DNA of 64,000 nucleotides from Lacibacter luteus (GTDB taxonomy: Bacteria > Bacteroidota > Bacteroidia > Chitinophagales > Chitinophagaceae), in NCBI RefSeq assembly GCF_004118265.1, contig NZ_SDHW01000003.1, positions 248,001 to 312,000 on the forward strand. Direction: 5' to 3'. Within the stretch, counting starts at the first letter, position 1. Each line of letters opens with the position of its first letter. The notes under the pieces were generated by a model. That model saw only the letters and a program-made list of their open reading frames with translations, was not told the DNA's origin and did no database searches. Both the position numbers and the translations under genes were made by a program. This document shows positions 1 to 64,000 of the stretch, one piece after another.

Positions 1-200
1 ATTAAGACCGGCTTATTGATTGATTTATATAAACTGATCTGCTGCTGATTTTCTTCAAAACACAAATCAATAATCAGGTCTGCAAAGCCGATATCATCTG
101 AATTTGCCTCTGGCTTAGTTCGGCATTGGAAACCATCGAATGGAAATGTTTTGCCAAAGAGCGAATTGCAGATGGCTGAACTGATGAGCAGAATATTCAT
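1..200 (-). CDS. Unrecognised protein, N-terminal part only
   Basis: Leftward reading frame of 66 codons, open to the window edge, starting at the ATG whose first base is 200. It begins MNILLISSAICNSLFG and later reads ADLIIDLCFEENQQQ. A -7 promoter element (minus-strand TAAATTTG, 206-213) lies five bases upstream of the ATG and supports this start. The gene is divergent from ridA. The pattern of a short beta strand at the start followed by an acidic IDL stretch vaguely recalls small truncated 3-hydroxyacyl-CoA dehydrogenase-like proteins of this phylum, but 66 residues are too few to assign a function. Confidence 0.6.
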   Translation of the reverse strand, partial: MNILLISSAICNSLFGKTFPFDGFQCRTKPEANSDDIGFADLIIDLCFEENQQQISLYKSINKPVL

Positions 201-205
201 TGCCG

Positions 206-213
206 CAAATTTA
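206..213 (-). promoter_or_regulatory. TAnnTTTG -7 element of the leftward partial gene
   Basis: Reads TAAATTTG on the minus strand and ends five bases before the ATG at 200. It matches the Bacteroidetes -7 consensus TAnnTTTG. No convincing -33 TTG was located. Confidence 0.5.
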
Positions 214-256
214 TAGCGAAGCTTGGCAACTTGCTTTTTTTCTTGGGCCAAAGGAG

Positions 257-264
257 TATGTTTG
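257..264 (+). promoter_or_regulatory. TAnnTTTG -7 element of ridA
   Basis: Reads TATGTTTG, followed by CGGT and then the ATG at 269. A TTG at 231-233 is a possible -33 element. The four-base gap is the same as at several other genes in the window and argues for a leaderless transcript and for the ATG at 269. Confidence 0.55.
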
Positions 265-268
265 CGGT

Positions 269-652
269 ATGATGGAAAAGAAAATTATTCAAACGGAAAT
301 GGCGCCGGCGCCAATCGGTCCATACAACCAGGCAGTAGCTGCAGGAGGGTTCTTATTTATTTCCGGACAGGTTTGTATTAAACCCGGAACCAGCGAGCTG
401 AACAATTCCGATATACAGGCAGAAACGCACCAGGTGATGCATAACCTTAAAGCAATTTTGCAGGAAGCCGGTACCGACTTTAACAGTGTAGTTAAAACAA
501 CCATTTTCCTCAGCGATATGAATTTGTTTAGTGAGGTAAATGAGATTTACGGAAAGTATTTCGATGGTGCTTTTCCTGCACGAGAAACGGTTGCAGTAAA
601 AGGACTACCGAAAAATGTGAATGTTGAAATTAGTATGATAGCAACTGTATAA
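269..652 (+). CDS. ridA: RidA family reactive enamine/imine deaminase
   Basis: Encodes 127 residues, the usual RidA length. RidA hydrolyses reactive enamine and imine intermediates released by PLP enzymes such as threonine dehydratase, protecting other PLP enzymes in the cytoplasm. Family motifs seen are PIGPYNQAV (15-23), FISGQ (30-34), the KTTIFLSDM stretch (76-84) and PARETVAVKGLP (103-114). Arg105 is the conserved residue that binds the substrate carboxylate, and VEISMIA closes the fold. The frame is open upstream to a TTG at 200, but the ATG pair at 269/272 fits both the family start and the promoter element at 257-264. A strong palindromic terminator follows the stop. Assignment is secure; the natural substrate is not visible. 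Confidence 0.93.
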   Translation: MMEKKIIQTEMAPAPIGPYNQAVAAGGFLFISGQVCIKPGTSELNNSDIQAETHQVMHNLKAILQEAGTDFNSVVKTTIFLSDMNLFSEVNEIYGKYFDGAFPARETVAVKGLPKNVNVEISMIATV

Positions 653-696
653 CTAAACAAAAAAGGATGATCAATTGATCATCCTTTTTTGTTTAG
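653..696. terminator. Perfect bidirectional terminator between ridA and rng
   Basis: A 44-base perfect inverted repeat, 22 bases per arm, runs A-rich, GGATGATCAA, TTGATCATCC, T-rich. It terminates ridA rightward and rng leftward. The rng stop codon (693-695) lies inside the right arm, so there is almost no 3' untranslated sequence before the rng hairpin. Confidence 0.9.
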
Positions 697-2240
697 AGTT
701 TAATTTCTTCTTCGTGGTTATCAAAGAAATGATATTCAGTAAGGTGGTAAGCTGTATTTGCTTTTACCTTGATCTTTTGCTTATACTTCCAGCTCCACTT
801 CATTCGCTTCGACGGGAAGCCTTTGCGTAAGTAAGCTTCCATGATCGGGTGTACAGCAATCAGCAGTTCTTTATGTTTTTGCATAACGAGGTAGCTGATG
901 TTCTTTTCAATTTCATCTTCCAGTATTAATGTAGATGAAACTTTTCCGGTACCATTACAGCTTGGGCAAACTTCCTGTGTATTGATGTTTACCTCAGGCT
1001 TCATACGTTGCCTTGTAATCTGCATCAAACCAAACTTGGAGATGGGGAGGATTGCATGCTTGGCCCTGTCGGCACGCATGAATTCTTCCATTGCTTCTGC
1101 AAGTTTGCGTTTATTGTCGGGCAACTTCATGTCAATAAAGTCAACCACAATAATTCCACCTATATCACGCAAGCGTAATTGTCGTGCAATTTCCTCTGCT
1201 GCTTCAAGGTTTGTTTGTAAAGCATTCTCCTCCTGGTTGGCACTTACACTTTTGTAACCACTGTTAACATCAATAACGTGTAAAGCTTCAGTATGCTCTA
1301 TAATTAGATAAGCACCACTGGCAAGGTTCACTGTTTTACCAAACGAAGCTTTTACCTGTTTGGTAATTCCGTAGTTATCAAAAATGGGAGAGCCGTTTTG
1401 GTAGAACGTAACAATATCTGCTTTGTCGGGCGCAACTTTTTGAATGTAGTTAAGTGCGTCGTTATAAATATTTTTATCATTTACTACAATGCGGTTAAAA
1501 TCGGCATTGAGCAAATCACGCAGAATGCTTGTGGTCTTATCGGTTTCGCCAAGAATTTTTGCAGGTGCTACAGCGTTTTTAAGATTGTGCTGAATCTGCT
1601 GCCACATAGCGATGAGATTGTTAAGGTCTTCATGCAGTTCGGCAGTATTCTTTCCTTCAGCTGCAGTACGCACAATTACACCAAAGTTTTTGGTGCGGAT
1701 CGACTCTACAATCTTTTGTAAACGCTTACGCTCATCACTTGAATGTATTTTGCGTGATACAGCAACAATATCATTGAATGGGGTTAACACTACAAAACGA
1801 CCAGGCAACGAAATTTCGCAACTAAGGCGGGGGCCTTTTGCGGCAATCGGTTCTTTCAGAATCTGCACAAGAATATTAGGCTTGCCATTCAGCACTTCGC
1901 CTATTTTTCCTGTTTTGATAATTTCAGCTTCTGTTTGGAACTTACTGAAATCACTGATGCCTTCGCTTTTATCTGAAATGGAAAATGCTGTAAACTTCAG
2001 GAGTGAGCGTACATAGGGGCTGAGGTCGGTGTAATGAAGAAAACCATCTTTCTCAAAACCAACATCTACAAATGCAGCATTCATACCCGGTACAAGCTTT
2101 TTTACTTTTCCCAGATACAAATCACCTACTGTAAAACTTGCATCATGACTTTCCTGATGAAGCTCTACCAGTTTCTTATCTTCTAACAATGCAATTTCAA
2201 CCCCGGTCGGGGCTGAATTGATGATCAGTTCCTTATTCAC
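693..2240 (-). CDS. rng: Ribonuclease G (RNase E/G family)
   Basis: 515 residues, matching RNase G rather than the longer RNase E. The enzyme cuts single-stranded RNA with a preference for 5'-monophosphate ends and matures rRNA and mRNA ends. An S1-type RNA-binding domain occupies roughly residues 35-125, including LYLGKVKKLVPGMNAAFVDV. The catalytic metal-binding aspartates are in VIDVNSG (D324) and VVDFIDM (D367, D370). The zinc-link motif CPSC is at 425-428. It is the last gene of a leftward group with HU, a TPR protein and the COX24-like protein, but a hairpin and about 160 bases separate it from the last of these. Its stop lies in a terminator palindrome. Confidence 0.95.
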   Translation of the reverse strand: MNKELIINSAPTGVEIALLEDKKLVELHQESHDASFTVGDLYLGKVKKLVPGMNAAFVDVGFEKDGFLHYTDLSPYVRSLLKFTAFSISDKSEGISDFSKFQTEAEIIKTGKIGEVLNGKPNILVQILKEPIAAKGPRLSCEISLPGRFVVLTPFNDIVAVSRKIHSSDERKRLQKIVESIRTKNFGVIVRTAAEGKNTAELHEDLNNLIAMWQQIQHNLKNAVAPAKILGETDKTTSILRDLLNADFNRIVVNDKNIYNDALNYIQKVAPDKADIVTFYQNGSPIFDNYGITKQVKASFGKTVNLASGAYLIIEHTEALHVIDVNSGYKSVSANQEENALQTNLEAAEEIARQLRLRDIGGIIVVDFIDMKLPDNKRKLAEAMEEFMRADRAKHAILPISKFGLMQITRQRMKPEVNINTQEVCPSCNGTGKVSSTLILEDEIEKNISYLVMQKHKELLIAVHPIMEAYLRKGFPSKRMKWSWKYKQKIKVKANTAYHLTEYHFFDNHEEEIKL

Positions 2241-2357
2241 TAAAACGTCTTTTAAAATTGAACTATGCTACTTCACCTGATCAGAAGGAAGGAGGCCACT
2301 GTAAACAAATGTATACAAGCAAGCAGACAAATTTCTGCAATGGCCATAGCGAAGCAG

Positions 2358-2380
2358 AGTCCCGTTTATAAAGCGGGACT
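2358..2380 (-). terminator. Hairpin after the COX24-like gene
   Basis: Stem AGTCCCG / CGGGACT with a nine-base loop, about 20 bases beyond the stop of the 31-codon gene. There is no T-tract, so it may be an RNA-stabilising or weak terminating hairpin. Confidence 0.5.
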
Positions 2381-2400
2381 CCGTTCAATTTCAGAAGATC

Positions 2401-2496
2401 TTATTTGTTCTTCTTCTTATGACGGTTCTTTCTAAGACGTTTTTTACGTTTGTGCGTAGCGATTTTATGACGCTTTCTCTTTTTTCCGCAAGGCAT
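2401..2496 (-). CDS. 31-residue AURKAIP1/COX24-domain basic protein
   Basis: Small gene of 31 codons plus stop, below the usual ORF length cut-off. It starts MPCGKKRKRHKIATHKRKKR, and more than half of its residues are Lys, Arg or His. Bacteroidota genomes commonly carry a protein of this sequence, annotated with the AURKAIP1/COX24 C-terminal domain. That domain is related to the mitochondrial small-subunit protein mS38 and to small basic ribosomal proteins such as bS22. Binding to the 30S ribosome is therefore plausible but inferred. It sits between the TPR protein gene (34 bases upstream) and RNase G, an arrangement that fits a role around rRNA. Confidence 0.85.
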   Translation of the reverse strand: MPCGKKRKRHKIATHKRKKRLRKNRHKKKNK

Positions 2497-2530
2497 GTTT
2501 AATACTATTTACGTTCGTTAAAAAATAGGG

Positions 2531-3433
2531 TTATAATAATTTAATGTGGTCTTCAATCTGTTTCAGCATTTCAGGATTGCTCTTGAATTTGCCTTGTGTT
2601 TCGAGCGATTTTACTGTTTGTAAAAACAACTCGTATTTCTTTTTAGCATTCGCCTTGTCGCCGCTCTTCTCATACGTGTCAGCTAATCGTAAGATCAACT
2701 CCAGGTTTTGGGGTTCCAGTGTTAAAACTTTTTCGAAACGTTCAATTGCTTTTGGCAACTGGCCGCTGAAGGTGGCACCCACACCTAACATGTATTGCGC
2801 AAACCTGTTATCCGGATCCTTTTCTGTTACTTCTCTAATCAATGCAATACCTTTCATAGGAGGTTCGTTACCTGCCCCACCAAAAAAGTACGTACTGCCT
2901 AAGCCAACCTTTGTAGAATCGTTTGCCGGATTAACGGCTAATGCCTTTTCAAATAACTCTTTTGCTTCCTTGGCCAGCCATACTTGTAGCGGTTGTTCCG
3001 ATACTGCCTGCGCCTCCCTTAAAAACAAATGGGCTGCAAAGGTGAGGTTTTTCTCCGAATTTTCCAACTTAGCAGCTTCTCCAAGATATTTGGCATACGG
3101 AACAAAGGCGCCGATGGTATCCATCCAAAACGCCGACATGGTTCTATAAACTTTTATTTGTTGATTTTTTACATCGCCCCGAACAACTGAATTCTCCCAT
3201 TCGGTTACTTTTTGTAATTGCGATGCATTGAGTCTTTTTTTAGCCAGGCCTAACATGGTAGGAAAGTCAAGCACAACATTGCCGGTATTGGCTGCAGGAG
3301 GGGCTGCAGTTTTACTGTGGTCGTGACCGGCATGATCATCGGCCTGTGTTTTTGGTACGGTTCTTCCAAAAAAGAACAAAAGAAAAACTGCTGTTATAGC
3401 AGCAGTTACATATAAAATTTGTTGCCTGCTCAC
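2531..3433 (-). CDS. Membrane-anchored TPR-repeat protein
   Basis: 300 residues starting at a GTG (3433); no ATG lies upstream in frame. One hydrophobic anchor spans residues 6-24, followed by a His/Asp-rich stretch (DDHAGHDHSK) and a low-complexity linker. The rest is helical. Tetratricopeptide repeats fill about residues 155-285, recognisable from LFEKALAVNPAN, RFAQYMLGVGATFSGQLPKAIERFEKVLTLEP and LILRLADTYEKSGDKANAKK. The anchor with the bulk outside suggests a periplasmic scaffold. It lies downstream of the HU gene and upstream of the COX24-like gene in the same direction. A minus-strand TAGCTTTG (3451-3458) lies 17 bases upstream. The partner is unknown. Confidence 0.8.
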   Translation of the reverse strand: MSRQQILYVTAAITAVFLLFFFGRTVPKTQADDHAGHDHSKTAAPPAANTGNVVLDFPTMLGLAKKRLNASQLQKVTEWENSVVRGDVKNQQIKVYRTMSAFWMDTIGAFVPYAKYLGEAAKLENSEKNLTFAAHLFLREAQAVSEQPLQVWLAKEAKELFEKALAVNPANDSTKVGLGSTYFFGGAGNEPPMKGIALIREVTEKDPDNRFAQYMLGVGATFSGQLPKAIERFEKVLTLEPQNLELILRLADTYEKSGDKANAKKKYELFLQTVKSLETQGKFKSNPEMLKQIEDHIKLL

Positions 3434-3450
3434 ACGAATAATTTAGAGCG

Positions 3451-3458
3451 CAAAGCTA
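3451..3458 (-). promoter_or_regulatory. TAnnTTTG -7 element before the TPR gene
   Basis: Minus-strand TAGCTTTG, 17 bases upstream of the GTG start, in the short gap after the HU gene. It suggests the TPR gene is also transcribed separately from HU. Confidence 0.4.
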
Positions 3459-3494
3459 CGGCAAGATGGGAGCACTTGTTCGTTCTTAACAGAA

Positions 3495-3821
3495 TTAGTC
3501 TTCAGAATCGTCAGGCTCATTTTCCGAGCTGCCACCGCCGGTATAACGGCTTTTTACTTCCTGAACAAATTCTTTAGCCGGTTTAAAGGCAGGAATATAA
3601 TGTTCAGGAATATGTACTGCTGTGTTACGCTTGATGTTACGACCAATTTTTGCCGCTCTTTTCTTGGTAATGAAGCTTCCAAATCCCCTGATGTAGATGT
3701 TCTGACCTGCAGAAAGGGAATCTTTCACCTCTTTAAACATTGTTTCAAGTGTAACAAGAACATCCACCTTGGGGATGCCTGTTTTTTCTGAGATTTGATT
3801 CACGAGATCTGCTTTTCTCAT
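3495..3821 (-). CDS. HU/IHF-family DNA-binding protein
   Basis: 108 residues. The family signature runs from MRKADLVNQISEKTG through the arm sequence NIYIRGFGSFITKKRAAKIGRN to VHIPEHYIPAFKPAKEF. The Pro in VHIPEH is the position that intercalates at the DNA kink in this family. HU/IHF dimers bend and compact DNA. Relative to a standard 90-residue HU it has a flexible acidic C-terminal tail (GGGSSENEPDDSED). It begins a leftward run of genes and is divergent from mutY across about 180 bases. Confidence 0.93.
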   Translation of the reverse strand: MRKADLVNQISEKTGIPKVDVLVTLETMFKEVKDSLSAGQNIYIRGFGSFITKKRAAKIGRNIKRNTAVHIPEHYIPAFKPAKEFVQEVKSRYTGGGSSENEPDDSED

Positions 3822-4001
3822 GGGTAAAAGTTTATGGGTTGTGATATTTAAGACTAATATCCTGAATAAAATTCAAAAAATGAAACATATTGGCTAAAAA
3901 ATCTTTCAGAACTGGTTGATTATGAACAATAAGTGGTTTTACGTGTTCTGTTAGTTTGTGCTATTTTGCAGTTTGTTTGTTTAATACAGTTCAAAAGCAG
4001 C

Positions 4002-5117
4002 ATGAACCCATCAACCAGATTCCGGCAAAAGCTAATAAAATGGCATACTTCAGAAAATACAAGGGCGCTTCCGTGGAAGGAAGAAAAAGATGTTTACCGC
4101 ATTTGGCTTAGTGAAATTATCCTGCAGCAAACCAGGGCAGATCAGGGTTGGAAATACTACGAACGGTTTACAGAAGCTTACCCAACAATAACTGATCTGG
4201 CAAAGGCATCCCTTGAAGAAGTATATAAACTTTGGGAAGGGCTTGGTTATTATAACCGCTGCCGAAACTTGCATAGTACTGCCAAATACATAGCTTTTGA
4301 TCTGAAAGGAAAATTTCCAAACACATTTGAAAGTATTCTGGAGTTAAAAGGAGTTGGGCCATATACTGCAGCTGCTATTGCCTCTTTTGGTTTTGGATTA
4401 CCACATGCTGTAGTTGATGGCAATGTGTTTAGAGTGTTGAGTCGTGTATTTGGAATTGAAACAGCAGTTGATAGTACTGCGGGTAAAAAGCAATTTCAGC
4501 AACTGGCAAATGAATGTCTTGATGCGAAAAGTCCGGCTGCTTACAACCAGGCTATTATGGATTTTGGCGCCACAGTATGTAAGCCGGATTTGCCCGGGTG
4601 CAAAAGCTGTTGTATGCAATCGTTCTGTGTTGCGTTTAAAGAGCAACGGGTAAATGAACTGCCGGTAAAAGAAAAGAAAATTAAAATCAGGAAGAGGTGG
4701 TTTCGTTTTTACATTGTTATGCATAAAGATAAAGTTGCAGTTCAGAAACGCACAGCAAAAGACGTATGGAGCAATTTGTACGAATTTCCGAACGAGGAGT
4801 TTTCTTCCGAAACGGAATGGAAACAGGCAGGAGCTTTAGCAACAGGCTTATGGTTAAAGGGCGAAAAGATAAAACAACCGCACCAGGTACTGTCTGTAAC
4901 AAAAGCAATTAAACAGCAATTGAGTCATCAACTAATTTGGGGGAATGCGGTGCTTGTACTTCTAACCGGAAAACAAACTTCTTCAAACAAGTGGGAGTGG
5001 AAAACAGCAGATGAAGTTAAACAACTGCCTTTTCCGAAATTATTAAATGATTTTCTAAAAGCAGCGGTTCTTGAATTTTTTACCGGTAAGCATGGAACAG
5101 TAAAGCAAAAAACGTAA
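4002..5117 (+). CDS. mutY: A/G-specific adenine DNA glycosylase MutY
   Basis: 371 residues from the ATG at 4002. The frame is open to a GTG at 3933, but the extra 23 residues are hydrophobic and not family-like. MutY removes adenine mispaired with 8-oxoguanine. Visible features: catalytic Glu38 in WLSEIILQQTR, the helix-hairpin-helix LKGVGPYTA (115-123), catalytic Asp139 in VVDGNVFR, and the [4Fe-4S] ligands C193, C200, C203 and C209 spaced C-x6-C-x2-C-x5-C. The C-terminal third should be the NUDIX-like 8-oxoG recognition domain. It precedes ssb and gldE-gldD, a conserved order in Bacteroidota. Confidence 0.95.
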   Translation: MNPSTRFRQKLIKWHTSENTRALPWKEEKDVYRIWLSEIILQQTRADQGWKYYERFTEAYPTITDLAKASLEEVYKLWEGLGYYNRCRNLHSTAKYIAFDLKGKFPNTFESILELKGVGPYTAAAIASFGFGLPHAVVDGNVFRVLSRVFGIETAVDSTAGKKQFQQLANECLDAKSPAAYNQAIMDFGATVCKPDLPGCKSCCMQSFCVAFKEQRVNELPVKEKKIKIRKRWFRFYIVMHKDKVAVQKRTAKDVWSNLYEFPNEEFSSETEWKQAGALATGLWLKGEKIKQPHQVLSVTKAIKQQLSHQLIWGNAVLVLLTGKQTSSNKWEWKTADEVKQLPFPKLLNDFLKAAVLEFFTGKHGTVKQKT

Positions 5118-5180
5118 TTTAGAAGGAACGACGAAAACGTTTGGAACTGATTTACGCATTCTGCACTTAAAAATTATTGT

Positions 5181-5612
5181 ATGAGAGGAGTTAACCGTGT
5201 AATGCTGATAGGCAATTTGGGAAAAGAACCCGATGTACAGGTGTTAGAAGGTAATATAGCTGTAGCAAAATTTCCCCTTGCAACTACTGAAACATTTAAA
5301 GACAGAACCGGAAAACTGGTTAGTCAAACAGAATGGCACACCGTTGTACTTTGGCGGGGCCTTGCAGAACTGGCGCAAAAATACCTGCATAAAGGAAGCC
5401 TGGTATATATTGAAGGTCGTTTAAAAACCCGCAGTTGGGAAGATAAGGAAGGTGTAAAAAAATATGCAACCGAAGTTGTAGGAGACAACCTGATTATGTT
5501 GGATAAACGAGCCGATGGAACAGGCCGAGCGGAAAATTCTGATCCGTTAACAGGTTATCATGGCGATGATATTCCGCCGATTGGTGAACCAAGTGTAGAC
5601 CTGCCTTTTTAG
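5181..5612 (+). CDS. ssb: Single-stranded DNA-binding protein
   Basis: 143 residues. The OB-fold begins MRGVNRVMLIGNLGKEPDVQ and includes the typical TEWHTVVLWRGLAELAQKYL and KGSLVYIEGRL segments. A short linker ends in the acidic tip PSVDLPF, the docking site for partner proteins in this family. SSB coats single-stranded DNA during replication, recombination and repair. The linker is short, so the protein is smaller than the roughly 175-residue enterobacterial form. It is 63 bases downstream of mutY and upstream of gldE, the order seen across gliding Bacteroidota. Confidence 0.95.
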   Translation: MRGVNRVMLIGNLGKEPDVQVLEGNIAVAKFPLATTETFKDRTGKLVSQTEWHTVVLWRGLAELAQKYLHKGSLVYIEGRLKTRSWEDKEGVKKYATEVVGDNLIMLDKRADGTGRAENSDPLTGYHGDDIPPIGEPSVDLPF

Positions 5613-5676
5613 GAAATACCAATGCGTTGTTTATTTTTGCCCGTAGGCGGCATATTGTTCACTTAATTTTGATGTT

Positions 5677-7020
5677 TTGGATTATCAGCACGCAGGCACT
5701 TTATTATTATTTCTCAAACCCGTTTTACTTGCAATAAACAGCCAGTTACTTACAGTATTGGTGCTGGTTTTTCTGTTGTTACTTTTTCTATCCTTTGTTG
5801 TAAGCGGAGCAGAAGTAGCTTTTTTTTCTCTTCGGTATAAAGATTTAAATGTAATTAAAACAAAAACCGACGCACCATCCCGCCGTATTGTCAATCTGCT
5901 TGAAGAACCAAAAGTGTTAATGGCAAGTTTACTCTCTGCAAATGTCATTTTCAATCTTGGTCTCGTATTTCTCACCAACTATCTTGTAGATGAAGGTTTT
6001 GGTTTACAGCATAAAGTATTTTGGGCTGAGTTGATTGTAAAAGCACTGGTAATTGCAGCGTTCATTTTATTGTTCTGTGAAATGTTACCCAAAGTATGGG
6101 CTTCGCAAAACAATATGTTCTTTGCATATTTTGCCAGCTGGTGGATCGACGCCTTGGTCTATCCTTTGTTTAAATCAACAGGCAGCTGGCTTGCAGGCTA
6201 TTCCGACAGTATTGAAAAAAGAATCACCCGTCATCAAACTTCATCTTATAAATCGGAAGAACTGGATTATGCAATTGACCTGATGAGTGAAGAAGAAGCA
6301 ACTGTAGAAGAAAAGCAGATATTAAAAGGGATTCAGAACTTCAGCAACATTACTGTAAAACAGGTAATGCGTTCACGGCTCGATGTAAGCGGTATTGATT
6401 ATAAAAGTACGTTTACAGATGTAGTAAAACAGTTACAGGAGTTACACTACAGCCGTGTGCCGGTTTATAAAAACAATCTTGATGAAATTGTTGGCATTTT
6501 ACAAACAAAAGATCTGTTGCCACATGTGAATGATGAGGATGATTTTCGCTGGCAGCAATTAATGCGTACACCATTTTTCGTTCCAGAACATAAACTTATT
6601 GATGATCTGTTGAAGGAGTTTCAGCACAAACGCATTCACTTTGCGGTAGTGGTAGATGAGTTTGGCGGCACAAGCGGAATTGTTACAATGGAAGATGTTG
6701 TAGAAGAAATTATCGGCGATATTAAAGACGAGTTTGATGACGATGAAAGCGTAAACAAAAAGCTCGACGAAAGCAATTATATTTTTGAAGGAAGAACCAT
6801 GGTGCATGATGTATGCAGAATTATGAATCTTCCGCCCGATACATTCGATCCTGTAAAGGGCGAAAGCGAATCACTTGCAGGCTTGGTGCTGGAACTTGCA
6901 GAACGGTTGCCAAGAGTAAATGATATGCTTGAAACAGGCGATTTTCAATTTACAGTATTGGAAGTTAGCCGTAACAGGATAGAAAAAGTGAAAGTGACGA
7001 TTAAACCAATGTTAGATTAA
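5677..7020 (+). CDS. gldE: Gliding motility-associated protein GldE (CNNM/CorC type)
   Basis: 447 residues, read here from a TTG at 5677 because no in-frame ATG or GTG lies between an upstream TAG (5644) and the first membrane helix. The N-terminal DUF21/CNNM membrane domain covers about residues 20-190 with several hydrophobic helices. Next come tandem CBS domains (about 215-340, including YSRVPVYKNNLDEIVGIL and GGTSGIVTMEDVVEEIIGDI) and a C-terminal CorC/HlyC-type domain. The fold resembles Mg2+/Co2+ efflux proteins. GldE was named because it supports gliding and partly compensates gldD defects in Flavobacterium. The gldD ATG follows the stop with no gap. Confidence 0.9.
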   Translation: MDYQHAGTLLLFLKPVLLAINSQLLTVLVLVFLLLLFLSFVVSGAEVAFFSLRYKDLNVIKTKTDAPSRRIVNLLEEPKVLMASLLSANVIFNLGLVFLTNYLVDEGFGLQHKVFWAELIVKALVIAAFILLFCEMLPKVWASQNNMFFAYFASWWIDALVYPLFKSTGSWLAGYSDSIEKRITRHQTSSYKSEELDYAIDLMSEEEATVEEKQILKGIQNFSNITVKQVMRSRLDVSGIDYKSTFTDVVKQLQELHYSRVPVYKNNLDEIVGILQTKDLLPHVNDEDDFRWQQLMRTPFFVPEHKLIDDLLKEFQHKRIHFAVVVDEFGGTSGIVTMEDVVEEIIGDIKDEFDDDESVNKKLDESNYIFEGRTMVHDVCRIMNLPPDTFDPVKGESESLAGLVLELAERLPRVNDMLETGDFQFTVLEVSRNRIEKVKVTIKPMLD

Positions 7021-7641
7021 ATGAAACAACTGCATTTACGTACTGCGTACTTTGTACCTCGTACTTTTTATATTCTTAGTTTACTCATAGTTTTTATTGC
7101 CTGCAATTCCGATCCCCGTCCACGACCTAAAGGTTATTTCAACATTGATTTTCCTGAAAAGAAGTATGTGTTGTTTGATGAGCCGGGTTATCCATACACA
7201 TTTGAATATCCTGTTTATGGCAAGGTAATCAAAGACAGCACTTTCTTTGAAGCCAAGGCAGAAAATCCTTATTGGGTAAATCTTGATTTTCCTGAGTTCG
7301 CAGGACGTATGCATATTAGTTACAAAGCTGTAGGTGGGGCGAATAAGTTTGATATGCTGATACAAGACGCATTTAAGATGACCAGCAAGCACAGCTTAAA
7401 AGCAACATCAATTGATGAAATTCCGGTGAAAGGCGGTGCAGGTGTAAGCGGATTTATTTTTGATGTAGGCGGCAATGCAGCAACAGGTAAACAGTTTTTT
7501 GTTACGGACAGCAGTAAACATTTCCTGCGTGGGGCTTTGTACTTCGATGCTACTCCCAACTATGATTCAATAAGACCTGTTGAACAGTTTCTGTACAAGG
7601 ATATGCAGCATTTGATTCAAACGCTGAAATGGCGCAATTAA
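7021..7641 (+). CDS. gldD: Gliding motility lipoprotein GldD
   Basis: 206 residues. A signal peptide ends in a lipobox with Cys28 (IVFIAC), so the mature protein should be a lipoprotein. The sequence just after the Cys, PRPKGYFNIDFPEKKY, is the family hallmark (PRPxGYFRIDFP). GldD is needed for gliding and for type IX secretion in Flavobacterium johnsoniae. Its start codon directly follows the gldE stop, so the two are co-translated from one mRNA. With porZ at 61 kb this indicates a T9SS-bearing organism, although other gld/por genes are not in the window. Confidence 0.93.
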   Translation: MKQLHLRTAYFVPRTFYILSLLIVFIACNSDPRPRPKGYFNIDFPEKKYVLFDEPGYPYTFEYPVYGKVIKDSTFFEAKAENPYWVNLDFPEFAGRMHISYKAVGGANKFDMLIQDAFKMTSKHSLKATSIDEIPVKGGAGVSGFIFDVGGNAATGKQFFVTDSSKHFLRGALYFDATPNYDSIRPVEQFLYKDMQHLIQTLKWRN

Positions 7642-7678
7642 GCCCAACTATCTTCTCTTACTTTTTCTTACACGGTCG

Positions 7679-7686
7679 TATCTTTG
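7679..7686 (+). promoter_or_regulatory. TAnnTTTG -7 element of the DUF3109 gene
   Basis: TATCTTTG followed by CGCC and the ATG at 7691. The gap is only four bases, so the transcript is expected to start at or next to the start codon. Confidence 0.55.
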
Positions 7687-7690
7687 CGCC

Positions 7691-8287
7691 ATGATAGTAA
7701 TTGACGAAATCTACATCAGCGATGAAGTGGTGGAGGAGCAGTTTGTATGCGACCTCAACAAATGCAAAGGTGGCTGCTGTGTAGATGGTGATGCAGGTGC
7801 ACCTCTTACAAACGAGGAACTGAACGAAGTGATCAACGGGTATGAAAAGATCAAACACTTGATCACAGCAGAAGGACGTAAGATTGTGGAAACTGAAGGC
7901 TTTTATCATTACGACCAGGAGTTTGGCTGGGTAACACCCACCATCAGCAATGGTATGTGTGCTTATGGTATTGTAGATGAAAAAGGAATTGTAAAGTGTG
8001 CATTCGAACAACAATACTATGCAGGCGAATTGAAGTGGAAGAAACCCATCTCCTGTCATCTTTATCCCATCAAGATCAGCAAAAGCAAAAACACCGAGCA
8101 ACAATATGTGAACTACGAACCGAGAGATCCGATGTGCAATCCCGGTTGTGTAAACGGACAGAAGTTGAAAGTGCCGGTGTATGTATTTTTGAAAGAAGCG
8201 ATCATTCGCAAATACGGCGAAGATTTTTATGAAGTGCTTTCGCAAATAGCCGATCAGTATTACGCATCAAAAGAAGCAAAGAAGTAA
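7691..8287 (+). CDS. DUF3109 family cysteine-rich protein
   Basis: 198 residues, soluble. The N-terminus IDEIYISDEVVEEQFVCDLN with C20, C25, C29 and C30 (CKGGCC) is characteristic of DUF3109. More cysteines follow in NGMCAYG, IVKCAFE, ISCHLYPI and PMCNPGC. The clustered cysteines suggest a metal or iron-sulfur site, as in the related Fe-S oxidoreductase-like YkgJ group. No reaction has been assigned to the family as far as I know. It lies ten bases upstream of lutB in the same direction and may be co-transcribed with it. Confidence 0.85.
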   Translation: MIVIDEIYISDEVVEEQFVCDLNKCKGGCCVDGDAGAPLTNEELNEVINGYEKIKHLITAEGRKIVETEGFYHYDQEFGWVTPTISNGMCAYGIVDEKGIVKCAFEQQYYAGELKWKKPISCHLYPIKISKSKNTEQQYVNYEPRDPMCNPGCVNGQKLKVPVYVFLKEAIIRKYGEDFYEVLSQIADQYYASKEAKK

Positions 8288-8296
8288 CTTTAATTC

Positions 8297-9673
8297 ATGA
8301 GCCAGACTTCCGATAAATTTATTGCAAAGAGTACCATTAAGGCTGCCGATCTCGACCATCGTCGTACGATCAATTTCAACATTGGTAAGTACAATGCAAA
8401 AGTGCCGGAGGGAAAACAGCAGTTTACACAAATGCTTACGGCACGTGAGCGTGCAAAGAATGTAAAGTGGCGAGCATTGGAAACACTCGATCAGCAACTG
8501 GAAGAATTTGAATTGCAGTTAACACGCAGAGGTGGTAAAGTATTATGGGCTGAAAACGCTCAACAGGCTTGCGACGAAATTTTGAAGATATGCGAAGCAC
8601 GAAACTGCAAAACATTGGTGAAGAGCAAAAGCATGGTGACGGAAGAAATTCATCTCAATGATTTTCTTGGTAAGCATAATATTGAAAGTGTAGAAACAGA
8701 TTTGGGCGAATACATTCAGCAGTTGGATGATGAACCGCCTTATCATATTGTTACTCCCGCCATGCACAAAAGCAAAGAAGATGTTGCCAAACTCTTTGCT
8801 GAAAAGTTAGGAACCGATCCTAAAGCAACACCGGAGCAACTTACACTCACTGCAAGAAAAATTCTTCGTGAAAAATATATACAGGCCGAAGTTGGTGTAA
8901 CCGGTGCAAATTTTATTTTGGCTGATGTTGGCGGCGTTGCTGTTACTGAAAACGAAGGCAATGCAAGATTGAGTTGTGCTTTTCCAAAAACACATATCGT
9001 TATTGTTGGCATTGAAAAAGTATTACCAAGCATCAACGATCTTGGTTTGTTCTGGCCTTTGCTTGCTACTTACGGAACAGGACAAAATGTAACGGTGTAC
9101 AACAGCATCATCCTCGGGCCAAAACAACAAGGCGAAAAAGATGGTCCGGAAGAAATGATCGTTATTCTTCTTGATAACGGAAGAACCAATGTGTTGAAGA
9201 ATCCGAAGACAAGAGAGAGCTTATACTGCATCCGTTGCGGAGCCTGTTTAAATGCTTGTCCTGTTTATAAAAATATTGGCGGACATAGTTACGGTACAAC
9301 CTACAGCGGTCCTATCGGAAAAGTAATTACACCACATCTGAAAGATTTGGGTGAATACAAACATCTCAGTTATGCATCATCGTTATGCGGTAATTGTACA
9401 GAGGTTTGTCCTATTCGTATTAACCTGCATGAACTGCTATTGGAGAACAGATATGAAGCAGTGGAAGAAGGTTATGTTTCCTTTGGCGAACGCATGGCCT
9501 GGAAGGTTTGGAAAAAAGTATCAATAAGCCGTAAACTCATGAATACCGGCAGCAGTAAAGTACGGAGCTGGATGATCAATAAATTTGTAAAAGACTGGAC
9601 ACGCAACCGTGGCGAAATGCATTTTCCGGAAAAAAGTTTCAATCAACTTTGGCGTGAACGAAACGGGCAGTAA
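8297..9673 (+). CDS. lutB: LutB-like iron-sulfur protein (lactate utilisation)
   Basis: 458 residues. An N-terminal LUD domain (about 65-300, with TLVKSKSMVTEEIHLN and ADVGGVAVTENEG) is followed by two [4Fe-4S] ferredoxin-type motifs: C311, C314, C317, C321 (CIRCGACLNACP) and C364, C367, C371 (CGNCTEVCP). This is the LutB architecture. In LutABC the protein passes electrons during L-lactate oxidation to pyruvate. A lutC-like gene lies 26 kb away (35481-36116), and no lutA is in the window. A related role in the oxidation of another 2-hydroxyacid is possible. Confidence 0.88.
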   Translation: MSQTSDKFIAKSTIKAADLDHRRTINFNIGKYNAKVPEGKQQFTQMLTARERAKNVKWRALETLDQQLEEFELQLTRRGGKVLWAENAQQACDEILKICEARNCKTLVKSKSMVTEEIHLNDFLGKHNIESVETDLGEYIQQLDDEPPYHIVTPAMHKSKEDVAKLFAEKLGTDPKATPEQLTLTARKILREKYIQAEVGVTGANFILADVGGVAVTENEGNARLSCAFPKTHIVIVGIEKVLPSINDLGLFWPLLATYGTGQNVTVYNSIILGPKQQGEKDGPEEMIVILLDNGRTNVLKNPKTRESLYCIRCGACLNACPVYKNIGGHSYGTTYSGPIGKVITPHLKDLGEYKHLSYASSLCGNCTEVCPIRINLHELLLENRYEAVEEGYVSFGERMAWKVWKKVSISRKLMNTGSSKVRSWMINKFVKDWTRNRGEMHFPEKSFNQLWRERNGQ

Positions 9674-9681
9674 ATTCAAAC

Positions 9682-10971
9682 ATGCTTGTTTACACAGCAC
9701 ATAACACATCCCGTTTTCAATACATTGTTCAACTGCTGAGTGAACGTTGGCAGCTTGTGTTTGATGTAACTGATGATGCAGAAGTTTTCAAACAAAGTAA
9801 GGATACTAAACTGCAATACTCTAGTGAGCGGATTTCTTCGGAAGGATTCTTTATTCAATCAACAGGATTATTACAACAACACGACATCCGTAAACAACGG
9901 ATCACCTGTTTTGAATGGGAAGGCGTGAAAGCGTTTTATCAAGCAGATGATGATTTTGGGTTTGATCTTTTCTCCTCCGTCTTTTTTCTCATTACCCGAT
10001 ACGAAGAATATTTGGAATATGAACCTGATGAATACGGTCGCTATGCACACTGGAATTCATTGGCATGGAAAGAAGGATTTTTGCATCAACCTGTCATTGA
10101 TATTTGGTTGACGAAGTTTGAAGAGAAACTAAAAGCGGAGTTCTCCTCATTCACCATTCCCCACTCAACATTCACTTTCCTCCCTACTTACGATATTGAT
10201 ATTGCCTGGAGTTATAAACACAAAGGTTTGTTGAAAACAATAGGCGCAGCATTAAAACATCCATCAACCATTGCAAAACGTTTACGTGTATTGAGTGGAA
10301 AGGAAAACGATCCGTATGATTCATATGCATGGTTGGAGCAACTGCATGAGCAATATGCACTGCAGCCAATTTACTTTTTTCTTTTGGCTAAGCGACAAAG
10401 CGAATACGATAAAAATACTTCTCCATCGAAATCTGCTTTGCAGCAACTGATCCGTACAACAGTAGCAAAGGCAACCATTGCTTTGCATCCTTCAACACAA
10501 AGCACTGTCAACACAACTTTGCTGAAGCAAGAAAAAGAATTGTTGCAATGGATCAGCAGAAAGAAAATTGCAGCTACACGAAATCATTATATCCAGTTTC
10601 ATCTGCCACATTCATATCAAGCATTGATCGTAAATGGATTTACTGATGAGTATAGCATGGGTTATGGAACAGTGAATGGCTTCCGTGCATCTACATCACG
10701 TTCATTTTTGTGGTACGACCTAGAGAAAGAAGAAACAACTGCTTTGCGAGTGCATCCATTTGCATACATGGAAGCCAATTCGTTTTACGAACTGCATCAA
10801 ACACCGGAGGAAGCATTAGCAGAAATGAAACAACTTTGTGCAGAAGTGCAGAAAGTAAACGGCACGTTCATTACTATTTTTCACAATCACTTTTTAGGAA
10901 CAGAACCAATGTTTAAAGGTTGGAAGGAGATGTATGAAGTGTTCGTGGAAGAATTACAAGGTACGAAGTAA
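9682..10971 (+). CDS. Polysaccharide deacetylase-like protein
   Basis: 429 residues without signal peptide. An N-terminal domain (about 1-160) is followed by a deacetylase-type barrel. The core carries FLPTYDIDIAWSYKHKG (about 170-186), corresponding to the paired aspartates of NodB-type enzymes, ALHPSTQS corresponding to the metal-binding histidine loop, and TIFHNHFLG near the end. This is a Bacteroidota group annotated as polysaccharide deacetylase family. The physiological substrate is unknown; a surface glycan is likely. It begins eight bases after lutB and is probably in its operon. Confidence 0.7.
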   Translation: MLVYTAHNTSRFQYIVQLLSERWQLVFDVTDDAEVFKQSKDTKLQYSSERISSEGFFIQSTGLLQQHDIRKQRITCFEWEGVKAFYQADDDFGFDLFSSVFFLITRYEEYLEYEPDEYGRYAHWNSLAWKEGFLHQPVIDIWLTKFEEKLKAEFSSFTIPHSTFTFLPTYDIDIAWSYKHKGLLKTIGAALKHPSTIAKRLRVLSGKENDPYDSYAWLEQLHEQYALQPIYFFLLAKRQSEYDKNTSPSKSALQQLIRTTVAKATIALHPSTQSTVNTTLLKQEKELLQWISRKKIAATRNHYIQFHLPHSYQALIVNGFTDEYSMGYGTVNGFRASTSRSFLWYDLEKEETTALRVHPFAYMEANSFYELHQTPEEALAEMKQLCAEVQKVNGTFITIFHNHFLGTEPMFKGWKEMYEVFVEELQGTK

Positions 10972-11002
10972 GAAGTTCGCAAATTACTCACCACTCACTT
11001 TC

Positions 11003-11737
11003 TTATTGCTCATTCCTCGAACCATCCAGCATCTTCATCATCTCCTGCATTTCAGGTTCACTTAAGTAACGCCATTTACCCATTGCAAGATTGCCCAACT
11101 TAATATGCATGATGCGGATGCGTTTTAAGCTCACCACTTCGTAACCGAATACTTCGCACATACGACGGATCTGGCGGTTCAATCCCTGTGTAAGAATAAT
11201 GGAAAATGTTTTGCTGCTGATGGTACGCACTTTACAGGGAAGTGTGGTTGTGCCGAGTATATGCACACCTTTACTCATCTTCGCTGCAAAATCAGTGGTG
11301 AGTTTTTTATCAACTGTAACAATGTATTCTTTTTCGTGTTCGTTACCTGCACGAAGAATTTTATTTACAATATCACCATTGTTGGTTAAGAAGATCAATC
11401 CTTCTGAATCTTTATCCAATCGTCCTATTGGGAAAATGCGTTTGGGATGATTGATATAACGGATGATATTGCTGCGGTCTTTTTCATCTGTTGTAGAGGT
11501 AATATTCACAGGTTTATTAAAGGCCATGATGAACCAGTTATTCTTAGCTGTTGGTTTTACTTTCAGCAATTCATCATCAATAAACACTTTATCGCCTGGG
11601 TTTACTCTTGCACCGGACAACGCAACGTTTTCATTAATCGAAACCCGACCCTGCTCGATCAGTTTATCTGCTTCACGGCGTGAGCAATAACCTGTTGCAC
11701 TGATGTATTTGTTGAGACTGATTTTTTCTTCGGCCAT
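11003..11737 (-). CDS. rluF: 23S rRNA pseudouridine synthase, RluF type
   Basis: 244 residues. An S4 RNA-binding domain at the N-terminus (ISLNKYISATGYCSRREADKLIEQGRV) precedes a RsuA/RluF catalytic domain. The catalytic aspartate is D108 in GRLDKDSEG. Other family motifs are AFNKPVNIT and TQGLNRQIRRM. RluF makes pseudouridine at position 2604 of 23S rRNA in E. coli. The subfamily call rests on overall sequence, and RluB/RsuA relatives are the alternative. A minus-strand TATCTTTA ends four bases before the ATG, so the mRNA is probably leaderless. Confidence 0.87.
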   Translation of the reverse strand: MAEEKISLNKYISATGYCSRREADKLIEQGRVSINENVALSGARVNPGDKVFIDDELLKVKPTAKNNWFIMAFNKPVNITSTTDEKDRSNIIRYINHPKRIFPIGRLDKDSEGLIFLTNNGDIVNKILRAGNEHEKEYIVTVDKKLTTDFAAKMSKGVHILGTTTLPCKVRTISSKTFSIILTQGLNRQIRRMCEVFGYEVVSLKRIRIMHIKLGNLAMGKWRYLSEPEMQEMMKMLDGSRNEQ

Positions 11738-11741
11738 GCAG

Positions 11742-11749
11742 TAAAGATA
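11742..11749 (-). promoter_or_regulatory. TAnnTTTG-like -7 element of rluF
   Basis: Minus-strand TATCTTTA, then CTGC, then the ATG at 11737. One base from the consensus, with the same four-base gap seen at other genes in this window. Confidence 0.45.
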
Positions 11750-11755
11750 ACAGGA

Positions 11756-12763
11756 TTAATTATCGGCAACATCACGCTGCTCTTCAGCCGTTTTCTTATA
11801 CGCTTTGTTCACAAGATAAACACCCAGCAACGCTACCAATCCACCGATAGTAAGTGTAACCGAAATCTTTTCATCAAACAGCAATACACCAAACAACACT
11901 GCCACAACAGGATTTACATAAGCATAAATACTGGCTTGTTCTGTCGGTAGATTTTGCAATGCGTAGAGATAACAGATGAATGCGATCACCGAACCAAACA
12001 AAACAAGATAACCGATAGCGGCCCATGCCTGCCATTTAATTTCAGTAAAAGGGGTAAAATTTTTATCGGTTGCAGAAACTGCAAGCAATGCAGCACCGGC
12101 AATCACCATTTGGAAACCTAATCCGAAATAGGGATTGAAATTGGCCGCTTGTTTTTTTGTGTAGAGCGAACCGAAAGCCCATGTCCATGTGGCAACAAGT
12201 GATATAAGAATACCAAAACGAAAACCCGGATCAAAGAAGTCATGCAGGTGCTCGTAAAAGATAACGCATACACCACCAAACCCGGTCATTAAACCAAGGA
12301 TAGCCATTGAAGGAATTTTTTCCTTCGAACCAAACAGGTTAATGATCACGATCCACAATGGAAAGATAGCGCCCATGATTGCACCAAGACCGGAAGAGAT
12401 ATATTTCAATCCCCATGTGCTTAATCCGTTGCTGAGTACAAAATTGAGTAGGGCTAAAATGAGCAGAGGTACTAATTCTTTTCCTCTCGGAAACTGTGCG
12501 CCTTTAGCAATAAAAAAGATCATGTAACACAAACCGCCGAGTAACTGTCGCATACCCGATAACTGAATAGCAGACGACATATGTTGCACACCCACTTTCG
12601 ATGCGATCCATGTAGTACCCCACAACACACACACAACTGCCAATGCAAACAATGCTTTTGCCCTTGTTCCTTTTTTGCGAATGGTTAAAGGATTAAAGAC
12701 AGACAGGCTTTTGATTGCATCTGTTGAAACGTCGAGTGCTTTGTTGAATTGGGGTTTGCGCAT
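11756..12763 (-). CDS. EamA-family (DMT superfamily) transporter
   Basis: 335 residues with about ten membrane helices arranged as two EamA repeats. The first repeat starts near residue 35 (ALFALAVVCVLWGTTWIASK), the second near residue 180 (GILISLVATWTWAFGSLYTK). WGTTWIASKVG and the ending PVVAVLFGVLLFDEKIS are typical of the family. These inner-membrane proteins export small metabolites; the substrate cannot be told from sequence. About 34 cytosolic residues precede the first helix. It lies downstream of purH, separated by a long hairpin. Confidence 0.87.
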   Translation of the reverse strand: MRKPQFNKALDVSTDAIKSLSVFNPLTIRKKGTRAKALFALAVVCVLWGTTWIASKVGVQHMSSAIQLSGMRQLLGGLCYMIFFIAKGAQFPRGKELVPLLILALLNFVLSNGLSTWGLKYISSGLGAIMGAIFPLWIVIINLFGSKEKIPSMAILGLMTGFGGVCVIFYEHLHDFFDPGFRFGILISLVATWTWAFGSLYTKKQAANFNPYFGLGFQMVIAGAALLAVSATDKNFTPFTEIKWQAWAAIGYLVLFGSVIAFICYLYALQNLPTEQASIYAYVNPVVAVLFGVLLFDEKISVTLTIGGLVALLGVYLVNKAYKKTAEEQRDVADN

Positions 12764-12785
12764 GTATGAATTGATAATTGAATAA

Positions 12786-12832
12786 TGGAAAATTGATAAT
12801 GCCCCTTTGAATTATTCATTATCAATTTTCCA
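12786..12832. repeat. Long perfect hairpin between purH and the EamA gene
   Basis: Arms 12786-12801 and 12817-12832 are a perfect 16-base inverted repeat (TGGAAAATTGATAATG) with a 15-base loop. Additional AATTGATAATT copies flank it at about 12770. The words AATTGATAATG/GGAAAATTGAT recur in intergenic DNA of many Bacteroidota, so this looks like a dispersed palindromic repeat that may also end purH transcription. Confidence 0.7.
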
Positions 12833-12840
12833 GTTATCCT

Positions 12841-14343
12841 TTAGTGTTTAAAATGTCGCATGCCGGTGATCACCATTGCAAGATCGTTCTGCTTGCAATA
12901 TTCGATCGAATCATTATCACGGATAGAACCACCAGGCTGAATAAATGCAACAATACCTGCTGCATGTCCTAACTGCACACAATCATTGAACGGGAAGAAA
13001 GCATCACTCGCCATGACTGCTCCATTGAGATCGAAGTTGAATTGTTTTGCTTTTTCAACTGACTGACGCAATGAATCGATACGGCTTGTTTGTCCGCAAC
13101 CTTTGCCCACCAGTTGTTTGTTCTTCACCAATGCAATGGCATTTGATTTTAAATGTTTGCACACAAGGTTGGCAAAAGCAAGATCTTCTTTCTCGGCCGC
13201 AGTTGTTTCTCTGTCACCAGCTTCTTTCCACTCGGTGTAATTGCCTTCATCTAATCCCTGCACCAACACACCATTCAAAATAGATTTATATTGCTCTTTT
13301 ACTTTTGGTTGTGCTTTCAACTGTAATAAGATGCGGTTCTTTTTCGATTTCAATACTTCCAATGCATCAGCAGCATAAGAAGGAGCGATCAATACTTCAA
13401 AGAAAATTTCGTTGATGGCATCTGCAGTTGCTTTATCAATTTCGCCATTGCAAACCAATACACCACCAAATGCACTTTCATTATCACCTGCGAGAGCAGT
13501 ATCCCAACTGTCTTTCACCGTTGCACGTTGTGCTACACCACATACATTGGTATGTTTGATGATAGCAAAAGTTGTATCTGTAAATTCTTTGATGAGTTGC
13601 ACCGCTGCATCCACATCAACCAGATTATTATAAGAAAGTTCTTTACCATTTAATTGGTCGAACAATTCACCAAGGTTGCCGAAGAAACGTGCAGTCTGAT
13701 GAGGGTTCTCACCATAACGCATGATCTTTTCTTCTTTGTTGAAAGGCGTTTCAACAGCCGATTGGTGGAAGTAATTAGAGATGGCAGTATCGTAAGCTGT
13801 ACACACATCAAATGCTTTGATGGCAAATGCACGACGTTGCTCATAACTTGTTTCACCATTTTGTTCACGCAGGATATTTTCCAATACAGCATATTCTTTT
13901 TTCGCTGCCAATACCACAACATCTTTATGATTTTTTGCACCGGCACGGATCATCGATGGTCCGCCGATATCAATTTTTTCAATGATCGCTTTTTCATCGG
14001 TAGTTGAAGCAACGGTTTCTTCAAACGGATAAAGATCAACGATCACCAGATCCATTTCAGGAATATTGTATTGCTTCATTTCAGCTAAATGCTGTTCATC
14101 ATCACGCTTGCCGAGAATGCCACCGAATACCGAAGGATGCAATGTCTTTACACGACCACCCAAAATAGAAGGGTAGCTGGTTAAATTTTCAACAGGCACT
14201 ACAGGCACACCAAGTTGCTCAATAAATTGCTGTGTACCGCCGGTAGAATAAATGGTTACATTTTGCTCGTGCAGGAGCTTTACCAATGAATCAAGTCCGT
14301 CTTTGTAAAAAACTGAGATGAGTGCCGATTGAATTTTCTTCAT
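12841..14343 (-). CDS. purH: Bifunctional AICAR formyltransferase / IMP cyclohydrolase
   Basis: 500 residues from the ATG at 14343 (MKKIQSALISVFYKDG); an 18-residue upstream extension in frame is not family-like. PurH catalyses the last two steps of IMP synthesis. The N-terminal MGS-like cyclohydrolase domain (about 1-190) contains YSTGGTQQFI, GRVKTLHPSVFGG and VDLYPFEET. The C-terminal transformylase domain contains MRYGENPHQTARFF, ELSYNNLVD and the substrate-binding KHTNVCGVA, ending QPGGSIRDNDSI. A minus-strand TACCTTTG (14395-14402) lies about 50 bases upstream. purH stands apart from other purine genes here. Confidence 0.96.
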   Translation of the reverse strand: MKKIQSALISVFYKDGLDSLVKLLHEQNVTIYSTGGTQQFIEQLGVPVVPVENLTSYPSILGGRVKTLHPSVFGGILGKRDDEQHLAEMKQYNIPEMDLVIVDLYPFEETVASTTDEKAIIEKIDIGGPSMIRAGAKNHKDVVVLAAKKEYAVLENILREQNGETSYEQRRAFAIKAFDVCTAYDTAISNYFHQSAVETPFNKEEKIMRYGENPHQTARFFGNLGELFDQLNGKELSYNNLVDVDAAVQLIKEFTDTTFAIIKHTNVCGVAQRATVKDSWDTALAGDNESAFGGVLVCNGEIDKATADAINEIFFEVLIAPSYAADALEVLKSKKNRILLQLKAQPKVKEQYKSILNGVLVQGLDEGNYTEWKEAGDRETTAAEKEDLAFANLVCKHLKSNAIALVKNKQLVGKGCGQTSRIDSLRQSVEKAKQFNFDLNGAVMASDAFFPFNDCVQLGHAAGIVAFIQPGGSIRDNDSIEYCKQNDLAMVITGMRHFKH

Positions 14344-14394
14344 AACAAGGAGAGAATTTTTTGCCACAGAGGTGGCGTTCTGTTTTAGAAGCCG

Positions 14395-14402
14395 CAAAGG
14401 TA
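14395..14402 (-). promoter_or_regulatory. TAnnTTTG -7 element of purH
   Basis: Minus-strand TACCTTTG, placing the transcript start about 45 bases upstream of the purH ATG. It lies in the short gap after comEC and gives purH its own promoter. Confidence 0.5.
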
Positions 14403-14407
14403 AGCCT

Positions 14408-16477
14408 CTACAGGTTCATCACAAAAGCGCCCTGCTCACTTGTGCAGAAAAAGTTAATGCCCAGCTTTTGGCAGTCGGCTTTCCAGTATTTCAGCTTCCA
14501 TTGCGGGTTTGAACTGTCGAACACCAATAACTTACAGTTGATCGTTTTTTGCAATTGATTGAGATAAAGTTTTGGATTTTGGGAGATGATGACCACATCG
14601 GCATTGATGTTTGTTGTTGAATCGTAACGGTAAGAGCGGTTGATGTGCACGATGGTTTTGCCATTGAGTTGCCATGAACGGATGCCGGGAATAACCGTAT
14701 TGGGCTGATGATAGGTGCGGTGTGCAATGCGGGAAGGTTTAAGATGGAAGTTGCGTAGAAAACCATCCTGCAGTAAAACAGAATCACCAGCGAAATAATA
14801 TTGATTGCCCAACATAAAATCGATTGCTGTGTGTTGCGATAAATTATAAACGACCAGCTTTTGTTGTTGTATAGTTTGGTAACGATAGAACGATTGCACA
14901 GCAAAAAAGCAAACGATACTGCCAAGCAACCAACGCAATGCTGGTTTATTTTTTTCGATAAGCCAGATACCTGCAGTTGCGATGATAGCATAAAGCAAGA
15001 TGGTTTGAATGGGTGAATGTTGAATACCATCAATAACGGCAAAGCGAAAATGATCGGCCCATAAAATAAATTGATTCATGAGCCAGAGTAGTTTTGTGAT
15101 AAGCCAACCGGTTGCGTTTGCAAGTATTGTTATGGGAGAGATGATCATTAAGAAGATCAAGGCAAACAAAACCAAACTTGAAAGTGGTACTGCAATAAGA
15201 TTGGTGATAAGAAACAGCGTTGGTGCCTGGTGAAAATGATACATGCACAACGGCAATGTGAGTATTTGTGCTGATAGCGTTAGAGCATTCAACTTCCAAA
15301 GCCAATCGAGTGATTTGTTTTGAATGGCAATCCAATGATAGATCGGTTTCATGAAGAGGACAATGCTTAATACCGCAGCGTAGGATAATTGAAAACCTAC
15401 ATCCCACAACAGAAACGGATTGAAGAACAATAATGCAACAGCCGATGCCGCCATGCTGTTGTAAATATTTCCTTTTCGGTCGATCACTTCGGCACCAACA
15501 ATTACCGTAAACATGATCACAGCTCTTAATACAGATGCACTGGCACCTGTTAACAAACTGAACAACCAAAGCAATGCAATGACAAGAATAGCTCTTATAA
15601 TTTTCATTCGCTTGTTACGGTTAAACCGTTTGAACAGGAACATGAGTAAACCGTAGATCAACCCGAGATGCATACCACTTACTGCAATGATGTGAACCAC
15701 GCCGGTGTTACTGTATGCCTGCACCAGGTCTCTGTCAAGATCATCACGATAACCGATGAGTAATGCTTCGGCGATGCTTTGTTCCATATCGCCTTTTACA
15801 TGCTTGCGTATGGTTTGCAGAATATAACTACGCAGTTGAAACATTGTTTTGTAGAAGAAGGATGTTTGTTGCTGCGGTAGTTTTTTGTACTCGCTTGATT
15901 TTACAAAGAACTGATGGGTGATACCGTTGAATAAGGCGTAGCGCTTGTAATCGAAGCCACCGGGATTGCCTGCATTTTTTATTTCCTGCAAGTTGCTGCT
16001 TACAAGAATGATGTCGCCGTATTGCAAAACAGGGGCAATGCTATCCTTGCGGAAATAGATCATTGCTTTGCCCGTTACTTTTCTTGCTTTTTGATTGCGA
16101 TAAACAACAGTTATTTCGCTGAGTGCTTTGTATGTTTTTTCCCGTTCGCTTAAGGGTTCCAGTAAACGAAGTTGCACCACATCGCCATCTTTGTAATAAT
16201 GCCCGGCCCAGTTCGATTGATGTGGTGTTTGTTTTAACCAACTGAGTGCAATGCCAAACGCAATGAAAATTATGTTGAACGCAACTCCATTGATCCAACT
16301 GTTGTAATACTTGCTTCGTTCACCACTGAATTGTAAATAGAGATAGACAGGAAGTGCAACGATAGCTGCTATTACAGCAACCTGCCAATGCAATGAAAAA
16401 TACCAACCGCATAAAATGCCGGCAATAAGTGGAAGTAAAACCCTGAGATAGGGAATGTTTTTCCAGATGGGGATCAT
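14408..16477 (-). CDS. comEC: ComEC/Rec2-family DNA uptake channel protein
   Basis: 689 residues. Two N-terminal helices and a DUF4131 domain (about 30-200, with NAGNPGGFDYKRY at 169-181) are followed by the polytopic competence domain (about 230-540), marked by VVHIIAVSGMHLG (261-272). ComEC forms the inner-membrane channel for single-stranded DNA during transformation. The C-terminal 130 residues lack the HxHxDH metal site of the metallo-beta-lactamase-like domain found in longer ComEC proteins, so any nuclease step must come from elsewhere. A hairpin sits just before the ATG. Confidence 0.88.
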   Translation of the reverse strand: MIPIWKNIPYLRVLLPLIAGILCGWYFSLHWQVAVIAAIVALPVYLYLQFSGERSKYYNSWINGVAFNIIFIAFGIALSWLKQTPHQSNWAGHYYKDGDVVQLRLLEPLSEREKTYKALSEITVVYRNQKARKVTGKAMIYFRKDSIAPVLQYGDIILVSSNLQEIKNAGNPGGFDYKRYALFNGITHQFFVKSSEYKKLPQQQTSFFYKTMFQLRSYILQTIRKHVKGDMEQSIAEALLIGYRDDLDRDLVQAYSNTGVVHIIAVSGMHLGLIYGLLMFLFKRFNRNKRMKIIRAILVIALLWLFSLLTGASASVLRAVIMFTVIVGAEVIDRKGNIYNSMAASAVALLFFNPFLLWDVGFQLSYAAVLSIVLFMKPIYHWIAIQNKSLDWLWKLNALTLSAQILTLPLCMYHFHQAPTLFLITNLIAVPLSSLVLFALIFLMIISPITILANATGWLITKLLWLMNQFILWADHFRFAVIDGIQHSPIQTILLYAIIATAGIWLIEKNKPALRWLLGSIVCFFAVQSFYRYQTIQQQKLVVYNLSQHTAIDFMLGNQYYFAGDSVLLQDGFLRNFHLKPSRIAHRTYHQPNTVIPGIRSWQLNGKTIVHINRSYRYDSTTNINADVVIISQNPKLYLNQLQKTINCKLLVFDSSNPQWKLKYWKADCQKLGINFFCTSEQGAFVMNL

Positions 16478-16484
16478 GGGTTGC

Positions 16485-16506
16485 TGTTTCTATCAAAATA
16501 GAAACA
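16485..16506. repeat. Hairpin immediately upstream of comEC
   Basis: Perfect nine-base arms TGTTTCTAT / ATAGAAACA with loop CAAA, seven bases before the comEC ATG. In the mRNA it could mask the start region or mark the 5' end. No function is proven. Confidence 0.55.
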
Positions 16507-16556
16507 AGAGCTTCGATGTAACAGGGGGATTTAACCCTTTTTAGTTGGAAAGAGTT

Positions 16557-16616
16557 GCTCACGGAGCACACTGATTTGCACAGAAAGAATCTGTGTTTCT
16601 CTGTGTAATCTGTGAG
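16557..16616. repeat. Dispersed CTGTG-rich intergenic repeat, copy A
   Basis: Intergenic block with repeated (A)TCTGTG and CACAGA words and outer inverted ends GCTCAC/GTGAGC. It lies between dinB and comEC. It is related in word content, but not closely, to the two 82-base copies at 22674-22755 and 23858-23939. Such ATCTGTG-type repeats are widespread in Bacteroidota intergenic DNA. Confidence 0.6.
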
Positions 16617-16621
16617 CCATC

Positions 16622-17092
16622 TTATTCGCCCAACAGATTTTTAAGAAATGCAATTTGCCCGAGATGGTAAATATTATGCTGTATCAATCCGTTGAGCAGG
16701 AAACGAAAATTGTATTCACGGTAATCAACCATTTCACTCAGGAAGGCATCATCCTTTGTTTGCAGTTCCGCAACGAGTTGTTTGTGTATTTGTTCAAACT
16801 CGTTCAAGCCTTTTTCCCAAGTATGTTGTTTAGGATCAATGATGCGCCAATCCATTTGTTCTGCTTCTTTGAGATCGTAGTCCTTTTTGTTTTGCACCCG
16901 ATTTAAACAGAACTCAGCCCATGTGATCATGTGGTATAATATTTCAATGGCTGCATGTGAGTTTTTGGGGTTGATGTACACAACAGCCGGATGAATTTTC
17001 CGCAGCATCGGCATAACGGCTTCGCCATACCAGGGCTGACCGCTTAATACCCGTTCGAGATTGGTGATGATGGATTGTACTTCTTTGTTCAT
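16622..17092 (-). CDS. DinB-family putative metal-dependent protein
   Basis: 156 residues forming a likely four-helix bundle. His54 (YHMITW) and the pair H139/H143 (QHNIYHLGQ) match the three-histidine metal site of the DinB/YfiT superfamily. Members include thiol transferases and many proteins of unknown reaction. Soluble and cytoplasmic, with no signal. The ATG at 17092 is the only reasonable start. Its neighbours give no functional hint. Confidence 0.8.
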   Translation of the reverse strand: MNKEVQSIITNLERVLSGQPWYGEAVMPMLRKIHPAVVYINPKNSHAAIEILYHMITWAEFCLNRVQNKKDYDLKEAEQMDWRIIDPKQHTWEKGLNEFEQIHKQLVAELQTKDDAFLSEMVDYREYNFRFLLNGLIQHNIYHLGQIAFLKNLLGE

Positions 17093-17131
17093 CTTTCTAA
17101 GTTAAGAAGAATAGTCGCTACCTGCAATGCA

Positions 17132-17148
17132 GTACAAGAGTGCGACGC
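17132..17148 (+). repeat. 17-base repeat GTACAAGAGTGCGACGC, left copy
   Basis: An exact inverted copy is at 25794-25810. The two lie just outside the two ends of the split carB locus. Here it falls in the 230-base gap after the carB C-terminal gene, next to palindromic sequence. Confidence 0.75.
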
Positions 17149-17195
17149 AACAGTTAATGCTATGAAATGCAAGAGCTGGTATCAAAAAAATAACA

Positions 17196-17252
17196 TGCCG
17201 GAAAGACGGGGAGGCGAAAAGAAAAACTTACCGGCTTCCCGCCTTTCCGGCA
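17196..17252. repeat. Long imperfect hairpin (CCGGAAAG/CTTTCCGG type)
   Basis: Arms TGCCGGAAAGACGGG (17196-17210) and CCCGCCTTTCCGGCA (17238-17252) pair at 14 of 15 positions. A second small hairpin, ACGGCC-taag-GGCCGT, follows at 17265-17280. This looks like a dispersed intergenic palindrome rather than a gene. Confidence 0.65.
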
Positions 17253-17294
17253 AATAAATGGTCTGACGGCCTAAGGGCCGTACCGACCAAAAAA

Positions 17295-17317
17295 AACTCC
17301 GCAACAAGTGCGGAGTT
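17295..17317 (-). terminator. Terminator of the carB C-terminal gene
   Basis: Stem AACTCCGCA / TGCGGAGTT with loop ACAAG. On the minus strand it is followed by a run of T (complement of A 17289-17296). Canonical intrinsic terminator six bases beyond the stop codon. Confidence 0.9.
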
Positions 17318-17323
17318 CGAAAT

Positions 17324-18517
17324 TTATTTACTGAGATACATACTTCTGTCTTTATACAACTGACGGAAGTAAGGATCACGGAGATTTTTAATAAAGCGGA
17401 TGGCTTCACCGGTACTCTTCATTTCTGGCCCGAGCTCTTTGTTTACATTCGGGAATTTGCTGAAGCTGAACACAGGTTCTTTAATAGCATAACCGGTAAG
17501 CTTTTTCTCGAATGTGAAATCGGTGAGTTTGTTTACACCCATCATTACTTTGGTAGCAACGTTGAGGTAAGGGATCTGGTATGCTTTTGCAATGAACGGT
17601 GTGGTACGGCTTGCACGTGGGTTGGCTTCGATCACAAACACTTTACCATCTTTAATGGCAAACTGGATGTTGATGAGACCTTGTATTTTCAATGCTTTCG
17701 CAATCTTCTTTGCATACTCTTCCATGGTTGCAACGATCATGGGCGTGAGGTTGAACTCAGGCAACACCGCATGACTATCGCCACTGTGAATACCGGCCGG
17801 TTCAATATGTTCCATTACACCCATTACGTGGAAATTTTCACCATCGTAGATAGCATCAATTTCAGCTTCCTGGCAGCGATCGAGGAAGTGATCAATGAGG
17901 ATCTTATTACCGGGCAGGTGTTTGATGAGACTCAATACTGCACTTTCCAATTCTGTTTCGTTGATAACAATTCGCATCCTTTGACCCCCCAATACATAGC
18001 TGGGGCGAACAAGCACCGGATAACCTACTTCTTTTGCCACTTCAATAGCATCATCGGTAGTATAAGCCGTACCATATTTTGGATAAGGAATCTCGAGTTC
18101 TTTCAACAGATCGCTGAAACGGCCACGGTCTTCGGCAATATCCATACTGTCGAACGAAGAACCGATGATGCGGATTCCTTTTTCGTGCAGACGTTTTGCC
18201 AGTTTAAGGGCTGTTTGTCCACCCAACTGAACGATAACACCATAAGGTTGTTCCAGTTCAATAATTTCCCAGAGATGTTCCCAGTTAACCGGCTCGAAAT
18301 ACAGCTTATCGGCCATATCGAAGTCGGTACTTACGGTTTCGGGGTTACAGTTCACCATGATCGCCTCGTAGCCACATTCTTTGATGGCGAGCAGACCATG
18401 TACGCAGCAGTAATCAAATTCAATACCCTGACCGATTCGGTTGGGACCACTACCGAGAACAATAATTTTTTTACGTTGAGATGGAATGGATTCGTTGTGA
18501 AGGATCGTATTTGCCAT
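17324..18517 (-). CDS. carB: Carbamoyl-phosphate synthase large subunit, C-terminal half (separate gene)
   Basis: 397 residues from the ATG at 18517 (MANTILHNESIPSQRKK); a nine-residue extension to a TTG is ignored. It corresponds to about residues 554-936 of E. coli CarB, the carbamoyl-phosphate-forming synthetase half. Motifs: GSGPNRIGQGIEFDYCC, VNCNPETVSTDFD, QLGGQTALKLAK, RPSYVLGGQRM and EANPRASRTTPFIAKA. The allosteric MGS-like domain is absent, as is usual in this phylum. The N-terminal half is a separate gene at 24033-25679. This half has its own TACCTTTG promoter element and terminator. All visible catalytic-loop motifs are intact, so it should assemble in trans with the other half. 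Confidence 0.93.
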   Translation of the reverse strand: MANTILHNESIPSQRKKIIVLGSGPNRIGQGIEFDYCCVHGLLAIKECGYEAIMVNCNPETVSTDFDMADKLYFEPVNWEHLWEIIELEQPYGVIVQLGGQTALKLAKRLHEKGIRIIGSSFDSMDIAEDRGRFSDLLKELEIPYPKYGTAYTTDDAIEVAKEVGYPVLVRPSYVLGGQRMRIVINETELESAVLSLIKHLPGNKILIDHFLDRCQEAEIDAIYDGENFHVMGVMEHIEPAGIHSGDSHAVLPEFNLTPMIVATMEEYAKKIAKALKIQGLINIQFAIKDGKVFVIEANPRASRTTPFIAKAYQIPYLNVATKVMMGVNKLTDFTFEKKLTGYAIKEPVFSFSKFPNVNKELGPEMKSTGEAIRFIKNLRDPYFRQLYKDRSMYLSK

Positions 18518-18524
18518 TGCGGTG

Positions 18525-18532
18525 CAAAGGTA
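18525..18532 (-). promoter_or_regulatory. TAnnTTTG -7 element of the carB C-terminal gene
   Basis: Minus-strand TACCTTTG, seven bases before the ATG at 18517 and downstream of the terminator of the preceding gene. It supports independent transcription of this half. Confidence 0.55.
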
Positions 18533-18579
18533 GGGGTGTGGCAAAAATTTTCAGGGATTTTTTCGGGCAAAATTTGACG

Positions 18580-18613
18580 AAAAAACTAACAGGCATGAGC
18601 GGGATGCCTGTTA
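18580..18613 (-). terminator. Terminator ending the carbamoyltransferase cassette
   Basis: Perfect ten-base arms TAACAGGCAT / ATGCCTGTTA (18587-18596, 18604-18613), followed on the minus strand by six T. The stop codon of the membrane-protein gene (18611-18613) is part of the stem. It insulates the cassette from the carB C-terminal gene. Confidence 0.9.
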
Positions 18614-20185
18614 ATGATATGTCTTGACCTGGTAGAGGCTTATTCCTTGCTTAACAGCGACAGGATCAGATTCAATAAATGCTGCGAGGCGTGGAAAAAG
18701 GTAAGAAGTAGAGGGTGTGAGCAGAATATAATCCGGACGATGTTGATAAATAGTATTCAAGCGATCCTGTTGTGAAGCTTTGTTTGAAAAGAAAAGGGTT
18801 ACCTGCTCTTTGCGTTGATCAGCATCGTTCACCCAGTAAACAGGATAAACTGCAGCTACAACCTTGCCTCCAAGTGCAGGAATAAAGAGACCCGTTTGCA
18901 GATCTGTTAAAACGATAGATGATCTTTTTTCCAAAATCGGCTCAAGAAAGGACAATGCATCCGCTTTTGCAGAATGACCTGCTTGCTGAAAAGAAGTTGA
19001 GTCGGAAGCTATTTGTCTTCTCTCATTATTAAGAGACCGGAATATATTTTTTGTTTGAAAAAGATATGGCAGCGTGAGAATGAAAATTAATGTAAACCAA
19101 ATTGCTTTGGCTTTTCTGATAAGCAATAAATTTTTTACAAGCAACAAATGAATTACAATAACAGCAAATGCAAGCATTCGTCCTAAGCCGTATGATTTTG
19201 TATAAAACCCAACAGCGTAAATCAATAACAATAATAACAGGCTGACATATAAAGGCCATTCTTTTTTCCAGTTCAGCGATTGTGTGAATAAAACGAGAAC
19301 AGGCAATAAAAAAACGGGAAATATTTTCCAGGCTATATGTTGGTAAAGTACCAGGCTGTCGGAATGAAATTGATTTCCACTTTCTGCATAGGTAATAAGT
19401 GAGAAGAAGGGATAATATGGCCAGAATCCTGCAAGAGTAAGTGCAAGTGCTCCGGCTCCAACGAGATAGGTTGTTTTTTTAAAAATGAACTGTTGATTGA
19501 ATTTTTGTTGCTGTAAAATGCTCAGATAAACACAAAGGATAAGTGAGCCAGTGAAAAGAACAGTTAAAGGATGTGTGAGACCAATGATAAAAAGCAAACA
19601 ACTCAGGACAACAGTTAAGGCAAGCTCTTTTCTGACCGATGAAGAAACTATCAGTAACTGTTTTGAAACAGCTGCAGCGTATACCGAACAAATAAATGCA
19701 AATGTTGATGGGTACGATAGCGTAAGTGTAAAAGAACTGAAATGAAAGAATGAGCTGTAAAGAGGAGCTTGTGATCCCCAGAAAAAAAGAGTTAAAATAA
19801 GAAGCAATAAAAAAGCCTTTGCATGATCTTTCTTTTCAGAAATAAACATGGTTGCCAATAAGTAAACTGCTGAGAAAAACAACAACAGGTTAGCGATCAT
19901 GGCTAAGTTGAGTAACGTAGAAACCTGGATGCCGGTTAGTGAAATAATTGCACCGAGAAAAACAGAATAGGGCGAAAAAAAAGCATGTGGTACATCAACA
20001 TTTAAAATTGGATGCCCAGGTTGTTGAAGATGTAATGATAATTCTTTTATTACAGCGTTATGTTCCCAGTAATCGCCTGTCCATTGCGACCGTTCAATGA
20101 AGAATAATTGCAACAGGAATAATAACCCACAAACAATGATCGAAGCGATTGCCCATGGATTAAAATGTTGTTTGATTCTTTTCAT
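18611..20185 (-). CDS. Large polytopic membrane protein, GT-C glycosyltransferase-like
   Basis: 524 residues from the ATG at 20185 (MKRIKQHFNPWAIAS). Eleven or so hydrophobic helices lie between residues 10 and 390, with a first loop containing QWTGDYWEHNAVIKEL and then a C-terminal soluble region. A long first periplasmic loop with acidic residues followed by many helices is the layout of GT-C glycosyltransferases (PMT/ArnT-like), but I cannot point to a definite catalytic motif. It is the last gene of the cassette between the two carB genes. A role in building or modifying a surface glycan is inferred from its neighbours only. Confidence 0.6.
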   Translation of the reverse strand: MKRIKQHFNPWAIASIIVCGLLFLLQLFFIERSQWTGDYWEHNAVIKELSLHLQQPGHPILNVDVPHAFFSPYSVFLGAIISLTGIQVSTLLNLAMIANLLLFFSAVYLLATMFISEKKDHAKAFLLLLILTLFFWGSQAPLYSSFFHFSSFTLTLSYPSTFAFICSVYAAAVSKQLLIVSSSVRKELALTVVLSCLLFIIGLTHPLTVLFTGSLILCVYLSILQQQKFNQQFIFKKTTYLVGAGALALTLAGFWPYYPFFSLITYAESGNQFHSDSLVLYQHIAWKIFPVFLLPVLVLFTQSLNWKKEWPLYVSLLLLLLIYAVGFYTKSYGLGRMLAFAVIVIHLLLVKNLLLIRKAKAIWFTLIFILTLPYLFQTKNIFRSLNNERRQIASDSTSFQQAGHSAKADALSFLEPILEKRSSIVLTDLQTGLFIPALGGKVVAAVYPVYWVNDADQRKEQVTLFFSNKASQQDRLNTIYQHRPDYILLTPSTSYLFPRLAAFIESDPVAVKQGISLYQVKTYH

Positions 20186-20258
20186 TGGTATGATTGATTT
20201 TTCAATCAACAAGCGGCAATTTAGTTTGTAAAAATTTGTGAGATTTTAATAAAAGTAT

Positions 20259-20615
20259 CTACCAAGGGTTTTGTAAATCAGAAGCTTGATATCGTTTGTT
20301 TCTAATTTGAAAGTAAGAATTAATACTGTGGTTGTTGGGAAGGTTTTTCTTGCCAAAAAGCTTGCGCAGAAAAGCGATAGGTGTGAGAATGACAAAGAAT
20401 ATTAAAAATAATAGAATGCGGCTGTTGATATAACCCAATACTTTGGCCAGCATCAACCAGGCCCAATGAATTATTTCACCAAACGGAGAAATTGCAAAAC
20501 CAAGAACTGAAATTGCAACGGGCGCAAGTAGCCAGTAATTCTTAAAAACCAAAAATAGTATTGCAAAGCCGGTGGCTATTACTAGCAGTGAAGTATGTTT
20601 TTGTTTCCACCTCAT
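20259..20615 (-). CDS. SxtJ-family membrane protein
   Basis: 118 residues from the ATG at 20615. Two or three hydrophobic segments (about 9-45 and 60-85) are followed by a basic C-terminal tail containing LRKLFGKKN and ending in an aromatic residue. The sequence and position match the SxtJ family, named from the saxitoxin cluster. These proteins typically sit beside a carbamoyltransferase and a DUF5989 protein. Its ATG overlaps the TAA of the DUF5989 gene by one base (TAATG), so the two are translationally coupled. Function is unknown; a membrane partner of the carbamoyltransferase is inferred. Confidence 0.8.
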   Translation of the reverse strand: MRWKQKHTSLLVIATGFAILFLVFKNYWLLAPVAISVLGFAISPFGEIIHWAWLMLAKVLGYINSRILLFLIFFVILTPIAFLRKLFGKKNLPNNHSINSYFQIRNKRYQASDLQNPW

Positions 20616-20767
20616 TAAAAAAGTGAATAGATAAAAGGTGCAGCAGCAGAACTGCCACCGAAAATAAGCAAGGCTCCCAGTAATAACATAACAATGATGA
20701 TTGGTGCTAACCACCATTTTTTACGCTCTTTTAAAAAGGCCCACATGTCTCTTAAGAATTCAAACAT
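20615..20767 (-). CDS. DUF5989-family 50-residue membrane protein
   Basis: 50 codons, starting MFEFLRDMWAFLKERKKWWL followed by one hydrophobic helix (PIIIVMLLLGALLIF) and a short Ala-rich end. This is the full length and pattern of DUF5989, a small protein regularly found between a carbamoyltransferase and an SxtJ protein. It starts 13 bases after the carbamoyltransferase stop and overlaps the sxtJ start. No biochemical role is established. It would be missed by ORF callers with a 60-codon limit. Confidence 0.88.
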   Translation of the reverse strand: MFEFLRDMWAFLKERKKWWLAPIIIVMLLLGALLIFGGSSAAAPFIYSLF

Positions 20768-20780
20768 AGTTGTTACAAAG

Positions 20781-22646
20781 TTAATCAGCCTTCAGTGTTT
20801 TCTTCCAATCATCTTTTTCTTTCCATTGCGGCTGATCGGTTTTGCTGAAAAGATAATTTTCAATGACAAGATAATCCATTTCGGTACGCATGAAACATTG
20901 ATAAGCTTCCTGCGGCGTACAAACAACCGGTTCGCCACGAACATTGAAACTGGTGTTGATCAACACTGCACAATCTGTATGTTGTTTAAATGCACTGATG
21001 AGCGAATGAAAAGCAGGATTGATTTCCTTGTGCACTGTTTGTACACGAGCTGAATAATCAATATGTGTAACAGCTGGCAAACTGCTACGTTGGAAATACA
21101 GCTTATCCGTTAAATTCAATTGGTGATAATTATCCGGGACCGGATGCTGCAATGTTTGCTTCACCGGTTGTACCAATAACATATACGGTGATGCAGTGTT
21201 CAACTCAAAATAATTCTGCACATCTTCAGCAAGAACAGCAGGGGCAAAGGGACGAAAGCCTTCCCTGTATTTGATCTTCAGATTTAGTTTCTTCTGCATT
21301 TCAGGATTACGTGGATCGGCAAGAATACTCCTGTTGCCCAATGCACGGGGACCAAACTCCATTCTGCCCTGGAACCAACCAATTACATTTCCATTGCTGA
21401 TATGTGCTGCAACTGTTTTATTTAATTCATCTCTGGTGGTGAATGTTGTTGGAATGGCTTTGTATTGTTGAATAACTGTTTCAATTTCTTCAGCTGAAAA
21501 AGATGGGCCTAGATACGAACCTTTCATGGCATCCATTGCGGTTGCAATGCTTCGTTCTTTTTCAAAATAAATATGATGCGCTGCCAATGCGGCACCAACA
21601 GCGCCACCGGCATCGCCACTGGCAGGCTGAATGAACATATTTTCAAACAAATGACTGTTTTGCAGTTTGCCATTTGCTACACAGTTCAATGCCACACCAC
21701 CCGATAAACAGATATTCTTTGCACCCGTAATTGCTTTTGCATGTGCAGCAAGCTTCAACACAATTTCTTCGGTTACCTGTTGAATAGCGAGTGCTAGATT
21801 ACAATGCCGTTGTGTGAGTTCTTCTTCTTCTTCGGTTCTTCGTTTAAAACCAAACAGCGTTTCAAACTTTTTATCCTTTACCATACGCAGACCAACTGCA
21901 TAATTGAAATACTGCTGATCTAAATACACCGATCCGTCATCATAAATTTTTACCAGCTTCTCTTTAATGATGGAAACAAATTGTTTTGTTTGTTCTGCCG
22001 ATGGATCGCCGTAAGGAGCGAGCCCCATCAACTTGTATTCACCGCTGTTTACTTTAAAACCTAAGTAGTAAGTAAACGCAGAATATAACAAGCCAACAGA
22101 GTGAGGGAAGTTGAGTTGTTTTAATATTTCAATATTTTTCCCCTTGCCTTTGCAGATAGTTGTCGTTGCCCATTCGCCCACACCATCAATGGTGAGTATC
22201 GCTGCATCTTCAAAAGGCGATGGATAAAATGCCGACGCTGCATGGCTGAGATGATGTTCAGGAAACAACAACTTCAGTTTCTTTTTATCGTAGAGTTGAA
22301 TTTTCTTCAACTCATCACGAATCTGTTTTTTGAGAAACAATTTTTCATTTAACCATACAGGCATAGCCATTAAGAAAGATGCAAAACCTTTTGGTGCAAA
22401 TGCGTAATAGGTTTCAAGCAAGCGTTCGAATTTCAGTAAAGGCTTATCGTAAAACACAACAGCTTCCAGTTCATCAATAGAAATACCTGCTTCTCTTAAA
22501 CAATAATCAACTGCTTTGGCGGGAAACCCGGCATCATGTTTCTTTCGGCTAAAACGCTCTTCCTGTGCAGCGGCAATGATCTCACCGTTTTTCAGGATAG
22601 CAGCAGCAGAATCATGGTAAAAGGCTGAGATGCCGAGAATGTACAT
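20781..22646 (-). CDS. O-carbamoyltransferase (NodU/TobZ/CmcH family)
   Basis: 621 residues from the ATG at 22646 (MYILGISAFYHDSAAAIL); the in-frame extension upstream is not conserved. The N-terminal Kae1-like domain shows FPEHHLSHAASAF, LTIDGVGEWAT, VNSGEYKLMGLAPYG and CLSGGVALNCVANGK. The C-terminal YrdC-like domain shows GRMEFGPRALGNRSILADPR and INTSFNVRGEPVV. Family enzymes use ATP and carbamoyl phosphate to make a carbamoyl adenylate and transfer the carbamoyl group to a hydroxyl. The acceptor here is unknown; a cell-surface sugar is likely given the membrane and SGNH neighbours. It sits between the two halves of carB, whose product is its donor. Confidence 0.93.
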   Translation of the reverse strand: MYILGISAFYHDSAAAILKNGEIIAAAQEERFSRKKHDAGFPAKAVDYCLREAGISIDELEAVVFYDKPLLKFERLLETYYAFAPKGFASFLMAMPVWLNEKLFLKKQIRDELKKIQLYDKKKLKLLFPEHHLSHAASAFYPSPFEDAAILTIDGVGEWATTTICKGKGKNIEILKQLNFPHSVGLLYSAFTYYLGFKVNSGEYKLMGLAPYGDPSAEQTKQFVSIIKEKLVKIYDDGSVYLDQQYFNYAVGLRMVKDKKFETLFGFKRRTEEEEELTQRHCNLALAIQQVTEEIVLKLAAHAKAITGAKNICLSGGVALNCVANGKLQNSHLFENMFIQPASGDAGGAVGAALAAHHIYFEKERSIATAMDAMKGSYLGPSFSAEEIETVIQQYKAIPTTFTTRDELNKTVAAHISNGNVIGWFQGRMEFGPRALGNRSILADPRNPEMQKKLNLKIKYREGFRPFAPAVLAEDVQNYFELNTASPYMLLVQPVKQTLQHPVPDNYHQLNLTDKLYFQRSSLPAVTHIDYSARVQTVHKEINPAFHSLISAFKQHTDCAVLINTSFNVRGEPVVCTPQEAYQCFMRTEMDYLVIENYLFSKTDQPQWKEKDDWKKTLKAD

Positions 22647-22673
22647 GGCTGCAAAATAAGCGATTTGATAGAA

Positions 22674-22755
22674 ACACGGATGACACTGATTTAGGCAGAT
22701 GATAAGGGATTTAATCTGTGCCAATCAGCTTCATCTGTGTTATCTGTGACTCTAT
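22674..22755 (+). repeat. 82-base dispersed repeat, copy B
   Basis: Directly repeated at 23858-23939 without gaps; about 67 of 82 positions agree by hand count. It contains CACTGATTTA, TTTAATCTGTG and GTTATCTGTGACTCTAT. It overlaps the last 14 codons and stop of the SGNH gene and reaches to 27 bases before the carbamoyltransferase ATG. Confidence 0.85.
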
Positions 22756-23805
22756 TATCTCTGCAACTTTCGCCGCTCCTTGTTTATTAAAATGAATGAA
22801 ATCGTAGTAATAAACCGTGTTCTTCGGCATCTGTTTCGCCAGGTCAATAACAGTTGCTTGATTGCTGAATGAACGGACAACATTGTTATACTCTTCCAAC
22901 ACCTGTTCCTGCAACAAATTGTTTTTGCCGGGATTACTTTCATGAAATTTCAGATCCATCTGTACGCCACTTGCACTGTCTTTAAACGCACCATATAATG
23001 ACGGTTGCGTTAATAGGATAGGTTGAATATGATTGGCTTTGCAGAGCGTAACAATCTCCTGCAACCTTGATTGGTAACCACTGAGATAATTCTTTTGCCT
23101 GGCAATTGTTTCCTGTATGTAAACCGGAGTATAACTTGTATCCTTCAGTGTTGTAAAGTCAATATCCTTATGGATCAAACCCTTTTTGTAAGCCGAACGG
23201 ATATTGTACAGTTGAAAAACAGTCGCACCGATCTCGGTTTTATTCAACAATGATTTAAAAAATGCTTTTACCGAACTGTACTGCAATTTGTTTTCATTCA
23301 TCAAATCAAACTGTTCAGGCTTTTCTGTTTCAACGTCGTTTACACCGGTGAGTAGTACAACATATTTCGGCTTCAGTTGAATGATATACTCCTTCATCAA
23401 CAACAAATGCCCAAAGCTTGAATGCCCATCAATACCGGCATTGTTCACCCATACATCCGGAATGGAATCTTTCAATTCTTCGCCCAACAAAAAAGGCCAT
23501 GTGGTGCTGTCGCTCAAAAATCTGCATTCAGTTGTGCTGCCACCAACCGTGATGATCGAATTTAGTTTTGAAATACTATCGGTTGGCATTGGTCCACGAA
23601 AACCCAATGCATTTCTGCTGTAAGCAATTTTTGCATCTAGTTGTTTGATCCATTGGTTATCGAACACTGTTTGCTGATTGGCTGGTAACACTAACTTTCC
23701 ATGTTTGGTGAAATTGGTGAAAGGGTTATAAATACGCAACACAATTTCACACAGCACAAGTGCTACAAGCAAACCAAAGAATAATGCTTTCAGGTTTTTG
23801 ATCAT
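22711..23805 (-). CDS. Membrane-anchored SGNH/GDSL-like hydrolase
   Basis: 364 residues. One N-terminal hydrophobic anchor (about 5-24) is followed by an SGNH-type domain. Block I is ITVGGSTTECR with the nucleophile Ser90, block III is LLTGVNDVE with the Asn near 156, and the catalytic pair is in YDFIHFNKQG (D335, H338). A periplasmic esterase or acyltransferase acting on surface polymers is plausible; the substrate is unknown. It is the first gene of the cassette between the carB genes. Direct repeats flank it, and the 3' repeat supplies its last 14 residues, so its C-terminus may not be native. Confidence 0.82.
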   Translation of the reverse strand: MIKNLKALFFGLLVALVLCEIVLRIYNPFTNFTKHGKLVLPANQQTVFDNQWIKQLDAKIAYSRNALGFRGPMPTDSISKLNSIITVGGSTTECRFLSDSTTWPFLLGEELKDSIPDVWVNNAGIDGHSSFGHLLLMKEYIIQLKPKYVVLLTGVNDVETEKPEQFDLMNENKLQYSSVKAFFKSLLNKTEIGATVFQLYNIRSAYKKGLIHKDIDFTTLKDTSYTPVYIQETIARQKNYLSGYQSRLQEIVTLCKANHIQPILLTQPSLYGAFKDSASGVQMDLKFHESNPGKNNLLQEQVLEEYNNVVRSFSNQATVIDLAKQMPKNTVYYYDFIHFNKQGAAKVAEIIESQITQMKLIGTD

Positions 23806-23857
23806 GGTGCTGTAAGATAAATACAGTTTGTGATAGCTGTAAATAAATACAATAGAT

Positions 23858-23939
23858 ACACAGATGCCACTGATTTATGCTAATTGTAACTGATTTAATC
23901 TGTGCTCATCCGTTACATCCGTGTTATCTGTGACTCTAT
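23858..23939 (+). repeat. 82-base dispersed repeat, copy C
   Basis: Second copy of the repeat at 22674-22755, same orientation, 53 bases upstream of the SGNH start. It continues into a CACGGAAGCACAGAATACACAG tract resembling the start of copy A at about 16561. It may have spread by the same route as other ATCTGTG-type repeats. Confidence 0.85.
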
Positions 23940-23972
23940 TTTTTGCCACGGAAGCACAGAATACACAGAAAA

Positions 23973-23999
23973 GAAAAAGCAGCGGAATAAACCACTGCT
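23973..23999 (-). terminator. Terminator of the carB N-terminal gene
   Basis: Minus-strand stem AGCAGTGG / CCGCTGCT (one G-U pair) with a six-base loop, followed by TTTTT. It lies 33 bases after the stop and gives the N-terminal half its own 3' end before the SGNH gene. Confidence 0.75.
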
Positions 24000-24032
24000 C
24001 TTTTTATCTTTTTCACTTTTTTAAACTCTTAG

Positions 24033-25679
24033 TTATTCAAAAGTCGAATAGAAATACGGCGTCTTCGCTTCAAATTCAGCGCTGCAGGTATCTACCATTT
24101 TGTACACACGGGTAATACCCCAAGCTTTACGCTTTTCGTAGAGCTCATCTTCGCTTGCATCTTCTTTCATAATGCGGCAGATTTGCTCATCACCAAAGCC
24201 CATGCGTTTTGCTTCACGCAACAAAGCTTCCGGTAATGTTTTCATATCATGCTTTGCCAGTTCTTTTTCCATGTTCACAATATCCTGAATCTGGTAAATG
24301 AACCAACGGTCAATCTTGGTTGCTTCAACAATCGTCTTCACACTCACACCCGCCATCAACGCATCTTTAATACGGAAAATGCGATCCCATTTCGGAACCT
24401 TGATGTATTCGATCAACTCTTCTGCATGTTTTACACTTTGTCCGTAGTAGCCAAGACCAACTGCATTGTTTTCTAAACTCTGACAAGCTTTTTGTACTGC
24501 TTCCGTAAAGCTGCGACCAATACTCATCACTTCACCCACACTCTTCATCTGTAAACCCAAACGGTCATCAGCACCTTTGAACTTGTCGAAGTTCCAACGA
24601 GGCATTTTTACAATCACATAATCCAATGCAGGCTCGAAGTATGCAGAAGTAGTTTGCGTGATCTGGTTTTTCAATTCATCCAATGTGTAACCAATCGCCA
24701 GTTTCGCAGCAATTTTTGCAATAGGATAACCGGTTGCTTTACTTGCCAAGGCAGATGAACGGCTTACACGTGGGTTGATCTCAACCGAAATGATGTCTTC
24801 GTTCTCAGGATTCAAAGCGAACTGTACGTTACAACCACCGGCGAAGTTGCCGAGGCTACGCATCATTTTGATGGCCATGTTACGCATGTTCTGGAAAGCT
24901 GTATCGCTCAAGGTCATGGCAGGCGCAACAGTAATACTGTCGCCGGTATGCACACCCATAGGATCGAAGTTCTCAACCGTACAAATAATTACTACGTTAT
25001 CATTCTTATCACGTAACAGTTCCAATTCATATTCTTTCCAGCCAAGCAATGCTTTTTCAACCAGTACTTCGTGGATAGGACTTGCCTGCAACCCTCTTTC
25101 AAGAGCAGCATCCAGTTCGTCTTTCGTATTCACAAAACCACCACCGGTACCACCCAGCGTAAACGAAGGACGGATCACCAACGGCACACCAATTTCCTGT
25201 GCAAATTCTTTACCCTCAAGCAACGAGTTGGCCACCTTTGAAGGTGCCACGCCAATACCGATCTGGATCATTAGCTGGCGGAATTTCTCCCTGTCTTCAG
25301 CAGTATCGATCGCCTTCACATCCACGCCAATCATTTGCACGTTGAATTTTTCCCAAACACCCAGCTCATCCGCTTCTTTACAAAGATTGAGGGCTGTTTG
25401 TCCACCCATGGTAGGCAAAACCGCATTGATCTGTGGATTTTCTTCCAGGATCTGTTCAATACTTTCAACCGTAAGAGGCAGGAGATATACACGATCAGCC
25501 ATCATCGGGTCGGTCATGATGGTGGCGGGGTTACTGTTGATCAGAATCACTTCAATCCCTTCTTCACGAAGGCTGCGGGCTGCTTGCGAACCCGAATAAT
25601 CAAACTCACAGGCCTGGCCAATCACAATGGGGCCGCTGCCTACTATCAGCACACTGGTTATCGAATTATCTTTTGGCAT
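24033..25679 (-). CDS. carB: Carbamoyl-phosphate synthase large subunit, N-terminal half (separate gene)
   Basis: 548 residues, matching about residues 1-553 of E. coli CarB. It comprises the carboxyphosphate-forming ATP-grasp half (about 1-400) and the oligomerisation domain (about 400-548). Motifs: [56 protein letters not shown] and [20 protein letters not shown]. It ends [12 protein letters not shown] and then a stop, exactly where full-length CarB proteins enter the linker to the second half. The rest of the protein is encoded 5.5 kb away at 17324-18517. A promoter element (TACTTTTG) and a terminator make it a complete unit. No carA is in the window. Confidence 0.95.
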
Positions 25680-25695
25680 GGGGAGAATTTGGCTG

Positions 25696-25703
25696 CAAAA
25701 GTA
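25696..25703 (-). promoter_or_regulatory. TAnnTTTG -7 element of the carB N-terminal gene
   Basis: Minus-strand TACTTTTG, 16 bases before the ATG at 25679. No matching -33 TTG at the normal distance was found, so this is moderate evidence only. Confidence 0.45.
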
Positions 25704-25793
25704 TTGGATTGAGCGTTAACCTGAGCGTGAAATTTCAACCGATTTTCAAGGTTTTTTGGTAACGGTCGTTAGGAATACTGTTGAACAGCATTG

Positions 25794-25810
25794 GCGTCGC
25801 ACTCTTGTAC
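25794..25810 (-). repeat. 17-base repeat GTACAAGAGTGCGACGC, right copy (inverted)
   Basis: Exact reverse complement of 17132-17148. It is embedded in a partial palindrome whose ends CTGTTGAACA and TGTACAACAG pair at nine of ten positions (25779-25816). Confidence 0.75.
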
Positions 25811-25892
25811 AACAGTAAAGCCATCAAAAGACCCACCCCAAAGATCTGTCCTATGTGTAACATGTTGCTGCCCCTCCCAAGAGGGGATGGTC

Positions 25893-25919
25893 AGGTTGCT
25901 CTTCATTTTTGAGCAACCT
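25893..25919. terminator. Hairpin followed by T-run in the carB upstream region
   Basis: Arms AGGTTGCTC / GAGCAACCT with a nine-base loop. On the plus strand TTTT follows. No plus-strand gene precedes it, so it may be a remnant terminator or part of a leader structure on the minus strand. Confidence 0.4.
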
Positions 25920-25974
25920 TTTGCCCGTTCATCCAAAGGGTGACTGCAAAACTAACGGAACGAGTAAACAGGCG

Positions 25975-26109
25975 TCATTTATCATCTTCTCTTTTTTTCT
26001 TTCTTTTTCTGTGTTCATCAATCCCAACAAAAAGAAGCACAGTAACAAGGGATGCGGCTATTGCTTCAAACGACATATTTAAGCGATAAAGAAAAAGCAG
26101 AAAATACAT
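25975..26109 (-). CDS. Possible 44-residue single-helix membrane peptide
   Basis: Frame starting at the ATG at 26109: MYFLLFLYRLNMSFEAIAAS, a second hydrophobic stretch SLVTVLLFVGI, then a strongly charged end (DEHRKRKKKREDDK). An alternative ATG at 26076 gives 33 residues. The helix-plus-charged-tail pattern is what a small membrane protein would look like, but there is no homology I recognise and no promoter motif was found. It may be chance. Confidence 0.3.
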   Translation of the reverse strand: MYFLLFLYRLNMSFEAIAASLVTVLLFVGIDEHRKRKKKREDDK

Positions 26110-26223
26110 GTTGTATAAAAGTAGCAGGCCGACAAATTGAAACAGGCAATTGTTATTCACAATCTGCAACCCATTGTTAATACTGCATCGTCTGTAGGGG
26201 GCAAACACTTTCGTTCATCTTCC

Positions 26224-26231
26224 TATTTTTG
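26224..26231 (+). promoter_or_regulatory. TAnnTTTG -7 element of the M23 peptidase gene
   Basis: TATTTTTG followed by TCGC and the ATG at 26236. The four-base gap implies a leaderless or nearly leaderless mRNA and fixes the start after a longer open frame. Confidence 0.55.
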
Positions 26232-26235
26232 TCGC

Positions 26236-27942
26236 ATGCTCAAACACTTTCTCCTTTCTTGTTTTTCATTTTTCATTTTTCATGTTGCAACTGCTCAGCT
26301 TTTTCCCGAGCAAAACTATCCAACCAATTACTTCCGTTATCCGTTGGATATTCCGTTAAAGCTGAATGCCAATTTTGGCGAAATGCGTCCCAATCATTTT
26401 CACATGGGCTTGGATCTGTTTACACTTCGCAGAGAAAATTTGCCGGTGTATGTTCCTGCCGATGGATGGATCGCTAAAGTAAAAGTTGATCCCAATGGTT
26501 TTGGTAATGCTATTTATGTAAACCATGCCAATGGCTATACCACTTTGTATTGCCACATGAATACATTTCCAACAAAAGTGTTGCAGGCTATGAAAGAAGG
26601 ACAGTATGTAAAAGAAAGCTGGAAGGGTGATGTGGAGTTTGCAAAAAATCAATTCCCGGTTAAGAAAGGAGAGCTCCTTGCATATAGCGGAAACACAGGT
26701 GCGTCTGCTGGTCCGCATGTGCATTATGAAATCCGCCGCACCGATGATGATGCCTGTTTAAATGCATTGTTGTTTCACCGCATACACGATGTTACGCCAC
26801 CCGATATTACCAAGCTTGCAGTATACGATCGTACAAAAAGTACGTATGAACAAACACCAAAAACAATGATGCTTACACGGGCAGCAGGTGGGTATGCTGT
26901 TGCCGGCGGAACAATTACTGTTAACAGCGAAGCAGTTTCATTTGCTGTTGTTGCAACCGATCGTGTAACAGGTGTACCCAACAGCAACGGAATTTTTGAA
27001 GCAGTGGTTTATGTTGATGAAGAAGCTGTAAGTGGTTTTCGTGTTGATGGGATTGACTATTTGCAAACACGTTATTTAAACGCACATATCGATTACCGTA
27101 TTAAAGCAAACGGCGGATCGTACTATCAACATATTTCTCCTTTGCCCGGCGATCGGTTACCGATCTACTATAAAAAAGGCGATGGCCTCATTCATTTGAG
27201 TGATACTGCTGTACACGAAGTAAAGATTGTAGTGAAAGATGCCAACAGCAATGCATCAACTGTTCAGTTTAAATTAAAACGTTCGGCATGGACTTCTGCT
27301 GCAGCAAACGTGCAAAAAGACAGTCGCTACATGCTGCCCAACCAGATCAACATATTTGAACAAGGCGATGTGCAGATGGTGAGCAGTGAAAAAAGTTTTT
27401 ATGATGCTTTCCGTTTTGTGTACAACTATAAAACAAGTGCAACAGCTTATTCAAACATTCATGTGATGCATTCGCCAACAATACCTGTGCACGATTCCAT
27501 GATGTTTCGTATTAAGCCTAACAAAGAAATTCCGACAAGTGCACGAAACAGAGTTATCATGATCCACAATACAAAAGGTAAAATGGTTGTGGAGCGTGCA
27601 ACATTGGTAAAAGGTTGGTACGAAGCAAAGAGTCGTGACTTTGGCGAGTTTTGGTTAGAGGTTGATGAGATAGCACCAACACTTACAGTTGCAGGTGTTG
27701 CTGATGGAGGAACACTAGTTGCGGGTTCGCCTATTACTGTTACTGTTGCTGATAATAAAAAAGCAATCTATAGTTTTCGTGCAGAGCTCGATGGACAATG
27801 GTTAATGTTTGCAGGGCTTGGCCCGGTGTTTCGTTACAAGACAGATGAGTATTGTCCTATTGGCGATCATGAATTAAAACTTACGGTGGAAGATGAAGCA
27901 GGAAATGTAACAGAGCGTATTATTCGATTTACAAGAAAATAA
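26236..27942 (+). CDS. Secreted M23-family (LytM) metallopeptidase
   Basis: 568 residues with a signal peptide (MLKHFLLSCFSFFIFHVATA). The M23 domain follows directly (about 35-185). HFHMGLDLF gives the first His and Asp zinc ligands, YVNHANGYTTLYCHM is the central strand pair, and HVHYEIR carries the last HxH motif. The remaining 380 residues are beta-rich, probably Ig-like, ending VEDEAGNVTERIIRFTRK. M23 enzymes cut peptidoglycan cross-bridges in the periplasm. The complete zinc site argues for an active enzyme. bcp starts two bases after its stop. Confidence 0.88.
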   Translation: MLKHFLLSCFSFFIFHVATAQLFPEQNYPTNYFRYPLDIPLKLNANFGEMRPNHFHMGLDLFTLRRENLPVYVPADGWIAKVKVDPNGFGNAIYVNHANGYTTLYCHMNTFPTKVLQAMKEGQYVKESWKGDVEFAKNQFPVKKGELLAYSGNTGASAGPHVHYEIRRTDDDACLNALLFHRIHDVTPPDITKLAVYDRTKSTYEQTPKTMMLTRAAGGYAVAGGTITVNSEAVSFAVVATDRVTGVPNSNGIFEAVVYVDEEAVSGFRVDGIDYLQTRYLNAHIDYRIKANGGSYYQHISPLPGDRLPIYYKKGDGLIHLSDTAVHEVKIVVKDANSNASTVQFKLKRSAWTSAAANVQKDSRYMLPNQINIFEQGDVQMVSSEKSFYDAFRFVYNYKTSATAYSNIHVMHSPTIPVHDSMMFRIKPNKEIPTSARNRVIMIHNTKGKMVVERATLVKGWYEAKSRDFGEFWLEVDEIAPTLTVAGVADGGTLVAGSPITVTVADNKKAIYSFRAELDGQWLMFAGLGPVFRYKTDEYCPIGDHELKLTVEDEAGNVTERIIRFTRK

Positions 27943-27944
27943 AA

Positions 27945-28529
27945 ATGGCAACGAAGAAGAGTTCAGCAAAGAAGACAGTTAAAAAAGCAGTAAAAAAAGT
28001 TGCAAAGAAAAAAGCAACTGCAAAAAACGCAAAGAAAGAACCGTTTAAAAATTATGTAACAAAATTGAAAGCCGGTGATGTTGCTCCTGCTTTTGAAGGT
28101 ATTGATCAGGATGGGAAAGCGGTTTCATCTCTAAGTTATAAAGGCAAAAAAATCATTCTTTATTTCTATCCGCAGGATCTTACTGCAAGCTGCACGGTAC
28201 AGGCTTGCAATCTGCGTGATAATTTTGCTGCCTTAAAAAAACTCGGCTACGAAATAATCGGCGTAAGCGAAGACGGAGTTGAAAAGCACAAGCGATTTGA
28301 ACAAAAGAATAATCTTCCCTTTCGTTTAATTGCCGATACCGATCATAAAGTAATTGATGCATACGATGTGTGGGGCAAAAAACAGTTCATGGGTAAAATT
28401 TACGATGGACTTGTTCGCACCACATTTGTCATCAATGAAAATGGAACAATTGATGTGGTTATTACAAGAGTGTTGACCAAAATTCATACACAACAAATAT
28501 TGGATGCATTGCAGGCAGCAGGTAAATAA
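27945..28529 (+). CDS. bcp: Bcp/PrxQ-type peroxiredoxin with lysine-rich N-terminal tail
   Basis: 194 residues. The peroxiredoxin domain starts near residue 42 (LKAGDVAPAFEGIDQDG). The peroxidatic Cys83 and resolving Cys88 are in LTASCTVQACNLRDNF, the C-x4-C pattern of PrxQ/Bcp. These enzymes reduce hydroperoxides with thioredoxin. An unusual N-terminal tail of about 31 residues (MATKKSSAKKTVKKAVKK onward) has 14 lysines and Ala/Thr, resembling histone H1-type tails. The domain is otherwise of normal length. The tail could bind nucleic acid (inference). It begins two bases after the M23 gene, and its stop lies in a hairpin shared with the convergent gene. Confidence 0.92.
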   Translation: MATKKSSAKKTVKKAVKKVAKKKATAKNAKKEPFKNYVTKLKAGDVAPAFEGIDQDGKAVSSLSYKGKKIILYFYPQDLTASCTVQACNLRDNFAALKKLGYEIIGVSEDGVEKHKRFEQKNNLPFRLIADTDHKVIDAYDVWGKKQFMGKIYDGLVRTTFVINENGTIDVVITRVLTKIHTQQILDALQAAGK

Positions 28530-28544
28530 CGGGTTTGTTATTTA
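28523..28544. terminator. Hairpin at the convergent bcp / acyltransferase ends
   Basis: Arms TAAATAAC and GTTATTTA with loop GGGTTT. The bcp stop (28527-28529) and the acyltransferase stop (28538-28540) both lie within it. It is A+T-rich and symmetric, so it can act in both directions. Confidence 0.6.
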
Positions 28545-29611
28545 TTCCATCTTTTTTGAAGCCAAATTCTTACAGGTGTGTCATAACATTTCATCACCAC
28601 ATAACTGAAGGCAATCAGCAATACTGTTCCGCAACTAACGATAACAACCAATGTTGCTGTATCGGGTTTTTGTTCCAGGAAATAGTGACCGAATACCCAG
28701 ATGAACGCATAATGCGTCATGTATAGCGGATAAGAAATAGCTCCTGAAAATGTACACAGCGCTTTTGTTTTTTCCGATAAGCTTGTACCTGCTCCCAGCG
28801 AAACAAGCAATGGAAAATATATCAACACAAGAAAACCTTCGGTTAACCAGTTCCATTTACCAAACGGAAAAAGAAAAGCGGCTGTTAACAACAGGGTTAA
28901 TCCTGCAAACCCGATTTTGTTTTTAATGATCCAGTTGCAGCGGTAAATTAGCATGCCTGCTAAAAAAGAGTAGGCAACACGTGCACCGCCATGCCAAAAA
29001 GTTTCACCGTTCCAACCGCCAATAATATTTCCTGCATGTGCAAGTACAATACAAACAGCAATGGCCGCTATGGCTGTTAATACAAACATGATCTTTTTGC
29101 TGAGTTTATGCAGGATGAGTGCATAAACAATGTTGGCAACATATTCCCAAAACAAGGACCAGGCAGGAGCATTAAAACCAAACAGGTTAAATGCCCGGGA
29201 TTCCATTATTGGTAAGGGTACAAGAAAAACAGCGGCAATAAATAACAGAGCGATCGTTCCACTGCTATACGCTGTTGTTTCTGTTGAAAACGGATCAAGG
29301 AAAAAGCCAAACAATCCTAACACCGATCCGAGTATAACCAACGGATGCAAACGGATCATCCGCAATTTAAAGAACGATTTAAGGCTTGTTGTTTGCAGCC
29401 GGTTATCGTATGCATAAGCAATTACAAAACCAGATAGACAAAAGAAAAAATCAACGGCAAGAAACCCATGTGCAATAAAGTTTTTTGTAAAGTCGGTGAT
29501 GATCCATTCCATAAAATGAAACACCACTACTGCAATAGCAGCAACACCCCTTAACCCATCCAGTACCAAAAAATGCTTTTTGCTTTGCTGCACATGATTA
29601 ACTAAGTCCAT
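28538..29611 (-). CDS. Acyltransferase 3 family membrane protein
   Basis: 357 residues with about ten membrane helices. The N-terminus LDGLRGVAAIAVVVFHF holds the Arg and His of the family's active-site motif, and AVDFFFCLSGFVIAY follows. This family (OafA/NodX type) transfers acyl groups to surface sugars, peptidoglycan or lipids at the membrane. The acceptor is unknown. It stands alone, leftward, convergent with bcp. Confidence 0.87.
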   Translation of the reverse strand: MDLVNHVQQSKKHFLVLDGLRGVAAIAVVVFHFMEWIITDFTKNFIAHGFLAVDFFFCLSGFVIAYAYDNRLQTTSLKSFFKLRMIRLHPLVILGSVLGLFGFFLDPFSTETTAYSSGTIALLFIAAVFLVPLPIMESRAFNLFGFNAPAWSLFWEYVANIVYALILHKLSKKIMFVLTAIAAIAVCIVLAHAGNIIGGWNGETFWHGGARVAYSFLAGMLIYRCNWIIKNKIGFAGLTLLLTAAFLFPFGKWNWLTEGFLVLIYFPLLVSLGAGTSLSEKTKALCTFSGAISYPLYMTHYAFIWVFGHYFLEQKPDTATLVVIVSCGTVLLIAFSYVVMKCYDTPVRIWLQKRWNK

Positions 29612-29789
29612 ACGATACAGTCGTTAATGATTATTTGAAACGATGTTGCAACATACAATTTATTTTAATGAAACCGCCGTGGATGCAGCGAAACAGGATT
29701 AGCGGTAATCTATACTGATGATGTTGTTTGCGAAGGAGCTGCCTGCGTGAATAATTTCAACTATTTTCAAGTACTAAAATTTCATCAAC

Positions 29790-30170
29790 ATGAAAGCGCT
29801 TGTCATAATCTGCAGTATCTGCGCAATTGTTTTTTATTCAGCCTGCAAAAAAAGCAGTTCCGGTACGGGTGGTAATAACAATGGAGGAAGCGGTACAACG
29901 TTCACACCGAATTGCACAGGTGCTGCTATTCAGTTTAGTGCTGATGTTGCCCCCATCATATCATCGTCCTGTGCAACAAACTCCGGATGTCATGCAGCCG
30001 GGTCAACTCAAGGACCCGGAGGACTTACAACGTATGCTCAAATTAATGCAGTAAAAGTGCAGATAAGAGCTGCAATTATCAGTGGAGCAATGCCCAAGAA
30101 CGGAACGCTCACTGCTGCTCAAAAGAATTCCATCATTTGCTGGATAGATGCCGGAGCGCCGAATAATTAA
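29790..30170 (+). CDS. Small lipoprotein with a haem-c-like CH motif
   Basis: 126 residues. A signal peptide with lipobox ends at Cys19 (VFYSAC), then a Gly/Asn/Ser-rich linker. The folded part starts FSADVAPIISSSC and has Cys61, Cys67 and His68 (CATNSGCH). The spacing C-x5-CH differs from the standard C-x2-CH, but similar spacings occur in planctomycete/Bacteroidota cytochrome-like proteins with the GAMPKNG methionine region, present here near residue 104. Covalent haem binding is therefore possible, not certain. The gene is monocistronic with a terminator. Confidence 0.7.
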   Translation: MKALVIICSICAIVFYSACKKSSSGTGGNNNGGSGTTFTPNCTGAAIQFSADVAPIISSSCATNSGCHAAGSTQGPGGLTTYAQINAVKVQIRAAIISGAMPKNGTLTAAQKNSIICWIDAGAPNN

Positions 30171-30201
30171 CAGATTACAAGAATACCTATATACATGTGA
30201 G

Positions 30202-30229
30202 TGCGTCTTTAAGACGCATTTATTTTTTT
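30202..30229 (+). terminator. Terminator after the small lipoprotein gene
   Basis: Stem TGCGTCTT / AAGACGCA with a minimal loop, followed by TTTATTTTTTT. It ends five bases before the next ATG. Confidence 0.8.
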
Positions 30230-30233
30230 AGCA

Positions 30234-30524
30234 ATGAAGATTAAAACAAATTCTTTTTTGGCTGCAATAGCAGCAAGAAATTTAAAAGCAGGAAAAATTG
30301 CAATGGTTGTCGGCAATGTTATTCATCTGCACAATACTTCTGCCGAAGAATTTTTACAAAACGAACGTTGGGTTAAACACGAAATGGCTCATGTTGAACA
30401 ATACAAACGTTACGGAACGATCAGGTTTTTATTATTGTATACCTGGTACAGTATAAAACATGGATATACAAACAATCCATTAGAAGTTGAAGCGAGAGCA
30501 AAAGAAAAAGAGCCTCATTGCTGA
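30234..30524 (+). CDS. DUF4157-like small protein with HExxH motif
   Basis: 96 residues, no signal peptide. H49, E50 and H53 form an HExxH motif (KHEMAHVEQY), with a helical, aromatic C-terminus (LLLYTWYSIKHGYTNNPLEVEARA). The sequence HE(M/L)xHVxQ followed by ..NPxEVEA resembles the core of DUF4157-type proteins and zincin-like minimal proteases. The zinc site is complete, but the protein is very small, so a catalytic role is uncertain. Its stop lies in a hairpin shared with icd. Confidence 0.7.
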   Translation: MKIKTNSFLAAIAARNLKAGKIAMVVGNVIHLHNTSAEEFLQNERWVKHEMAHVEQYKRYGTIRFLLLYTWYSIKHGYTNNPLEVEARAKEKEPHC

Positions 30525-30534
30525 GACTCTTTTT
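30505..30534. terminator. Bidirectional terminator between the DUF4157-like gene and icd
   Basis: Stem AAAAAGAG-C-CTCA / TGAG-A-CTCTTTTT with one mismatch and loop TTGC. The last coding bases and the stop of the rightward gene are inside the stem. Confidence 0.8.
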
Positions 30535-30543
30535 AAATTTCGA

Positions 30544-31995
30544 TTATTGTCCTTGTGCCAGACTATAGGCTTTTTTATCACCCCACATGTTCAACAACTC
30601 AAATGAACATATTTTGAAATTACCGCTCATGCTTACATACAGGCCAATTACATCCTGTTGGTTCAGCGGATAATCTTCAATGCTTTCGAAACGTACATTG
30701 TACTGGTTTACAAGATTGGTATAAACCGAACCTGTTGGCCAAACCTGTGTACCCCTGTTGCTGATGTTTACCAGTTTAAACTTCACACCCGCATGGCGTT
30801 GGCATTTTTCGGCAATTGCAGCAGGTTGTTCATCGCTTTCAATAAACAGATCTACACCAACAATGGTTTCTTCCTCAGCTTCGGTTGACACCATCATCGC
30901 ATTCGACTGCAGTTTCATTGGTGTTGGTGTGCCCGGCTTGTTAGCGATAATTTCTTTTGCACCTGCCTGGGGCTGTTTACCAAAATTGCTGATGATGGCT
31001 TCTGCAAATTGTGTTGTATTAACAGCAGGAGTTGATTTGTCGCCAAAGTCGCCTGTGTGTACTCCGTTTTCAAGTGTGTACAATAAAGCGTTTTCAATTA
31101 TTGCAGCATTTTCGGTTAAACCTACGTGGCGCAGCATTGCCAAACCACTTAACAACAATGCTGTTGGATTGGCGATATTTTTTCCTGCAATGTCCGGAGC
31201 TGTACCGTGTACTGCTTCAAAGATGGAAATATGATCGCCGATGTTTGCACTTGGTGCAAATCCTAAACCACCAACCAAACCAGCACAGAGATCGCTCACA
31301 ATATCACCCTGTAAATTGGTAAGTACTACCACATCAAAATTGTCCGGACGGGTAACCAGCTTCATACAGAGATCATCCACAATAATATCATCAGCTTTCA
31401 GATCAGGATATTCTTTTGCAACTTCATAAAAACATTCGAGGAATAATCCATCGGTTATTTTCATAATGTTGGCTTTATGTCCGCAAGTGATGCGTTTTGC
31501 ATTTTTCTGGCGGGCCATTTCAAACGCATAACGGATTACCTGCATACTGCCGGGGCGTGTAATAAAACGGCGGCTTAATGCTACGTCATGCGTAAGCATG
31601 TGTTCAATACCACCATAGGTATCTTCAATATTTTCACGAACTACTGTAATGTTGATTGGAATGCCGGCTTTGCTGAAAACGGTATCTACACCATGCAGTG
31701 TTTGAAAGTCTCGTTTGTTGGCATAAGTGTTCCAGGTTTTGCGGGCGGTAACGTTGATGCTTTTTACACCTTTTCCTTTTGGTGTTTCCATGGGGCCTTT
31801 GTAAAGCAAACCCAAATTTTCAATGGTTTGCTTGGCTTCCGGCGTCATCCCGTTATTAAAGCCTTTGTCGAAAACCCATTTACCCATTTCAACAATTTCG
31901 TACTCAAGAGGCACGTTGTTGGCATTAAAAATTGATAAAACAGCATCCATTATTTCCGGGCCAATTCCATCGCCTTTAGCTACAGCAATTTTCAT
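30544..31995 (-). CDS. icd: NADP-type isocitrate dehydrogenase, long Thermus-like form
   Basis: 483 residues. The isocitrate/isopropylmalate dehydrogenase fold starts MKIAVAKGDGIGPEIMDAV. Substrate and metal residues are in the segments NITVVRENIEDTYGGIEHM and VDDLCMKLVTRPDNFDVVV, followed by NLQGDIVSDLCAGLVGGLG and EAVHGTAPDIAGKNIANPTA. About 140 extra C-terminal residues (from about 345) follow, as in the Thermus thermophilus enzyme. It oxidises isocitrate to 2-oxoglutarate in the TCA cycle. Cofactor choice is inferred from family membership. A TACCTTTG element (32018-32025) is 22 bases upstream. Confidence 0.92.
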   Translation of the reverse strand: MKIAVAKGDGIGPEIMDAVLSIFNANNVPLEYEIVEMGKWVFDKGFNNGMTPEAKQTIENLGLLYKGPMETPKGKGVKSINVTARKTWNTYANKRDFQTLHGVDTVFSKAGIPINITVVRENIEDTYGGIEHMLTHDVALSRRFITRPGSMQVIRYAFEMARQKNAKRITCGHKANIMKITDGLFLECFYEVAKEYPDLKADDIIVDDLCMKLVTRPDNFDVVVLTNLQGDIVSDLCAGLVGGLGFAPSANIGDHISIFEAVHGTAPDIAGKNIANPTALLLSGLAMLRHVGLTENAAIIENALLYTLENGVHTGDFGDKSTPAVNTTQFAEAIISNFGKQPQAGAKEIIANKPGTPTPMKLQSNAMMVSTEAEEETIVGVDLFIESDEQPAAIAEKCQRHAGVKFKLVNISNRGTQVWPTGSVYTNLVNQYNVRFESIEDYPLNQQDVIGLYVSMSGNFKICSFELLNMWGDKKAYSLAQGQ

Positions 31996-32017
31996 GTTGA
32001 TAATTTTTTTGGTGCGG

Positions 32018-32025
32018 CAAAGGTA
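32018..32025 (-). promoter_or_regulatory. TAnnTTTG -7 element of icd
   Basis: Minus-strand TACCTTTG, 22 bases before the icd ATG at 31995. Exact match to the consensus. Confidence 0.5.
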
Positions 32026-32076
32026 ACATGCGTTAGGCTTCTAAAAGAAGGAAGACGTTAAAAAAAACAATAAATC

Positions 32077-32898
32077 TCACAGAAGCCATTCCACTTCTCC
32101 AAACGAAAAGCATTCTTCTGCATCAACGCCGGTACTTAATTGTCCCTGCAGGTTAACTCCGTTGATATGTGTGCTGAAAATGCGGCGTTCTTTTTTTAAC
32201 CGTACCGTTTGCTGTTTACGAAACAAATGTTGATTGTAATGCTGAAAGAATGCATCGAACCCCATTTCATTCAATTGCTGTAATGCATGTAGTATGGCAG
32301 CATGAATTTGTTTTGCCAATGCAGTTACATTGGTTTGCCTGCCGGTAATTTGTTTGATGGATACAGGGTTTTTAAGATTTCCGAAACCGATTTGATTTAC
32401 ATTGATGCCGATGCCGATAATGGCCCATTGCCATTGCTTGCCCCGCAGCACATTTTCAATAAGAATGCCCCCTGTCTTTCTGTCACGCCAATACAAATCG
32501 TTGGGCCATTTAATACAGGCTTCATCACCAACATAATTTTCCAATTCGTTGCGTACGGTTACGGCTACCGTTGCCAGCAGCTGAAAGGCCTGCGCTATCA
32601 GCAAATCGGGTTTTACCACAATGGAAAAGCTAAGGTTGGCACCAGGCTCGGTTTCCCAAACCTTTCCCCGTTGTCCTTTGCCCTTGGTTTGATGGTGGGC
32701 GAGCACAGCCGTTCCGTGTTGTGCCGTTCCTGCATGAATCAGCCCCATGGCATAGTTGTTGGTACTGTCCACTGCGTCCAGTTCAATCCAGTTGTAATTT
32801 GTTTTTTTAGGCGACAAGGTTGATGAAGATTGACTAATTTTGAACAAATTAAAAGTAAAATGCTGTGATCGGGCGTCATAGCAAAAAGAATTATTCAT
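32077..32898 (-). CDS. birA: Biotin--[acetyl-CoA-carboxylase] ligase
   Basis: 273 residues from the ATG at 32898. The biotin ligase domain begins around residue 36 (NWIELDAVDSTNNYAM), with the biotinyl-AMP loop KGKGQRGKVWETEPGANLSFS, the core IKWPNDLYWRDRKTGGILIEN, and IGIGINVNQ. It attaches biotin to carboxylase carrier lysines. No helix-turn-helix domain is present, so it is not a repressor. The first 35 residues are not family-like, and TTG codons at positions 18 and 28 are alternative starts. With the ATG only 15 bases separate it from the divergent rsfS start. Confidence 0.9.
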   Translation of the reverse strand: MNNSFCYDARSQHFTFNLFKISQSSSTLSPKKTNYNWIELDAVDSTNNYAMGLIHAGTAQHGTAVLAHHQTKGKGQRGKVWETEPGANLSFSIVVKPDLLIAQAFQLLATVAVTVRNELENYVGDEACIKWPNDLYWRDRKTGGILIENVLRGKQWQWAIIGIGINVNQIGFGNLKNPVSIKQITGRQTNVTALAKQIHAAILHALQQLNEMGFDAFFQHYNQHLFRKQQTVRLKKERRIFSTHINGVNLQGQLSTGVDAEECFSFGEVEWLL

Positions 32899-32913
32899 TA
32901 AACCACCAAGCGA

Positions 32914-33327
32914 TTGAATACAACATCTCTGTTAAGTGACCGGAGCAAAGGATCAAAAAGCACCCCTGTACGCATTAACCGAAACAGCAAACTTTTTAAA
33001 ACCATTTTACGGGCTATCCAGGAAAAGAAAGCTGAGCATATTGTAAGTCTAGACTTGCGAAAAATTCCCGAAGCTGTATCCGATTTCTTTATTATTTGCG
33101 ATGCTACCAGCACAACACAGGTAAAAGCAATTGCCGATCATATCGAATACCTGGTAGAAGAGGAATGTGGTGAAAAACCTTACCGCAGCGAAGGCCGCAC
33201 AGCGTTGCAATGGGTGTTGGTGGATTATGTAAATATCGTGGTACACATCTTTCAGCCCGAAACACGTAAGTTTTACCGGCTGGAGGAAATGTGGAGCGAT
33301 GCTGCAGAAGCCGATCATGAATCATAA
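32914..33327 (+). CDS. rsfS: Ribosomal silencing factor RsfS
   Basis: 137 residues read from TTG 32914. An in-frame TAA lies 12 bases upstream, and the first internal ATG is near the C-terminus, so a non-ATG start is required. The domain starts LFKTILRAIQEKKAEHIVSLDLR and includes SDFFIICDATSTTQVKAIADHIEYL and the signature QWVLVDYVNIVVHIFQPETRKFY. RsfS binds ribosomal protein uL14 and blocks subunit joining when nutrients are low. It precedes ftsH and lutC, an order common in Bacteroidota. Confidence 0.92.
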   Translation: MNTTSLLSDRSKGSKSTPVRINRNSKLFKTILRAIQEKKAEHIVSLDLRKIPEAVSDFFIICDATSTTQVKAIADHIEYLVEEECGEKPYRSEGRTALQWVLVDYVNIVVHIFQPETRKFYRLEEMWSDAAEADHES

Positions 33328-33426
33328 CATATCGTTACCAAAAAATTAATAACATTTACCCGAAACTTTTATTCAATTAGTTGTAATACTATCTGAACTC
33401 CTGAATGAAGGGAAAAAAACAAGAAG

Positions 33427-35472
33427 ATGAGCTTGAATCAAGGAAATAACCCGGAAAATAATGGCGAAAAAGGCGACGGCCGCAAGCCGTTTCGTTTTAA
33501 TATTTATTGGCTTTATGCTTTAATTGCAGCTGTACTAATTGGCTTCAACTTATTTAAAGGTATTACACCTGCAAGTGTTGAAACATCACAAACTGTTTTT
33601 GAAGACAGTATGTTGATGAGAGGCTATGTTAAAGAGTTGAAGGTAATCCGTAACAAAGGCGAAGTAAGAGTAACACTAAAGCCCGAAGCGTTTAACGACC
33701 CTGCAATTGCTAAAAAGTTTTCGGGTAAATCGAAACTCGATAAAACAAAAGGTCCGCATTTATACTTCTCTATTGCCGATGTAAAATCGTTTTCCGAACG
33801 TATTAATAAACTGGTTGATGATCATGCAGCTGTAACCGGCAAACCGATCATTGATTACGACGAAGAAGAAAACTGGTTGAGCCCGCTCATCAGTTTACTC
33901 TTACCTATTCTTGTATTGATAGGGTTGTGGGTATTGCTGATGCGTAAGATGAATAGTGGCGGTGGCGCCGGCCCCGGTGGCGGCGGTATCTTCAACATTG
34001 GAAAATCACGTGCACAATTGTTTGAAAAAGGAACAAAGGTGAATGTAACCTTTCAGGATGTTGCTGGTTTAGACGAAGCAAAAGTTGAAGTGATGGAGAT
34101 CGTTGACTTCTTAAAGAATCCGAAGAAATATACAGCACTCGGTGGTAAAATTCCAAAAGGTGCATTGTTGGTGGGCCCTCCCGGTACGGGTAAAACCTTG
34201 CTGGCAAAAGCAATGGCGGGTGAAGCACAGGTACCTTTCTTCAGCATAAGCGGTTCCGATTTCGTAGAGTTGTTTGTAGGTGTGGGTGCAAGCCGTGTGC
34301 GTGATTTATTTAAGCAGGCAAGAGAAAAAGCACCTTGTATCATTTTCATTGATGAGATCGATGCAATTGGTCGTGCACGTGGCCGTAATGCTATTGTAAG
34401 TAACGACGAACGAGAAAATACATTAAACCAGTTGCTGGTTGAAATGGATGGTTTCGGTGGCGATACCGGTATCATCATCCTTGCAGCAACCAACCGTCCT
34501 GATGTATTGGATTCTGCCTTGTTGCGTCCCGGTCGTTTCGATCGTCAGATCTCAATTGATCGTCCTGATGTAAAAGGTCGTCAACAGATCTTCAACGTGC
34601 ATTTGAAAGCCATCAAAATTTCTGAAACACTCGATATTCATAAACTGGCCGAACAAACACCTGGCTTTGCCGGTGCTGATATTGCCAATGTTTGTAACGA
34701 AGCCGCATTAATTGCTGCACGTAAAGGCAAAGCTGCAGTTGATATGAGCGATTTCCAGGATGCAATTGATCGTGTAATCGGTGGTTTGGAAAAGAAACAC
34801 AAACTCATCAGCCCCGAAGAGAAAGAGATCATTGCATATCATGAAGCAGGCCATGCAATTTGCGGATGGTTCCTCGAACATGCATACCCGTTATTAAAAG
34901 TAACCATTGTACCTCGTGGTACAGCAGCATTGGGTTACGCTCAGTACACTCCAAAAGAACAGTATCTCTACAATATTGAGCAGTTGAACGATCAGATCTG
35001 TATGACGCTGGGCGGTCGTGCAAGTGAAGATATTTTCTTCGGAAAAATTTCTACTGGTGCAAGCAACGATCTGCAGCAGATCACTAAAATTGCTTACTCA
35101 ATGATTACTGTTTATGGTATGAATGATAAGTTGGGTAACATCAGCTATTACGATCCAAACCAGGATCAAACATTCACGAAGCCTTACAGTGAACGCACTG
35201 CAGAAATGATCGATGATGAAGTACGTAAGTTGATTGAAGAAGCATACGAACGCACAAAAGCGTTGTTGACTGAAAAGAAAGGCGAAGTAGAAAAGCTTGC
35301 AAAAGCATTACTGGAAAAAGAAGTATTGTTCCAGAGCGATGTTGAATTGCTGATTGGTAAACGCCCATTCGAACATAAAAAGCTGTTGGATGAAAATGGC
35401 GATACGGTTCATCACTCAACAGATAACGATGCACAAAGCAGCGAGCCAACTATTACACCACTTCCTGCATAA
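33427..35472 (+). CDS. ftsH: ATP-dependent zinc metalloprotease FtsH
   Basis: 681 residues. Two membrane helices (about 26-44 and 152-172) flank a periplasmic domain. The AAA domain has Walker A GPPGTGKT (250-257), Walker B IIFIDE (305-310) and the second region of homology around [20 protein letters not shown]. The peptidase domain has the zinc motif HEAGH (472-476). FtsH degrades misfolded membrane proteins and regulators. A Gly-rich linker (176-187) follows the second helix. The protein is full length with no missing residues. It is followed by lutC after eight bases. Confidence 0.97.
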
Positions 35473-35480
35473 GTAAGTTT

Positions 35481-36116
35481 ATGAGTGTATCTGCATCAAA
35501 AGAAAATATTCTAAAAAAAATAAGACAGGCACTGAGTCATCCGGTGCCTGTTCCGTTTCCTCAAAGCGAAGGCAACAGCAGCGTGTTTCAACCTCCGGTT
35601 GACGATATGGCTGTACAGTTTGCACAAGAGTTTACCAAACTGCAGGGCAAGTTTGTGTTTTGTGCCGATGAAAAAGATATGGCCGAACAACTGTTGCAAC
35701 TTGCTGCAGCACGCAAATGGGATAAAGTAGTTTGTCGTGAGCAAAAGTTGCAGCAGATATTTAAGCAGCTCAATATCCCTATTAACTTTCACGATAATCT
35801 TTCGGATAGTGATGCAAGTTTTACAACTTGCGAACTACTGGTAAGCCGTACAGGAACAATGGTACTCAGCACCGGTAACGAAAGCGGTCGCACTACCAGT
35901 GTATATGCACCGGTGCATGTGTGCATTGCTTACACAAGCCAGATGGTGTACGATTTAAAAGATGCATTGCAGGCACTTCGTGAAAAGTACGGCAATCAAT
36001 TACCTTCTTTCATCAGCTTTGCAACCGGCCCCAGCCGTACGGCGGATATTGAAAAAACATTGGTTGTAGGTGTACACGGTCCGAAAGAAGTGTTTGTGTT
36101 TTTAATTGAAGGCTAA
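35481..36116 (+). CDS. lutC: LUD-domain protein, LutC type
   Basis: 211 residues, one LUD domain: SFTTCELLVSRTGTMVLST and the final TGPSRTADIEKTLVVGVHGPKEVFV are family signatures. LutC is one of the three proteins needed for L-lactate oxidation in Bacillus. The matching LutB is at 8297-9673, far away. In Bacteroidota a LUD protein commonly follows ftsH, so its role may be separate from lactate use. Confidence 0.85.
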   Translation: MSVSASKENILKKIRQALSHPVPVPFPQSEGNSSVFQPPVDDMAVQFAQEFTKLQGKFVFCADEKDMAEQLLQLAAARKWDKVVCREQKLQQIFKQLNIPINFHDNLSDSDASFTTCELLVSRTGTMVLSTGNESGRTTSVYAPVHVCIAYTSQMVYDLKDALQALREKYGNQLPSFISFATGPSRTADIEKTLVVGVHGPKEVFVFLIEG

Positions 36117-36135
36117 AAAGGAAGCTGGGAATTGG

Positions 36136-36153
36136 TCCCGATAACTATCGGGA
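36136..36153. repeat. Short palindrome TCCCGATA-ac-TATCGGGA
   Basis: Perfect eight-base arms in the gap after lutC. The following 100 bases are pyrimidine-rich with repeated TTGGATTTT/TTTTGGTTTTT words and no coding signal. It may act as a terminator hairpin or be a dispersed palindrome. Confidence 0.5.
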
Positions 36154-36275
36154 TTGGATTTTGGTTTTTGTCCTTTGTATTTTGGTTTTTCTTCCTTGAA
36201 CCTTGTTTCTTTTTTTCTCTTTTTTTCATTGGAAATTGAACATTGGATTTTCTTTTCTTGTGCCTTAACTCATTG

Positions 36276-36283
36276 TATCTTTA
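36276..36283 (+). promoter_or_regulatory. TAnnTTTG-like -7 element of the GGCT-fold gene
   Basis: TATCTTTA, then AGCC, then the ATG at 36288. One base from consensus, with the recurring four-base gap. Confidence 0.45.
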
Positions 36284-36287
36284 AGCC

Positions 36288-36713
36288 ATGAACGATGCCA
36301 TTCATTTAATTTTTGTTTACGGTAGTTTGCGCAGCGGATTTCCCGGTCCGGCATTTCAATACATTGCACCTTATTTTACCAAAGTAGCAGATGGAAAAGT
36401 AAAAGGAAAGCTCTACGATTTAGGAGAATATCCTGCCGCTTTGCCCACAACAGAAGACGCATACATTATTGGTGAATTATACCAGGCTAATTCAGCAGAA
36501 GAATTTGGTTGGGCTATTGCACAGTTAGATGATTACGAAGGCGTGCACCCCGAAGAAGGTGAAGAACAGTTATACGAACGTGCAGCAACAACCATTTATA
36601 CCGACAAAGCTGAGTTTACTGCATGGATCTATTGGTACAAATGCGATGTAACCGGCAAGCCCGTAATTGAAAGCGGTGATGTGCTGGAATATCAGCGCAG
36701 CAAAGCAAATTAA
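36288..36713 (+). CDS. Gamma-glutamylcyclotransferase-fold (AIG2-like) protein
   Basis: 141 residues. The N-terminal FVYGSLRSGFPG is the family's substrate-binding YGSLR loop, and QLDDYEGVHPEE carries the conserved acidic region. The fold includes gamma-glutamylcyclotransferases and gamma-glutamylamine cyclotransferases; which amide is used here cannot be told. It lies just upstream of lpxH in the same direction, each with its own promoter element. Confidence 0.82.
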   Translation: MNDAIHLIFVYGSLRSGFPGPAFQYIAPYFTKVADGKVKGKLYDLGEYPAALPTTEDAYIIGELYQANSAEEFGWAIAQLDDYEGVHPEEGEEQLYERAATTIYTDKAEFTAWIYWYKCDVTGKPVIESGDVLEYQRSKAN

Positions 36714-36735
36714 CAACGGAGTTACAGAGCTTCTT

Positions 36736-36743
36736 TATATTTG
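36736..36743 (+). promoter_or_regulatory. TAnnTTTG -7 element of lpxH
   Basis: TATATTTG, then TTTG, then the ATG at 36748. It supports that ATG over the longer frame starting at 36667, which would overlap the previous gene. Confidence 0.5.
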
Positions 36744-36747
36744 TTTG

Positions 36748-37503
36748 ATGCAGATTCCCGAAGGCAAAAAAATATATTTTCTTTCCGATTTTCATTTGGG
36801 GGCACCCACTTATGAGCAAAGTCTTGTTCGTGAAAAAAAGATCGTTCAGTTTCTTGATGAAATTAAAAGCGATGCAGCTGTAATTTTTATCGTGGGTGAT
36901 ATGTTCGATTTCTGGTACGAATATCGCACAGTGGTTCCAAAAGGGTTTGTTCGGTTGTTAGGCAAACTTGCAGAGATCACCGATGCGGGTATAGCTGTTC
37001 ATTTTTTTGTTGGCAATCATGATATGTGGATGAAAGATTATTTGCAGACAGAATTGAATATACCTGTGTATTACGAACCGAAAGAATTTGGATTCAACGG
37101 CAAGCAATTTTTAGTTGGTCATGGCGATGGATTAGGCCCCGGCGATCATGGATATAAAATGCTGAAGAAGATTTTTCGCAACCCGGCATGTCAGTGGTTA
37201 TTTGGAATTTTACCGCCGGTTGTTGGTGTGGGCCTGGCCAATTATTTAAGCCGGAGAAGCCGTGCACAAACCGGCGCAACAGAAGAAACATTTTTAGGTG
37301 AAAATCAGGAATGGCTTATCATCTATTGCAAAGAAGTGCTGCAACAAAAAAAGTTCGATTTTTTTGTGTTCGGGCATAGACATCTGCCCATTGATTTTCG
37401 TCTGACTAATGAAAGCCGGTACATTAACCTTGGCGACTGGATACGTTATTTCAGCTATGCAGTGTTTGATGGAAAAAACCTTGAACTGAATTATTACAAA
37501 TGA
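36748..37503 (+). CDS. lpxH: UDP-2,3-diacylglucosamine diphosphatase
   Basis: 251 residues from the ATG at 36748. Calcineurin-like metallophosphatase motifs appear in order: SDFHLG (D14, H16), GDMFDFW (about 50-56), GNHD (about 90), GHGDGLGPGD, and GHRH near 210. LpxH hydrolyses UDP-2,3-diacylglucosamine to lipid X in lipid A synthesis at the inner membrane face. The sequence FWYEYR after the second motif is typical of LpxH in this phylum. Its TGA overlaps the ATG of the next gene by four bases (ATGA). Confidence 0.9.
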   Translation: MQIPEGKKIYFLSDFHLGAPTYEQSLVREKKIVQFLDEIKSDAAVIFIVGDMFDFWYEYRTVVPKGFVRLLGKLAEITDAGIAVHFFVGNHDMWMKDYLQTELNIPVYYEPKEFGFNGKQFLVGHGDGLGPGDHGYKMLKKIFRNPACQWLFGILPPVVGVGLANYLSRRSRAQTGATEETFLGENQEWLIIYCKEVLQQKKFDFFVFGHRHLPIDFRLTNESRYINLGDWIRYFSYAVFDGKNLELNYYK

Positions 37504-38303
37504 GCAAACATGTACTCTTACTGATCAGTCTTTTTGTAATGTTGTCTGTAGCAGCACAGGAAACAGCATTTACAGAAGCTAAAGCTATTGAAGGGGAGTA
37601 CAGCAATTTTACAGTTGATAATCTTGGTAATTATTTACTGCTGTCGAAAAACAATCAACTGAAAAAACTTACAGCTAACGGCGATTCTGTTGGAGTGTTT
37701 AATGATGTAAGGCGTTATGGCAAGCTGCATTCAATTGATGCAACAAATCCATTAAAATTACTGCTCTACTATAAAAATTTTGCAACAGTGGTTGTACTCG
37801 ATCGGTTTCTAAATATTGTAAACACGATTGATCTGCGTAAGCAGAATATTTTCCAGGTAAAAGCAATTGCACAGAGTTACGATAACAATATCTGGGTATA
37901 CGATGAACAGGCAAGTAAACTGAAGAAGATCGGTGAAGATGGAAAAGTACTGAGCGAAACAGTTGATTTCAGAATGATCTTTGATGAAGCACCAACACCT
38001 GTGCAGATCTTCGACCAGGATGGTTTTGTTTATCTCTACGATCCCGAAAAAGGCGTGTACGTGTTTGATATTTACGGTACATTCAAAACCAAATTATCGT
38101 ACACAGGCCTCAGCAATTTAACAGTGGTAGGCAAAACAATTATTGGTATCGAAAACCAATCGCTTATTGCGTACACTACAGGTACATTTACCGAAAAGCG
38201 GTTGACCTTGCCCGTTCCGGCGGCTCAAATAGAAAAAGCGGTTATACGTCCCGGTCATTTTTATGTGTTAAAGAGCGACCGTATTCAGCATTTTACATTT
38301 TAA
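37500..38303 (+). CDS. Exported beta-propeller-like protein of unknown function
   Basis: 267 residues with a signal peptide (MSKHVLLLISLFVMLSVAAQ). The mature protein is built of repeating short strands with motifs such as NFTVDNLGNYLLLSKNNQL, NNIWVYDEQASKLKKIGEDG and GFVYLYDPEKGVYVFDIYG, spaced as in NHL/propeller blades. I do not recognise a specific family. Its ATG overlaps the lpxH stop, so it is translated from the same mRNA. A link to the outer membrane is possible but unproven. Confidence 0.7.
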   Translation: MSKHVLLLISLFVMLSVAAQETAFTEAKAIEGEYSNFTVDNLGNYLLLSKNNQLKKLTANGDSVGVFNDVRRYGKLHSIDATNPLKLLLYYKNFATVVVLDRFLNIVNTIDLRKQNIFQVKAIAQSYDNNIWVYDEQASKLKKIGEDGKVLSETVDFRMIFDEAPTPVQIFDQDGFVYLYDPEKGVYVFDIYGTFKTKLSYTGLSNLTVVGKTIIGIENQSLIAYTTGTFTEKRLTLPVPAAQIEKAVIRPGHFYVLKSDRIQHFTF

Positions 38304-38327
38304 ACGTTGTCTCACTCACCGAGTTTG

Positions 38328-38335
38328 TATTTTTG
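38328..38335 (+). promoter_or_regulatory. TAnnTTTG -7 element of the MscS gene
   Basis: TATTTTTG with a TTG at 38307-38309, an 18-base spacing, and a three-base gap to the ATG at 38339. It is among the best two-part promoter matches in the window. Confidence 0.6.
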
Positions 38336-38338
38336 CGT

Positions 38339-39412
38339 ATGCAAGAATTTCTTCACACGATTGTTTTAGATAATCCGCTTGTAAGTTATTTATGGATAGC
38401 AGGTATTCTGCTGGCCATGTATTTATTGAAAGGAATTGTTTCCCGTTTTCTCTGTGGTTTGTTGTATGGATTTTTTCCCGGTGCAAAAAAGTATGTAAGC
38501 CGTAATCAGTTTATTGCATTGGTGTTGATACCAATGGAATGGTTTGTTGTATGGATGGTGGTTATTTTTTCTTTTCATAAACTCAACTTCCCCAAAGTAC
38601 TCGAGGTGGAGTTGTACAAAATAACCTCGAAGGAAATTATTGAAGCAACAGGTAAAGCCATATTAGTTGTATTATTCATTCGCCTGTTACGCCGCTTCAT
38701 CGATTTTCTTGCATTGGTGCTTAAAGCAAAAGCCGATCAAACAGAAGACCAGGCCGATAACCAGCTGGTGGTTTTCTTTCGTGATTTCTTTAAAGCCATT
38801 GCACTCATTATTGGTGTAATTATGTTTTCGAAGTTTGTGTTGAAGTTTGATGTGTCGAACCTCATTACAGGACTCAGCATTGTTACTGCTGCAATTGCGT
38901 TGGCTACAAAAGAAAGTCTGGAGAACCTGATTGCATCCTTTATCATTTTCTTCGATAAGCCCTTTACACTCGGCGATCTGGTAAAGGTCGAAACCATTAC
39001 AGGTACAGTAGAGAAAATTGGTTTACGAAGCACCCGCATCCGTACCGATCAGAAGACATTTGTTACGATGCCTAACAAAAAAATGGTGGATAGTATTCTC
39101 GATAATCTTTCGTTACGTACACAACGTAAAGCCGAAATAAAACTGGAGCTTAGAGTAGATACTACTGCACAACAATTAATGAAACTGCAACAAAAAGCCG
39201 GACAGTTATTGGAGCAACATGAACTGATTGAGTCGGGTACTGCCTTTGTAACCGAGATAGGCGCTAAATCAATTGCAATACAGGTTGATTATTTTACTGC
39301 AGTAATTGATTTCAATGTGTTCCAGGAACTGAAACAAACCATCAATCTCGAACTCATCAGCATTATGAAATCGCTGCAGATAGAACATGCAGCTTTACGG
39401 GAGGCGGAATAA
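38339..39412 (+). CDS. MscS-family mechanosensitive channel
   Basis: 357 residues from the ATG at 38339; the frame opens two codons earlier at a TTG. Membrane helices lie at about 18-35, 60-80, 95-125 and 150-200, and the pore-lining helix is followed by the MscS beta domain: KPFTLGDLVKVETITGTVEKIGLRSTRIRTDQKTFVTMPNKK. The C-terminal alpha/beta domain ends around residue 350. Such channels open under membrane tension and release solutes. A strong promoter element precedes it. Confidence 0.88.
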   Translation: MQEFLHTIVLDNPLVSYLWIAGILLAMYLLKGIVSRFLCGLLYGFFPGAKKYVSRNQFIALVLIPMEWFVVWMVVIFSFHKLNFPKVLEVELYKITSKEIIEATGKAILVVLFIRLLRRFIDFLALVLKAKADQTEDQADNQLVVFFRDFFKAIALIIGVIMFSKFVLKFDVSNLITGLSIVTAAIALATKESLENLIASFIIFFDKPFTLGDLVKVETITGTVEKIGLRSTRIRTDQKTFVTMPNKKMVDSILDNLSLRTQRKAEIKLELRVDTTAQQLMKLQQKAGQLLEQHELIESGTAFVTEIGAKSIAIQVDYFTAVIDFNVFQELKQTINLELISIMKSLQIEHAALREAE

Positions 39413-39418
39413 CATAAA

Positions 39419-39475
39419 CGTCATTGCGAGTTAACAACTCCGGCCAAAGCGTGGGAGGCACGAAGCAATCTTCAA
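39419..39475. repeat. Dispersed GTCATTGCGAG / GAAGCAATC-type repeat
   Basis: Contains CGTCATTGCGAG at one end and GAGGCACGAAGCAATC at the other, the two conserved ends of a repeat seen in intergenic DNA of many bacteria. Between them is a spacer with CTCCGGCC. It lies between the MscS gene and the convergent thioredoxin-like gene. Confidence 0.65.
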
Positions 39476-39532
39476 CAACGGAGGGAAAGAGGTTACTCGT
39501 AAAACAAAAGGAATTGTTGGAATATGCTTTGG

Positions 39533-40045
39533 CTATTTTGCTTTCGCTAATACCTCAGCCAATTCTTTATCGTACACACCGTACTTACCATATTCTTCAA
39601 CACGGCCGATTTCTTTGCCGGCTTTCAGTACAAGAATGGTAGGCGCTTTCGTTACATTTAATGCCTGGCATAATGAACCAAGCGTTGTTTTGTTACGATC
39701 AACACCAATTATCGTCAGGCGTTTTTTATCGAAGCCAACCTGGTTCAACAGTTTTAAAAACTGCGGATACACATTGTGCGAATCTTCGCACCAGGTGCCA
39801 ATGAATACAACAAACTGAATCGTGTCTTTTACTGCAGTAAGCGTTGTTACACAATCAGCATTGGGTTTATACCAGCTGATGTCGTTCTTCATCCAGGAAA
39901 AAGCTTCATCGTTCTGTATAATTTCCGGGCTTAAAATTCCTTTCAATGTTTTTAATCCATTGTTGGGGTCTTTCGAAACTTCGTATTGTACCTGTGCAGA
40001 ACTATTGAGGGCAATGAGTAAAAATGCGGCTGTTAAAAATTTCAT
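39533..40045 (-). CDS. Exported thioredoxin-fold protein with a WCEDS motif
   Basis: 170 residues from the ATG at 40045, with a signal peptide (MKFLTAAFLLIALNSSAQ). The thioredoxin fold is shown by IQFVVFIGTWCEDSHNVYPQFLKLL and the cis-proline loop VTKAPTILVLKAGKEIGR. The active site reads WCEDS where CxxC would be expected, so it has one redox cysteine at most in the usual position. It may act as a monothiol oxidoreductase or bind a partner. It follows merR after 21 bases. Confidence 0.82.
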   Translation of the reverse strand: MKFLTAAFLLIALNSSAQVQYEVSKDPNNGLKTLKGILSPEIIQNDEAFSWMKNDISWYKPNADCVTTLTAVKDTIQFVVFIGTWCEDSHNVYPQFLKLLNQVGFDKKRLTIIGVDRNKTTLGSLCQALNVTKAPTILVLKAGKEIGRVEEYGKYGVYDKELAEVLAKAK

Positions 40046-40066
40046 GTGTTTGCTTAAACGTTTCAA

Positions 40067-40519
40067 TTAAAGGTCGGCCTTGATCGTTAACAGGAATTGT
40101 TTTATCTGTTGCAGACTTTTTACAAGCTCAAAACGTGCATCGGTTTCATCCTTATGTTTTTTAAGGTAATCCTTTGCAGCTTCAATGCTGTATTTTTTAT
40201 AACGCAACAGGTAATAGATAAGATGCACTTTTTTTAATTCGGTTGCATTAAAAAAGCGATCTCCTTTTTTATTCTTTCTTGGTTTTAAAAAACTAAACTC
40301 AGTTTCCCAATGGCGAACAGATGAAGGATTGATCTGGAACATATCGCACACTTCACCAATACTGTAATACAATTTTTTGCTTAACTCTTCATCACTGGGT
40401 AGTTCAACAAACATCGTTTCATCAACAGGTTCTTTCAAACTTTTTCGTCCACGTTTTTGTTTGGGCTTGGGCGGTTTATTCAACGGCTTACGTCCACGAC
40501 GTGGCGCTGCTTTCGGCAT
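40067..40519 (-). CDS. MerR-family transcriptional regulator
   Basis: 150 residues. The first 40 are basic and Pro-rich (PRRGRKPLNKPPKPKQKRGR, with RGRK AT-hook-like pieces). A MerR winged helix follows: LYYSIGEVCDMFQINPSSVRHWETEF and RKNKKGDRFFNATELKKVHLIYYLL. The C-terminal dimerisation helix is short, with no sensor domain or cysteine cluster. It is a group widespread in Bacteroidota near alaS and an M23 peptidase, as here. The ligand and targets are unknown. Confidence 0.85.
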   Translation of the reverse strand: MPKAAPRRGRKPLNKPPKPKQKRGRKSLKEPVDETMFVELPSDEELSKKLYYSIGEVCDMFQINPSSVRHWETEFSFLKPRKNKKGDRFFNATELKKVHLIYYLLRYKKYSIEAAKDYLKKHKDETDARFELVKSLQQIKQFLLTIKADL

Positions 40520-40607
40520 GCCATCATCCTTGGGCGTAAAATCAAAATCAAATGATATTTGCGATTGCGTTGCCAGCGGAATGTAGTTTCAGCAAAAGTA
40601 AGGAAAC

Positions 40608-40698
40608 AGTTGATAGCTTATGGTTGATAGTTCATCGCAGTCTCCGATTGTTCATCCCTCAATGTTGTATTGTCTATGAACTATGAACCATCAACTAT
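40608..40698. repeat. Imperfect inverted repeat of TTGATAG/CTATGAA words
   Basis: Left arm TTGATAGCTTATGGTTGATA followed by GTTCAT, right arm ATGAACTATGAACCATCAAC followed by TATGAA; 22 of 26 positions pair by hand count, with about 38 bases between. Each arm is itself a tandem of seven-to-eight-base words. It fills the gap between merR and the M23 peptidase. Confidence 0.65.
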
Positions 40699-40701
40699 GA
40701 A

Positions 40702-41673
40702 TTAATCAAAACTCTGGTTACCCGTTGCAGCAATTTTCAGCATACGGTCAAACTCTTCCGGCGAAAGATCGTTGTAGAAGAAATAGATGGGGTCAAGATC
40801 ACGACCGTTTTTATGTACTTCGTAATGCAGGTGAGGGCCGGTACTTTTTCCCGTACTTCCAACCCAGCCAATTACTTCACCTCTGCGAATTTTTTGTCCG
40901 TTTCTTGCTTTAACACGAACCATGTGTCCGTATAATGTTTCATAACCGTAACCATGATTGATCACCACATGATTACCGTAACCATTACCTGTATTGCCGG
41001 CGAGAGTTACGGTGCCATCAGCTGTTGCATAAATAGGCGTACCCTGTGGTGCAGCAAAATCGAGCCCGGCGTGAAACTTGGTGGTTTTATAAACAGGATC
41101 GATACGGTAACCAAAACCCGATGCAAGTCTTGAAAGTTCTTTATTACTTACCGGTTGAATGGCAGGTGTTGCAGCTAACAATGCTTCTTTGTTCTTCACC
41201 ATTCCTTCAATAGCAGTAAACGAAGTGGTTTGTGCATACAGCCTGTTGCGGAGTGTATTGATCTGTTGAATAATGGATGTATTGAGTTCATCTTCGCTAA
41301 GGCTTGCTATTAAACGGTCCTCAGCTTGTTTTTCAATCATTTTGGCACGGGCACTGTCGGGCAAAGGATTGGCTTCAAAAATAGAACGGTAAACCTGGTT
41401 ATCACGCTTTTCAATTTCACGCAGGCTTTGGTTCATGCGTTTGATCTCTTCATTGAGGATGCTGTAATTATCTTTCAGCCGGTTATTTTCTTTATGTAGT
41501 TTTTGTTCGTTGGCAGAAGGAAAATAGCGGTAAGATATCTGCATAAACAGAAACCCTGCTACTGAAACAGCAGCAAGAAAACTGAAGACACGCAACAACT
41601 TTACACGCAGTGGTGTAACCAGTTTTTCGTACCGGAGGGTGTTGGTATTATAGAAATACTTGACTTTCTTCAT
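40702..41673 (-). CDS. Membrane-anchored M23-family metallopeptidase
   Basis: 323 residues. A membrane anchor (about 25-47) is followed by a coiled coil (about 55-105) and a LytM domain (about 185-305). Zinc ligands are in KFHAGLDFAAPQGTP and HLHYEVHKNG, with GNHVVINHGYGYETLYGHM between. This layout is that of periplasmic cell-wall endopeptidases of the NlpD/MepM group acting in growth or division. The domain has all metal ligands. It is divergent from alaS; a minus-strand TATCTTTG (41733-41740) lies about 60 bases upstream. Confidence 0.88.
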   Translation of the reverse strand: MKKVKYFYNTNTLRYEKLVTPLRVKLLRVFSFLAAVSVAGFLFMQISYRYFPSANEQKLHKENNRLKDNYSILNEEIKRMNQSLREIEKRDNQVYRSIFEANPLPDSARAKMIEKQAEDRLIASLSEDELNTSIIQQINTLRNRLYAQTTSFTAIEGMVKNKEALLAATPAIQPVSNKELSRLASGFGYRIDPVYKTTKFHAGLDFAAPQGTPIYATADGTVTLAGNTGNGYGNHVVINHGYGYETLYGHMVRVKARNGQKIRRGEVIGWVGSTGKSTGPHLHYEVHKNGRDLDPIYFFYNDLSPEEFDRMLKIAATGNQSFD

Positions 41674-41703
41674 ACAGGCAATCCGCAGTGCTGTGGTTTA
41701 ACT

Positions 41704-41711
41704 TACCTTTG
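41704..41711 (+). promoter_or_regulatory. TAnnTTTG -7 element of alaS
   Basis: TACCTTTG in the divergent gap, about 70 bases before the alaS start. A minus-strand partner (41733-41740) serves the M23 gene. Confidence 0.4.
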
Positions 41712-41732
41712 CTTCCCCTTTTGGGGTATTTA

Positions 41733-41740
41733 CAAAGATA
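41733..41740 (-). promoter_or_regulatory. TAnnTTTG -7 element of the M23 gene (leftward)
   Basis: Minus-strand TATCTTTG, about 60 bases before the ATG at 41673; the divergent partner of the alaS element. Confidence 0.4.
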
Positions 41741-41785
41741 GGAGTATCACTTCTCAAAAATCAATCCAAATAACGGTTGAACATG

Positions 41786-44398
41786 ATGACAGCAGCAGAA
41801 ATAAGACAACAATTTTTAGATTTTTTTGCATCTAAGAAGCACCAGATCGTTCCTTCTGCACCCATTGTAGTAAAGAACGATCCTACGCTTTTGTTTACCA
41901 ATGCAGGTATGAACCAGTTCAAGGATTATTTCCTCGGCAACCGTAAAGCAGAAAATCCAAGAGTGGCCGATACGCAAAAATGTTTGCGTGTTAGCGGTAA
42001 GCATAACGACCTGGAAGAAGTGGGCGTTGATACTTATCACCACACCATGTTTGAAATGCTGGGCAACTGGAGCTTTGGCGATTACTTTAAAGCTGAAGCT
42101 ATTGCATGGAGCTGGGAGCTGCTTGCTGAAGTGTATAAAATTCCGAAAGATCGTTTATACGTTACCGTGTTTGAAGGTGATGCAAAAGAGAATCTGCCGA
42201 AAGATGAAGAAGCGTGGAATGAATGGAAGAAAGTGATTGCAGAAGACCGCATTTTACTTGGCAATAAAAAAGACAATTTCTGGGAGATGGGTGATACAGG
42301 ACCTTGTGGCCCCTGTACCGAAATACATGTTGATTGTAGAACTGATGAAGAACGTAAACAGGTTGATGGAAAAACATTGGTGAACAACGATCATCCGCAG
42401 GTGATTGAAATATGGAACAATGTATTCATCCAGTTTAACCGAATGAAAGATGGATCGCTTGAGCAATTACCCGCCAAGCATGTAGATACAGGTATGGGTT
42501 TTGAACGTTTAACACGTGTACTGCAAAACAAACAAAGCAATTACGATACAGATATTTTTACCGGCACCATTGCAACTGTTGAAAATATTGTAGCCAAAAA
42601 ATATACTGCAGGTGATGATAAGGAAAGCGTAGCGTTTCGTGTACTGGCCGATCATATCCGTGCAATCTGTTTTACCATTGCCGATGGACAGTTACCAAGC
42701 AATACCGGTGCAGGTTATGTTATCCGCCGGATTTTAAGAAGGGCTGTTCGTTACTACTATTCTTATCTCGGTTACAAGCAACCGTTATTACATCAGCTGG
42801 TGCCGGTATTGGCAACACAGTTTGAAAATGTATTTTCTGAACTAAAAGCACAGGAAGCATTTGTACAAAAAGTAGTGAAGGAAGAAGAGGATGCTTTCTT
42901 ACGTACATTGGAAAAAGGATTGAAACGTATCGATGATATCATCAATACTACTAAAGAAGTAATTGATGGTAAAGCTGCGTTTGAGTTGTTTGACACCTAT
43001 GGTTTCCCCATTGATCTTACACGTTTGATTGCGGGCGAAAACAAATTAGCCATTGACGAAAAGGGTTTTGATGCAGCATTGAGCGAACAGAAAGAACGTA
43101 GCCGTGCTGCAACAACAATTGATACCGAAGATTGGGTAGAAGTGCTGCCAACTGATAAAATTTCGTTTGTAGGTTACGATGCTGTTACAGCAGAGACAAA
43201 ACTCGTTAAGTATCGTAAGGTAAACATCAAGGGCAAAGCTGCCTGCCAGTTGGTATTGCAATCAACACCTTTCTATGCAGAAAGTGGTGGACAGGTTGGT
43301 GATACCGGTGTGTTGTTGTTTGAAGGCGAAGAAGTTGTTGTTACAGATACAAAAAAGGAGAACGATCTCATTATTCATTTCACTGAACAATTACCTGTAA
43401 ACATCACAGGCGTTGTTGCAGCCAAAGTAAATGCCGATCGTCGTAAGAAAATAACAGTGCATCATTCTGCTACACACCTAATGCATGCAGCATTACGTAA
43501 AGTATTGGGTACACATGTGGCACAAAAAGGTAGTTTGGTAAACGATCAATACCTGCGTTTCGACTTTTCGCATTTTGCAAAAGTGACCGATGAAGAAATG
43601 GCACAAGTAGAAGCGATCGTTAATGAAAAGATCCGTGAAAATGTTCCGGTAATCATTAAATCAATGCCAAAAGAAGAAGCAATTGCTATGGGTGCAATGG
43701 CATTGTTTGGCGAAAAATATGCTGATGAAGTACGAGTAGTTATTATCGACCCAACTTATTCTATTGAGTTGTGCGGTGGTACACATGTTGGTTCAACAGG
43801 TGAACTTGGGTTATTTAAATTCACAAGTGAAGGTGCGGTAGCTGCAGGTGTACGTCGTGTAGAAGCCGTTACAGGTTTTGCCGCTGAGCAATATGTAAAT
43901 GAACATTTTGCTTCAATCCGTGCAATCCGAGAGCAACTTAAGAATCCAAAGGATCTGGGCAAATCAATTGAAAACCTGCAATCGGAAAACAGTGATCTAA
44001 AAAAGAAACTGGAGAAACTGGAAGCACGTCAGCTTGTTGCTTTGCGTAACGAACTGTTGCAGAAAGATGAGATCATTAACAATGTAACCTTCATTGGCGA
44101 TATAGTTGAAGTAAGCAATGCAGATGCGTTGAAGAAAGTTTGCTTCGATCTCAAAACAAATCTCAACGATTATGTAGCTGTGCTTTGTGCCAACATTGAT
44201 GGCAAACCATTTGTTGCAGTAGGCATCAGCGATACGGTTGCTGCAGCGAAACAACTCGATGCAGGAAAAATCATTAAAGAACATATTGCTCCATTGATCA
44301 AAGGTGGCGGTGGCGGACAAAAAACGTTGGCAACAGCCGGTGGCCAGGATGTAAGCAACCTGCAACAGGTGATTGAGAAAGTGAAAGGTTTATTATAG
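41786..44398 (+). CDS. alaS: Alanine--tRNA ligase
   Basis: 870 residues from the second of two adjacent ATGs (41783, 41786). Class II core: MTAAEIRQQFLDFFASKKHQ, VPSAPIVVKNDPTLLFTNAGMNQF, and the aminoacylation domain to about residue 450. The editing domain carries HHSATHLMHAAL and CGGTHV, whose His and Cys residues bind zinc. The C-terminal DHHA1 domain ends GGGGGQKTLATAGGQ. Complete, with both proofreading sites present. Its TAG is the first part of a hairpin. Confidence 0.97.
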   Translation: MTAAEIRQQFLDFFASKKHQIVPSAPIVVKNDPTLLFTNAGMNQFKDYFLGNRKAENPRVADTQKCLRVSGKHNDLEEVGVDTYHHTMFEMLGNWSFGDYFKAEAIAWSWELLAEVYKIPKDRLYVTVFEGDAKENLPKDEEAWNEWKKVIAEDRILLGNKKDNFWEMGDTGPCGPCTEIHVDCRTDEERKQVDGKTLVNNDHPQVIEIWNNVFIQFNRMKDGSLEQLPAKHVDTGMGFERLTRVLQNKQSNYDTDIFTGTIATVENIVAKKYTAGDDKESVAFRVLADHIRAICFTIADGQLPSNTGAGYVIRRILRRAVRYYYSYLGYKQPLLHQLVPVLATQFENVFSELKAQEAFVQKVVKEEEDAFLRTLEKGLKRIDDIINTTKEVIDGKAAFELFDTYGFPIDLTRLIAGENKLAIDEKGFDAALSEQKERSRAATTIDTEDWVEVLPTDKISFVGYDAVTAETKLVKYRKVNIKGKAACQLVLQSTPFYAESGGQVGDTGVLLFEGEEVVVTDTKKENDLIIHFTEQLPVNITGVVAAKVNADRRKKITVHHSATHLMHAALRKVLGTHVAQKGSLVNDQYLRFDFSHFAKVTDEEMAQVEAIVNEKIRENVPVIIKSMPKEEAIAMGAMALFGEKYADEVRVVIIDPTYSIELCGGTHVGSTGELGLFKFTSEGAVAAGVRRVEAVTGFAAEQYVNEHFASIRAIREQLKNPKDLGKSIENLQSENSDLKKKLEKLEARQLVALRNELLQKDEIINNVTFIGDIVEVSNADALKKVCFDLKTNLNDYVAVLCANIDGKPFVAVGISDTVAAAKQLDAGKIIKEHIAPLIKGGGGGQKTLATAGGQDVSNLQQVIEKVKGLL

Positions 44399-44427
44399 TG
44401 TCTGACGTCTCATAGAGCGTCTGACAC
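44398..44427. repeat. Hairpin repeat GTGTCTGACG / CGTCTGACAC beginning in the alaS stop
   Basis: Arms GTGTC-T-GACG and CGTC-T-GACAC pair except for one central T-T mismatch, around TCTCATAGAG. The first base is the G of the alaS TAG. The half-sites are both inverted and direct copies of GTCTGAC. Confidence 0.65.
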
Positions 44428-44451
44428 ATTTAGGAAATTCATTCAAAGTAT

Positions 44452-44484
44452 AAAACTACCGTAGTCAAAAGCTGCGGTAGTTTT
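44452..44484. terminator. Terminator after alaS
   Basis: Thirteen-base arms AAAACTACCGTAG / CTGCGGTAGTTTT with one G-U pair and a seven-base loop, followed by ATTTTA. It precedes the GNAT gene by 17 bases. Confidence 0.85.
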
Positions 44485-44501
44485 ATTTTAAACCTCATCA
44501 T

Positions 44502-45047
44502 ATGCAAATTATTTTCGAAACAGCAAGATTATACTTTCGTCAATTTACAAGTGAAGATGCTCCACTCATCTTTGCATTAAATCAACATGCAGCAGTTGTA
44601 AAGTACGTGCACGAACTTCCGTTGTTAACGGTAGCCGATGCTGAGCGGGTGCTGCAAAATTCCATTCTTCCGCAATACAGTAAATATGATCTTGGACGGT
44701 ATGCTGTATATACAAAACACAGCAATGCGTTTATTGGCTGGTGCGGTTTAAAGTACCGGCAGGAAATTGATGAGGTGGATCTTGGTTATCGTTTTATTCC
44801 CTCATCGTGGGGCAAAGGTTATGGTACCGAAGCTGCAGCAAATACATTGCACTATGGTTTTCAAACAAAGAAACTCAATCGTATTACAGGCAGGGCACAT
44901 ATCGAAAACATTGCTTCGCTAACTATACTTCGGAAAATAGGTATGCAGTATCTCTGTAACGAAGTGGTTGATAATTGCCCGGTTGAAACCTATGAAGCCT
45001 TCAACCCAAATGTTAAAAAATCAGAAAATCTCCGAAATAATTCGTAA
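44502..45047 (+). CDS. GNAT-family N-acetyltransferase (RimJ/RimL type)
   Basis: 181 residues. The N-terminus FETARLYFRQFTSEDAPLIF and the acetyl-CoA segment IPSSWGKGYGTEAAANTLHYGF place it in the RimJ/RimL-like group (Acetyltransf_3). Members acetylate ribosomal proteins, small amines or antibiotics; the target here is unknown. It is flanked by a terminator upstream and starts its own unit before the PDZ gene. Confidence 0.85.
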   Translation: MQIIFETARLYFRQFTSEDAPLIFALNQHAAVVKYVHELPLLTVADAERVLQNSILPQYSKYDLGRYAVYTKHSNAFIGWCGLKYRQEIDEVDLGYRFIPSSWGKGYGTEAAANTLHYGFQTKKLNRITGRAHIENIASLTILRKIGMQYLCNEVVDNCPVETYEAFNPNVKKSENLRNNS

Positions 45048-45096
45048 ATAAGAAAATCTTCGTACATTAGCTTCATCAAATTAAAACCTTATTCAA

Positions 45097-46149
45097 ATGA
45101 AGCGAATTTCCTTGTACGCAATGGCCCTTGTAGCCGCTACCCAATTGCTTGCTGTTGCAGCATCTGCACAGGATAAAGTAGAGAAGAAAGAAAAGCGGGT
45201 GAAAGAAGAAAAGAAAGAACAGATCATCATTCGCAAAAAAGGCGATAAAACAGAAAAGACCACGATCGTTATTGAAGGCGACAAAGTAACTGTAAACGGA
45301 AAGCCCGTAGAAAAGGGCGATAAAGATGTGATCATCCAACGCTTTGATGATGATATGCTCATGCTCCGTTCACCGAAGCTGCGTGTTAGTCCGCCAAGAG
45401 TTTATCACCGTTACAATGGTGCTCAAAACTGGGAACTGTTTAACAGCGATCAGTTTAAACACGATTTTAAAATAAACTGGAAAAGCGGTGCATTGCTGGG
45501 CGTTGTCAGTAACGATCATGCAAAAGGTGCTGAATTGGAAACAGTACAAAAAGAATCGGCTGCAGAAAAAGCAGGCCTGCAAAAAGGCGATATCATTACT
45601 AAAGTTGGCGATAAGAAAATTACAAGTCAATCCGACTTAAGTACAGCTATCCGTGCACAAAAGCCAAACGATGAAGTTGAGATTTCCTACATACGTGATG
45701 GAAAAGAAAAGAATGTGAAAGTAAAGCTGGGTGAAGGAAAAGGACCGGAAGGCATGCATGAATTTAAAATGGAAATGCCCGAATTTAAAGAGTTTAATCC
45801 CGGTCAGTTTCATCTGCAGATCCCCCGTTTTGAAGGAATGAATGAGAATGTGTTTATGTACAGAACCGGTCGTCCGCAGTTGGGTATTACCATCCAGGAT
45901 ACTGAAGAAGGAAACGGCGTGAAAATTCTGGAAGTTGATGCGGATTCACCTGCTGCAAAAAGTGGTTTGCAAAAGGATGATGTGATTACGGAAGTAGATG
46001 GCAAAGCTGTTAAAACAGTTGGTGAAACAAGGGAAGCACTTCGTGGTAAACCCGAACAAAATCTCTGGAATGTGAAGTTGCTACGGGGCGGCAAAACGGT
46101 AAACGTAGAAGTGAAGATTCCGAAAAAACTGCAAAAAGCCGATTTATAA
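45097..46149 (+). CDS. Periplasmic protein with two PDZ domains
   Basis: 350 residues with a signal peptide (to about ASAQ, residue 24). A Lys/Glu-rich stretch (26-55) follows, then PDZ domain 1 (about 130-210: GALLGVVSNDHAKGAELETV through GDIITKVGDKKI) and PDZ domain 2 (about 262-345: RPQLGITIQDTEEGNGVKIL through DDVITEVDGKAV). No protease domain or catalytic triad is present, so it is not HtrA/DegP, but it may hold C-termini of partner proteins. A strong terminator follows. Confidence 0.85.
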   Translation: MKRISLYAMALVAATQLLAVAASAQDKVEKKEKRVKEEKKEQIIIRKKGDKTEKTTIVIEGDKVTVNGKPVEKGDKDVIIQRFDDDMLMLRSPKLRVSPPRVYHRYNGAQNWELFNSDQFKHDFKINWKSGALLGVVSNDHAKGAELETVQKESAAEKAGLQKGDIITKVGDKKITSQSDLSTAIRAQKPNDEVEISYIRDGKEKNVKVKLGEGKGPEGMHEFKMEMPEFKEFNPGQFHLQIPRFEGMNENVFMYRTGRPQLGITIQDTEEGNGVKILEVDADSPAAKSGLQKDDVITEVDGKAVKTVGETREALRGKPEQNLWNVKLLRGGKTVNVEVKIPKKLQKADL

Positions 46150-46176
46150 ATTTTTCTCATGCTCTGATATAGCGCT

Positions 46177-46204
46177 GCCCCCGTTTTTTAACGGGGGCTT
46201 TTTT
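46177..46204 (+). terminator. Terminator of the PDZ gene
   Basis: Stem GCCCCCGTT / AACGGGGGC with loop TTTT, followed by TTTTTT. Canonical intrinsic terminator. Confidence 0.93.
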
Positions 46205-46240
46205 GTGCATTTACTCACATAAGCTTCCACCGAAAACGGG

Positions 46241-46248
46241 TATTTTTG
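46241..46248 (+). promoter_or_regulatory. TAnnTTTG -7 element of gatB
   Basis: TATTTTTG about 105 bases before the gatB ATG, giving a leader that contains two hairpins. No TTG at the -33 distance was found. Confidence 0.45.
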
Positions 46249-46269
46249 CGAACCCTGAAACCAAGGAGA

Positions 46270-46324
46270 CCCTGAGCGAAGTCGAAGGGGCTTCTATAGA
46301 ATATTGAGCGAAGTCGAAATATTC
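46270..46324 (+). repeat. Two hairpins sharing the loop GAGCGAAGTCGA
   Basis: First: CCCT-GAGCGAAGTCGA-AGGG (46270-46289). Second: GAATATT-GAGCGAAGTCGA-AATATTC (46299-46324). The twelve-base core is identical, but the complementary stems differ. The GAGCGAAGTCGA word is a common dispersed bacterial repeat core. Both lie in the predicted gatB leader. Confidence 0.8.
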
Positions 46325-46352
46325 GGTAGAAAATGGAATGTTATTTACAACT

Positions 46353-47807
46353 ATGTCAAATTATTCAGAGAAATACGAAGCCGTTGTTGGTTTGGAAGTA
46401 CATGCACAATTACTTACAAAAAGTAAATTGTTTTGTGGCGATGATGCCAGCTTTGGTGCATTGCCCAACACACATGTCAGTCCGATCGTGTTAGCACATC
46501 CCGGTACTTTACCCAAACTTAACAAAGATGCTATTGCGTTGGCCGTACGGATGGGGCTTGCCTGCAATTGCGAAATAGAACGCAAAAACTATTTTGCACG
46601 CAAGCATTATTTCTATCCCGACTTACCGAAAGGTTACCAGCTTTCGCAGCACACCACACCGGTTTGTATTGGTGGTTTTGTAAAAATTAAAACAACAGAA
46701 GGCGAACGCAATGTGCAGCTCAACCGTATTCATATGGAAGAGGATGCAGGAAAGAGTATGCACGATCAGGATGATGTTTATTCTGTTGTTGATTACAATA
46801 GAGCAGGTGTACCCTTAATTGAAATTGTAAGCGAGCCCGATCTGCACAGTGGCGATGAGGCTGCGGCTTATTTAACAGAGGTTCGCAAACTTGTACGTAC
46901 GCTTAATGTGTGCGATGGCAATATGGAAGAAGGAAGTTTGCGTTGCGATGCGAATATTTCTATTCGTTTAAAAGGCGATCCTAAACTTGGAACTAAGGTT
47001 GAAATTAAAAACCTTAACTCAATCCGCTTCTTAAAAAAGGCGATCGATCATGAAGTAATGCGCATGATTGATATGAAAGAGAAAGGAGAAACAATCTTGC
47101 AACAAACAAGAGGATTCAATCCCGATACAGAAACAACATTTGCTATCCGCACAAAAGAAGATGCAGATGATTATCGCTACATGGCCGATCCGGATCTGCC
47201 ACCGTTTATTATTTCCGAAGAGTTTATTGCAAACATCCGTGCATCATTACCGGAGTTAAGCGAACAAAAGAAAGAACGCTTTATGCAGCAATATGCACTA
47301 CCTGCTTATGACGCAGGTTTGCTGAGCGAAGACATGGAGCTGGCTGCTTATTTTGAAGAAGCAGCAAGATCATCAACACAATACAAACAGATCGCTAACT
47401 GGTTATTAGGTCCGGTTAAATCGGTATTGAACGAAGAAGGAAAAGAATTGGCAACGCTGCCGTTAACACCTGCACAGCTTGTATCCATTTTGCAGATCGT
47501 AGAAGAAGGAAAGGTGAGTCATACAATGGCGGTGCAGAAATTATTTCCGGCTATGCTTCAATTAAACAACGGATCACCGGCAGAACAATTGGCACAGGAG
47601 TTGAACCTTTTGCAGGAGCGTAACGAAGATGCATTGCAGCAATTGATTGAAGAGGTATTAAACAGCATGCCGCAAAAAGTAACCGAATACAAAAAAGGAA
47701 AGAAAGGATTGCTTGGTTTGTTTGTAGGAGAAGTAATGAAAAAGTCAAAAGGTAAAGCCGATCCCAAACTGCTGAATCAATTAGTAACAGAAAAATTAGC
47801 GAATTAA
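46353..47807 (+). CDS. gatB: Asp-tRNA(Asn)/Glu-tRNA(Gln) amidotransferase subunit B
   Basis: 484 residues from the ATG at 46353 (MSNYSEKYEAVVGLEVHAQL); another ATG five codons earlier is possible. Motifs: FCGDDASFGALPNTHVSPI, RKNYFARKHYFYPDLPKGYQ, DYNRAGVPLIEIVSEPDL and GNMEEGSLRCDANISIR. The C-terminal helical and YqeY-like tail (LLGLFVGEVMKKSKGKADP) binds tRNA. The GatCAB complex amidates mischarged Asp- or Glu-tRNA. No gatA or gatC is in the window. Confidence 0.96.
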   Translation: MSNYSEKYEAVVGLEVHAQLLTKSKLFCGDDASFGALPNTHVSPIVLAHPGTLPKLNKDAIALAVRMGLACNCEIERKNYFARKHYFYPDLPKGYQLSQHTTPVCIGGFVKIKTTEGERNVQLNRIHMEEDAGKSMHDQDDVYSVVDYNRAGVPLIEIVSEPDLHSGDEAAAYLTEVRKLVRTLNVCDGNMEEGSLRCDANISIRLKGDPKLGTKVEIKNLNSIRFLKKAIDHEVMRMIDMKEKGETILQQTRGFNPDTETTFAIRTKEDADDYRYMADPDLPPFIISEEFIANIRASLPELSEQKKERFMQQYALPAYDAGLLSEDMELAAYFEEAARSSTQYKQIANWLLGPVKSVLNEEGKELATLPLTPAQLVSILQIVEEGKVSHTMAVQKLFPAMLQLNNGSPAEQLAQELNLLQERNEDALQQLIEEVLNSMPQKVTEYKKGKKGLLGLFVGEVMKKSKGKADPKLLNQLVTEKLAN

Positions 47808-47810
47808 ATT

Positions 47811-48941
47811 ATGATAAAGAAAATCGGAATCGTTGTTATCGTTGCGGCAAGCATGGCAGCATGTAAGAGCAATGGAAGTAAAAATTTTACTGTAAGCGGT
47901 GAAGTAAAAGATGCTCCGGCAACAGTGGTTTATCTTGAACAGATCTCGTTCGAAAACATGCCGCCGCAGGTATTAGACAGTATTACAGTTAAGGATGGAA
48001 AATTTTCATTGAAAGGAAAAGCAGCAGAAGAAAGTTTACTGCAGCTTCGTTTTCCGCAGGTAGAAAAAAGTCCGTTGTTTTTTGTAATCAACGACAAGTC
48101 GGATATTACGATCAAAGGCGATTGGCAAGATATACGTAAAGTAAGTTACAGCGGTTCGCCTGCAAGTGAACGTTTGCAAAAGTTTGTTGACTCCTTATCG
48201 GTAACGCAACAGAAATTATACGCCATGCAATACCAGTTGCAAAACGAAGTGCAGGGCGATAGTTTGCGTATGATAAAGCAGAATGAAATGAACGGTATGT
48301 TATCCGCATTTCGGGAGTATGTAAAGAAAACAGCTGCTGAAGATAACAGCCCGATGGTAAGCATGTTTGCAACCTCCATAAATGTTGGAGTCGATGCTGC
48401 TGAAAACGAAGCGATGTACAACAATCTTGTAAAGCGTTTTCCAAACCATACAGGTATTCAATCGGTAGTAAAACAGTTTCGTGAAAGTGTTGCACAAGCG
48501 CAACAACCGAAAGCATCAACACCTCCTGTTGGAACAGTTGCACCGGATATTACCATGCCCGATGTAAATGGTAAAAATGTTTCGTTAAGTAGTTTTCGTG
48601 GTAAATATGTGTTGGTTGATTTTTGGGCAAGCTGGTGCGGCCCATGCCGTGGCGAAAATCCAAACGTAGTAGCAGCCTACAATAAATTCAAGAATAAAAA
48701 TTTCACTATCGTTGGAGTATCGCTCGATAAAACAAAAGATGCCTGGATAAAAGCAATTCAGGAAGATGGTTTAACATGGACACATATCAGTGATCTTAAA
48801 TTCTGGGATAGCGAAGCAGTAGGTTTATATGGATTCAATGGAATTCCTTATAACGTATTGATTGACCCAGCCGGTAAAATTATTGCCGACAATTTAAGAG
48901 GCAGTGCATTGGAGCAGAAGCTGGCAGAAGTGTTGCAGTAA
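47811..48941 (+). CDS. TlpA-like thiol-disulfide oxidoreductase lipoprotein with DUF4369
   Basis: 376 residues. A lipobox with Cys18 (MAAC) anchors the protein. An N-terminal DUF4369 region (about 25-125, with FTVSGEVKDAPATVVYLEQ) is followed by a helical linker and a C-terminal thioredoxin-fold domain (about 240-376). The active site WCGPC lies near residue 277 in LVDFWASWCGPCRGENP, and GIPYNVLIDP is the cis-Pro loop. It is probably a periplasmic disulfide reductase. It starts three bases after gatB and ends at a bidirectional terminator. Confidence 0.9.
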   Translation: MIKKIGIVVIVAASMAACKSNGSKNFTVSGEVKDAPATVVYLEQISFENMPPQVLDSITVKDGKFSLKGKAAEESLLQLRFPQVEKSPLFFVINDKSDITIKGDWQDIRKVSYSGSPASERLQKFVDSLSVTQQKLYAMQYQLQNEVQGDSLRMIKQNEMNGMLSAFREYVKKTAAEDNSPMVSMFATSINVGVDAAENEAMYNNLVKRFPNHTGIQSVVKQFRESVAQAQQPKASTPPVGTVAPDITMPDVNGKNVSLSSFRGKYVLVDFWASWCGPCRGENPNVVAAYNKFKNKNFTIVGVSLDKTKDAWIKAIQEDGLTWTHISDLKFWDSEAVGLYGFNGIPYNVLIDPAGKIIADNLRGSALEQKLAEVLQ

Positions 48942-48952
48942 AAATATTTACT

Positions 48953-48990
48953 AATAAAAAAGCCCCGCCAATTGGCGGGGCTTTTTTATT
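48953..48990. terminator. Perfect bidirectional terminator between TlpA and susD1
   Basis: A 38-base perfect palindrome with GCCCCGCCAA/TTGGCGGGGC core, A-run before and T-run after. It serves the rightward TlpA gene and the leftward susCD1 pair. Confidence 0.93.
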
Positions 48991-49008
48991 ATGCTCAATT
49001 GGTTATAA

Positions 49009-50454
49009 TTAATAACCAGTATTTTGCTGACAGGATTTGTTTACCAATAATTCTGCAATTGAAATTGGCCAAATGTACTGATTGGCTGATGGCGCTACTG
49101 AACCAACGGATCCTTTAGCAGGGAATGTTGCGTTGGTACGTGCGATGTCAGAAGATCTGAAACCTTCGCCGAGTAGTTCAATTCTTCTTTCATTCAAAAT
49201 TAAATTTACCAACTCATCTTTTGTTGCTGGAGTAAAATCTGCAATGGTTGCATCAGAACGCTTACGAATAGCATTAAGAATAGCAAGAGCTCTTGCATTT
49301 ACAGCAGTGCCTGCTTCATTTCGGGCTAATGCTTCTGAAAGATTCAGCATTACCTCAGCATAACGAATTACAGGGCTCCAGTCAGCTGCGTTGTTTGGAT
49401 TTGGGAATTTACGTAACCATGTTTGACCTCCGGATTCAACTAATAAACCTCTGCGTGCGTCAGAAGTTCTCCATCCGGCATCAGCATAAATACCTGGTGC
49501 AACTATATTTAAGGCAAATTCGCCACCACCGTTAGGGCCTGGGTTATAATACCATCCCAATCCATTTTGTGTGCCGGGCACATCTAATGCAGTAAAAGGC
49601 ATTGAGAAAATTGCTTCAGCTGAAGTGTAATTGGTATATACCGTAGCAACATTTGCTAACAAACCGTTTGCAACACCTGTTGATGCGTTCCAAGGGGCAG
49701 CGTTCGGTACGAGTTTGTTTCCTTCGGTAATAACATTAGCCCATTGACCCATGTTTAAATACACTCGGGTTTTCATTGATGCTGCTGTGTTTTTATGCGC
49801 ACGGGTTGTATTAAGCGTTGCGTTTGCATATGTAGAAGGAAGGTCTGTTTCTGCCTCGTTGAGATCTTTTATAATTTGTGTATAAATCTCTCCAGCTGTT
49901 GCACGGGTTTGATTTTGATCTCCACTTGAAGTTTCAGGCTGCAATTTGAGAATGATGCCCAACTTGCTTCCATTACCATCAGTATATGGGCGGGCGTACA
50001 ATTGCATAAGAATAAAATAAGAATTTGCTCGAACAAATTTTGCTTCTGCAATCAGATTCTTCTTCAGACCATCACTTATTGTTGATTTTGTTAAACCATC
50101 AATTACAACATTGCAACGATTAATTGCTGCATAGCCGGCAGCCCACAGATTTTGCACTTCGTTAGCACTGGCTGTTAAGTTAAACTGCCATGTAAGCCAT
50201 GCTGTTACTGCATTGTTTGTTCTGTTAATAAATTCCTCGCCACGAACATCCTGGTAAACCTGGTAACGGCCAGCTAACATGTTACCGTTTTTAATGGCAG
50301 AGTACAAACCATTTACCTGTTGTACCGAACGTGAAGAATCGCTGAAAGCAACAGCGTCAGACAATGCTGTTTGAGGAATGGGATCGAGTTTTGATTTGTT
50401 ACAACTAACTGCAGCGGTAACAATCAGTAGAAACGATGCTATTTTAAGTTTCAT
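49009..50454 (-). CDS. SusD/RagB-family outer-membrane lipoprotein 1
   Basis: 481 residues. Lipobox with Cys18 (AAVSC). An N-terminal SusD-like region follows (AAINRCNVVIDGLTKS, LIAEAKFVRANSYFILMQLY), then a C-terminal region including RYAEVMLNLSEALARNEAG and LILNERRIELLGEGFRSSDI, and it ends QQNTGY. SusD proteins bind oligosaccharides or peptides at the cell surface and close the SusC channel. It lies 20 bases downstream of susC1, as usual. The substrate is unknown; no enzyme gene is adjacent. Confidence 0.93.
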   Translation of the reverse strand: MKLKIASFLLIVTAAVSCNKSKLDPIPQTALSDAVAFSDSSRSVQQVNGLYSAIKNGNMLAGRYQVYQDVRGEEFINRTNNAVTAWLTWQFNLTASANEVQNLWAAGYAAINRCNVVIDGLTKSTISDGLKKNLIAEAKFVRANSYFILMQLYARPYTDGNGSKLGIILKLQPETSSGDQNQTRATAGEIYTQIIKDLNEAETDLPSTYANATLNTTRAHKNTAASMKTRVYLNMGQWANVITEGNKLVPNAAPWNASTGVANGLLANVATVYTNYTSAEAIFSMPFTALDVPGTQNGLGWYYNPGPNGGGEFALNIVAPGIYADAGWRTSDARRGLLVESGGQTWLRKFPNPNNAADWSPVIRYAEVMLNLSEALARNEAGTAVNARALAILNAIRKRSDATIADFTPATKDELVNLILNERRIELLGEGFRSSDIARTNATFPAKGSVGSVAPSANQYIWPISIAELLVNKSCQQNTGY

Positions 50455-50474
50455 AATGTTCTTGTTTTAATTAA

Positions 50475-53400
50475 TTATAATCCAATGTTAACGCCAACGT
50501 TAAAGCTTCTAGCTTGAGGTACAGAGTTGCGATCAACACTTGGGTTACCATTGCCATTACCGTTTGAAGAAATTTCAGGATCGTATCCTGTGTACTTCGT
50601 TAAAGTAAAGGCATTAAGGATTTGTGCATAGAAACGGAAATTGTTGATACCGATTTTTTCTGTAACAGTTTTAGGTAAAGAATAGCCTAAGGTTAAAGAA
50701 CGCATTTTAAGGAAGTCTCCTTTTTCAACGTTTTCGCTCATAACAATACCAGAGCCGTTTGAAATATTATCGCCGAATACAATGCGAGGAATGGTTGTTA
50801 CATCGCCTGCTTTGGTCCAACGGTTTAATACTTCTGTAGAGTTGTTCCAGCTACGCATATCTCTTAAACCTGCTTTTGTACCATTGTATACATAGTTACC
50901 GCCACTGAAGAAGAACAGCATGTTCAAATCAAAACCATTATAACGAATGGTATTATCCCAACCTCCTGTCCATTTAGGAAGTGCTGGACCCATAATAATT
51001 CCATCGTTTGCCTGATCTGCAACACGTGGAGCAACGGCGCCGGATGAAACCAATGTCCAACGTGAAGCTACAGGAGCCGCATGGTTGTATTGTACTGCCG
51101 TACCATCACGATAATAGAAGATTCGTTGTCCGTTTGCAGGGTTAACACCACCTGAACGTACAACATAAAAACTACCGATTGACTGACCAACACGGATCAT
51201 GCTTGGGCGCTCAAGACCCGATGTTGCCGGTTGAATATCGGCATTACCTGCAGCAAGAGCAGTTACTTCGTTTTTCAATGTTGTTATGTTGAAACTCGTA
51301 TTCCAGGAAAACCCTTGTTTTTGGATAACGTTGGCATTGATTGTAAATTCAAAACCTTTGTTGCTCATACTACCAACGTTGGTAAGAATTGAGTTACCGG
51401 GAATACCTCTTGATGGCGCTTGTGGTTCTGCCAGAATAAGATTATCTACATTGTTAATGTAATAAGTAGCTTCAACATTCAAACGGTTTTTGAGGAATCC
51501 AAGCTCAAGCCCGATGTCAGTTTTCTGACTGGTTTCCCACTTAAGGTTACGATTACCTGCCTGTGAGAAGAATAAAGAAGGATTACTGCCATATAACCCA
51601 CTGCTGAAAAAGCTCCAGAATGCAAAATCATTAATACCTTGATTGTTACCAACAACACCATAACTGCCTCTAAGTTTAAGATTGCTTAAAACGTTAGAGA
51701 TATCTGAGTTTTTGAAAAACTCTTCTTCACTAACTACCCAACCGGCAGAAGCACCCCAGAAGTTACCATATTTATTTTCTGGAGCAAATGCTGAATAACC
51801 ATCACGACGGCCGTTAATTGATAAAAGATACTTTTTATCGTAATCGTAGTTTACACGACCAAAGAAAGAAACCAGATAGTTTTCGCTAAGGAAGTTTGCG
51901 AAAGGCACAATGGTATTGAAGCCACCCTGAAATTCGTTGTAAAACGGATCGGTTACACCTTGACGGTTTGCACCCCATCCATCAGAGGAAGTATATTGCT
52001 GTTCGTTACCTACAAGTGCAGTAAGATTGTGGTTGCCAAAACTCTTTACATAGTTCAGTACATTGGTCCAGTTCCATCTTCTGAATGTTTGAAGGTTATT
52101 AAAGGCAGAACCACCGTTTGAAACACCATCACCATGTAATGCATTCTGGAATGTTTTGTTTACAACATTCAGATTGTCGATGCCAAATGTTGTACGGAAG
52201 CTTAAACCATCTATGATTTTTACATTACCGTACACGTTTGAAATAATGCGATCGCTTGTTGAAGAGAACCGGTTAAGATCCAATAAAACCTGAGGGTTTG
52301 TAAACTGTAAAGCTGTAAGATTACCGCCTTGTCCGATTGTATTACTTACAGTGTTGATGTTATATGCGCCGTTGTTCAAATAAACAGGAACGTTTGGCAT
52401 CAGGTTAAAACCTAAACGGGCAATACCGGATGTTGCAAATGCGCCACCTGGAACCGATCCTGAGTTAACGCCTGTATTATTTGTATTTGCATATTGAAAT
52501 TTGCCACCGATAGTAATGCGGTTATTTACTTTATGATCAAGGTTCATTGTGGCATTTAAACGTGTGAAATCGTTTTGTCTGATCATGCCTTCCTGCTTGG
52601 TATAGCCAGCAGAGAAATAGTAATTTGTTTTTTCGTTAGCACCAGAAACACTTACGTTATGATTTTGTGATGTTCCTGTTCTGTAAATAACATCATACCA
52701 TTTTGTATCAACAGGGTTTCCATCTGGACCGATATAAGGATAAAAACCTCTTGTAGTTCCATTAGGAGGAGTTCCTGCGTTTGTTAAGCCTTCGTTCTTG
52801 ATGGTTTCGTATTCACGACCATTAAGAACAGGTATAAGATTGTATGGTTTTGTAAAGCCAACCCATGCATCATAGCTTACACGTGCACGGCCTTGCTTAC
52901 CTTTTTTTGTGGTGATGATTAATACACCGGCAGATGCTCTTGAACCATAGATCGCAGCAGCTGCTGCATCTTTTAAAACCTCGATGCTTTCAATGTCGGT
53001 AGGGTTAATATCTCCCAGAGGGTTGTTTGCGGCATTACCATTACCAACATCTCCTGAAAAAGATGGAATACCATCAACTACAACAAGTGGAAATGAACTT
53101 AAGCTGATTGAGTTTACACCACGTATACGAATAACCGGAGGATTATTAACAACACCGTTCGGGATTGTGATGCTAACACCAGCTGCACGACCGGATAATG
53201 CCTGATCGAAACTTTGTACAGGTAAATCCTTAACCTTATCGCCTCCAATAGTTACAACACTACCGGTAAGATCTTTTTTGCGTACTGTACCATACCCTAC
53301 AACCACAACCTCTGACAATGCTTTGTCTTCGGATGCAAGTTTTACGGCAAATTCGCTTCTGTTGCCAATACTTACTTCTTGGGCGGCAAAATTTACAAAA

Positions 53401-53618
53401 GTAAAAACCAAAATTCTTGCTGATGCCGGAACAGTTAATCGGAAACTTCCGTCTGTTCCTGTAGATGTACCAACTGTAGTACCTTTTACTGTTACGGATA
53501 CGCCGGCAAGAGGGCTTCCGTCTTTTTCGTCTGTTACCTTACCGGTAACCGTCTTATCCTGTGCTAGGATCTGTAAAGAGCACAGCAGAAAAGACATCAT
53601 AATTACAAGTTTTCTCAT
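50475..53618 (-). CDS. SusC/RagA-family TonB-dependent transporter 1
   Basis: 1047 residues from the ATG at 53618 (MRKLVIMMSFLLCSLQILAQ signal peptide); the longer frame to 53717 is not used. The N-terminal CarboxypepD-like extension (about 22-100: DKTVTGKVTDEKDGSPLAGV) leads to ALSEVVVVGYGTVRKKDLTG. The plug domain includes VDGIPSF and VLKDAAAAAIYGSRASAGVL, followed by a beta-barrel. It imports ligand across the outer membrane powered by TonB. Its first 90 residues closely resemble those of susC2 at 55.4-58.5 kb. About 240 bases of leader lie upstream. Confidence 0.94.
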   Translation of the reverse strand: MRKLVIMMSFLLCSLQILAQDKTVTGKVTDEKDGSPLAGVSVTVKGTTVGTSTGTDGSFRLTVPASARILVFTFVNFAAQEVSIGNRSEFAVKLASEDKALSEVVVVGYGTVRKKDLTGSVVTIGGDKVKDLPVQSFDQALSGRAAGVSITIPNGVVNNPPVIRIRGVNSISLSSFPLVVVDGIPSFSGDVGNGNAANNPLGDINPTDIESIEVLKDAAAAAIYGSRASAGVLIITTKKGKQGRARVSYDAWVGFTKPYNLIPVLNGREYETIKNEGLTNAGTPPNGTTRGFYPYIGPDGNPVDTKWYDVIYRTGTSQNHNVSVSGANEKTNYYFSAGYTKQEGMIRQNDFTRLNATMNLDHKVNNRITIGGKFQYANTNNTGVNSGSVPGGAFATSGIARLGFNLMPNVPVYLNNGAYNINTVSNTIGQGGNLTALQFTNPQVLLDLNRFSSTSDRIISNVYGNVKIIDGLSFRTTFGIDNLNVVNKTFQNALHGDGVSNGGSAFNNLQTFRRWNWTNVLNYVKSFGNHNLTALVGNEQQYTSSDGWGANRQGVTDPFYNEFQGGFNTIVPFANFLSENYLVSFFGRVNYDYDKKYLLSINGRRDGYSAFAPENKYGNFWGASAGWVVSEEEFFKNSDISNVLSNLKLRGSYGVVGNNQGINDFAFWSFFSSGLYGSNPSLFFSQAGNRNLKWETSQKTDIGLELGFLKNRLNVEATYYINNVDNLILAEPQAPSRGIPGNSILTNVGSMSNKGFEFTINANVIQKQGFSWNTSFNITTLKNEVTALAAGNADIQPATSGLERPSMIRVGQSIGSFYVVRSGGVNPANGQRIFYYRDGTAVQYNHAAPVASRWTLVSSGAVAPRVADQANDGIIMGPALPKWTGGWDNTIRYNGFDLNMLFFFSGGNYVYNGTKAGLRDMRSWNNSTEVLNRWTKAGDVTTIPRIVFGDNISNGSGIVMSENVEKGDFLKMRSLTLGYSLPKTVTEKIGINNFRFYAQILNAFTLTKYTGYDPEISSNGNGNGNPSVDRNSVPQARSFNVGVNIGL

Positions 53619-53862
53619 GTAGTGTTGATTTATGATTGAAAATTGATTCCAATACGAATAGGGTTTAAAATAGGTTGGAATTATGAATATAAGGTATTCG
53701 GGAAAATATTGCAGCAATCACAAAACCAATTCGTACAAATTTTCTAATCTTTTACCTGACTTAAAAATTAGACAAGATTTATCGTTTAAAGCTGCACATT
53801 ACCATAAACAATTGCATTTGACGCTTATTTACAGGATGCCTCAGAATTATTTTCTTAAATAA

Positions 53863-53892
53863 AAAGGCCGCCTCACAAATGAGGCGGCCTTT
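53863..53892. terminator. Terminator after susD2
   Basis: Thirteen-base arms AAAGGCCGCCTCA / TGAGGCGGCCTTT with loop CAAA, flanked by A-run and ATTTA. It lies 21 bases after the susD2 stop and upstream of the susC1 leader. Confidence 0.9.
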
Positions 53893-53913
53893 ATTTAGTT
53901 GGAAAACTATTTA

Positions 53914-55347
53914 TTATTTATAACCCGGATTTTGTTGCATGTTCGGATTAGCATTCAACTCAGTTTGCGGAATTGGTAATACGAATCTGTAATCATTTGC
54001 AGGTAAAGTTTGGCCTGTAACCGTAGGTGCATCAGCAGCCAAACGTTGTACAGCTAAGCCTTTACGTTTCAAATCCCAAAAACGATGACCTTCAAATGGC
54101 AATTCTTTAAAACGTTCTGTTATAATCGCATCTATCGCCGCCTGTTTAGTAGCAAAAACTTCATTTACATAACCTGTAATGCGGGCAGCACGTAATGCAT
54201 TAATATCGCTTTCAGCACTGTTTGCTCCGGTTATTTTGTTTTGCTCAGCTCTTGCTTCAGCACGGATAAGATACATTTCGCCTGTTCTGTAAACTTTTGC
54301 ATTGTTTACATTTTCAGTACCGCTACCAATACCACCACCAATGTATTTTACAACTATACGGGATGGGCGACCGAGACCAGAATAAATAGGTTCGTCTTTA
54401 ATATAAGTTGCAAAACGAACGTCGTTTGTCTGATCGTAACTGTTCCACAGTTTTGAAGAAGGCTTCCAGATGTTTGTACCAGGAGCCGTTACCAAGCCAG
54501 TGTTTCTGAATAATGAACCAATACGGCCACCTACAGAAACTGTTCTTACTAATTGGAATGCAACTTCAGTTGTATTTGCATCAGACCATATACCAGGAAA
54601 TTGTGCCGATGTAGCTAAAGGCAAAGCATTAATGTATGCCGTTGCATAGGTTTCAGCATCTGCCCAGTTACCAGTGTACAATGCAATACGTGCATGAAGC
54701 CCATTAGCAGCCGCAAGTGTTGCTCTGTTTTTATCAGTCAGATTGTTTGGAAGCAATGGTTTTGCTTCATTGATATCTGCATTGATTTTTTGGAAATATT
54801 CTGCGAGTTGAATTCGACCTTGCGGAAGTAAGTTTGGCGTTGTCATGTAAGGCATTGCCAAAGCAGTAGCATTATAGTTTCCGCAATAGTATCTGAACAA
54901 TTCAAAATGACAATACGCTCTTAAAAAGAGTGCCTCGCCTTTTAAACGAGCACGTTTTGTATTGTCGCCAACTTTTGTAGAGTCTGCTGTATTAACAACT
55001 GCAAGAATACGATTTGCTCTGTCAATAATAGTATAGTTGGGGTTAATAGCTGTGAAGTTATCACGGATACCAACATCTGTAGGTGAATATTGCCATTCGT
55101 GTGTTGTTGCTGCATTGTAAAACTCACCGGCAGTAGCAACTTCATCAGAAAGGGTGGAGTTGAACAAAATGCCCATTTCAACACCAACACCTGCATATGC
55201 ACCAATAACAGCTGATTCTACGTTGGTAACGGTTTTTAATGCCACATCGCCGGCAATAAGATCTGTTTCCTGGATGTTGATCAACTTCTTACAAGAAGAA
55301 GCAGATAACAATGCAACCAAAGGAAGTATTAATTTATATTTTTTCAT
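53914..55347 (-). CDS. SusD/RagB-family outer-membrane lipoprotein 2
   Basis: 477 residues from the ATG at 55347 (MKKYKLILPLVALLSASSC); an ATG four codons earlier is an alternative. Lipobox with Cys19. SusD motifs include RLKGEALFLRAYCHFELFRYY and RTGEMYLIRAEARAEQN, with ITERFKELPFEGHRFWDLKR near the C-terminus and the ending MQQNPGYK. It is paired with susC2, 23 bases downstream of it. It is clearly a different subfamily from SusD1, so the two pairs probably take different ligands. Confidence 0.93.
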   Translation of the reverse strand: MKKYKLILPLVALLSASSCKKLINIQETDLIAGDVALKTVTNVESAVIGAYAGVGVEMGILFNSTLSDEVATAGEFYNAATTHEWQYSPTDVGIRDNFTAINPNYTIIDRANRILAVVNTADSTKVGDNTKRARLKGEALFLRAYCHFELFRYYCGNYNATALAMPYMTTPNLLPQGRIQLAEYFQKINADINEAKPLLPNNLTDKNRATLAAANGLHARIALYTGNWADAETYATAYINALPLATSAQFPGIWSDANTTEVAFQLVRTVSVGGRIGSLFRNTGLVTAPGTNIWKPSSKLWNSYDQTNDVRFATYIKDEPIYSGLGRPSRIVVKYIGGGIGSGTENVNNAKVYRTGEMYLIRAEARAEQNKITGANSAESDINALRAARITGYVNEVFATKQAAIDAIITERFKELPFEGHRFWDLKRKGLAVQRLAADAPTVTGQTLPANDYRFVLPIPQTELNANPNMQQNPGYK

Positions 55348-55370
55348 TTTTTCAAACATTTTGTGATCGA

Positions 55371-58300
55371 TTAGAAGTTAATATCCAAGCCTACAACCAT
55401 TGCTCTAGGGTTCGGGAATTCGTGCAAACTGATATTGTTATCATCTTCAGGATCCTGACCACGCCAAGGGCTCCAGATAAAGAGGTTCTGACCTTGTACG
55501 TAGAATTTAGCAGACTTAATTAAGCGGAAGCTGCCAACTGAAATTTCAGGAATTTGATATGAAACATTCAGGTTTCTGAAACGAAGGAATTGTGCTTCGT
55601 GTACATCAGACGAAGTAAAGCCTCTGTCGTAAGCAGGTGATTGATAATACTTCACATCACCTGGTTTTTGCCATTGGTCAGTTAACAGAATTCTGTTAGC
55701 GTTAACTGCGTTGTGGTAACCAGGGGTACCTCTGGTTGTCCAGTTTTCTGTATTGTTATAACGTGTAACATCAAACTGGTAAGAGAATAATGCACTGATT
55801 GTAAAACGTTGAATACGTACATCAGCAGTAAAGCCACCAATGTGTTTAGGAAGGAATGTACCGAATTTGTGGAACAATGCACCTTCGCTAACATTGGTAG
55901 TTGTAGTTCCATCTGCTTTTTCAAACATTGGACGACCTGTTGCAGGATCTGCACCAAGGTAATGTTGTGTATAGTGTGTACCGTATGGCAAACCTTCTTT
56001 AATAATAAAGGTTCCTACAACGTATTCACTCACAAGTCCAAGGTCTTCAATTTTGTTTTTATTAATCGAGTGGTTACCACCGATCGTGATATCAATATTC
56101 TTTGTTTTAAGAACATCAACACTTACAGTAAATTCCAAACCCTTGTTCGACATTGTACCTGCATTAATTGGCAAAGTACCGCCTCCAAAACCTGAGTTAC
56201 CTGGCAATGGTTGACTTACGAACAAATCTTTTGTGATGTTTCTGTAAGCTTCAACAGTAAATCTTGCTCTGTTTTTCCATAATGCGAAATCAACACCGAT
56301 GTTTGTTTTCTCAATGGTTTCAATTTTCAGATTAGGGTTACCTGGTGTTGCCGGAACTAAACCGGTAAGTGATGAACCTGCAAATGCATTTGTATTAGAG
56401 AAAGTAGGCATTTGAGGACCGAGATAGTTAGTAACACCATAAATACCGCCACCTGAAATTCCGTACGTGCCGGTACCAATAGATCCAATGTTAGGAACAG
56501 CGCCATAAGATGCCTTCACTTTCAGATCTGTTAACACGTTTTGATTGCTCAGGAAATTTTCTTTGATCGCATCCCAACTAAGACCAACAGCCCAAGTTGT
56601 GATTTCTTTGTTTGCTTCATTCAGGATTCTTGAAGTACCATCTCTTCTTAAGCTACCGCTGATTGTATACTTGTTATCATATGTATAGCGACCAGTTGCG
56701 AAATAAGAACGGATACCAAATCCGGATTTAGCACTCGATGCAGGTTGTGTATATGTACCTGATGTAGTTGTTAAAGAACCTGCACCTTGTCCTGTTTGGT
56801 TTAAACGTGGATCGAGGTTATAAAGTACAAATCCTAAACCTTTTTGATAGCCTCTTACAACTTCGAAATAAGCTCCTGCTTCGAGGTCATTCTTACCAAA
56901 GCGTTTAGAGAAAATTGCAGACGTTGTATTAATGAGTTGTGTTCTCATTCTAAACGTTTCAGCATCATAGCCAGAGTTGCCAGGTAATTGAAGACTACCA
57001 ACATAAGAGTTGGCATTAATTGCACGTTGAGCATACTCACTACCAATATCAACACCAAAGGTGTTTTTAATTGTTAAATAAGGCATGATTTTGAAAGCAG
57101 TAGTAATACCTGAGTTGATTTTGATTTGCTTATCAGTCCAGGTAGAATTGTTAGCACCTTCAATTGCGTTGCCGATTTGTTTCAGGAATGTTGCTGTTTG
57201 AGCGCCAAAGAGTAAGCTTCCATTAGGTCCGCCATATGGATTTTCGTAAGGTTTTGCTCTCCAAACAATCTGGAAAGGGTTACGTGGCGAGTTACCATAC
57301 CAGGAACCTTCGTTTTGATCGGTATGTGAAAAACCAACCAATGTATTGAATTGCAGGCTGAATTTGCCAATTGTATTGTCAAGATTAAATCTTGTAGTGT
57401 AACGCTTTAATCTTGATTTCAGATCCACACCTTTCTGATCAAAATATGAAGCAGACATGAAATATCTTGTAGCAGTAGTACCACCACTCATATTAATTTC
57501 ATGTGTTTGCGAAAGACCTTGTCTGAAAAGGATATCGTAAAAATTAGTGTTGATACCACCTAAACTGTCACGCAGAAAATCTCTGCGAGCCTGCTCAGTA
57601 GAAGTTGCTGTTGCGTAAGTTGGATTCAATTTTGAGTAAGCCCAACCAGCGCCGGTACTTGCAACACCCATCAAGCCTAAACGTTCTTCATACTGCATAA
57701 TTTCAGTAGTATTCATCATGTTAAACTTATTAGGGTTTGGAGCTTGCGTCATACCAATCTGAGAGCGATAAGTAAAGTTTGCCTGTCCGGATTTACCTCT
57801 TTTGGTTGTAATTACGATAACACCCAAACCACCACGTGCACCATATTGTGCAGCAGCGCTCGCATCTTTCAATACTGTAATTGATTCGAAATCGTTGGGG
57901 TTAACAGTTTGCATGTCGAAAGAAGGAAGAGGAACTCCATCTACAATAAACAAAGGCTGTTGACCTGCACCTGAAATTGACGAAATACCACGGATTGTGA
58001 TATTTGCACTTGCTCCAGGCTGGCCGCTTCCTGAGTTTACCAACATACCTGGTGCACGACCTTGCAGGGCTTGATCAAATGCTCCAACCGGTACAGTTTC
58101 CACAACTTTGCCGCTTAAAATTGATGCAGAACCAGTAAACTGGGTCTTCTTTTCACGTGAATAACCTGTTACAACAACTTCCTGCAGGTTTTTTTCATTA
58201 GAACCTAAACCAACATTAATTGTAGATCGGCCACTGATGGCCATTTCTATGGTTTCGTAGTTAACAAAAGTAAAAATGAGGGATTTAGCAGAAGAGGGGA

Positions 58301-58490
58301 TACTCAATCGATAAAGTCCATCGGCACCAGTGGTTGTTCCAATAGTTGTGCCTTTTACTGTTACAGATACTCCTGCCAATGGAGTTCCGTCTTTTTCGTC
58401 TGTTACTTTACCGGTAACAGTTCTGTCTTGTGCAAATACCTGTGTAATACACAGTAAGAGCACAAACGCAATACTTACAAGTTTTCTCAT
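55371..58490 (-). CDS. SusC/RagA-family TonB-dependent transporter 2
   Basis: 1039 residues. Signal peptide (MRKLVSIAFVLLLCITQVFAQ), CarboxypepD-like extension (DRTVTGKVTDEKDGTPLAGV) and then NLQEVVVTGYSREKKTQFTG. The plug domain contains IVDGVPLPSF and VLKDASAAAQYGARGGLGVI, and the barrel ends NPRAMVVGLDINF. Complete outer-membrane transporter. The signal region and extension are near-identical in style to SusC1, but the barrel differs strongly, as expected for different ligands. No sigma/anti-sigma pair accompanies either system. Confidence 0.94.
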   Translation of the reverse strand: MRKLVSIAFVLLLCITQVFAQDRTVTGKVTDEKDGTPLAGVSVTVKGTTIGTTTGADGLYRLSIPSSAKSLIFTFVNYETIEMAISGRSTINVGLGSNEKNLQEVVVTGYSREKKTQFTGSASILSGKVVETVPVGAFDQALQGRAPGMLVNSGSGQPGASANITIRGISSISGAGQQPLFIVDGVPLPSFDMQTVNPNDFESITVLKDASAAAQYGARGGLGVIVITTKRGKSGQANFTYRSQIGMTQAPNPNKFNMMNTTEIMQYEERLGLMGVASTGAGWAYSKLNPTYATATSTEQARRDFLRDSLGGINTNFYDILFRQGLSQTHEINMSGGTTATRYFMSASYFDQKGVDLKSRLKRYTTRFNLDNTIGKFSLQFNTLVGFSHTDQNEGSWYGNSPRNPFQIVWRAKPYENPYGGPNGSLLFGAQTATFLKQIGNAIEGANNSTWTDKQIKINSGITTAFKIMPYLTIKNTFGVDIGSEYAQRAINANSYVGSLQLPGNSGYDAETFRMRTQLINTTSAIFSKRFGKNDLEAGAYFEVVRGYQKGLGFVLYNLDPRLNQTGQGAGSLTTTSGTYTQPASSAKSGFGIRSYFATGRYTYDNKYTISGSLRRDGTSRILNEANKEITTWAVGLSWDAIKENFLSNQNVLTDLKVKASYGAVPNIGSIGTGTYGISGGGIYGVTNYLGPQMPTFSNTNAFAGSSLTGLVPATPGNPNLKIETIEKTNIGVDFALWKNRARFTVEAYRNITKDLFVSQPLPGNSGFGGGTLPINAGTMSNKGLEFTVSVDVLKTKNIDITIGGNHSINKNKIEDLGLVSEYVVGTFIIKEGLPYGTHYTQHYLGADPATGRPMFEKADGTTTTNVSEGALFHKFGTFLPKHIGGFTADVRIQRFTISALFSYQFDVTRYNNTENWTTRGTPGYHNAVNANRILLTDQWQKPGDVKYYQSPAYDRGFTSSDVHEAQFLRFRNLNVSYQIPEISVGSFRLIKSAKFYVQGQNLFIWSPWRGQDPEDDNNISLHEFPNPRAMVVGLDINF

Positions 58491-58668
58491 ACTCGTTTAA
58501 GGTTTATTAGTGAAAATTGTTTCAGTTGTTGAAGTGTTATCAGAGGATTAAGTCAGTTATTTTGGGTGCTTTTTAAAAAAAGCGATGCCAAATGTAACGG
58601 CAAATGTTAAGACTTGTTAACAGGAAGACAGAAATATTACAATGTTGCTGCTTTAAAACACAATTTTT

Positions 58669-61074
58669 TTATGAACGGTATGTCTTCTTTTTACCTGTAG
58701 TAATTAATAACACAGGTAGTAACACAAGGTTCGTGATCATGGCTACTAAAAGCGTAAGCGATGTAAGCCAACCCAATGCCTGTGTTCCGCCAAAGCCTGA
58801 GAAGCAGAAAATAATAAAACCAGCTACCAATACCAGTGATGTATAAATAATACTGATGCCTGTATGTCGAATGGTTTGTTTTACTGTTTCAGCAGTTTCA
58901 TGTTTGTGCAAGGGTAATTCCTGTTTGTAGTTAATTAAAAAACGGATGGTAACATCAATGGCAATACCAAGTGCAACACTGAAAACCAACACGGTACTTG
59001 GCTTTAGCGGAATGCCAACCCAGCCCATTACGCCGGCTGTTATAACCAAAGGAATAATATTTGGAATAAGTGAACAGATAAGAATACGTAACGATCGGAA
59101 CAGGTATAACATGCACAATGCAATTAATAAAAAAGCCCAGAAAATACTTTCTTTTAAACCGTTAATAATAAAACGACTGCCTTCTACGAAAATAATACTC
59201 GTGCCTGTTAACTGAATATTTGCCGAACGTTGTAAACGGCTTGAATCAATTTCGGCTGCTTTTACTTCCCCTTTGTTGATCATTGCAGCATATTCAATGC
59301 TGTCGGCGTTAAACAATTCTTCTGCTTTTTGTTGAACTGCTGTCAGAATTTTCGGCAAGCTGTCACTGCCAACATCGGCCATGTTTACACTAATGCGGGC
59401 TTTTTGTTTTGTGCTGTCAACAAAGTTGCTTACCAGTTTTACGAAGTTGTTGTTCTTGCTGTTACTGTCTGCTTTCATTTGCAGATAAGGTGCAAGAAAT
59501 GCAAGATCAAATTCATTAGGCACCTGGTACATATTACTATCGCCATCGTAATAAGCCTGACGTGCAAATTTCAACCCTTCCGTTAATGCAAGTGCTTTAC
59601 CAATTTCCGGGCGACGTTGCAGATATTGTACAAGCGAATCAATTTTTGTTAAGTTGGAAATACTGCGTACTGCACCTTGTTTCTTTTTAGTGTCAACCAC
59701 AATTTCCAATGGCATTACACCGGAAAAATGTTGTTCAAAGAATTTCAGATCAACATAGAGTTTATCATTTTTTGGCAAATCATCAACAATGTAACCAACG
59801 CTTTTTAAACGCATAACACCCATTAATGAAACCAGTACTAATACTGTTGTTGCAGTGTAAATGTATTTTGGATGATTGAATACCCACAACTCAATACGCA
59901 TGATCCATCTGTTGAGGCGCTCATTTTCGAGGTAACGTACATGACGTTGTTTTGGTGCAGGTAAATAACTTAATACAACCGGAATAAGAATAAATGAAAT
60001 GACAAACAGCACCATAATGTTGATGCCAGCAACAATACCAAACTCACGAAGGATTTGGCTTTTGGTTAACGCAAATACTGCAAAACCAATGGCAGCAGCA
60101 ATGTTACAGAAGAGTGTAACAATACCCATCCGCCCGATCATATTGATGAGCGAAAGATTTTTATCGCCTGTTTTTTTATACTCTGTATGAAATTTATTGA
60201 GGAAGTATACACAGTTGGGAATACCAATTACAACCATCAATGGCGGAATCAATGCATTAAGGATGGTGATCTTATAACCAAACATCACCATTGTTGCAAT
60301 GCTCCAGATAACACCAATAATCACCACTGCCATGCTTAACCACATGGTGCTGAACGAACGGAAGAAAATCAACAGAATTAATGCAGAAAGCAATACCGAG
60401 CCCAGTAAAAAATATTGCATTTCCGAAGCTATACGTGTACTCATTACCGTACGTACATGCGGCAAACCACTAAGGTGCATGGTTGTATTATATTCTTTCT
60501 CAAATGCAGTTACGAGTTTAATTACACCGTTAACTGATACATCTCTTTTCTTTGAGTTAAGAACTTCTTTATTAATGCGCACAGCAATCATGTACACGTT
60601 CGCATCAGGGTTATAGAACAAACCCTTATAAAACGGAAGATTGTACAATACCTGTTTGCAACTGTCGAGTTGTGCCTGTGTGGAAATTGTTTGTGGAAAC
60701 ACAGTTACGGTACGTAATTTTTCACCGGTTGTATCTTTTATCAAGGCCACAGCCGCACTAATGCTAAGTACATCTTCAACACCTTTTACTTTTTTTATTT
60801 CGCTTTGCAAGTTGGTGAACGAACGAAAGAAATTCAACTCAAACAGATCTTTCTTCTCAAAGCCTACTACCAGCAAACTACCATCTTCACCAAACTTCTT
60901 TTTGAACGCTTCGTATTCGAGGTATTTCGGATGATCGATAGGAATTGCTTTTGCATTGTCGTAGCTGCGTTGCACTTTGGCAGCAAAAAAAGCCATTACG
61001 GCGGTTGAAAGAATTACAGCTATTAAAAGAGGAAGTCTGTTACGCAATACCCATTTACCCAAGTTATACCACAT
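58669..61074 (-). CDS. MMPL/RND-family transporter
   Basis: 801 residues from the ATG at 61074 (MWYNLGKWVLRNRLPLL). A single helix is followed by a large periplasmic loop (about 45-210), then five or six helices (about 220-390: YFLLGSVLLSALILLIFFRS, IGIPNCVYFLNKFHTEY). The second half repeats this: helix near 410, loop 440-620, helices to the end (IALCMLYLFRSLRILI, GIAIDVTIRFLINYKQ). The layout is that of RND exporters of the MMPL/HAE3 type, which move lipids or hydrophobic compounds. No partner gene is adjacent. Confidence 0.88.
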   Translation of the reverse strand: MWYNLGKWVLRNRLPLLIAVILSTAVMAFFAAKVQRSYDNAKAIPIDHPKYLEYEAFKKKFGEDGSLLVVGFEKKDLFELNFFRSFTNLQSEIKKVKGVEDVLSISAAVALIKDTTGEKLRTVTVFPQTISTQAQLDSCKQVLYNLPFYKGLFYNPDANVYMIAVRINKEVLNSKKRDVSVNGVIKLVTAFEKEYNTTMHLSGLPHVRTVMSTRIASEMQYFLLGSVLLSALILLIFFRSFSTMWLSMAVVIIGVIWSIATMVMFGYKITILNALIPPLMVVIGIPNCVYFLNKFHTEYKKTGDKNLSLINMIGRMGIVTLFCNIAAAIGFAVFALTKSQILREFGIVAGINIMVLFVISFILIPVVLSYLPAPKQRHVRYLENERLNRWIMRIELWVFNHPKYIYTATTVLVLVSLMGVMRLKSVGYIVDDLPKNDKLYVDLKFFEQHFSGVMPLEIVVDTKKKQGAVRSISNLTKIDSLVQYLQRRPEIGKALALTEGLKFARQAYYDGDSNMYQVPNEFDLAFLAPYLQMKADSNSKNNNFVKLVSNFVDSTKQKARISVNMADVGSDSLPKILTAVQQKAEELFNADSIEYAAMINKGEVKAAEIDSSRLQRSANIQLTGTSIIFVEGSRFIINGLKESIFWAFLLIALCMLYLFRSLRILICSLIPNIIPLVITAGVMGWVGIPLKPSTVLVFSVALGIAIDVTIRFLINYKQELPLHKHETAETVKQTIRHTGISIIYTSLVLVAGFIIFCFSGFGGTQALGWLTSLTLLVAMITNLVLLPVLLITTGKKKTYRS

Positions 61075-61243
61075 GCTGTCAGATACGTTTAATTTAAAAT
61101 AAGCAGCGCAAAGAAACGCCATTCTGCCTGAAAACATGCAGAAAATTTGGTCTTAAATGCGCCTGTAAACGATAGCAGTATTGAATTTGCCTGCAATCTT
61201 TCGCTTTGCAGCATCGTTTTTTAACAGCTGTTTCAAAACCTGC

Positions 61244-61251
61244 TAAATTTG
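61244..61251 (+). promoter_or_regulatory. TAnnTTTG -7 element of porZ
   Basis: TAAATTTG, seven bases before the ATG at 61259. Confidence 0.45.
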
Positions 61252-61258
61252 AGAACTG

Positions 61259-63553
61259 ATGAGAGCTTTATTTCTATTCGTTTCCATAACAGCAGTGCTG
61301 CAGGCTGCTGCTCAATTGCAACCTATCGGCCGATGGCGGGAGCATATGGATTACCGTTCAGGCAAACGTGTGGCACTTTCCGCAAACAGCGTGTTTACGG
61401 CTACAGAGTTTGGCGCCTACATGGTTAGCAGAAATGAAGGAGAAATTACCCGGCTTAGCAAGGTGAGTGGTTTCAACGATGTAGGTGTGCGTACACTCAA
61501 CTATTCTGTTGCAGATGAAAAGCTGTTGATTGCTTACAAAAACAGCAACATCGACATATTTTACAGAAACGATATCATTAATATCCCTGACATCTTACGA
61601 AGTACCGTAACAGGCGATAAAGCCATTAACAACATCAGCTTTTATAACAGTAAAGCTTATCTCAGCACAGGTCTTGGTGTAGTGGTTATTGATCTTGCGA
61701 AATACGAAGTAAGCAATACATTTCTTATCGGTAACAGCGGGGGCAATGTGCAGGTAAATGGTTTTGCTGCGGATGCAACCCGTTTTTATGCAGCAACAGA
61801 AGAAGGTTTGAAAGTTGCAAACCAATCGAGTGTTAATTTAAACGATTACCGAAACTGGACGAACATCAGCGGAACAAATGGATTACCTGCCGGTGCAGTA
61901 AAGCAGGTGTTTATCATCAACAACACAATTGCTGTTCAATACTTCAATACCATTTATGTGTTGAATGGAAACAGTTGGCAAGCGGTGTATACAGATGCCT
62001 GGCGTTGGGAATCGTTAAACGTTAGTGATGGTTCTTTTTTGCTTTGTGAAGAACGTTTCAGCTGGGGTGATCGTCGTGTACTCGTACTCAGCAGCAATGG
62101 TGCAATTACAACAACTGTACAGAATAATAATCAACTACGCTATCCCATGCATGCCGTAAAAAGCGGTAATGAAATATGGATAGCCGATTATGAAAAAGGC
62201 TTGGTAAAAGCAGAAGCAACAGTATTTGAGCGTTACAACATCAACTCTCCATACGGTCCTTTGGATGGCGAACTTTTTTTCCATAAAAACAAATTGTATG
62301 TAGCAGGTGGCAGTGTTAATGCCGCATGGAACTACCAATACAATGGCACAGGTTTTTTTACTTATGATGGGAATGAGTGGAAAGATTATAACCGCTTTAC
62401 GTTGCCCTGGATGGATACGGTACTCGATGTAATTGCCGTTACAGTAGATCCAAGAGATGAAACGATTTATGCCGGTTCGTTTGGTGGCGGGTTGGTTGAA
62501 TTAAAAACAGGAAACAGCTTTAAAATTTACAAACAAAATTCTCCGTTGAATGTTGCAGTAGGCGATCCGAATAACTATCGTGTTGGCGGCATGGCATTCG
62601 ATCTCAATAACAATTTATGGATCAGCAATTTTGCCGGCAGCAATAATTTTCTGGTAAAGAAAGCCGATGGTAACTGGCGTAACTTTCGTGTGCCTTTTTT
62701 AGTACAGGATAATATGGTGGGTGGTATTGTAATTGATGATGCAGATCAGAAATGGATACAGGTGCCTCAGGGGAACGGGTTGTTTTGTTACAATCACGGA
62801 ACATCCATTGATAACACGGGCGATGATCGGTGGAAATGGTTTCAAACAGGTAGAGGAAGCGGTAACCTGCCAAGCAATATGGTTAACTGCATGGCAAAAG
62901 ATAAAGATGGGTTTATCTGGATTGGCACCGATAAAGGCATTGCAGTTATTCAATGTCCTGGAGATGTGTTTACATCAAACGGATGTGAAGCTTTTCAACC
63001 GGTTGTACAGCAGGATAATTTTGCAGGGCTCTTATTCGAGAATGAAGATGTGCGTACAATTGCAGTTGATGCAGCAAATCGAAAATGGATCGGCACGCTC
63101 AATGGTGTTTGGCTAATAAGTGCTGACGGCGAAAAAGTGCTGCAACGGTTTACAGCAGAAAACAGCCCGTTACTAAGCAATGGTATTATACGCATTGCAA
63201 TCGATCAGGCAACAGGTGAAGTTTATTTTTCAACTTTCAATGGTATTTGCAGCTATCGGGGAAGTGCAACCGAAGCAAGTGAAAATCCCGATAAGGTAAT
63301 TGTATTTCCAAGCCCCGTACCTGCTGGTTACGGCGGCACCATCGGTATTCGTGGCTTGCCCGAAAATGCAATTGTAAAAATTGTTGAGTTAAACGGCCGG
63401 CTTGTTTATCAAACAAGAGCACTAGGTGGGCAGGCTGTTTGGAATGGTCGTGATTATAGGAACCAACGTGTTGCAAGCGGTGTTTATCTTGTACTTGCAA
63501 AAGATGAGTTTGGAGCGGAGAAGCAGGTTGGTAAAATTGTATTCATCAAATAA
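61259..63553 (+). CDS. porZ: Type IX secretion system component PorZ
   Basis: 764 residues. Signal peptide (MRALFLFVSITAVLQAAAQ). Two beta-propeller-like regions follow, with two-component-regulator-type blades such as WIGTDKGIAVI and WIGTLNGVWLI. A C-terminal T9SS sorting-type domain (about 680-764) contains IVFPSPVPAGYGGTIGIRG, ELNGRLVYQT and NQRVASGVYLVLAKDEFG. In Porphyromonas, PorZ belongs to the surface attachment complex that delivers A-LPS to secreted proteins. The call rests on this architecture and the position before recO, a known neighbour. Confidence 0.85.
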   Translation: MRALFLFVSITAVLQAAAQLQPIGRWREHMDYRSGKRVALSANSVFTATEFGAYMVSRNEGEITRLSKVSGFNDVGVRTLNYSVADEKLLIAYKNSNIDIFYRNDIINIPDILRSTVTGDKAINNISFYNSKAYLSTGLGVVVIDLAKYEVSNTFLIGNSGGNVQVNGFAADATRFYAATEEGLKVANQSSVNLNDYRNWTNISGTNGLPAGAVKQVFIINNTIAVQYFNTIYVLNGNSWQAVYTDAWRWESLNVSDGSFLLCEERFSWGDRRVLVLSSNGAITTTVQNNNQLRYPMHAVKSGNEIWIADYEKGLVKAEATVFERYNINSPYGPLDGELFFHKNKLYVAGGSVNAAWNYQYNGTGFFTYDGNEWKDYNRFTLPWMDTVLDVIAVTVDPRDETIYAGSFGGGLVELKTGNSFKIYKQNSPLNVAVGDPNNYRVGGMAFDLNNNLWISNFAGSNNFLVKKADGNWRNFRVPFLVQDNMVGGIVIDDADQKWIQVPQGNGLFCYNHGTSIDNTGDDRWKWFQTGRGSGNLPSNMVNCMAKDKDGFIWIGTDKGIAVIQCPGDVFTSNGCEAFQPVVQQDNFAGLLFENEDVRTIAVDAANRKWIGTLNGVWLISADGEKVLQRFTAENSPLLSNGIIRIAIDQATGEVYFSTFNGICSYRGSATEASENPDKVIVFPSPVPAGYGGTIGIRGLPENAIVKIVELNGRLVYQTRALGGQAVWNGRDYRNQRVASGVYLVLAKDEFGAEKQVGKIVFIK

Positions 63554-63559
63554 CAAGTA

Positions 63560-64000
63560 GTGAGCAATGTATTACATACAACAAAGGCCGTTGTTTTGCG
63601 TACAGTTAAGTATGGCGAAACAAGTCTTATTGTTGCCGCTTATACCGAATTGTATGGCTTGCAGAGTTATATAGTGCAGGGCGTAAGAGCAAGCAGTAAA
63701 AAAGGTGGAGCAAAAGCAAATTATTTTCAGCCGGGTTCAATACTGGAATTGGTTGTTTACCATCACGATCTCAAGAATCTGCAACGCATTAAAGAATTCC
63801 GCTGGAGTTTTTTATATACCGAACTGTTTGCAGATGTTATTAAAAACAGTGTAATGCTGTACATGATGGAGCTGTTGCAGAAATGTGTAAAGCAACCCGA
63901 AAACAATCCCGATCTGTTTTATTTTGTAGAAGAAGCATTGATGGAATTAGATACGGCCTCAGATACGGTTACAGCAAATTTTCCGTTATACTTTTCGTTA
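63560..64000 (+). CDS. recO: DNA repair protein RecO, N-terminal part
   Basis: 147 codons to the window edge, beginning at a GTG six bases after the porZ stop. The sequence VLHTTKAVVLRTVKYGETSL and LYGLQSYIVQGVRASSKKG are the RecO OB-fold. The later part (ELFADVIKNSVMLYMMELLQKC) is the start of the helical domain. RecO loads RecA with RecR and anneals single strands. The C-terminal part with the zinc finger, where present, is outside the window. Confidence 0.92.
   Translation, partial: MSNVLHTTKAVVLRTVKYGETSLIVAAYTELYGLQSYIVQGVRASSKKGGAKANYFQPGSILELVVYHHDLKNLQRIKEFRWSFLYTELFADVIKNSVMLYMMELLQKCVKQPENNPDLFYFVEEALMELDTASDTVTANFPLYFSL

Follow-up and report, generated by a model that had tools for sequence, protein, structure and literature searches.

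Organization of the carB locus in Lacibacter luteus

In the 64,000-nt stretch of Lacibacter luteus DNA analysed here (contig NZ_SDHW01000003.1, positions 248,001 to 312,000, hereafter the window), the large subunit of carbamoyl-phosphate synthetase (CPSase) is encoded by two genes, both on the minus strand and separated by 5515 nt. The N-terminal half (CarB-N, 24033..25679, 548 aa) carries the carboxy-phosphate synthetase and oligomerisation domains (Pfam CPSase_L_D1, D2 and D3, the last at residues 425-503), and the C-terminal half (CarB-C, 17324..18517, 397 aa) carries the carbamoyl-phosphate synthetase domain (CPSase_L_D1 and D2); CarB-C is read from the ATG at 18517, an alternative TTG at 18544 giving 406 aa. 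Aligned to E. coli CarB the halves cover residues 1-548 and 555-924, respectively, in agreement with a sequence-only reading of this DNA, which had placed two halves in the same orientation about 5.5 kb apart, with the break at the residue 553/554 linker. The break thus falls between the two synthetase halves (E. coli 548/555), as in the Aquifex type. One set of preATP-grasp and ATP-grasp domains is present in each half, as TIGR01369 CarB requires, and the single polypeptide of that family is here replaced by two genes.

The sequence-only reading saw no visible motif lost at the break. This is right in part. The catalytic residues checked are kept in both halves (10/10 each), but CarB-C gave no Pfam match for the MGS-like domain, and its alignment to the model of 1052 positions stops near position 933. 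Among the unsplit CarB matches listed for the family and order most end at about 930-955, with two read-through ones at 995, and the MGS-like regulatory domain of TIGR01369 is lacking from most of these relatives as it is from the window's CarB. Since unsplit CarB ends at the same place, the loss of the MGS domain is, judging by these end points, ancestral and precedes the carB split.

Purifying selection acts on each half (dN/dS 0.01-0.05; 0.025-0.047 in four comparisons for CarB-N, 0.011-0.040 in six for CarB-C). A second full-length carB, which would have counted against the sequence-only reading, was searched for at E<=1e-60 in the window's genome (5.07 Mb, 99.95% complete) and only the two carB pieces were recovered; carA is represented by a single full match above the threshold, located on a different contig. 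A sequencing or assembly artefact, or a decaying pseudogene with a functional copy elsewhere, could be suspected from fragmentary matches in G033, G049 and G056, which resemble frameshifts or contig breaks, and from a second, unsplit carB in G011 and G012. However, carB is split in 13/13 genomes of the genus where both halves turned up, selection acts on both of them and the window's genome holds no other carB, which refutes this explanation for that genome and leaves it vanishingly improbable.

The gap between the halves holds five genes, all on the minus strand. The first encodes an SGNH/GDSL hydrolase (22711..23805; PF13472) and the second a predicted NodU/TobZ-kind carbamoyltransferase (CTase, 20781..22646; PF02543 and PF16861), whose ORF opens at 22724 and whose likely ATG at 22646 was inferred from where the match of its relatives begins. 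They are followed by a 50-aa DUF5989 small protein (20615..20767; PF19451, E 4.5e-25), an SxtJ-family small membrane protein (20259..20615; PF19588), the start of which overlaps the DUF5989 stop, and a 533-aa putative membrane protein of unknown family (18611..20212), judged to be membrane-bound from its sequence, with no Pfam match and a GC content of 0.371 versus 0.406 for the window. The CTase, whose PDB relatives are TobZ, GdmN and 7xb6, has the Carbam_trans_N and Carbam_trans_C domains that define NodU/TobZ O-carbamoyltransferases, and is likely a consumer of carbamoyl phosphate; as a member of that class it would pass the carbamoyl group to a hydroxyl on a glycan or some other acceptor.

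Promoter-like -7 boxes precede both halves on the minus strand, TACTTTTG (25696..25703) 24 nt before the CarB-N start and TACCTTTG (18525..18532) 15 nt before the CarB-C start; in flavobacteria the -7 box of sigma-A promoters is described as TAnnTTTG (PMC9723704). An intrinsic terminator-like hairpin lies immediately 3' of CarB-N (23974..24003, minus strand), found by scan and by folding (fold z -3.2), and same-place hairpins in G005, G007 and G010 fold as well. Two further minus-strand hairpins, at the end of the insert (18585..18615) and after CarB-C (17294..17318), come from the scan only. Since that scan gave 12 sites in the region and shuffled sequence gave 8.3, a single hit is weak evidence.

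The split within the genus

A TAnnTTTG box stands at the same spot before CarB-C in all 13 Lacibacter genomes holding both halves, and a CTase lies near a CarB half in 11 of 14. The halves are 134 nt apart in G005, with a terminator-like hairpin and a promoter box between them and no cassette; they are far apart in G004 and G013, and 1.3 Mb separates them in one genome of the genus. The sequence-only reading had an insertion opening an ancestral single gene, both halves staying functional. The single-gene ancestor and the selection on both halves bear this out, but the cassette as the cause gains no support in the form stated, given the cassette-free split of G005, the distant halves of G004 and G013, and the scattered halves of other genera and stop-only splits of g67 described below. 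Spelled out for the genus, the Lacibacter ancestor would have had an intact carB that a CTase cassette opened, both halves staying functional, and G004 and G005 would have lost the cassette afterwards. The frequency of the CTase in the genus speaks for this, and G005 splits off later than G007 and G004 (support 89, in a badly searched tree) and deeper still in another tree, so the cassette may have been lost secondarily from its junction, and a cassette-first history is possible for Lacibacter. Against it, G005 has the CarB-N hairpin and the same C-half promoter box without the cassette, other lineages are split without any insert, and an AU test did not reject a shared origin of the Lacibacter split with a cassette-free clade of scattered halves (p 0.34). 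We regard this scenario as unlikely.

Splits across Chitinophagaceae

A comparison with close relatives, proposed in the sequence-only reading as the way to find the unsplit state, did find it: further families of the order have a fused carB, as do Ferruginibacter and Niastella, in which it often occupies the same locus, flanked by M23/Prx and ComEC/PurH. These fused relatives support a single-gene ancestor of carB. On the full 118-row carB tree the linker was broken repeatedly, with 13 parsimony changes, fission or re-fusion alike as parsimony cannot distinguish them, and 15 all-split clades. A quick tree with 14 changes had been badly searched; it was replaced by the full search because a topology constrained to unite Lacibacter with the scattered-half genera scored 93 likelihood units higher. 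The g99 rows are intermixed, an observation that counts against the explanation we prefer below.

Several stages survive in the family: fused genes, gaps of 9-58 nt, gaps of 339-790 nt with small genes, and scattered halves. In eight rows of g67 there is just a stop codon and 9-58 nt between the CarB-N stop and the CarB-C start, and ten rows from g67 and g99 have a 339-790 nt gap with small genes in it, including Pfam ORF6N (G171), PIN (G300) and DUF3368 (G432). Most of 29 further split genomes have their halves far apart or on other contigs, and scattered halves, with no cassette found beside them, occur in 32 genomes from 31 other genera. The sequence-only reading held that the same split with different intervening genes throughout the family would argue against this insertion as the cause, and G005, G004 and G013, the 31 scattered-half genera and g67 go much of the way towards that. 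On the other side, the cassette is not random, since modules of its kind recur at the split carB of several further lineages.

Counting boxes no more than 45 nt from the C-half start, one was present in 9/9 near, 39/47 far, 1/13 adjacent and 0/8 stop-only splits (mononucleotide-shuffle rate 1.8%), so unlinked C-halves mostly own a TAnnTTTG box and adjacent ones mostly do without. The idea that the box pre-existed in fused linkers was set aside (9/67 within 120 nt, a weak signal), as was the dating of splits by the linker relic on CarB-N: 4-8 residues remain in g99 splits, but many adjacent g67 splits have none, and the far-apart G014, G126 and G106 still have 4-6. We found no title on split carB in Chitinophagaceae in the open PMC literature.

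The carbamoyltransferase module at other junctions

The cassette is not an oddity of Lacibacter, as a window-like CTase module lies between or beside the CarB halves in g108, G063 and G400, and the SGNH gene alone, without CTase, in G339. The CTase is found at carB halves in four separate split lineages, and a single carB clade for the module-bearing lineages is rejected (p-AU 6e-6). Neither CTase nor SGNH was found beside fused carB (0/49 loci, two records counted twice), at named N-only loci (0/50, a set overlapping the scattered-half genomes), in scattered-half genomes outside g1 and g108 (0/32, with the same overlap) or in g67/g99 split genomes having long flanks (0/9). Among the g108 genomes, a CTase close to one of the halves was found in 8/9 split ones (one a partial match about 5 kb off) and in 0/3 fused ones examined, a fourth fused fragment being left out. 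G400 (CTase) and G339 (SGNH only) are the sole split genomes among 13 sampled each of g57 and g58, and the 7 and 4 sisters fetched for them are all unbroken and without module. This co-occurrence of split and insert, set against fused sisters, makes insertion possible as the cause in g108, g57 and g58; it is possible in Lacibacter too. It also counts against our preferred explanation that split and cassette or SGNH appear together in g108, G063, G400 and G339.

In regards to a donor carB copy that brought the cassette into G339, its carB is highest or tied with the fused sisters G299 and G387 in 11/13 bins, and this candidate was rejected. The exceptions are bins 100-200 and the junction 500-550 (86% vs 88% of G022), and the G400 carB comes slightly closer to some of the cassette bearers in its 500-550 bin, so that short exchanged carB stretches at the junction are possible in both genomes.

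The junction could also be merely insertion-tolerant, the repeated CTase module being a coincidence or common in the family. Unrelated ORF6N, PIN and DUF3368 genes also occupy the gap, terminator-like hairpins part the window's three units, the CTases of other lineages are just 57-66% identical to the window's, and CTase frequency outside junctions is known for the window's genome only, where this gene is the one PF02543 match over the cut-off. However, the module is missing from all the fused, N-only, scattered and g67/g99 sets above and present in four separate split lineages, and the spacing from CarB-N to the next cassette gene is tight, 2-3 nt in G400 and G063 and a 1-nt overlap in G288 and G329 (automatic start choice in each). 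We therefore hold this explanation to be somewhat doubtful. In a CTase tree of 31 rows, whose Bacteroidota members were the carB-linked CTases alone, these form one clade (92/85), a grouping that carries no weight for the question.

Since the module recurs at the split carB of several lineages, a likely consumer of the enzyme's product has come to lie at the junction again and again, for which either co-expression or an insertion-prone site may be the reason. A bolder reading, which we put forward tentatively and think unlikely, takes the fission junction as a convergent docking place, in at least four lineages, for a surface-glycan module consuming carbamoyl phosphate, a producer-consumer unit in which selection for co-expression would have contributed to fixing the fission or even have been its cause. 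As part of it, the spacing would suggest translational coupling in G063 and G400, and with SGNH in two g108 genomes.

Proposed course of the fission

We consider it likely that the window encodes a two-piece, MGS-less CPSase large subunit that arose by fission of a single carB at the linker, with no insertion needed. CarB-N would make carboxy-phosphate with ammonia taken from CarA, the carbamate would be phosphorylated by CarB-C, and, by analogy with the known enzyme, the two halves would most likely join CarA in trans to form the usual complex. A single carB would have broken repeatedly in Chitinophagaceae at the linker between its synthetase halves: the linker would first lengthen, a stop codon would then arise with re-initiation at a downstream ATG, the spacer would next tolerate inserted genes, and the C-half would finally gain its own promoter and be free to disperse. 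We infer this order because the states coexist among relatives. Bacteroidetes are described as lacking Shine-Dalgarno sites (PMC6847099), and re-initiation may be cheap as a consequence. In Lacibacter the spacer holds the CTase/SGNH/DUF5989/SxtJ module, probably as a separate transcription unit, and similar modules would have arrived at this junction in further lineages, for which their consumption of carbamoyl phosphate is a plausible reason.

The fission of an essential-enzyme gene is usually visible as its end state alone. Within this one family, and sometimes within a single genus, fused genes occur alongside in-frame stops, short spacers, inserts, new promoter boxes and full dispersal, which makes it possible to test in what order the steps came and what each one costs. 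Should the recurrent CTase inserts be functional, the split would show how a biosynthetic enzyme can be opened up to house the pathway that uses its product.

Comparison with known systems

The window's CTase has both domains of the NodU/TobZ/GdmN O-carbamoyltransferases. A Paludisphaera plasmid carries the same set of CTase, SxtJ and DUF5989 near polysaccharide genes, and differs in having no carB annotated within 5 kb of it.

A split CarB as such is already known. The large subunits of Methanothermobacter thermautotrophicus and Methanocaldococcus jannaschii are split like the window's, but are archaeal, and in the latter the break is closer to residue 480. In M. thermautotrophicus the parts are MTH996 and MTH997, whereas the CarB of M. 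marburgensis reads as unsplit since its carAB has two adjacent numbers (PMC3087415). In the same GTDB phylum, families f31, f33, f34, f36, f45, f47, f55 and f63 have two CarB pieces per genome, with the break near model position 474-493, in the oligomerisation-domain region, in 9/12 genomes examined. In these nine the C piece keeps the MGS region, as its match reaches 1049-1052. The remaining genomes are G553, whose CarB may be a single frame, G643, where it ends at 923, and the fragmentary G639.

The CPSase of Aquifex aeolicus is described as the product of three genes, CPS.A, CPS.B and GLN, and so shares with the window a large subunit of two separately encoded halves, its glutaminase being separate as well (PMC6022934). 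Each isolated Aquifex half is reported to catalyse both partial reactions (PMC6022934). The window's enzyme further differs from that of Aquifex in being without an MGS domain, and the Chitinophagaceae fission differs in being recurrent inside one family, with fused sisters present.

The split carB of Lacibacter luteus

The carB gene of the window is a genuine split of an essential enzyme, as the sequence-only reading had claimed, and one among many in the Chitinophagaceae. In the direction of minus-strand transcription, CarB-N (25679-24033, aligned to residues 1-548 of E. coli CarB) comes first, then five insert genes encoding an SGNH hydrolase, a carbamoyltransferase, DUF5989 and SxtJ-family proteins and a membrane-like protein of 533 aa with no Pfam match, and last CarB-C (18517-17324, aligned to E. 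coli residues 555-924). Catalytic residues are kept at 20 of 20 checked positions, ten per half. The dN/dS ratios against relatives were 0.025-0.047 for CarB-N (four comparisons) and 0.011-0.040 for CarB-C (six comparisons, two with saturated dS above 2), leaving aside five comparisons with length differences and one yielding no dS. The closest named match to CarB-N (97% identity) is from Lacibacter cauensis. A full-length carB elsewhere was looked for, and no further carB was found at E<=1e-60 in the whole genome, an assembly of 28 contigs totalling 5.07 Mb at 99.95% completeness; the one carA over the cut-off lies on a contig other than carB's.

From predicted signals we infer three separate transcription units at this locus. 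Terminator-like hairpins follow CarB-N (24003-23974, by scan and folding), the insert (18615-18585, by scan) and CarB-C (17318-17294, by scan), all on the minus strand, although single scan hits are weak, given 12 sites versus a shuffle average of 8.3. The hairpin trailing CarB-N folds better than its own shuffles, as do the same-place hairpins of three other Lacibacter genomes (G005, G007 and G010), these four being the ones folded. The motif TAnnTTTG, given as the flavobacterial sigma-A -7 box in an extract of PMC9723704, occurs 24 nt upstream of the CarB-N start in the window and 15 nt upstream of the CarB-C start, the latter box being present in 13/13 genus genomes having both halves.

Variation within Lacibacter

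Among the fourteen Lacibacter genomes searched, the window's own included, both pieces were found in 13 and are split in every one; in G008 the C piece alone was detected. A carbamoyltransferase lies near a carB half in 11 of the 14, and G007 has only the SGNH hydrolase and membrane-like protein there. No cassette gene occurs within the stretch fetched around the halves of G004, where they occupy opposite strands some 30 kb from each other, or of G005, where they are 134 nt apart at the same locus with hairpin and promoter box present. In G013 the halves are 1.3 Mb apart, with leftover cassette genes beside CarB-N.

Two genomes carry, besides the split pair, a second, distant carB that is unsplit, MGS-less and 69% identical to CarB-N (L129:5387-8200 in G011; L131:3488-6301 in G012); that of G011 adjoins biotin carboxylase and biotin-carrier genes (Pfam), and the neighbours in G012 are ORFs equal in length to those of G011. 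The stretch between cassette and CarB-C in G002 (L117:10401-13742) is occupied by a set of glycosyltransferase and UDP-galactopyranose mutase genes in reversed orientation, and G006 has ORFs of equal lengths.

From fused to scattered carB in the family

A CarB match was found in 390 of 394 family genomes and exceeded the full-length cut-off in 252, which over-counts intact carB because splits by an in-frame stop or short gap get read through. The unsplit state sought in relatives does exist, many fused carB having the same surroundings, with Prx and M23 on one side and ComEC and PurH on the other. PurH, whose family carries an MGS-like domain, lies three genes past the MGS-less carB in the window (12841-14397), and many fused relatives also have it close to carB. 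In G396 (g7) a second full-length CarB with the MGS region (model 1-1052) is found at C4:787489-790644, the usual short one being elsewhere.

Measured between positions matching CarB-N 548 and CarB-C 17, the linker of 15 genes from outside the family (same order) has 2 aa in 11 and 5-9 in the remainder; in 52 fused Chitinophagaceae genes it is 2-31 aa, more than half being 8 or longer. In eight rows of genus g67, a stop closes CarB-N and the start of CarB-C lies 9-58 nt downstream. Ten rows of g67 and g99 have gaps of 339-790 nt, mostly containing small genes, with Pfam matches to ORF6N in G171, PIN in G300 and DUF3368 in G432, the remainder being look-alikes only or outside the Pfam scan; short gaps also occur in G428 (165 nt) and G024 (111 nt). 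ORF6N-domain or similar-looking genes, oriented as carB, lie between the halves in several g99 genomes (L180:820-1470, by Pfam; L181:3217-3639; L183:3219-3683; L186:819-1418). Most of 29 further split genomes, each representing its own genus, have their halves far apart or on different contigs.

Across 79 split rows, a count that includes two duplicates, CarB-N extends past its conserved end by no residues in 39, one in 26 and 4-13 in 14. The long tails belong to all six g99 splits, four of g67, G024, and three with distant halves (G014, G126 and G106), a spread that makes tail length no clean clock. When rows were classed by distance between halves, an own -7 box within 45 nt before the C-half was present in 9/9 near, 39/47 far, 1/13 adjacent and 0/8 stop-only rows, given as counts without a p-value since rows share ancestry; G063, G339, G400 and the g108 rows, whose halves came from separately fetched loci, were classed as far.

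The full tree (118 rows, after removal of 28 near-duplicate or long-branch names from the row list) requires 13 changes between fused and split, a number that becomes 15 fissions when re-fusion is disallowed, with some nodes weak; a quick tree of 142 rows with 14 changes was badly searched and set aside. Lacibacter is separate from a clade of 29 scattered-half genomes (support 98.6/94), but a single origin for both was not rejected (p-AU 0.34), and if they share the split, it is older than the cassette.

A carbamoyltransferase module at the junction

The surprising and testable part is that a likely carbamoyl-phosphate consumer is found repeatedly at the carB junction. The gap holds a carbamoyltransferase and an SGNH hydrolase in three g108 genomes, G063 and G400, and only the SGNH hydrolase in G339; the three g108 gaps also hold an SxtJ-family protein (by Pfam in one) and other genes, whereas the small protein in the G063 gap matches nothing in Pfam and its G400 counterpart shows just a local match at 32%. 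Another five g108 genomes, with halves 76-109 kb apart, still have the SGNH and/or transferase set near the halves. The module is absent within about 6 kb of the halves in the split G418 (g108) and at carB in three fused g108 genomes. Neither carbamoyltransferase nor SGNH hydrolase was found near carB at 49 fused loci, which represent 47 distinct records and in 45 cases extend 4 kb or more to one side, near CarB-N at 50 named N-only loci, part of which had only short flanks, or near scattered halves in 32 genomes outside g1 and g108, which overlap those 50 and are in some cases cut by contig ends.

A tree constrained to place the cassette-bearing lineages in one carB clade, leaving G004 and G005 within Lacibacter, was 460 log units worse (p-AU 5.6e-6; 30 search rounds under the constraint). 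Identity of the window transferase is 66% with its G063 counterpart, 61-64% with those of g108, 57% with that of G400 and likewise 57% with plasmid-borne Sinorhizobium and Gemmatirosa transferases, so the inserts either date far back or differ in origin. CarB-N and the next gene are probably coupled, judging by their spacing, in G063 (3 nt), G400 (2 nt), and G288 and G329 (1-nt overlap), in contrast to Lacibacter, where a terminator-like hairpin lies between CarB-N and the insert.

The cassette had been described as foreign-looking and its insertion as what opened the gene. By GC content neither the transferase (0.409) nor the SGNH hydrolase (0.392) stands out as foreign in a window of 0.406, though the remaining insert genes have lower values (0.366-0.373). 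That the cassette caused the split is not shown: G005 is split without it, and eight g67 rows have only a stop and a 9-58 nt gap between the halves. Different intervening genes at the same split, also looked for in the family, do occur (the ORF6N, PIN and DUF3368 gaps), but the carbamoyltransferase module recurs in g108, G063 and G400.

Comparison with known split systems

CarB in two pieces also occurs in eight other families of the phylum (loci L292-L313), but cut at a different place from the window's break at E. coli 548/555: in the nine clear cases among 12 genomes examined the pieces separate near model position 474-493, with the MGS region retained by the C piece. In the sample of the same order and class outside Chitinophagaceae there was one CarB match each, and none in one case, although a split by a stop or short gap may read through as one. 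Fission is cited as much rarer than fusion in PMC4009401. Two genes are listed for the CarB of M. thermautotrophicus (PMC3087415), the two halves of E. coli CarB are termed independently folded (PMC6245113), and Aquifex has separate CPS.A and CPS.B genes, each of whose products catalyses both partial reactions (PMC6022934).
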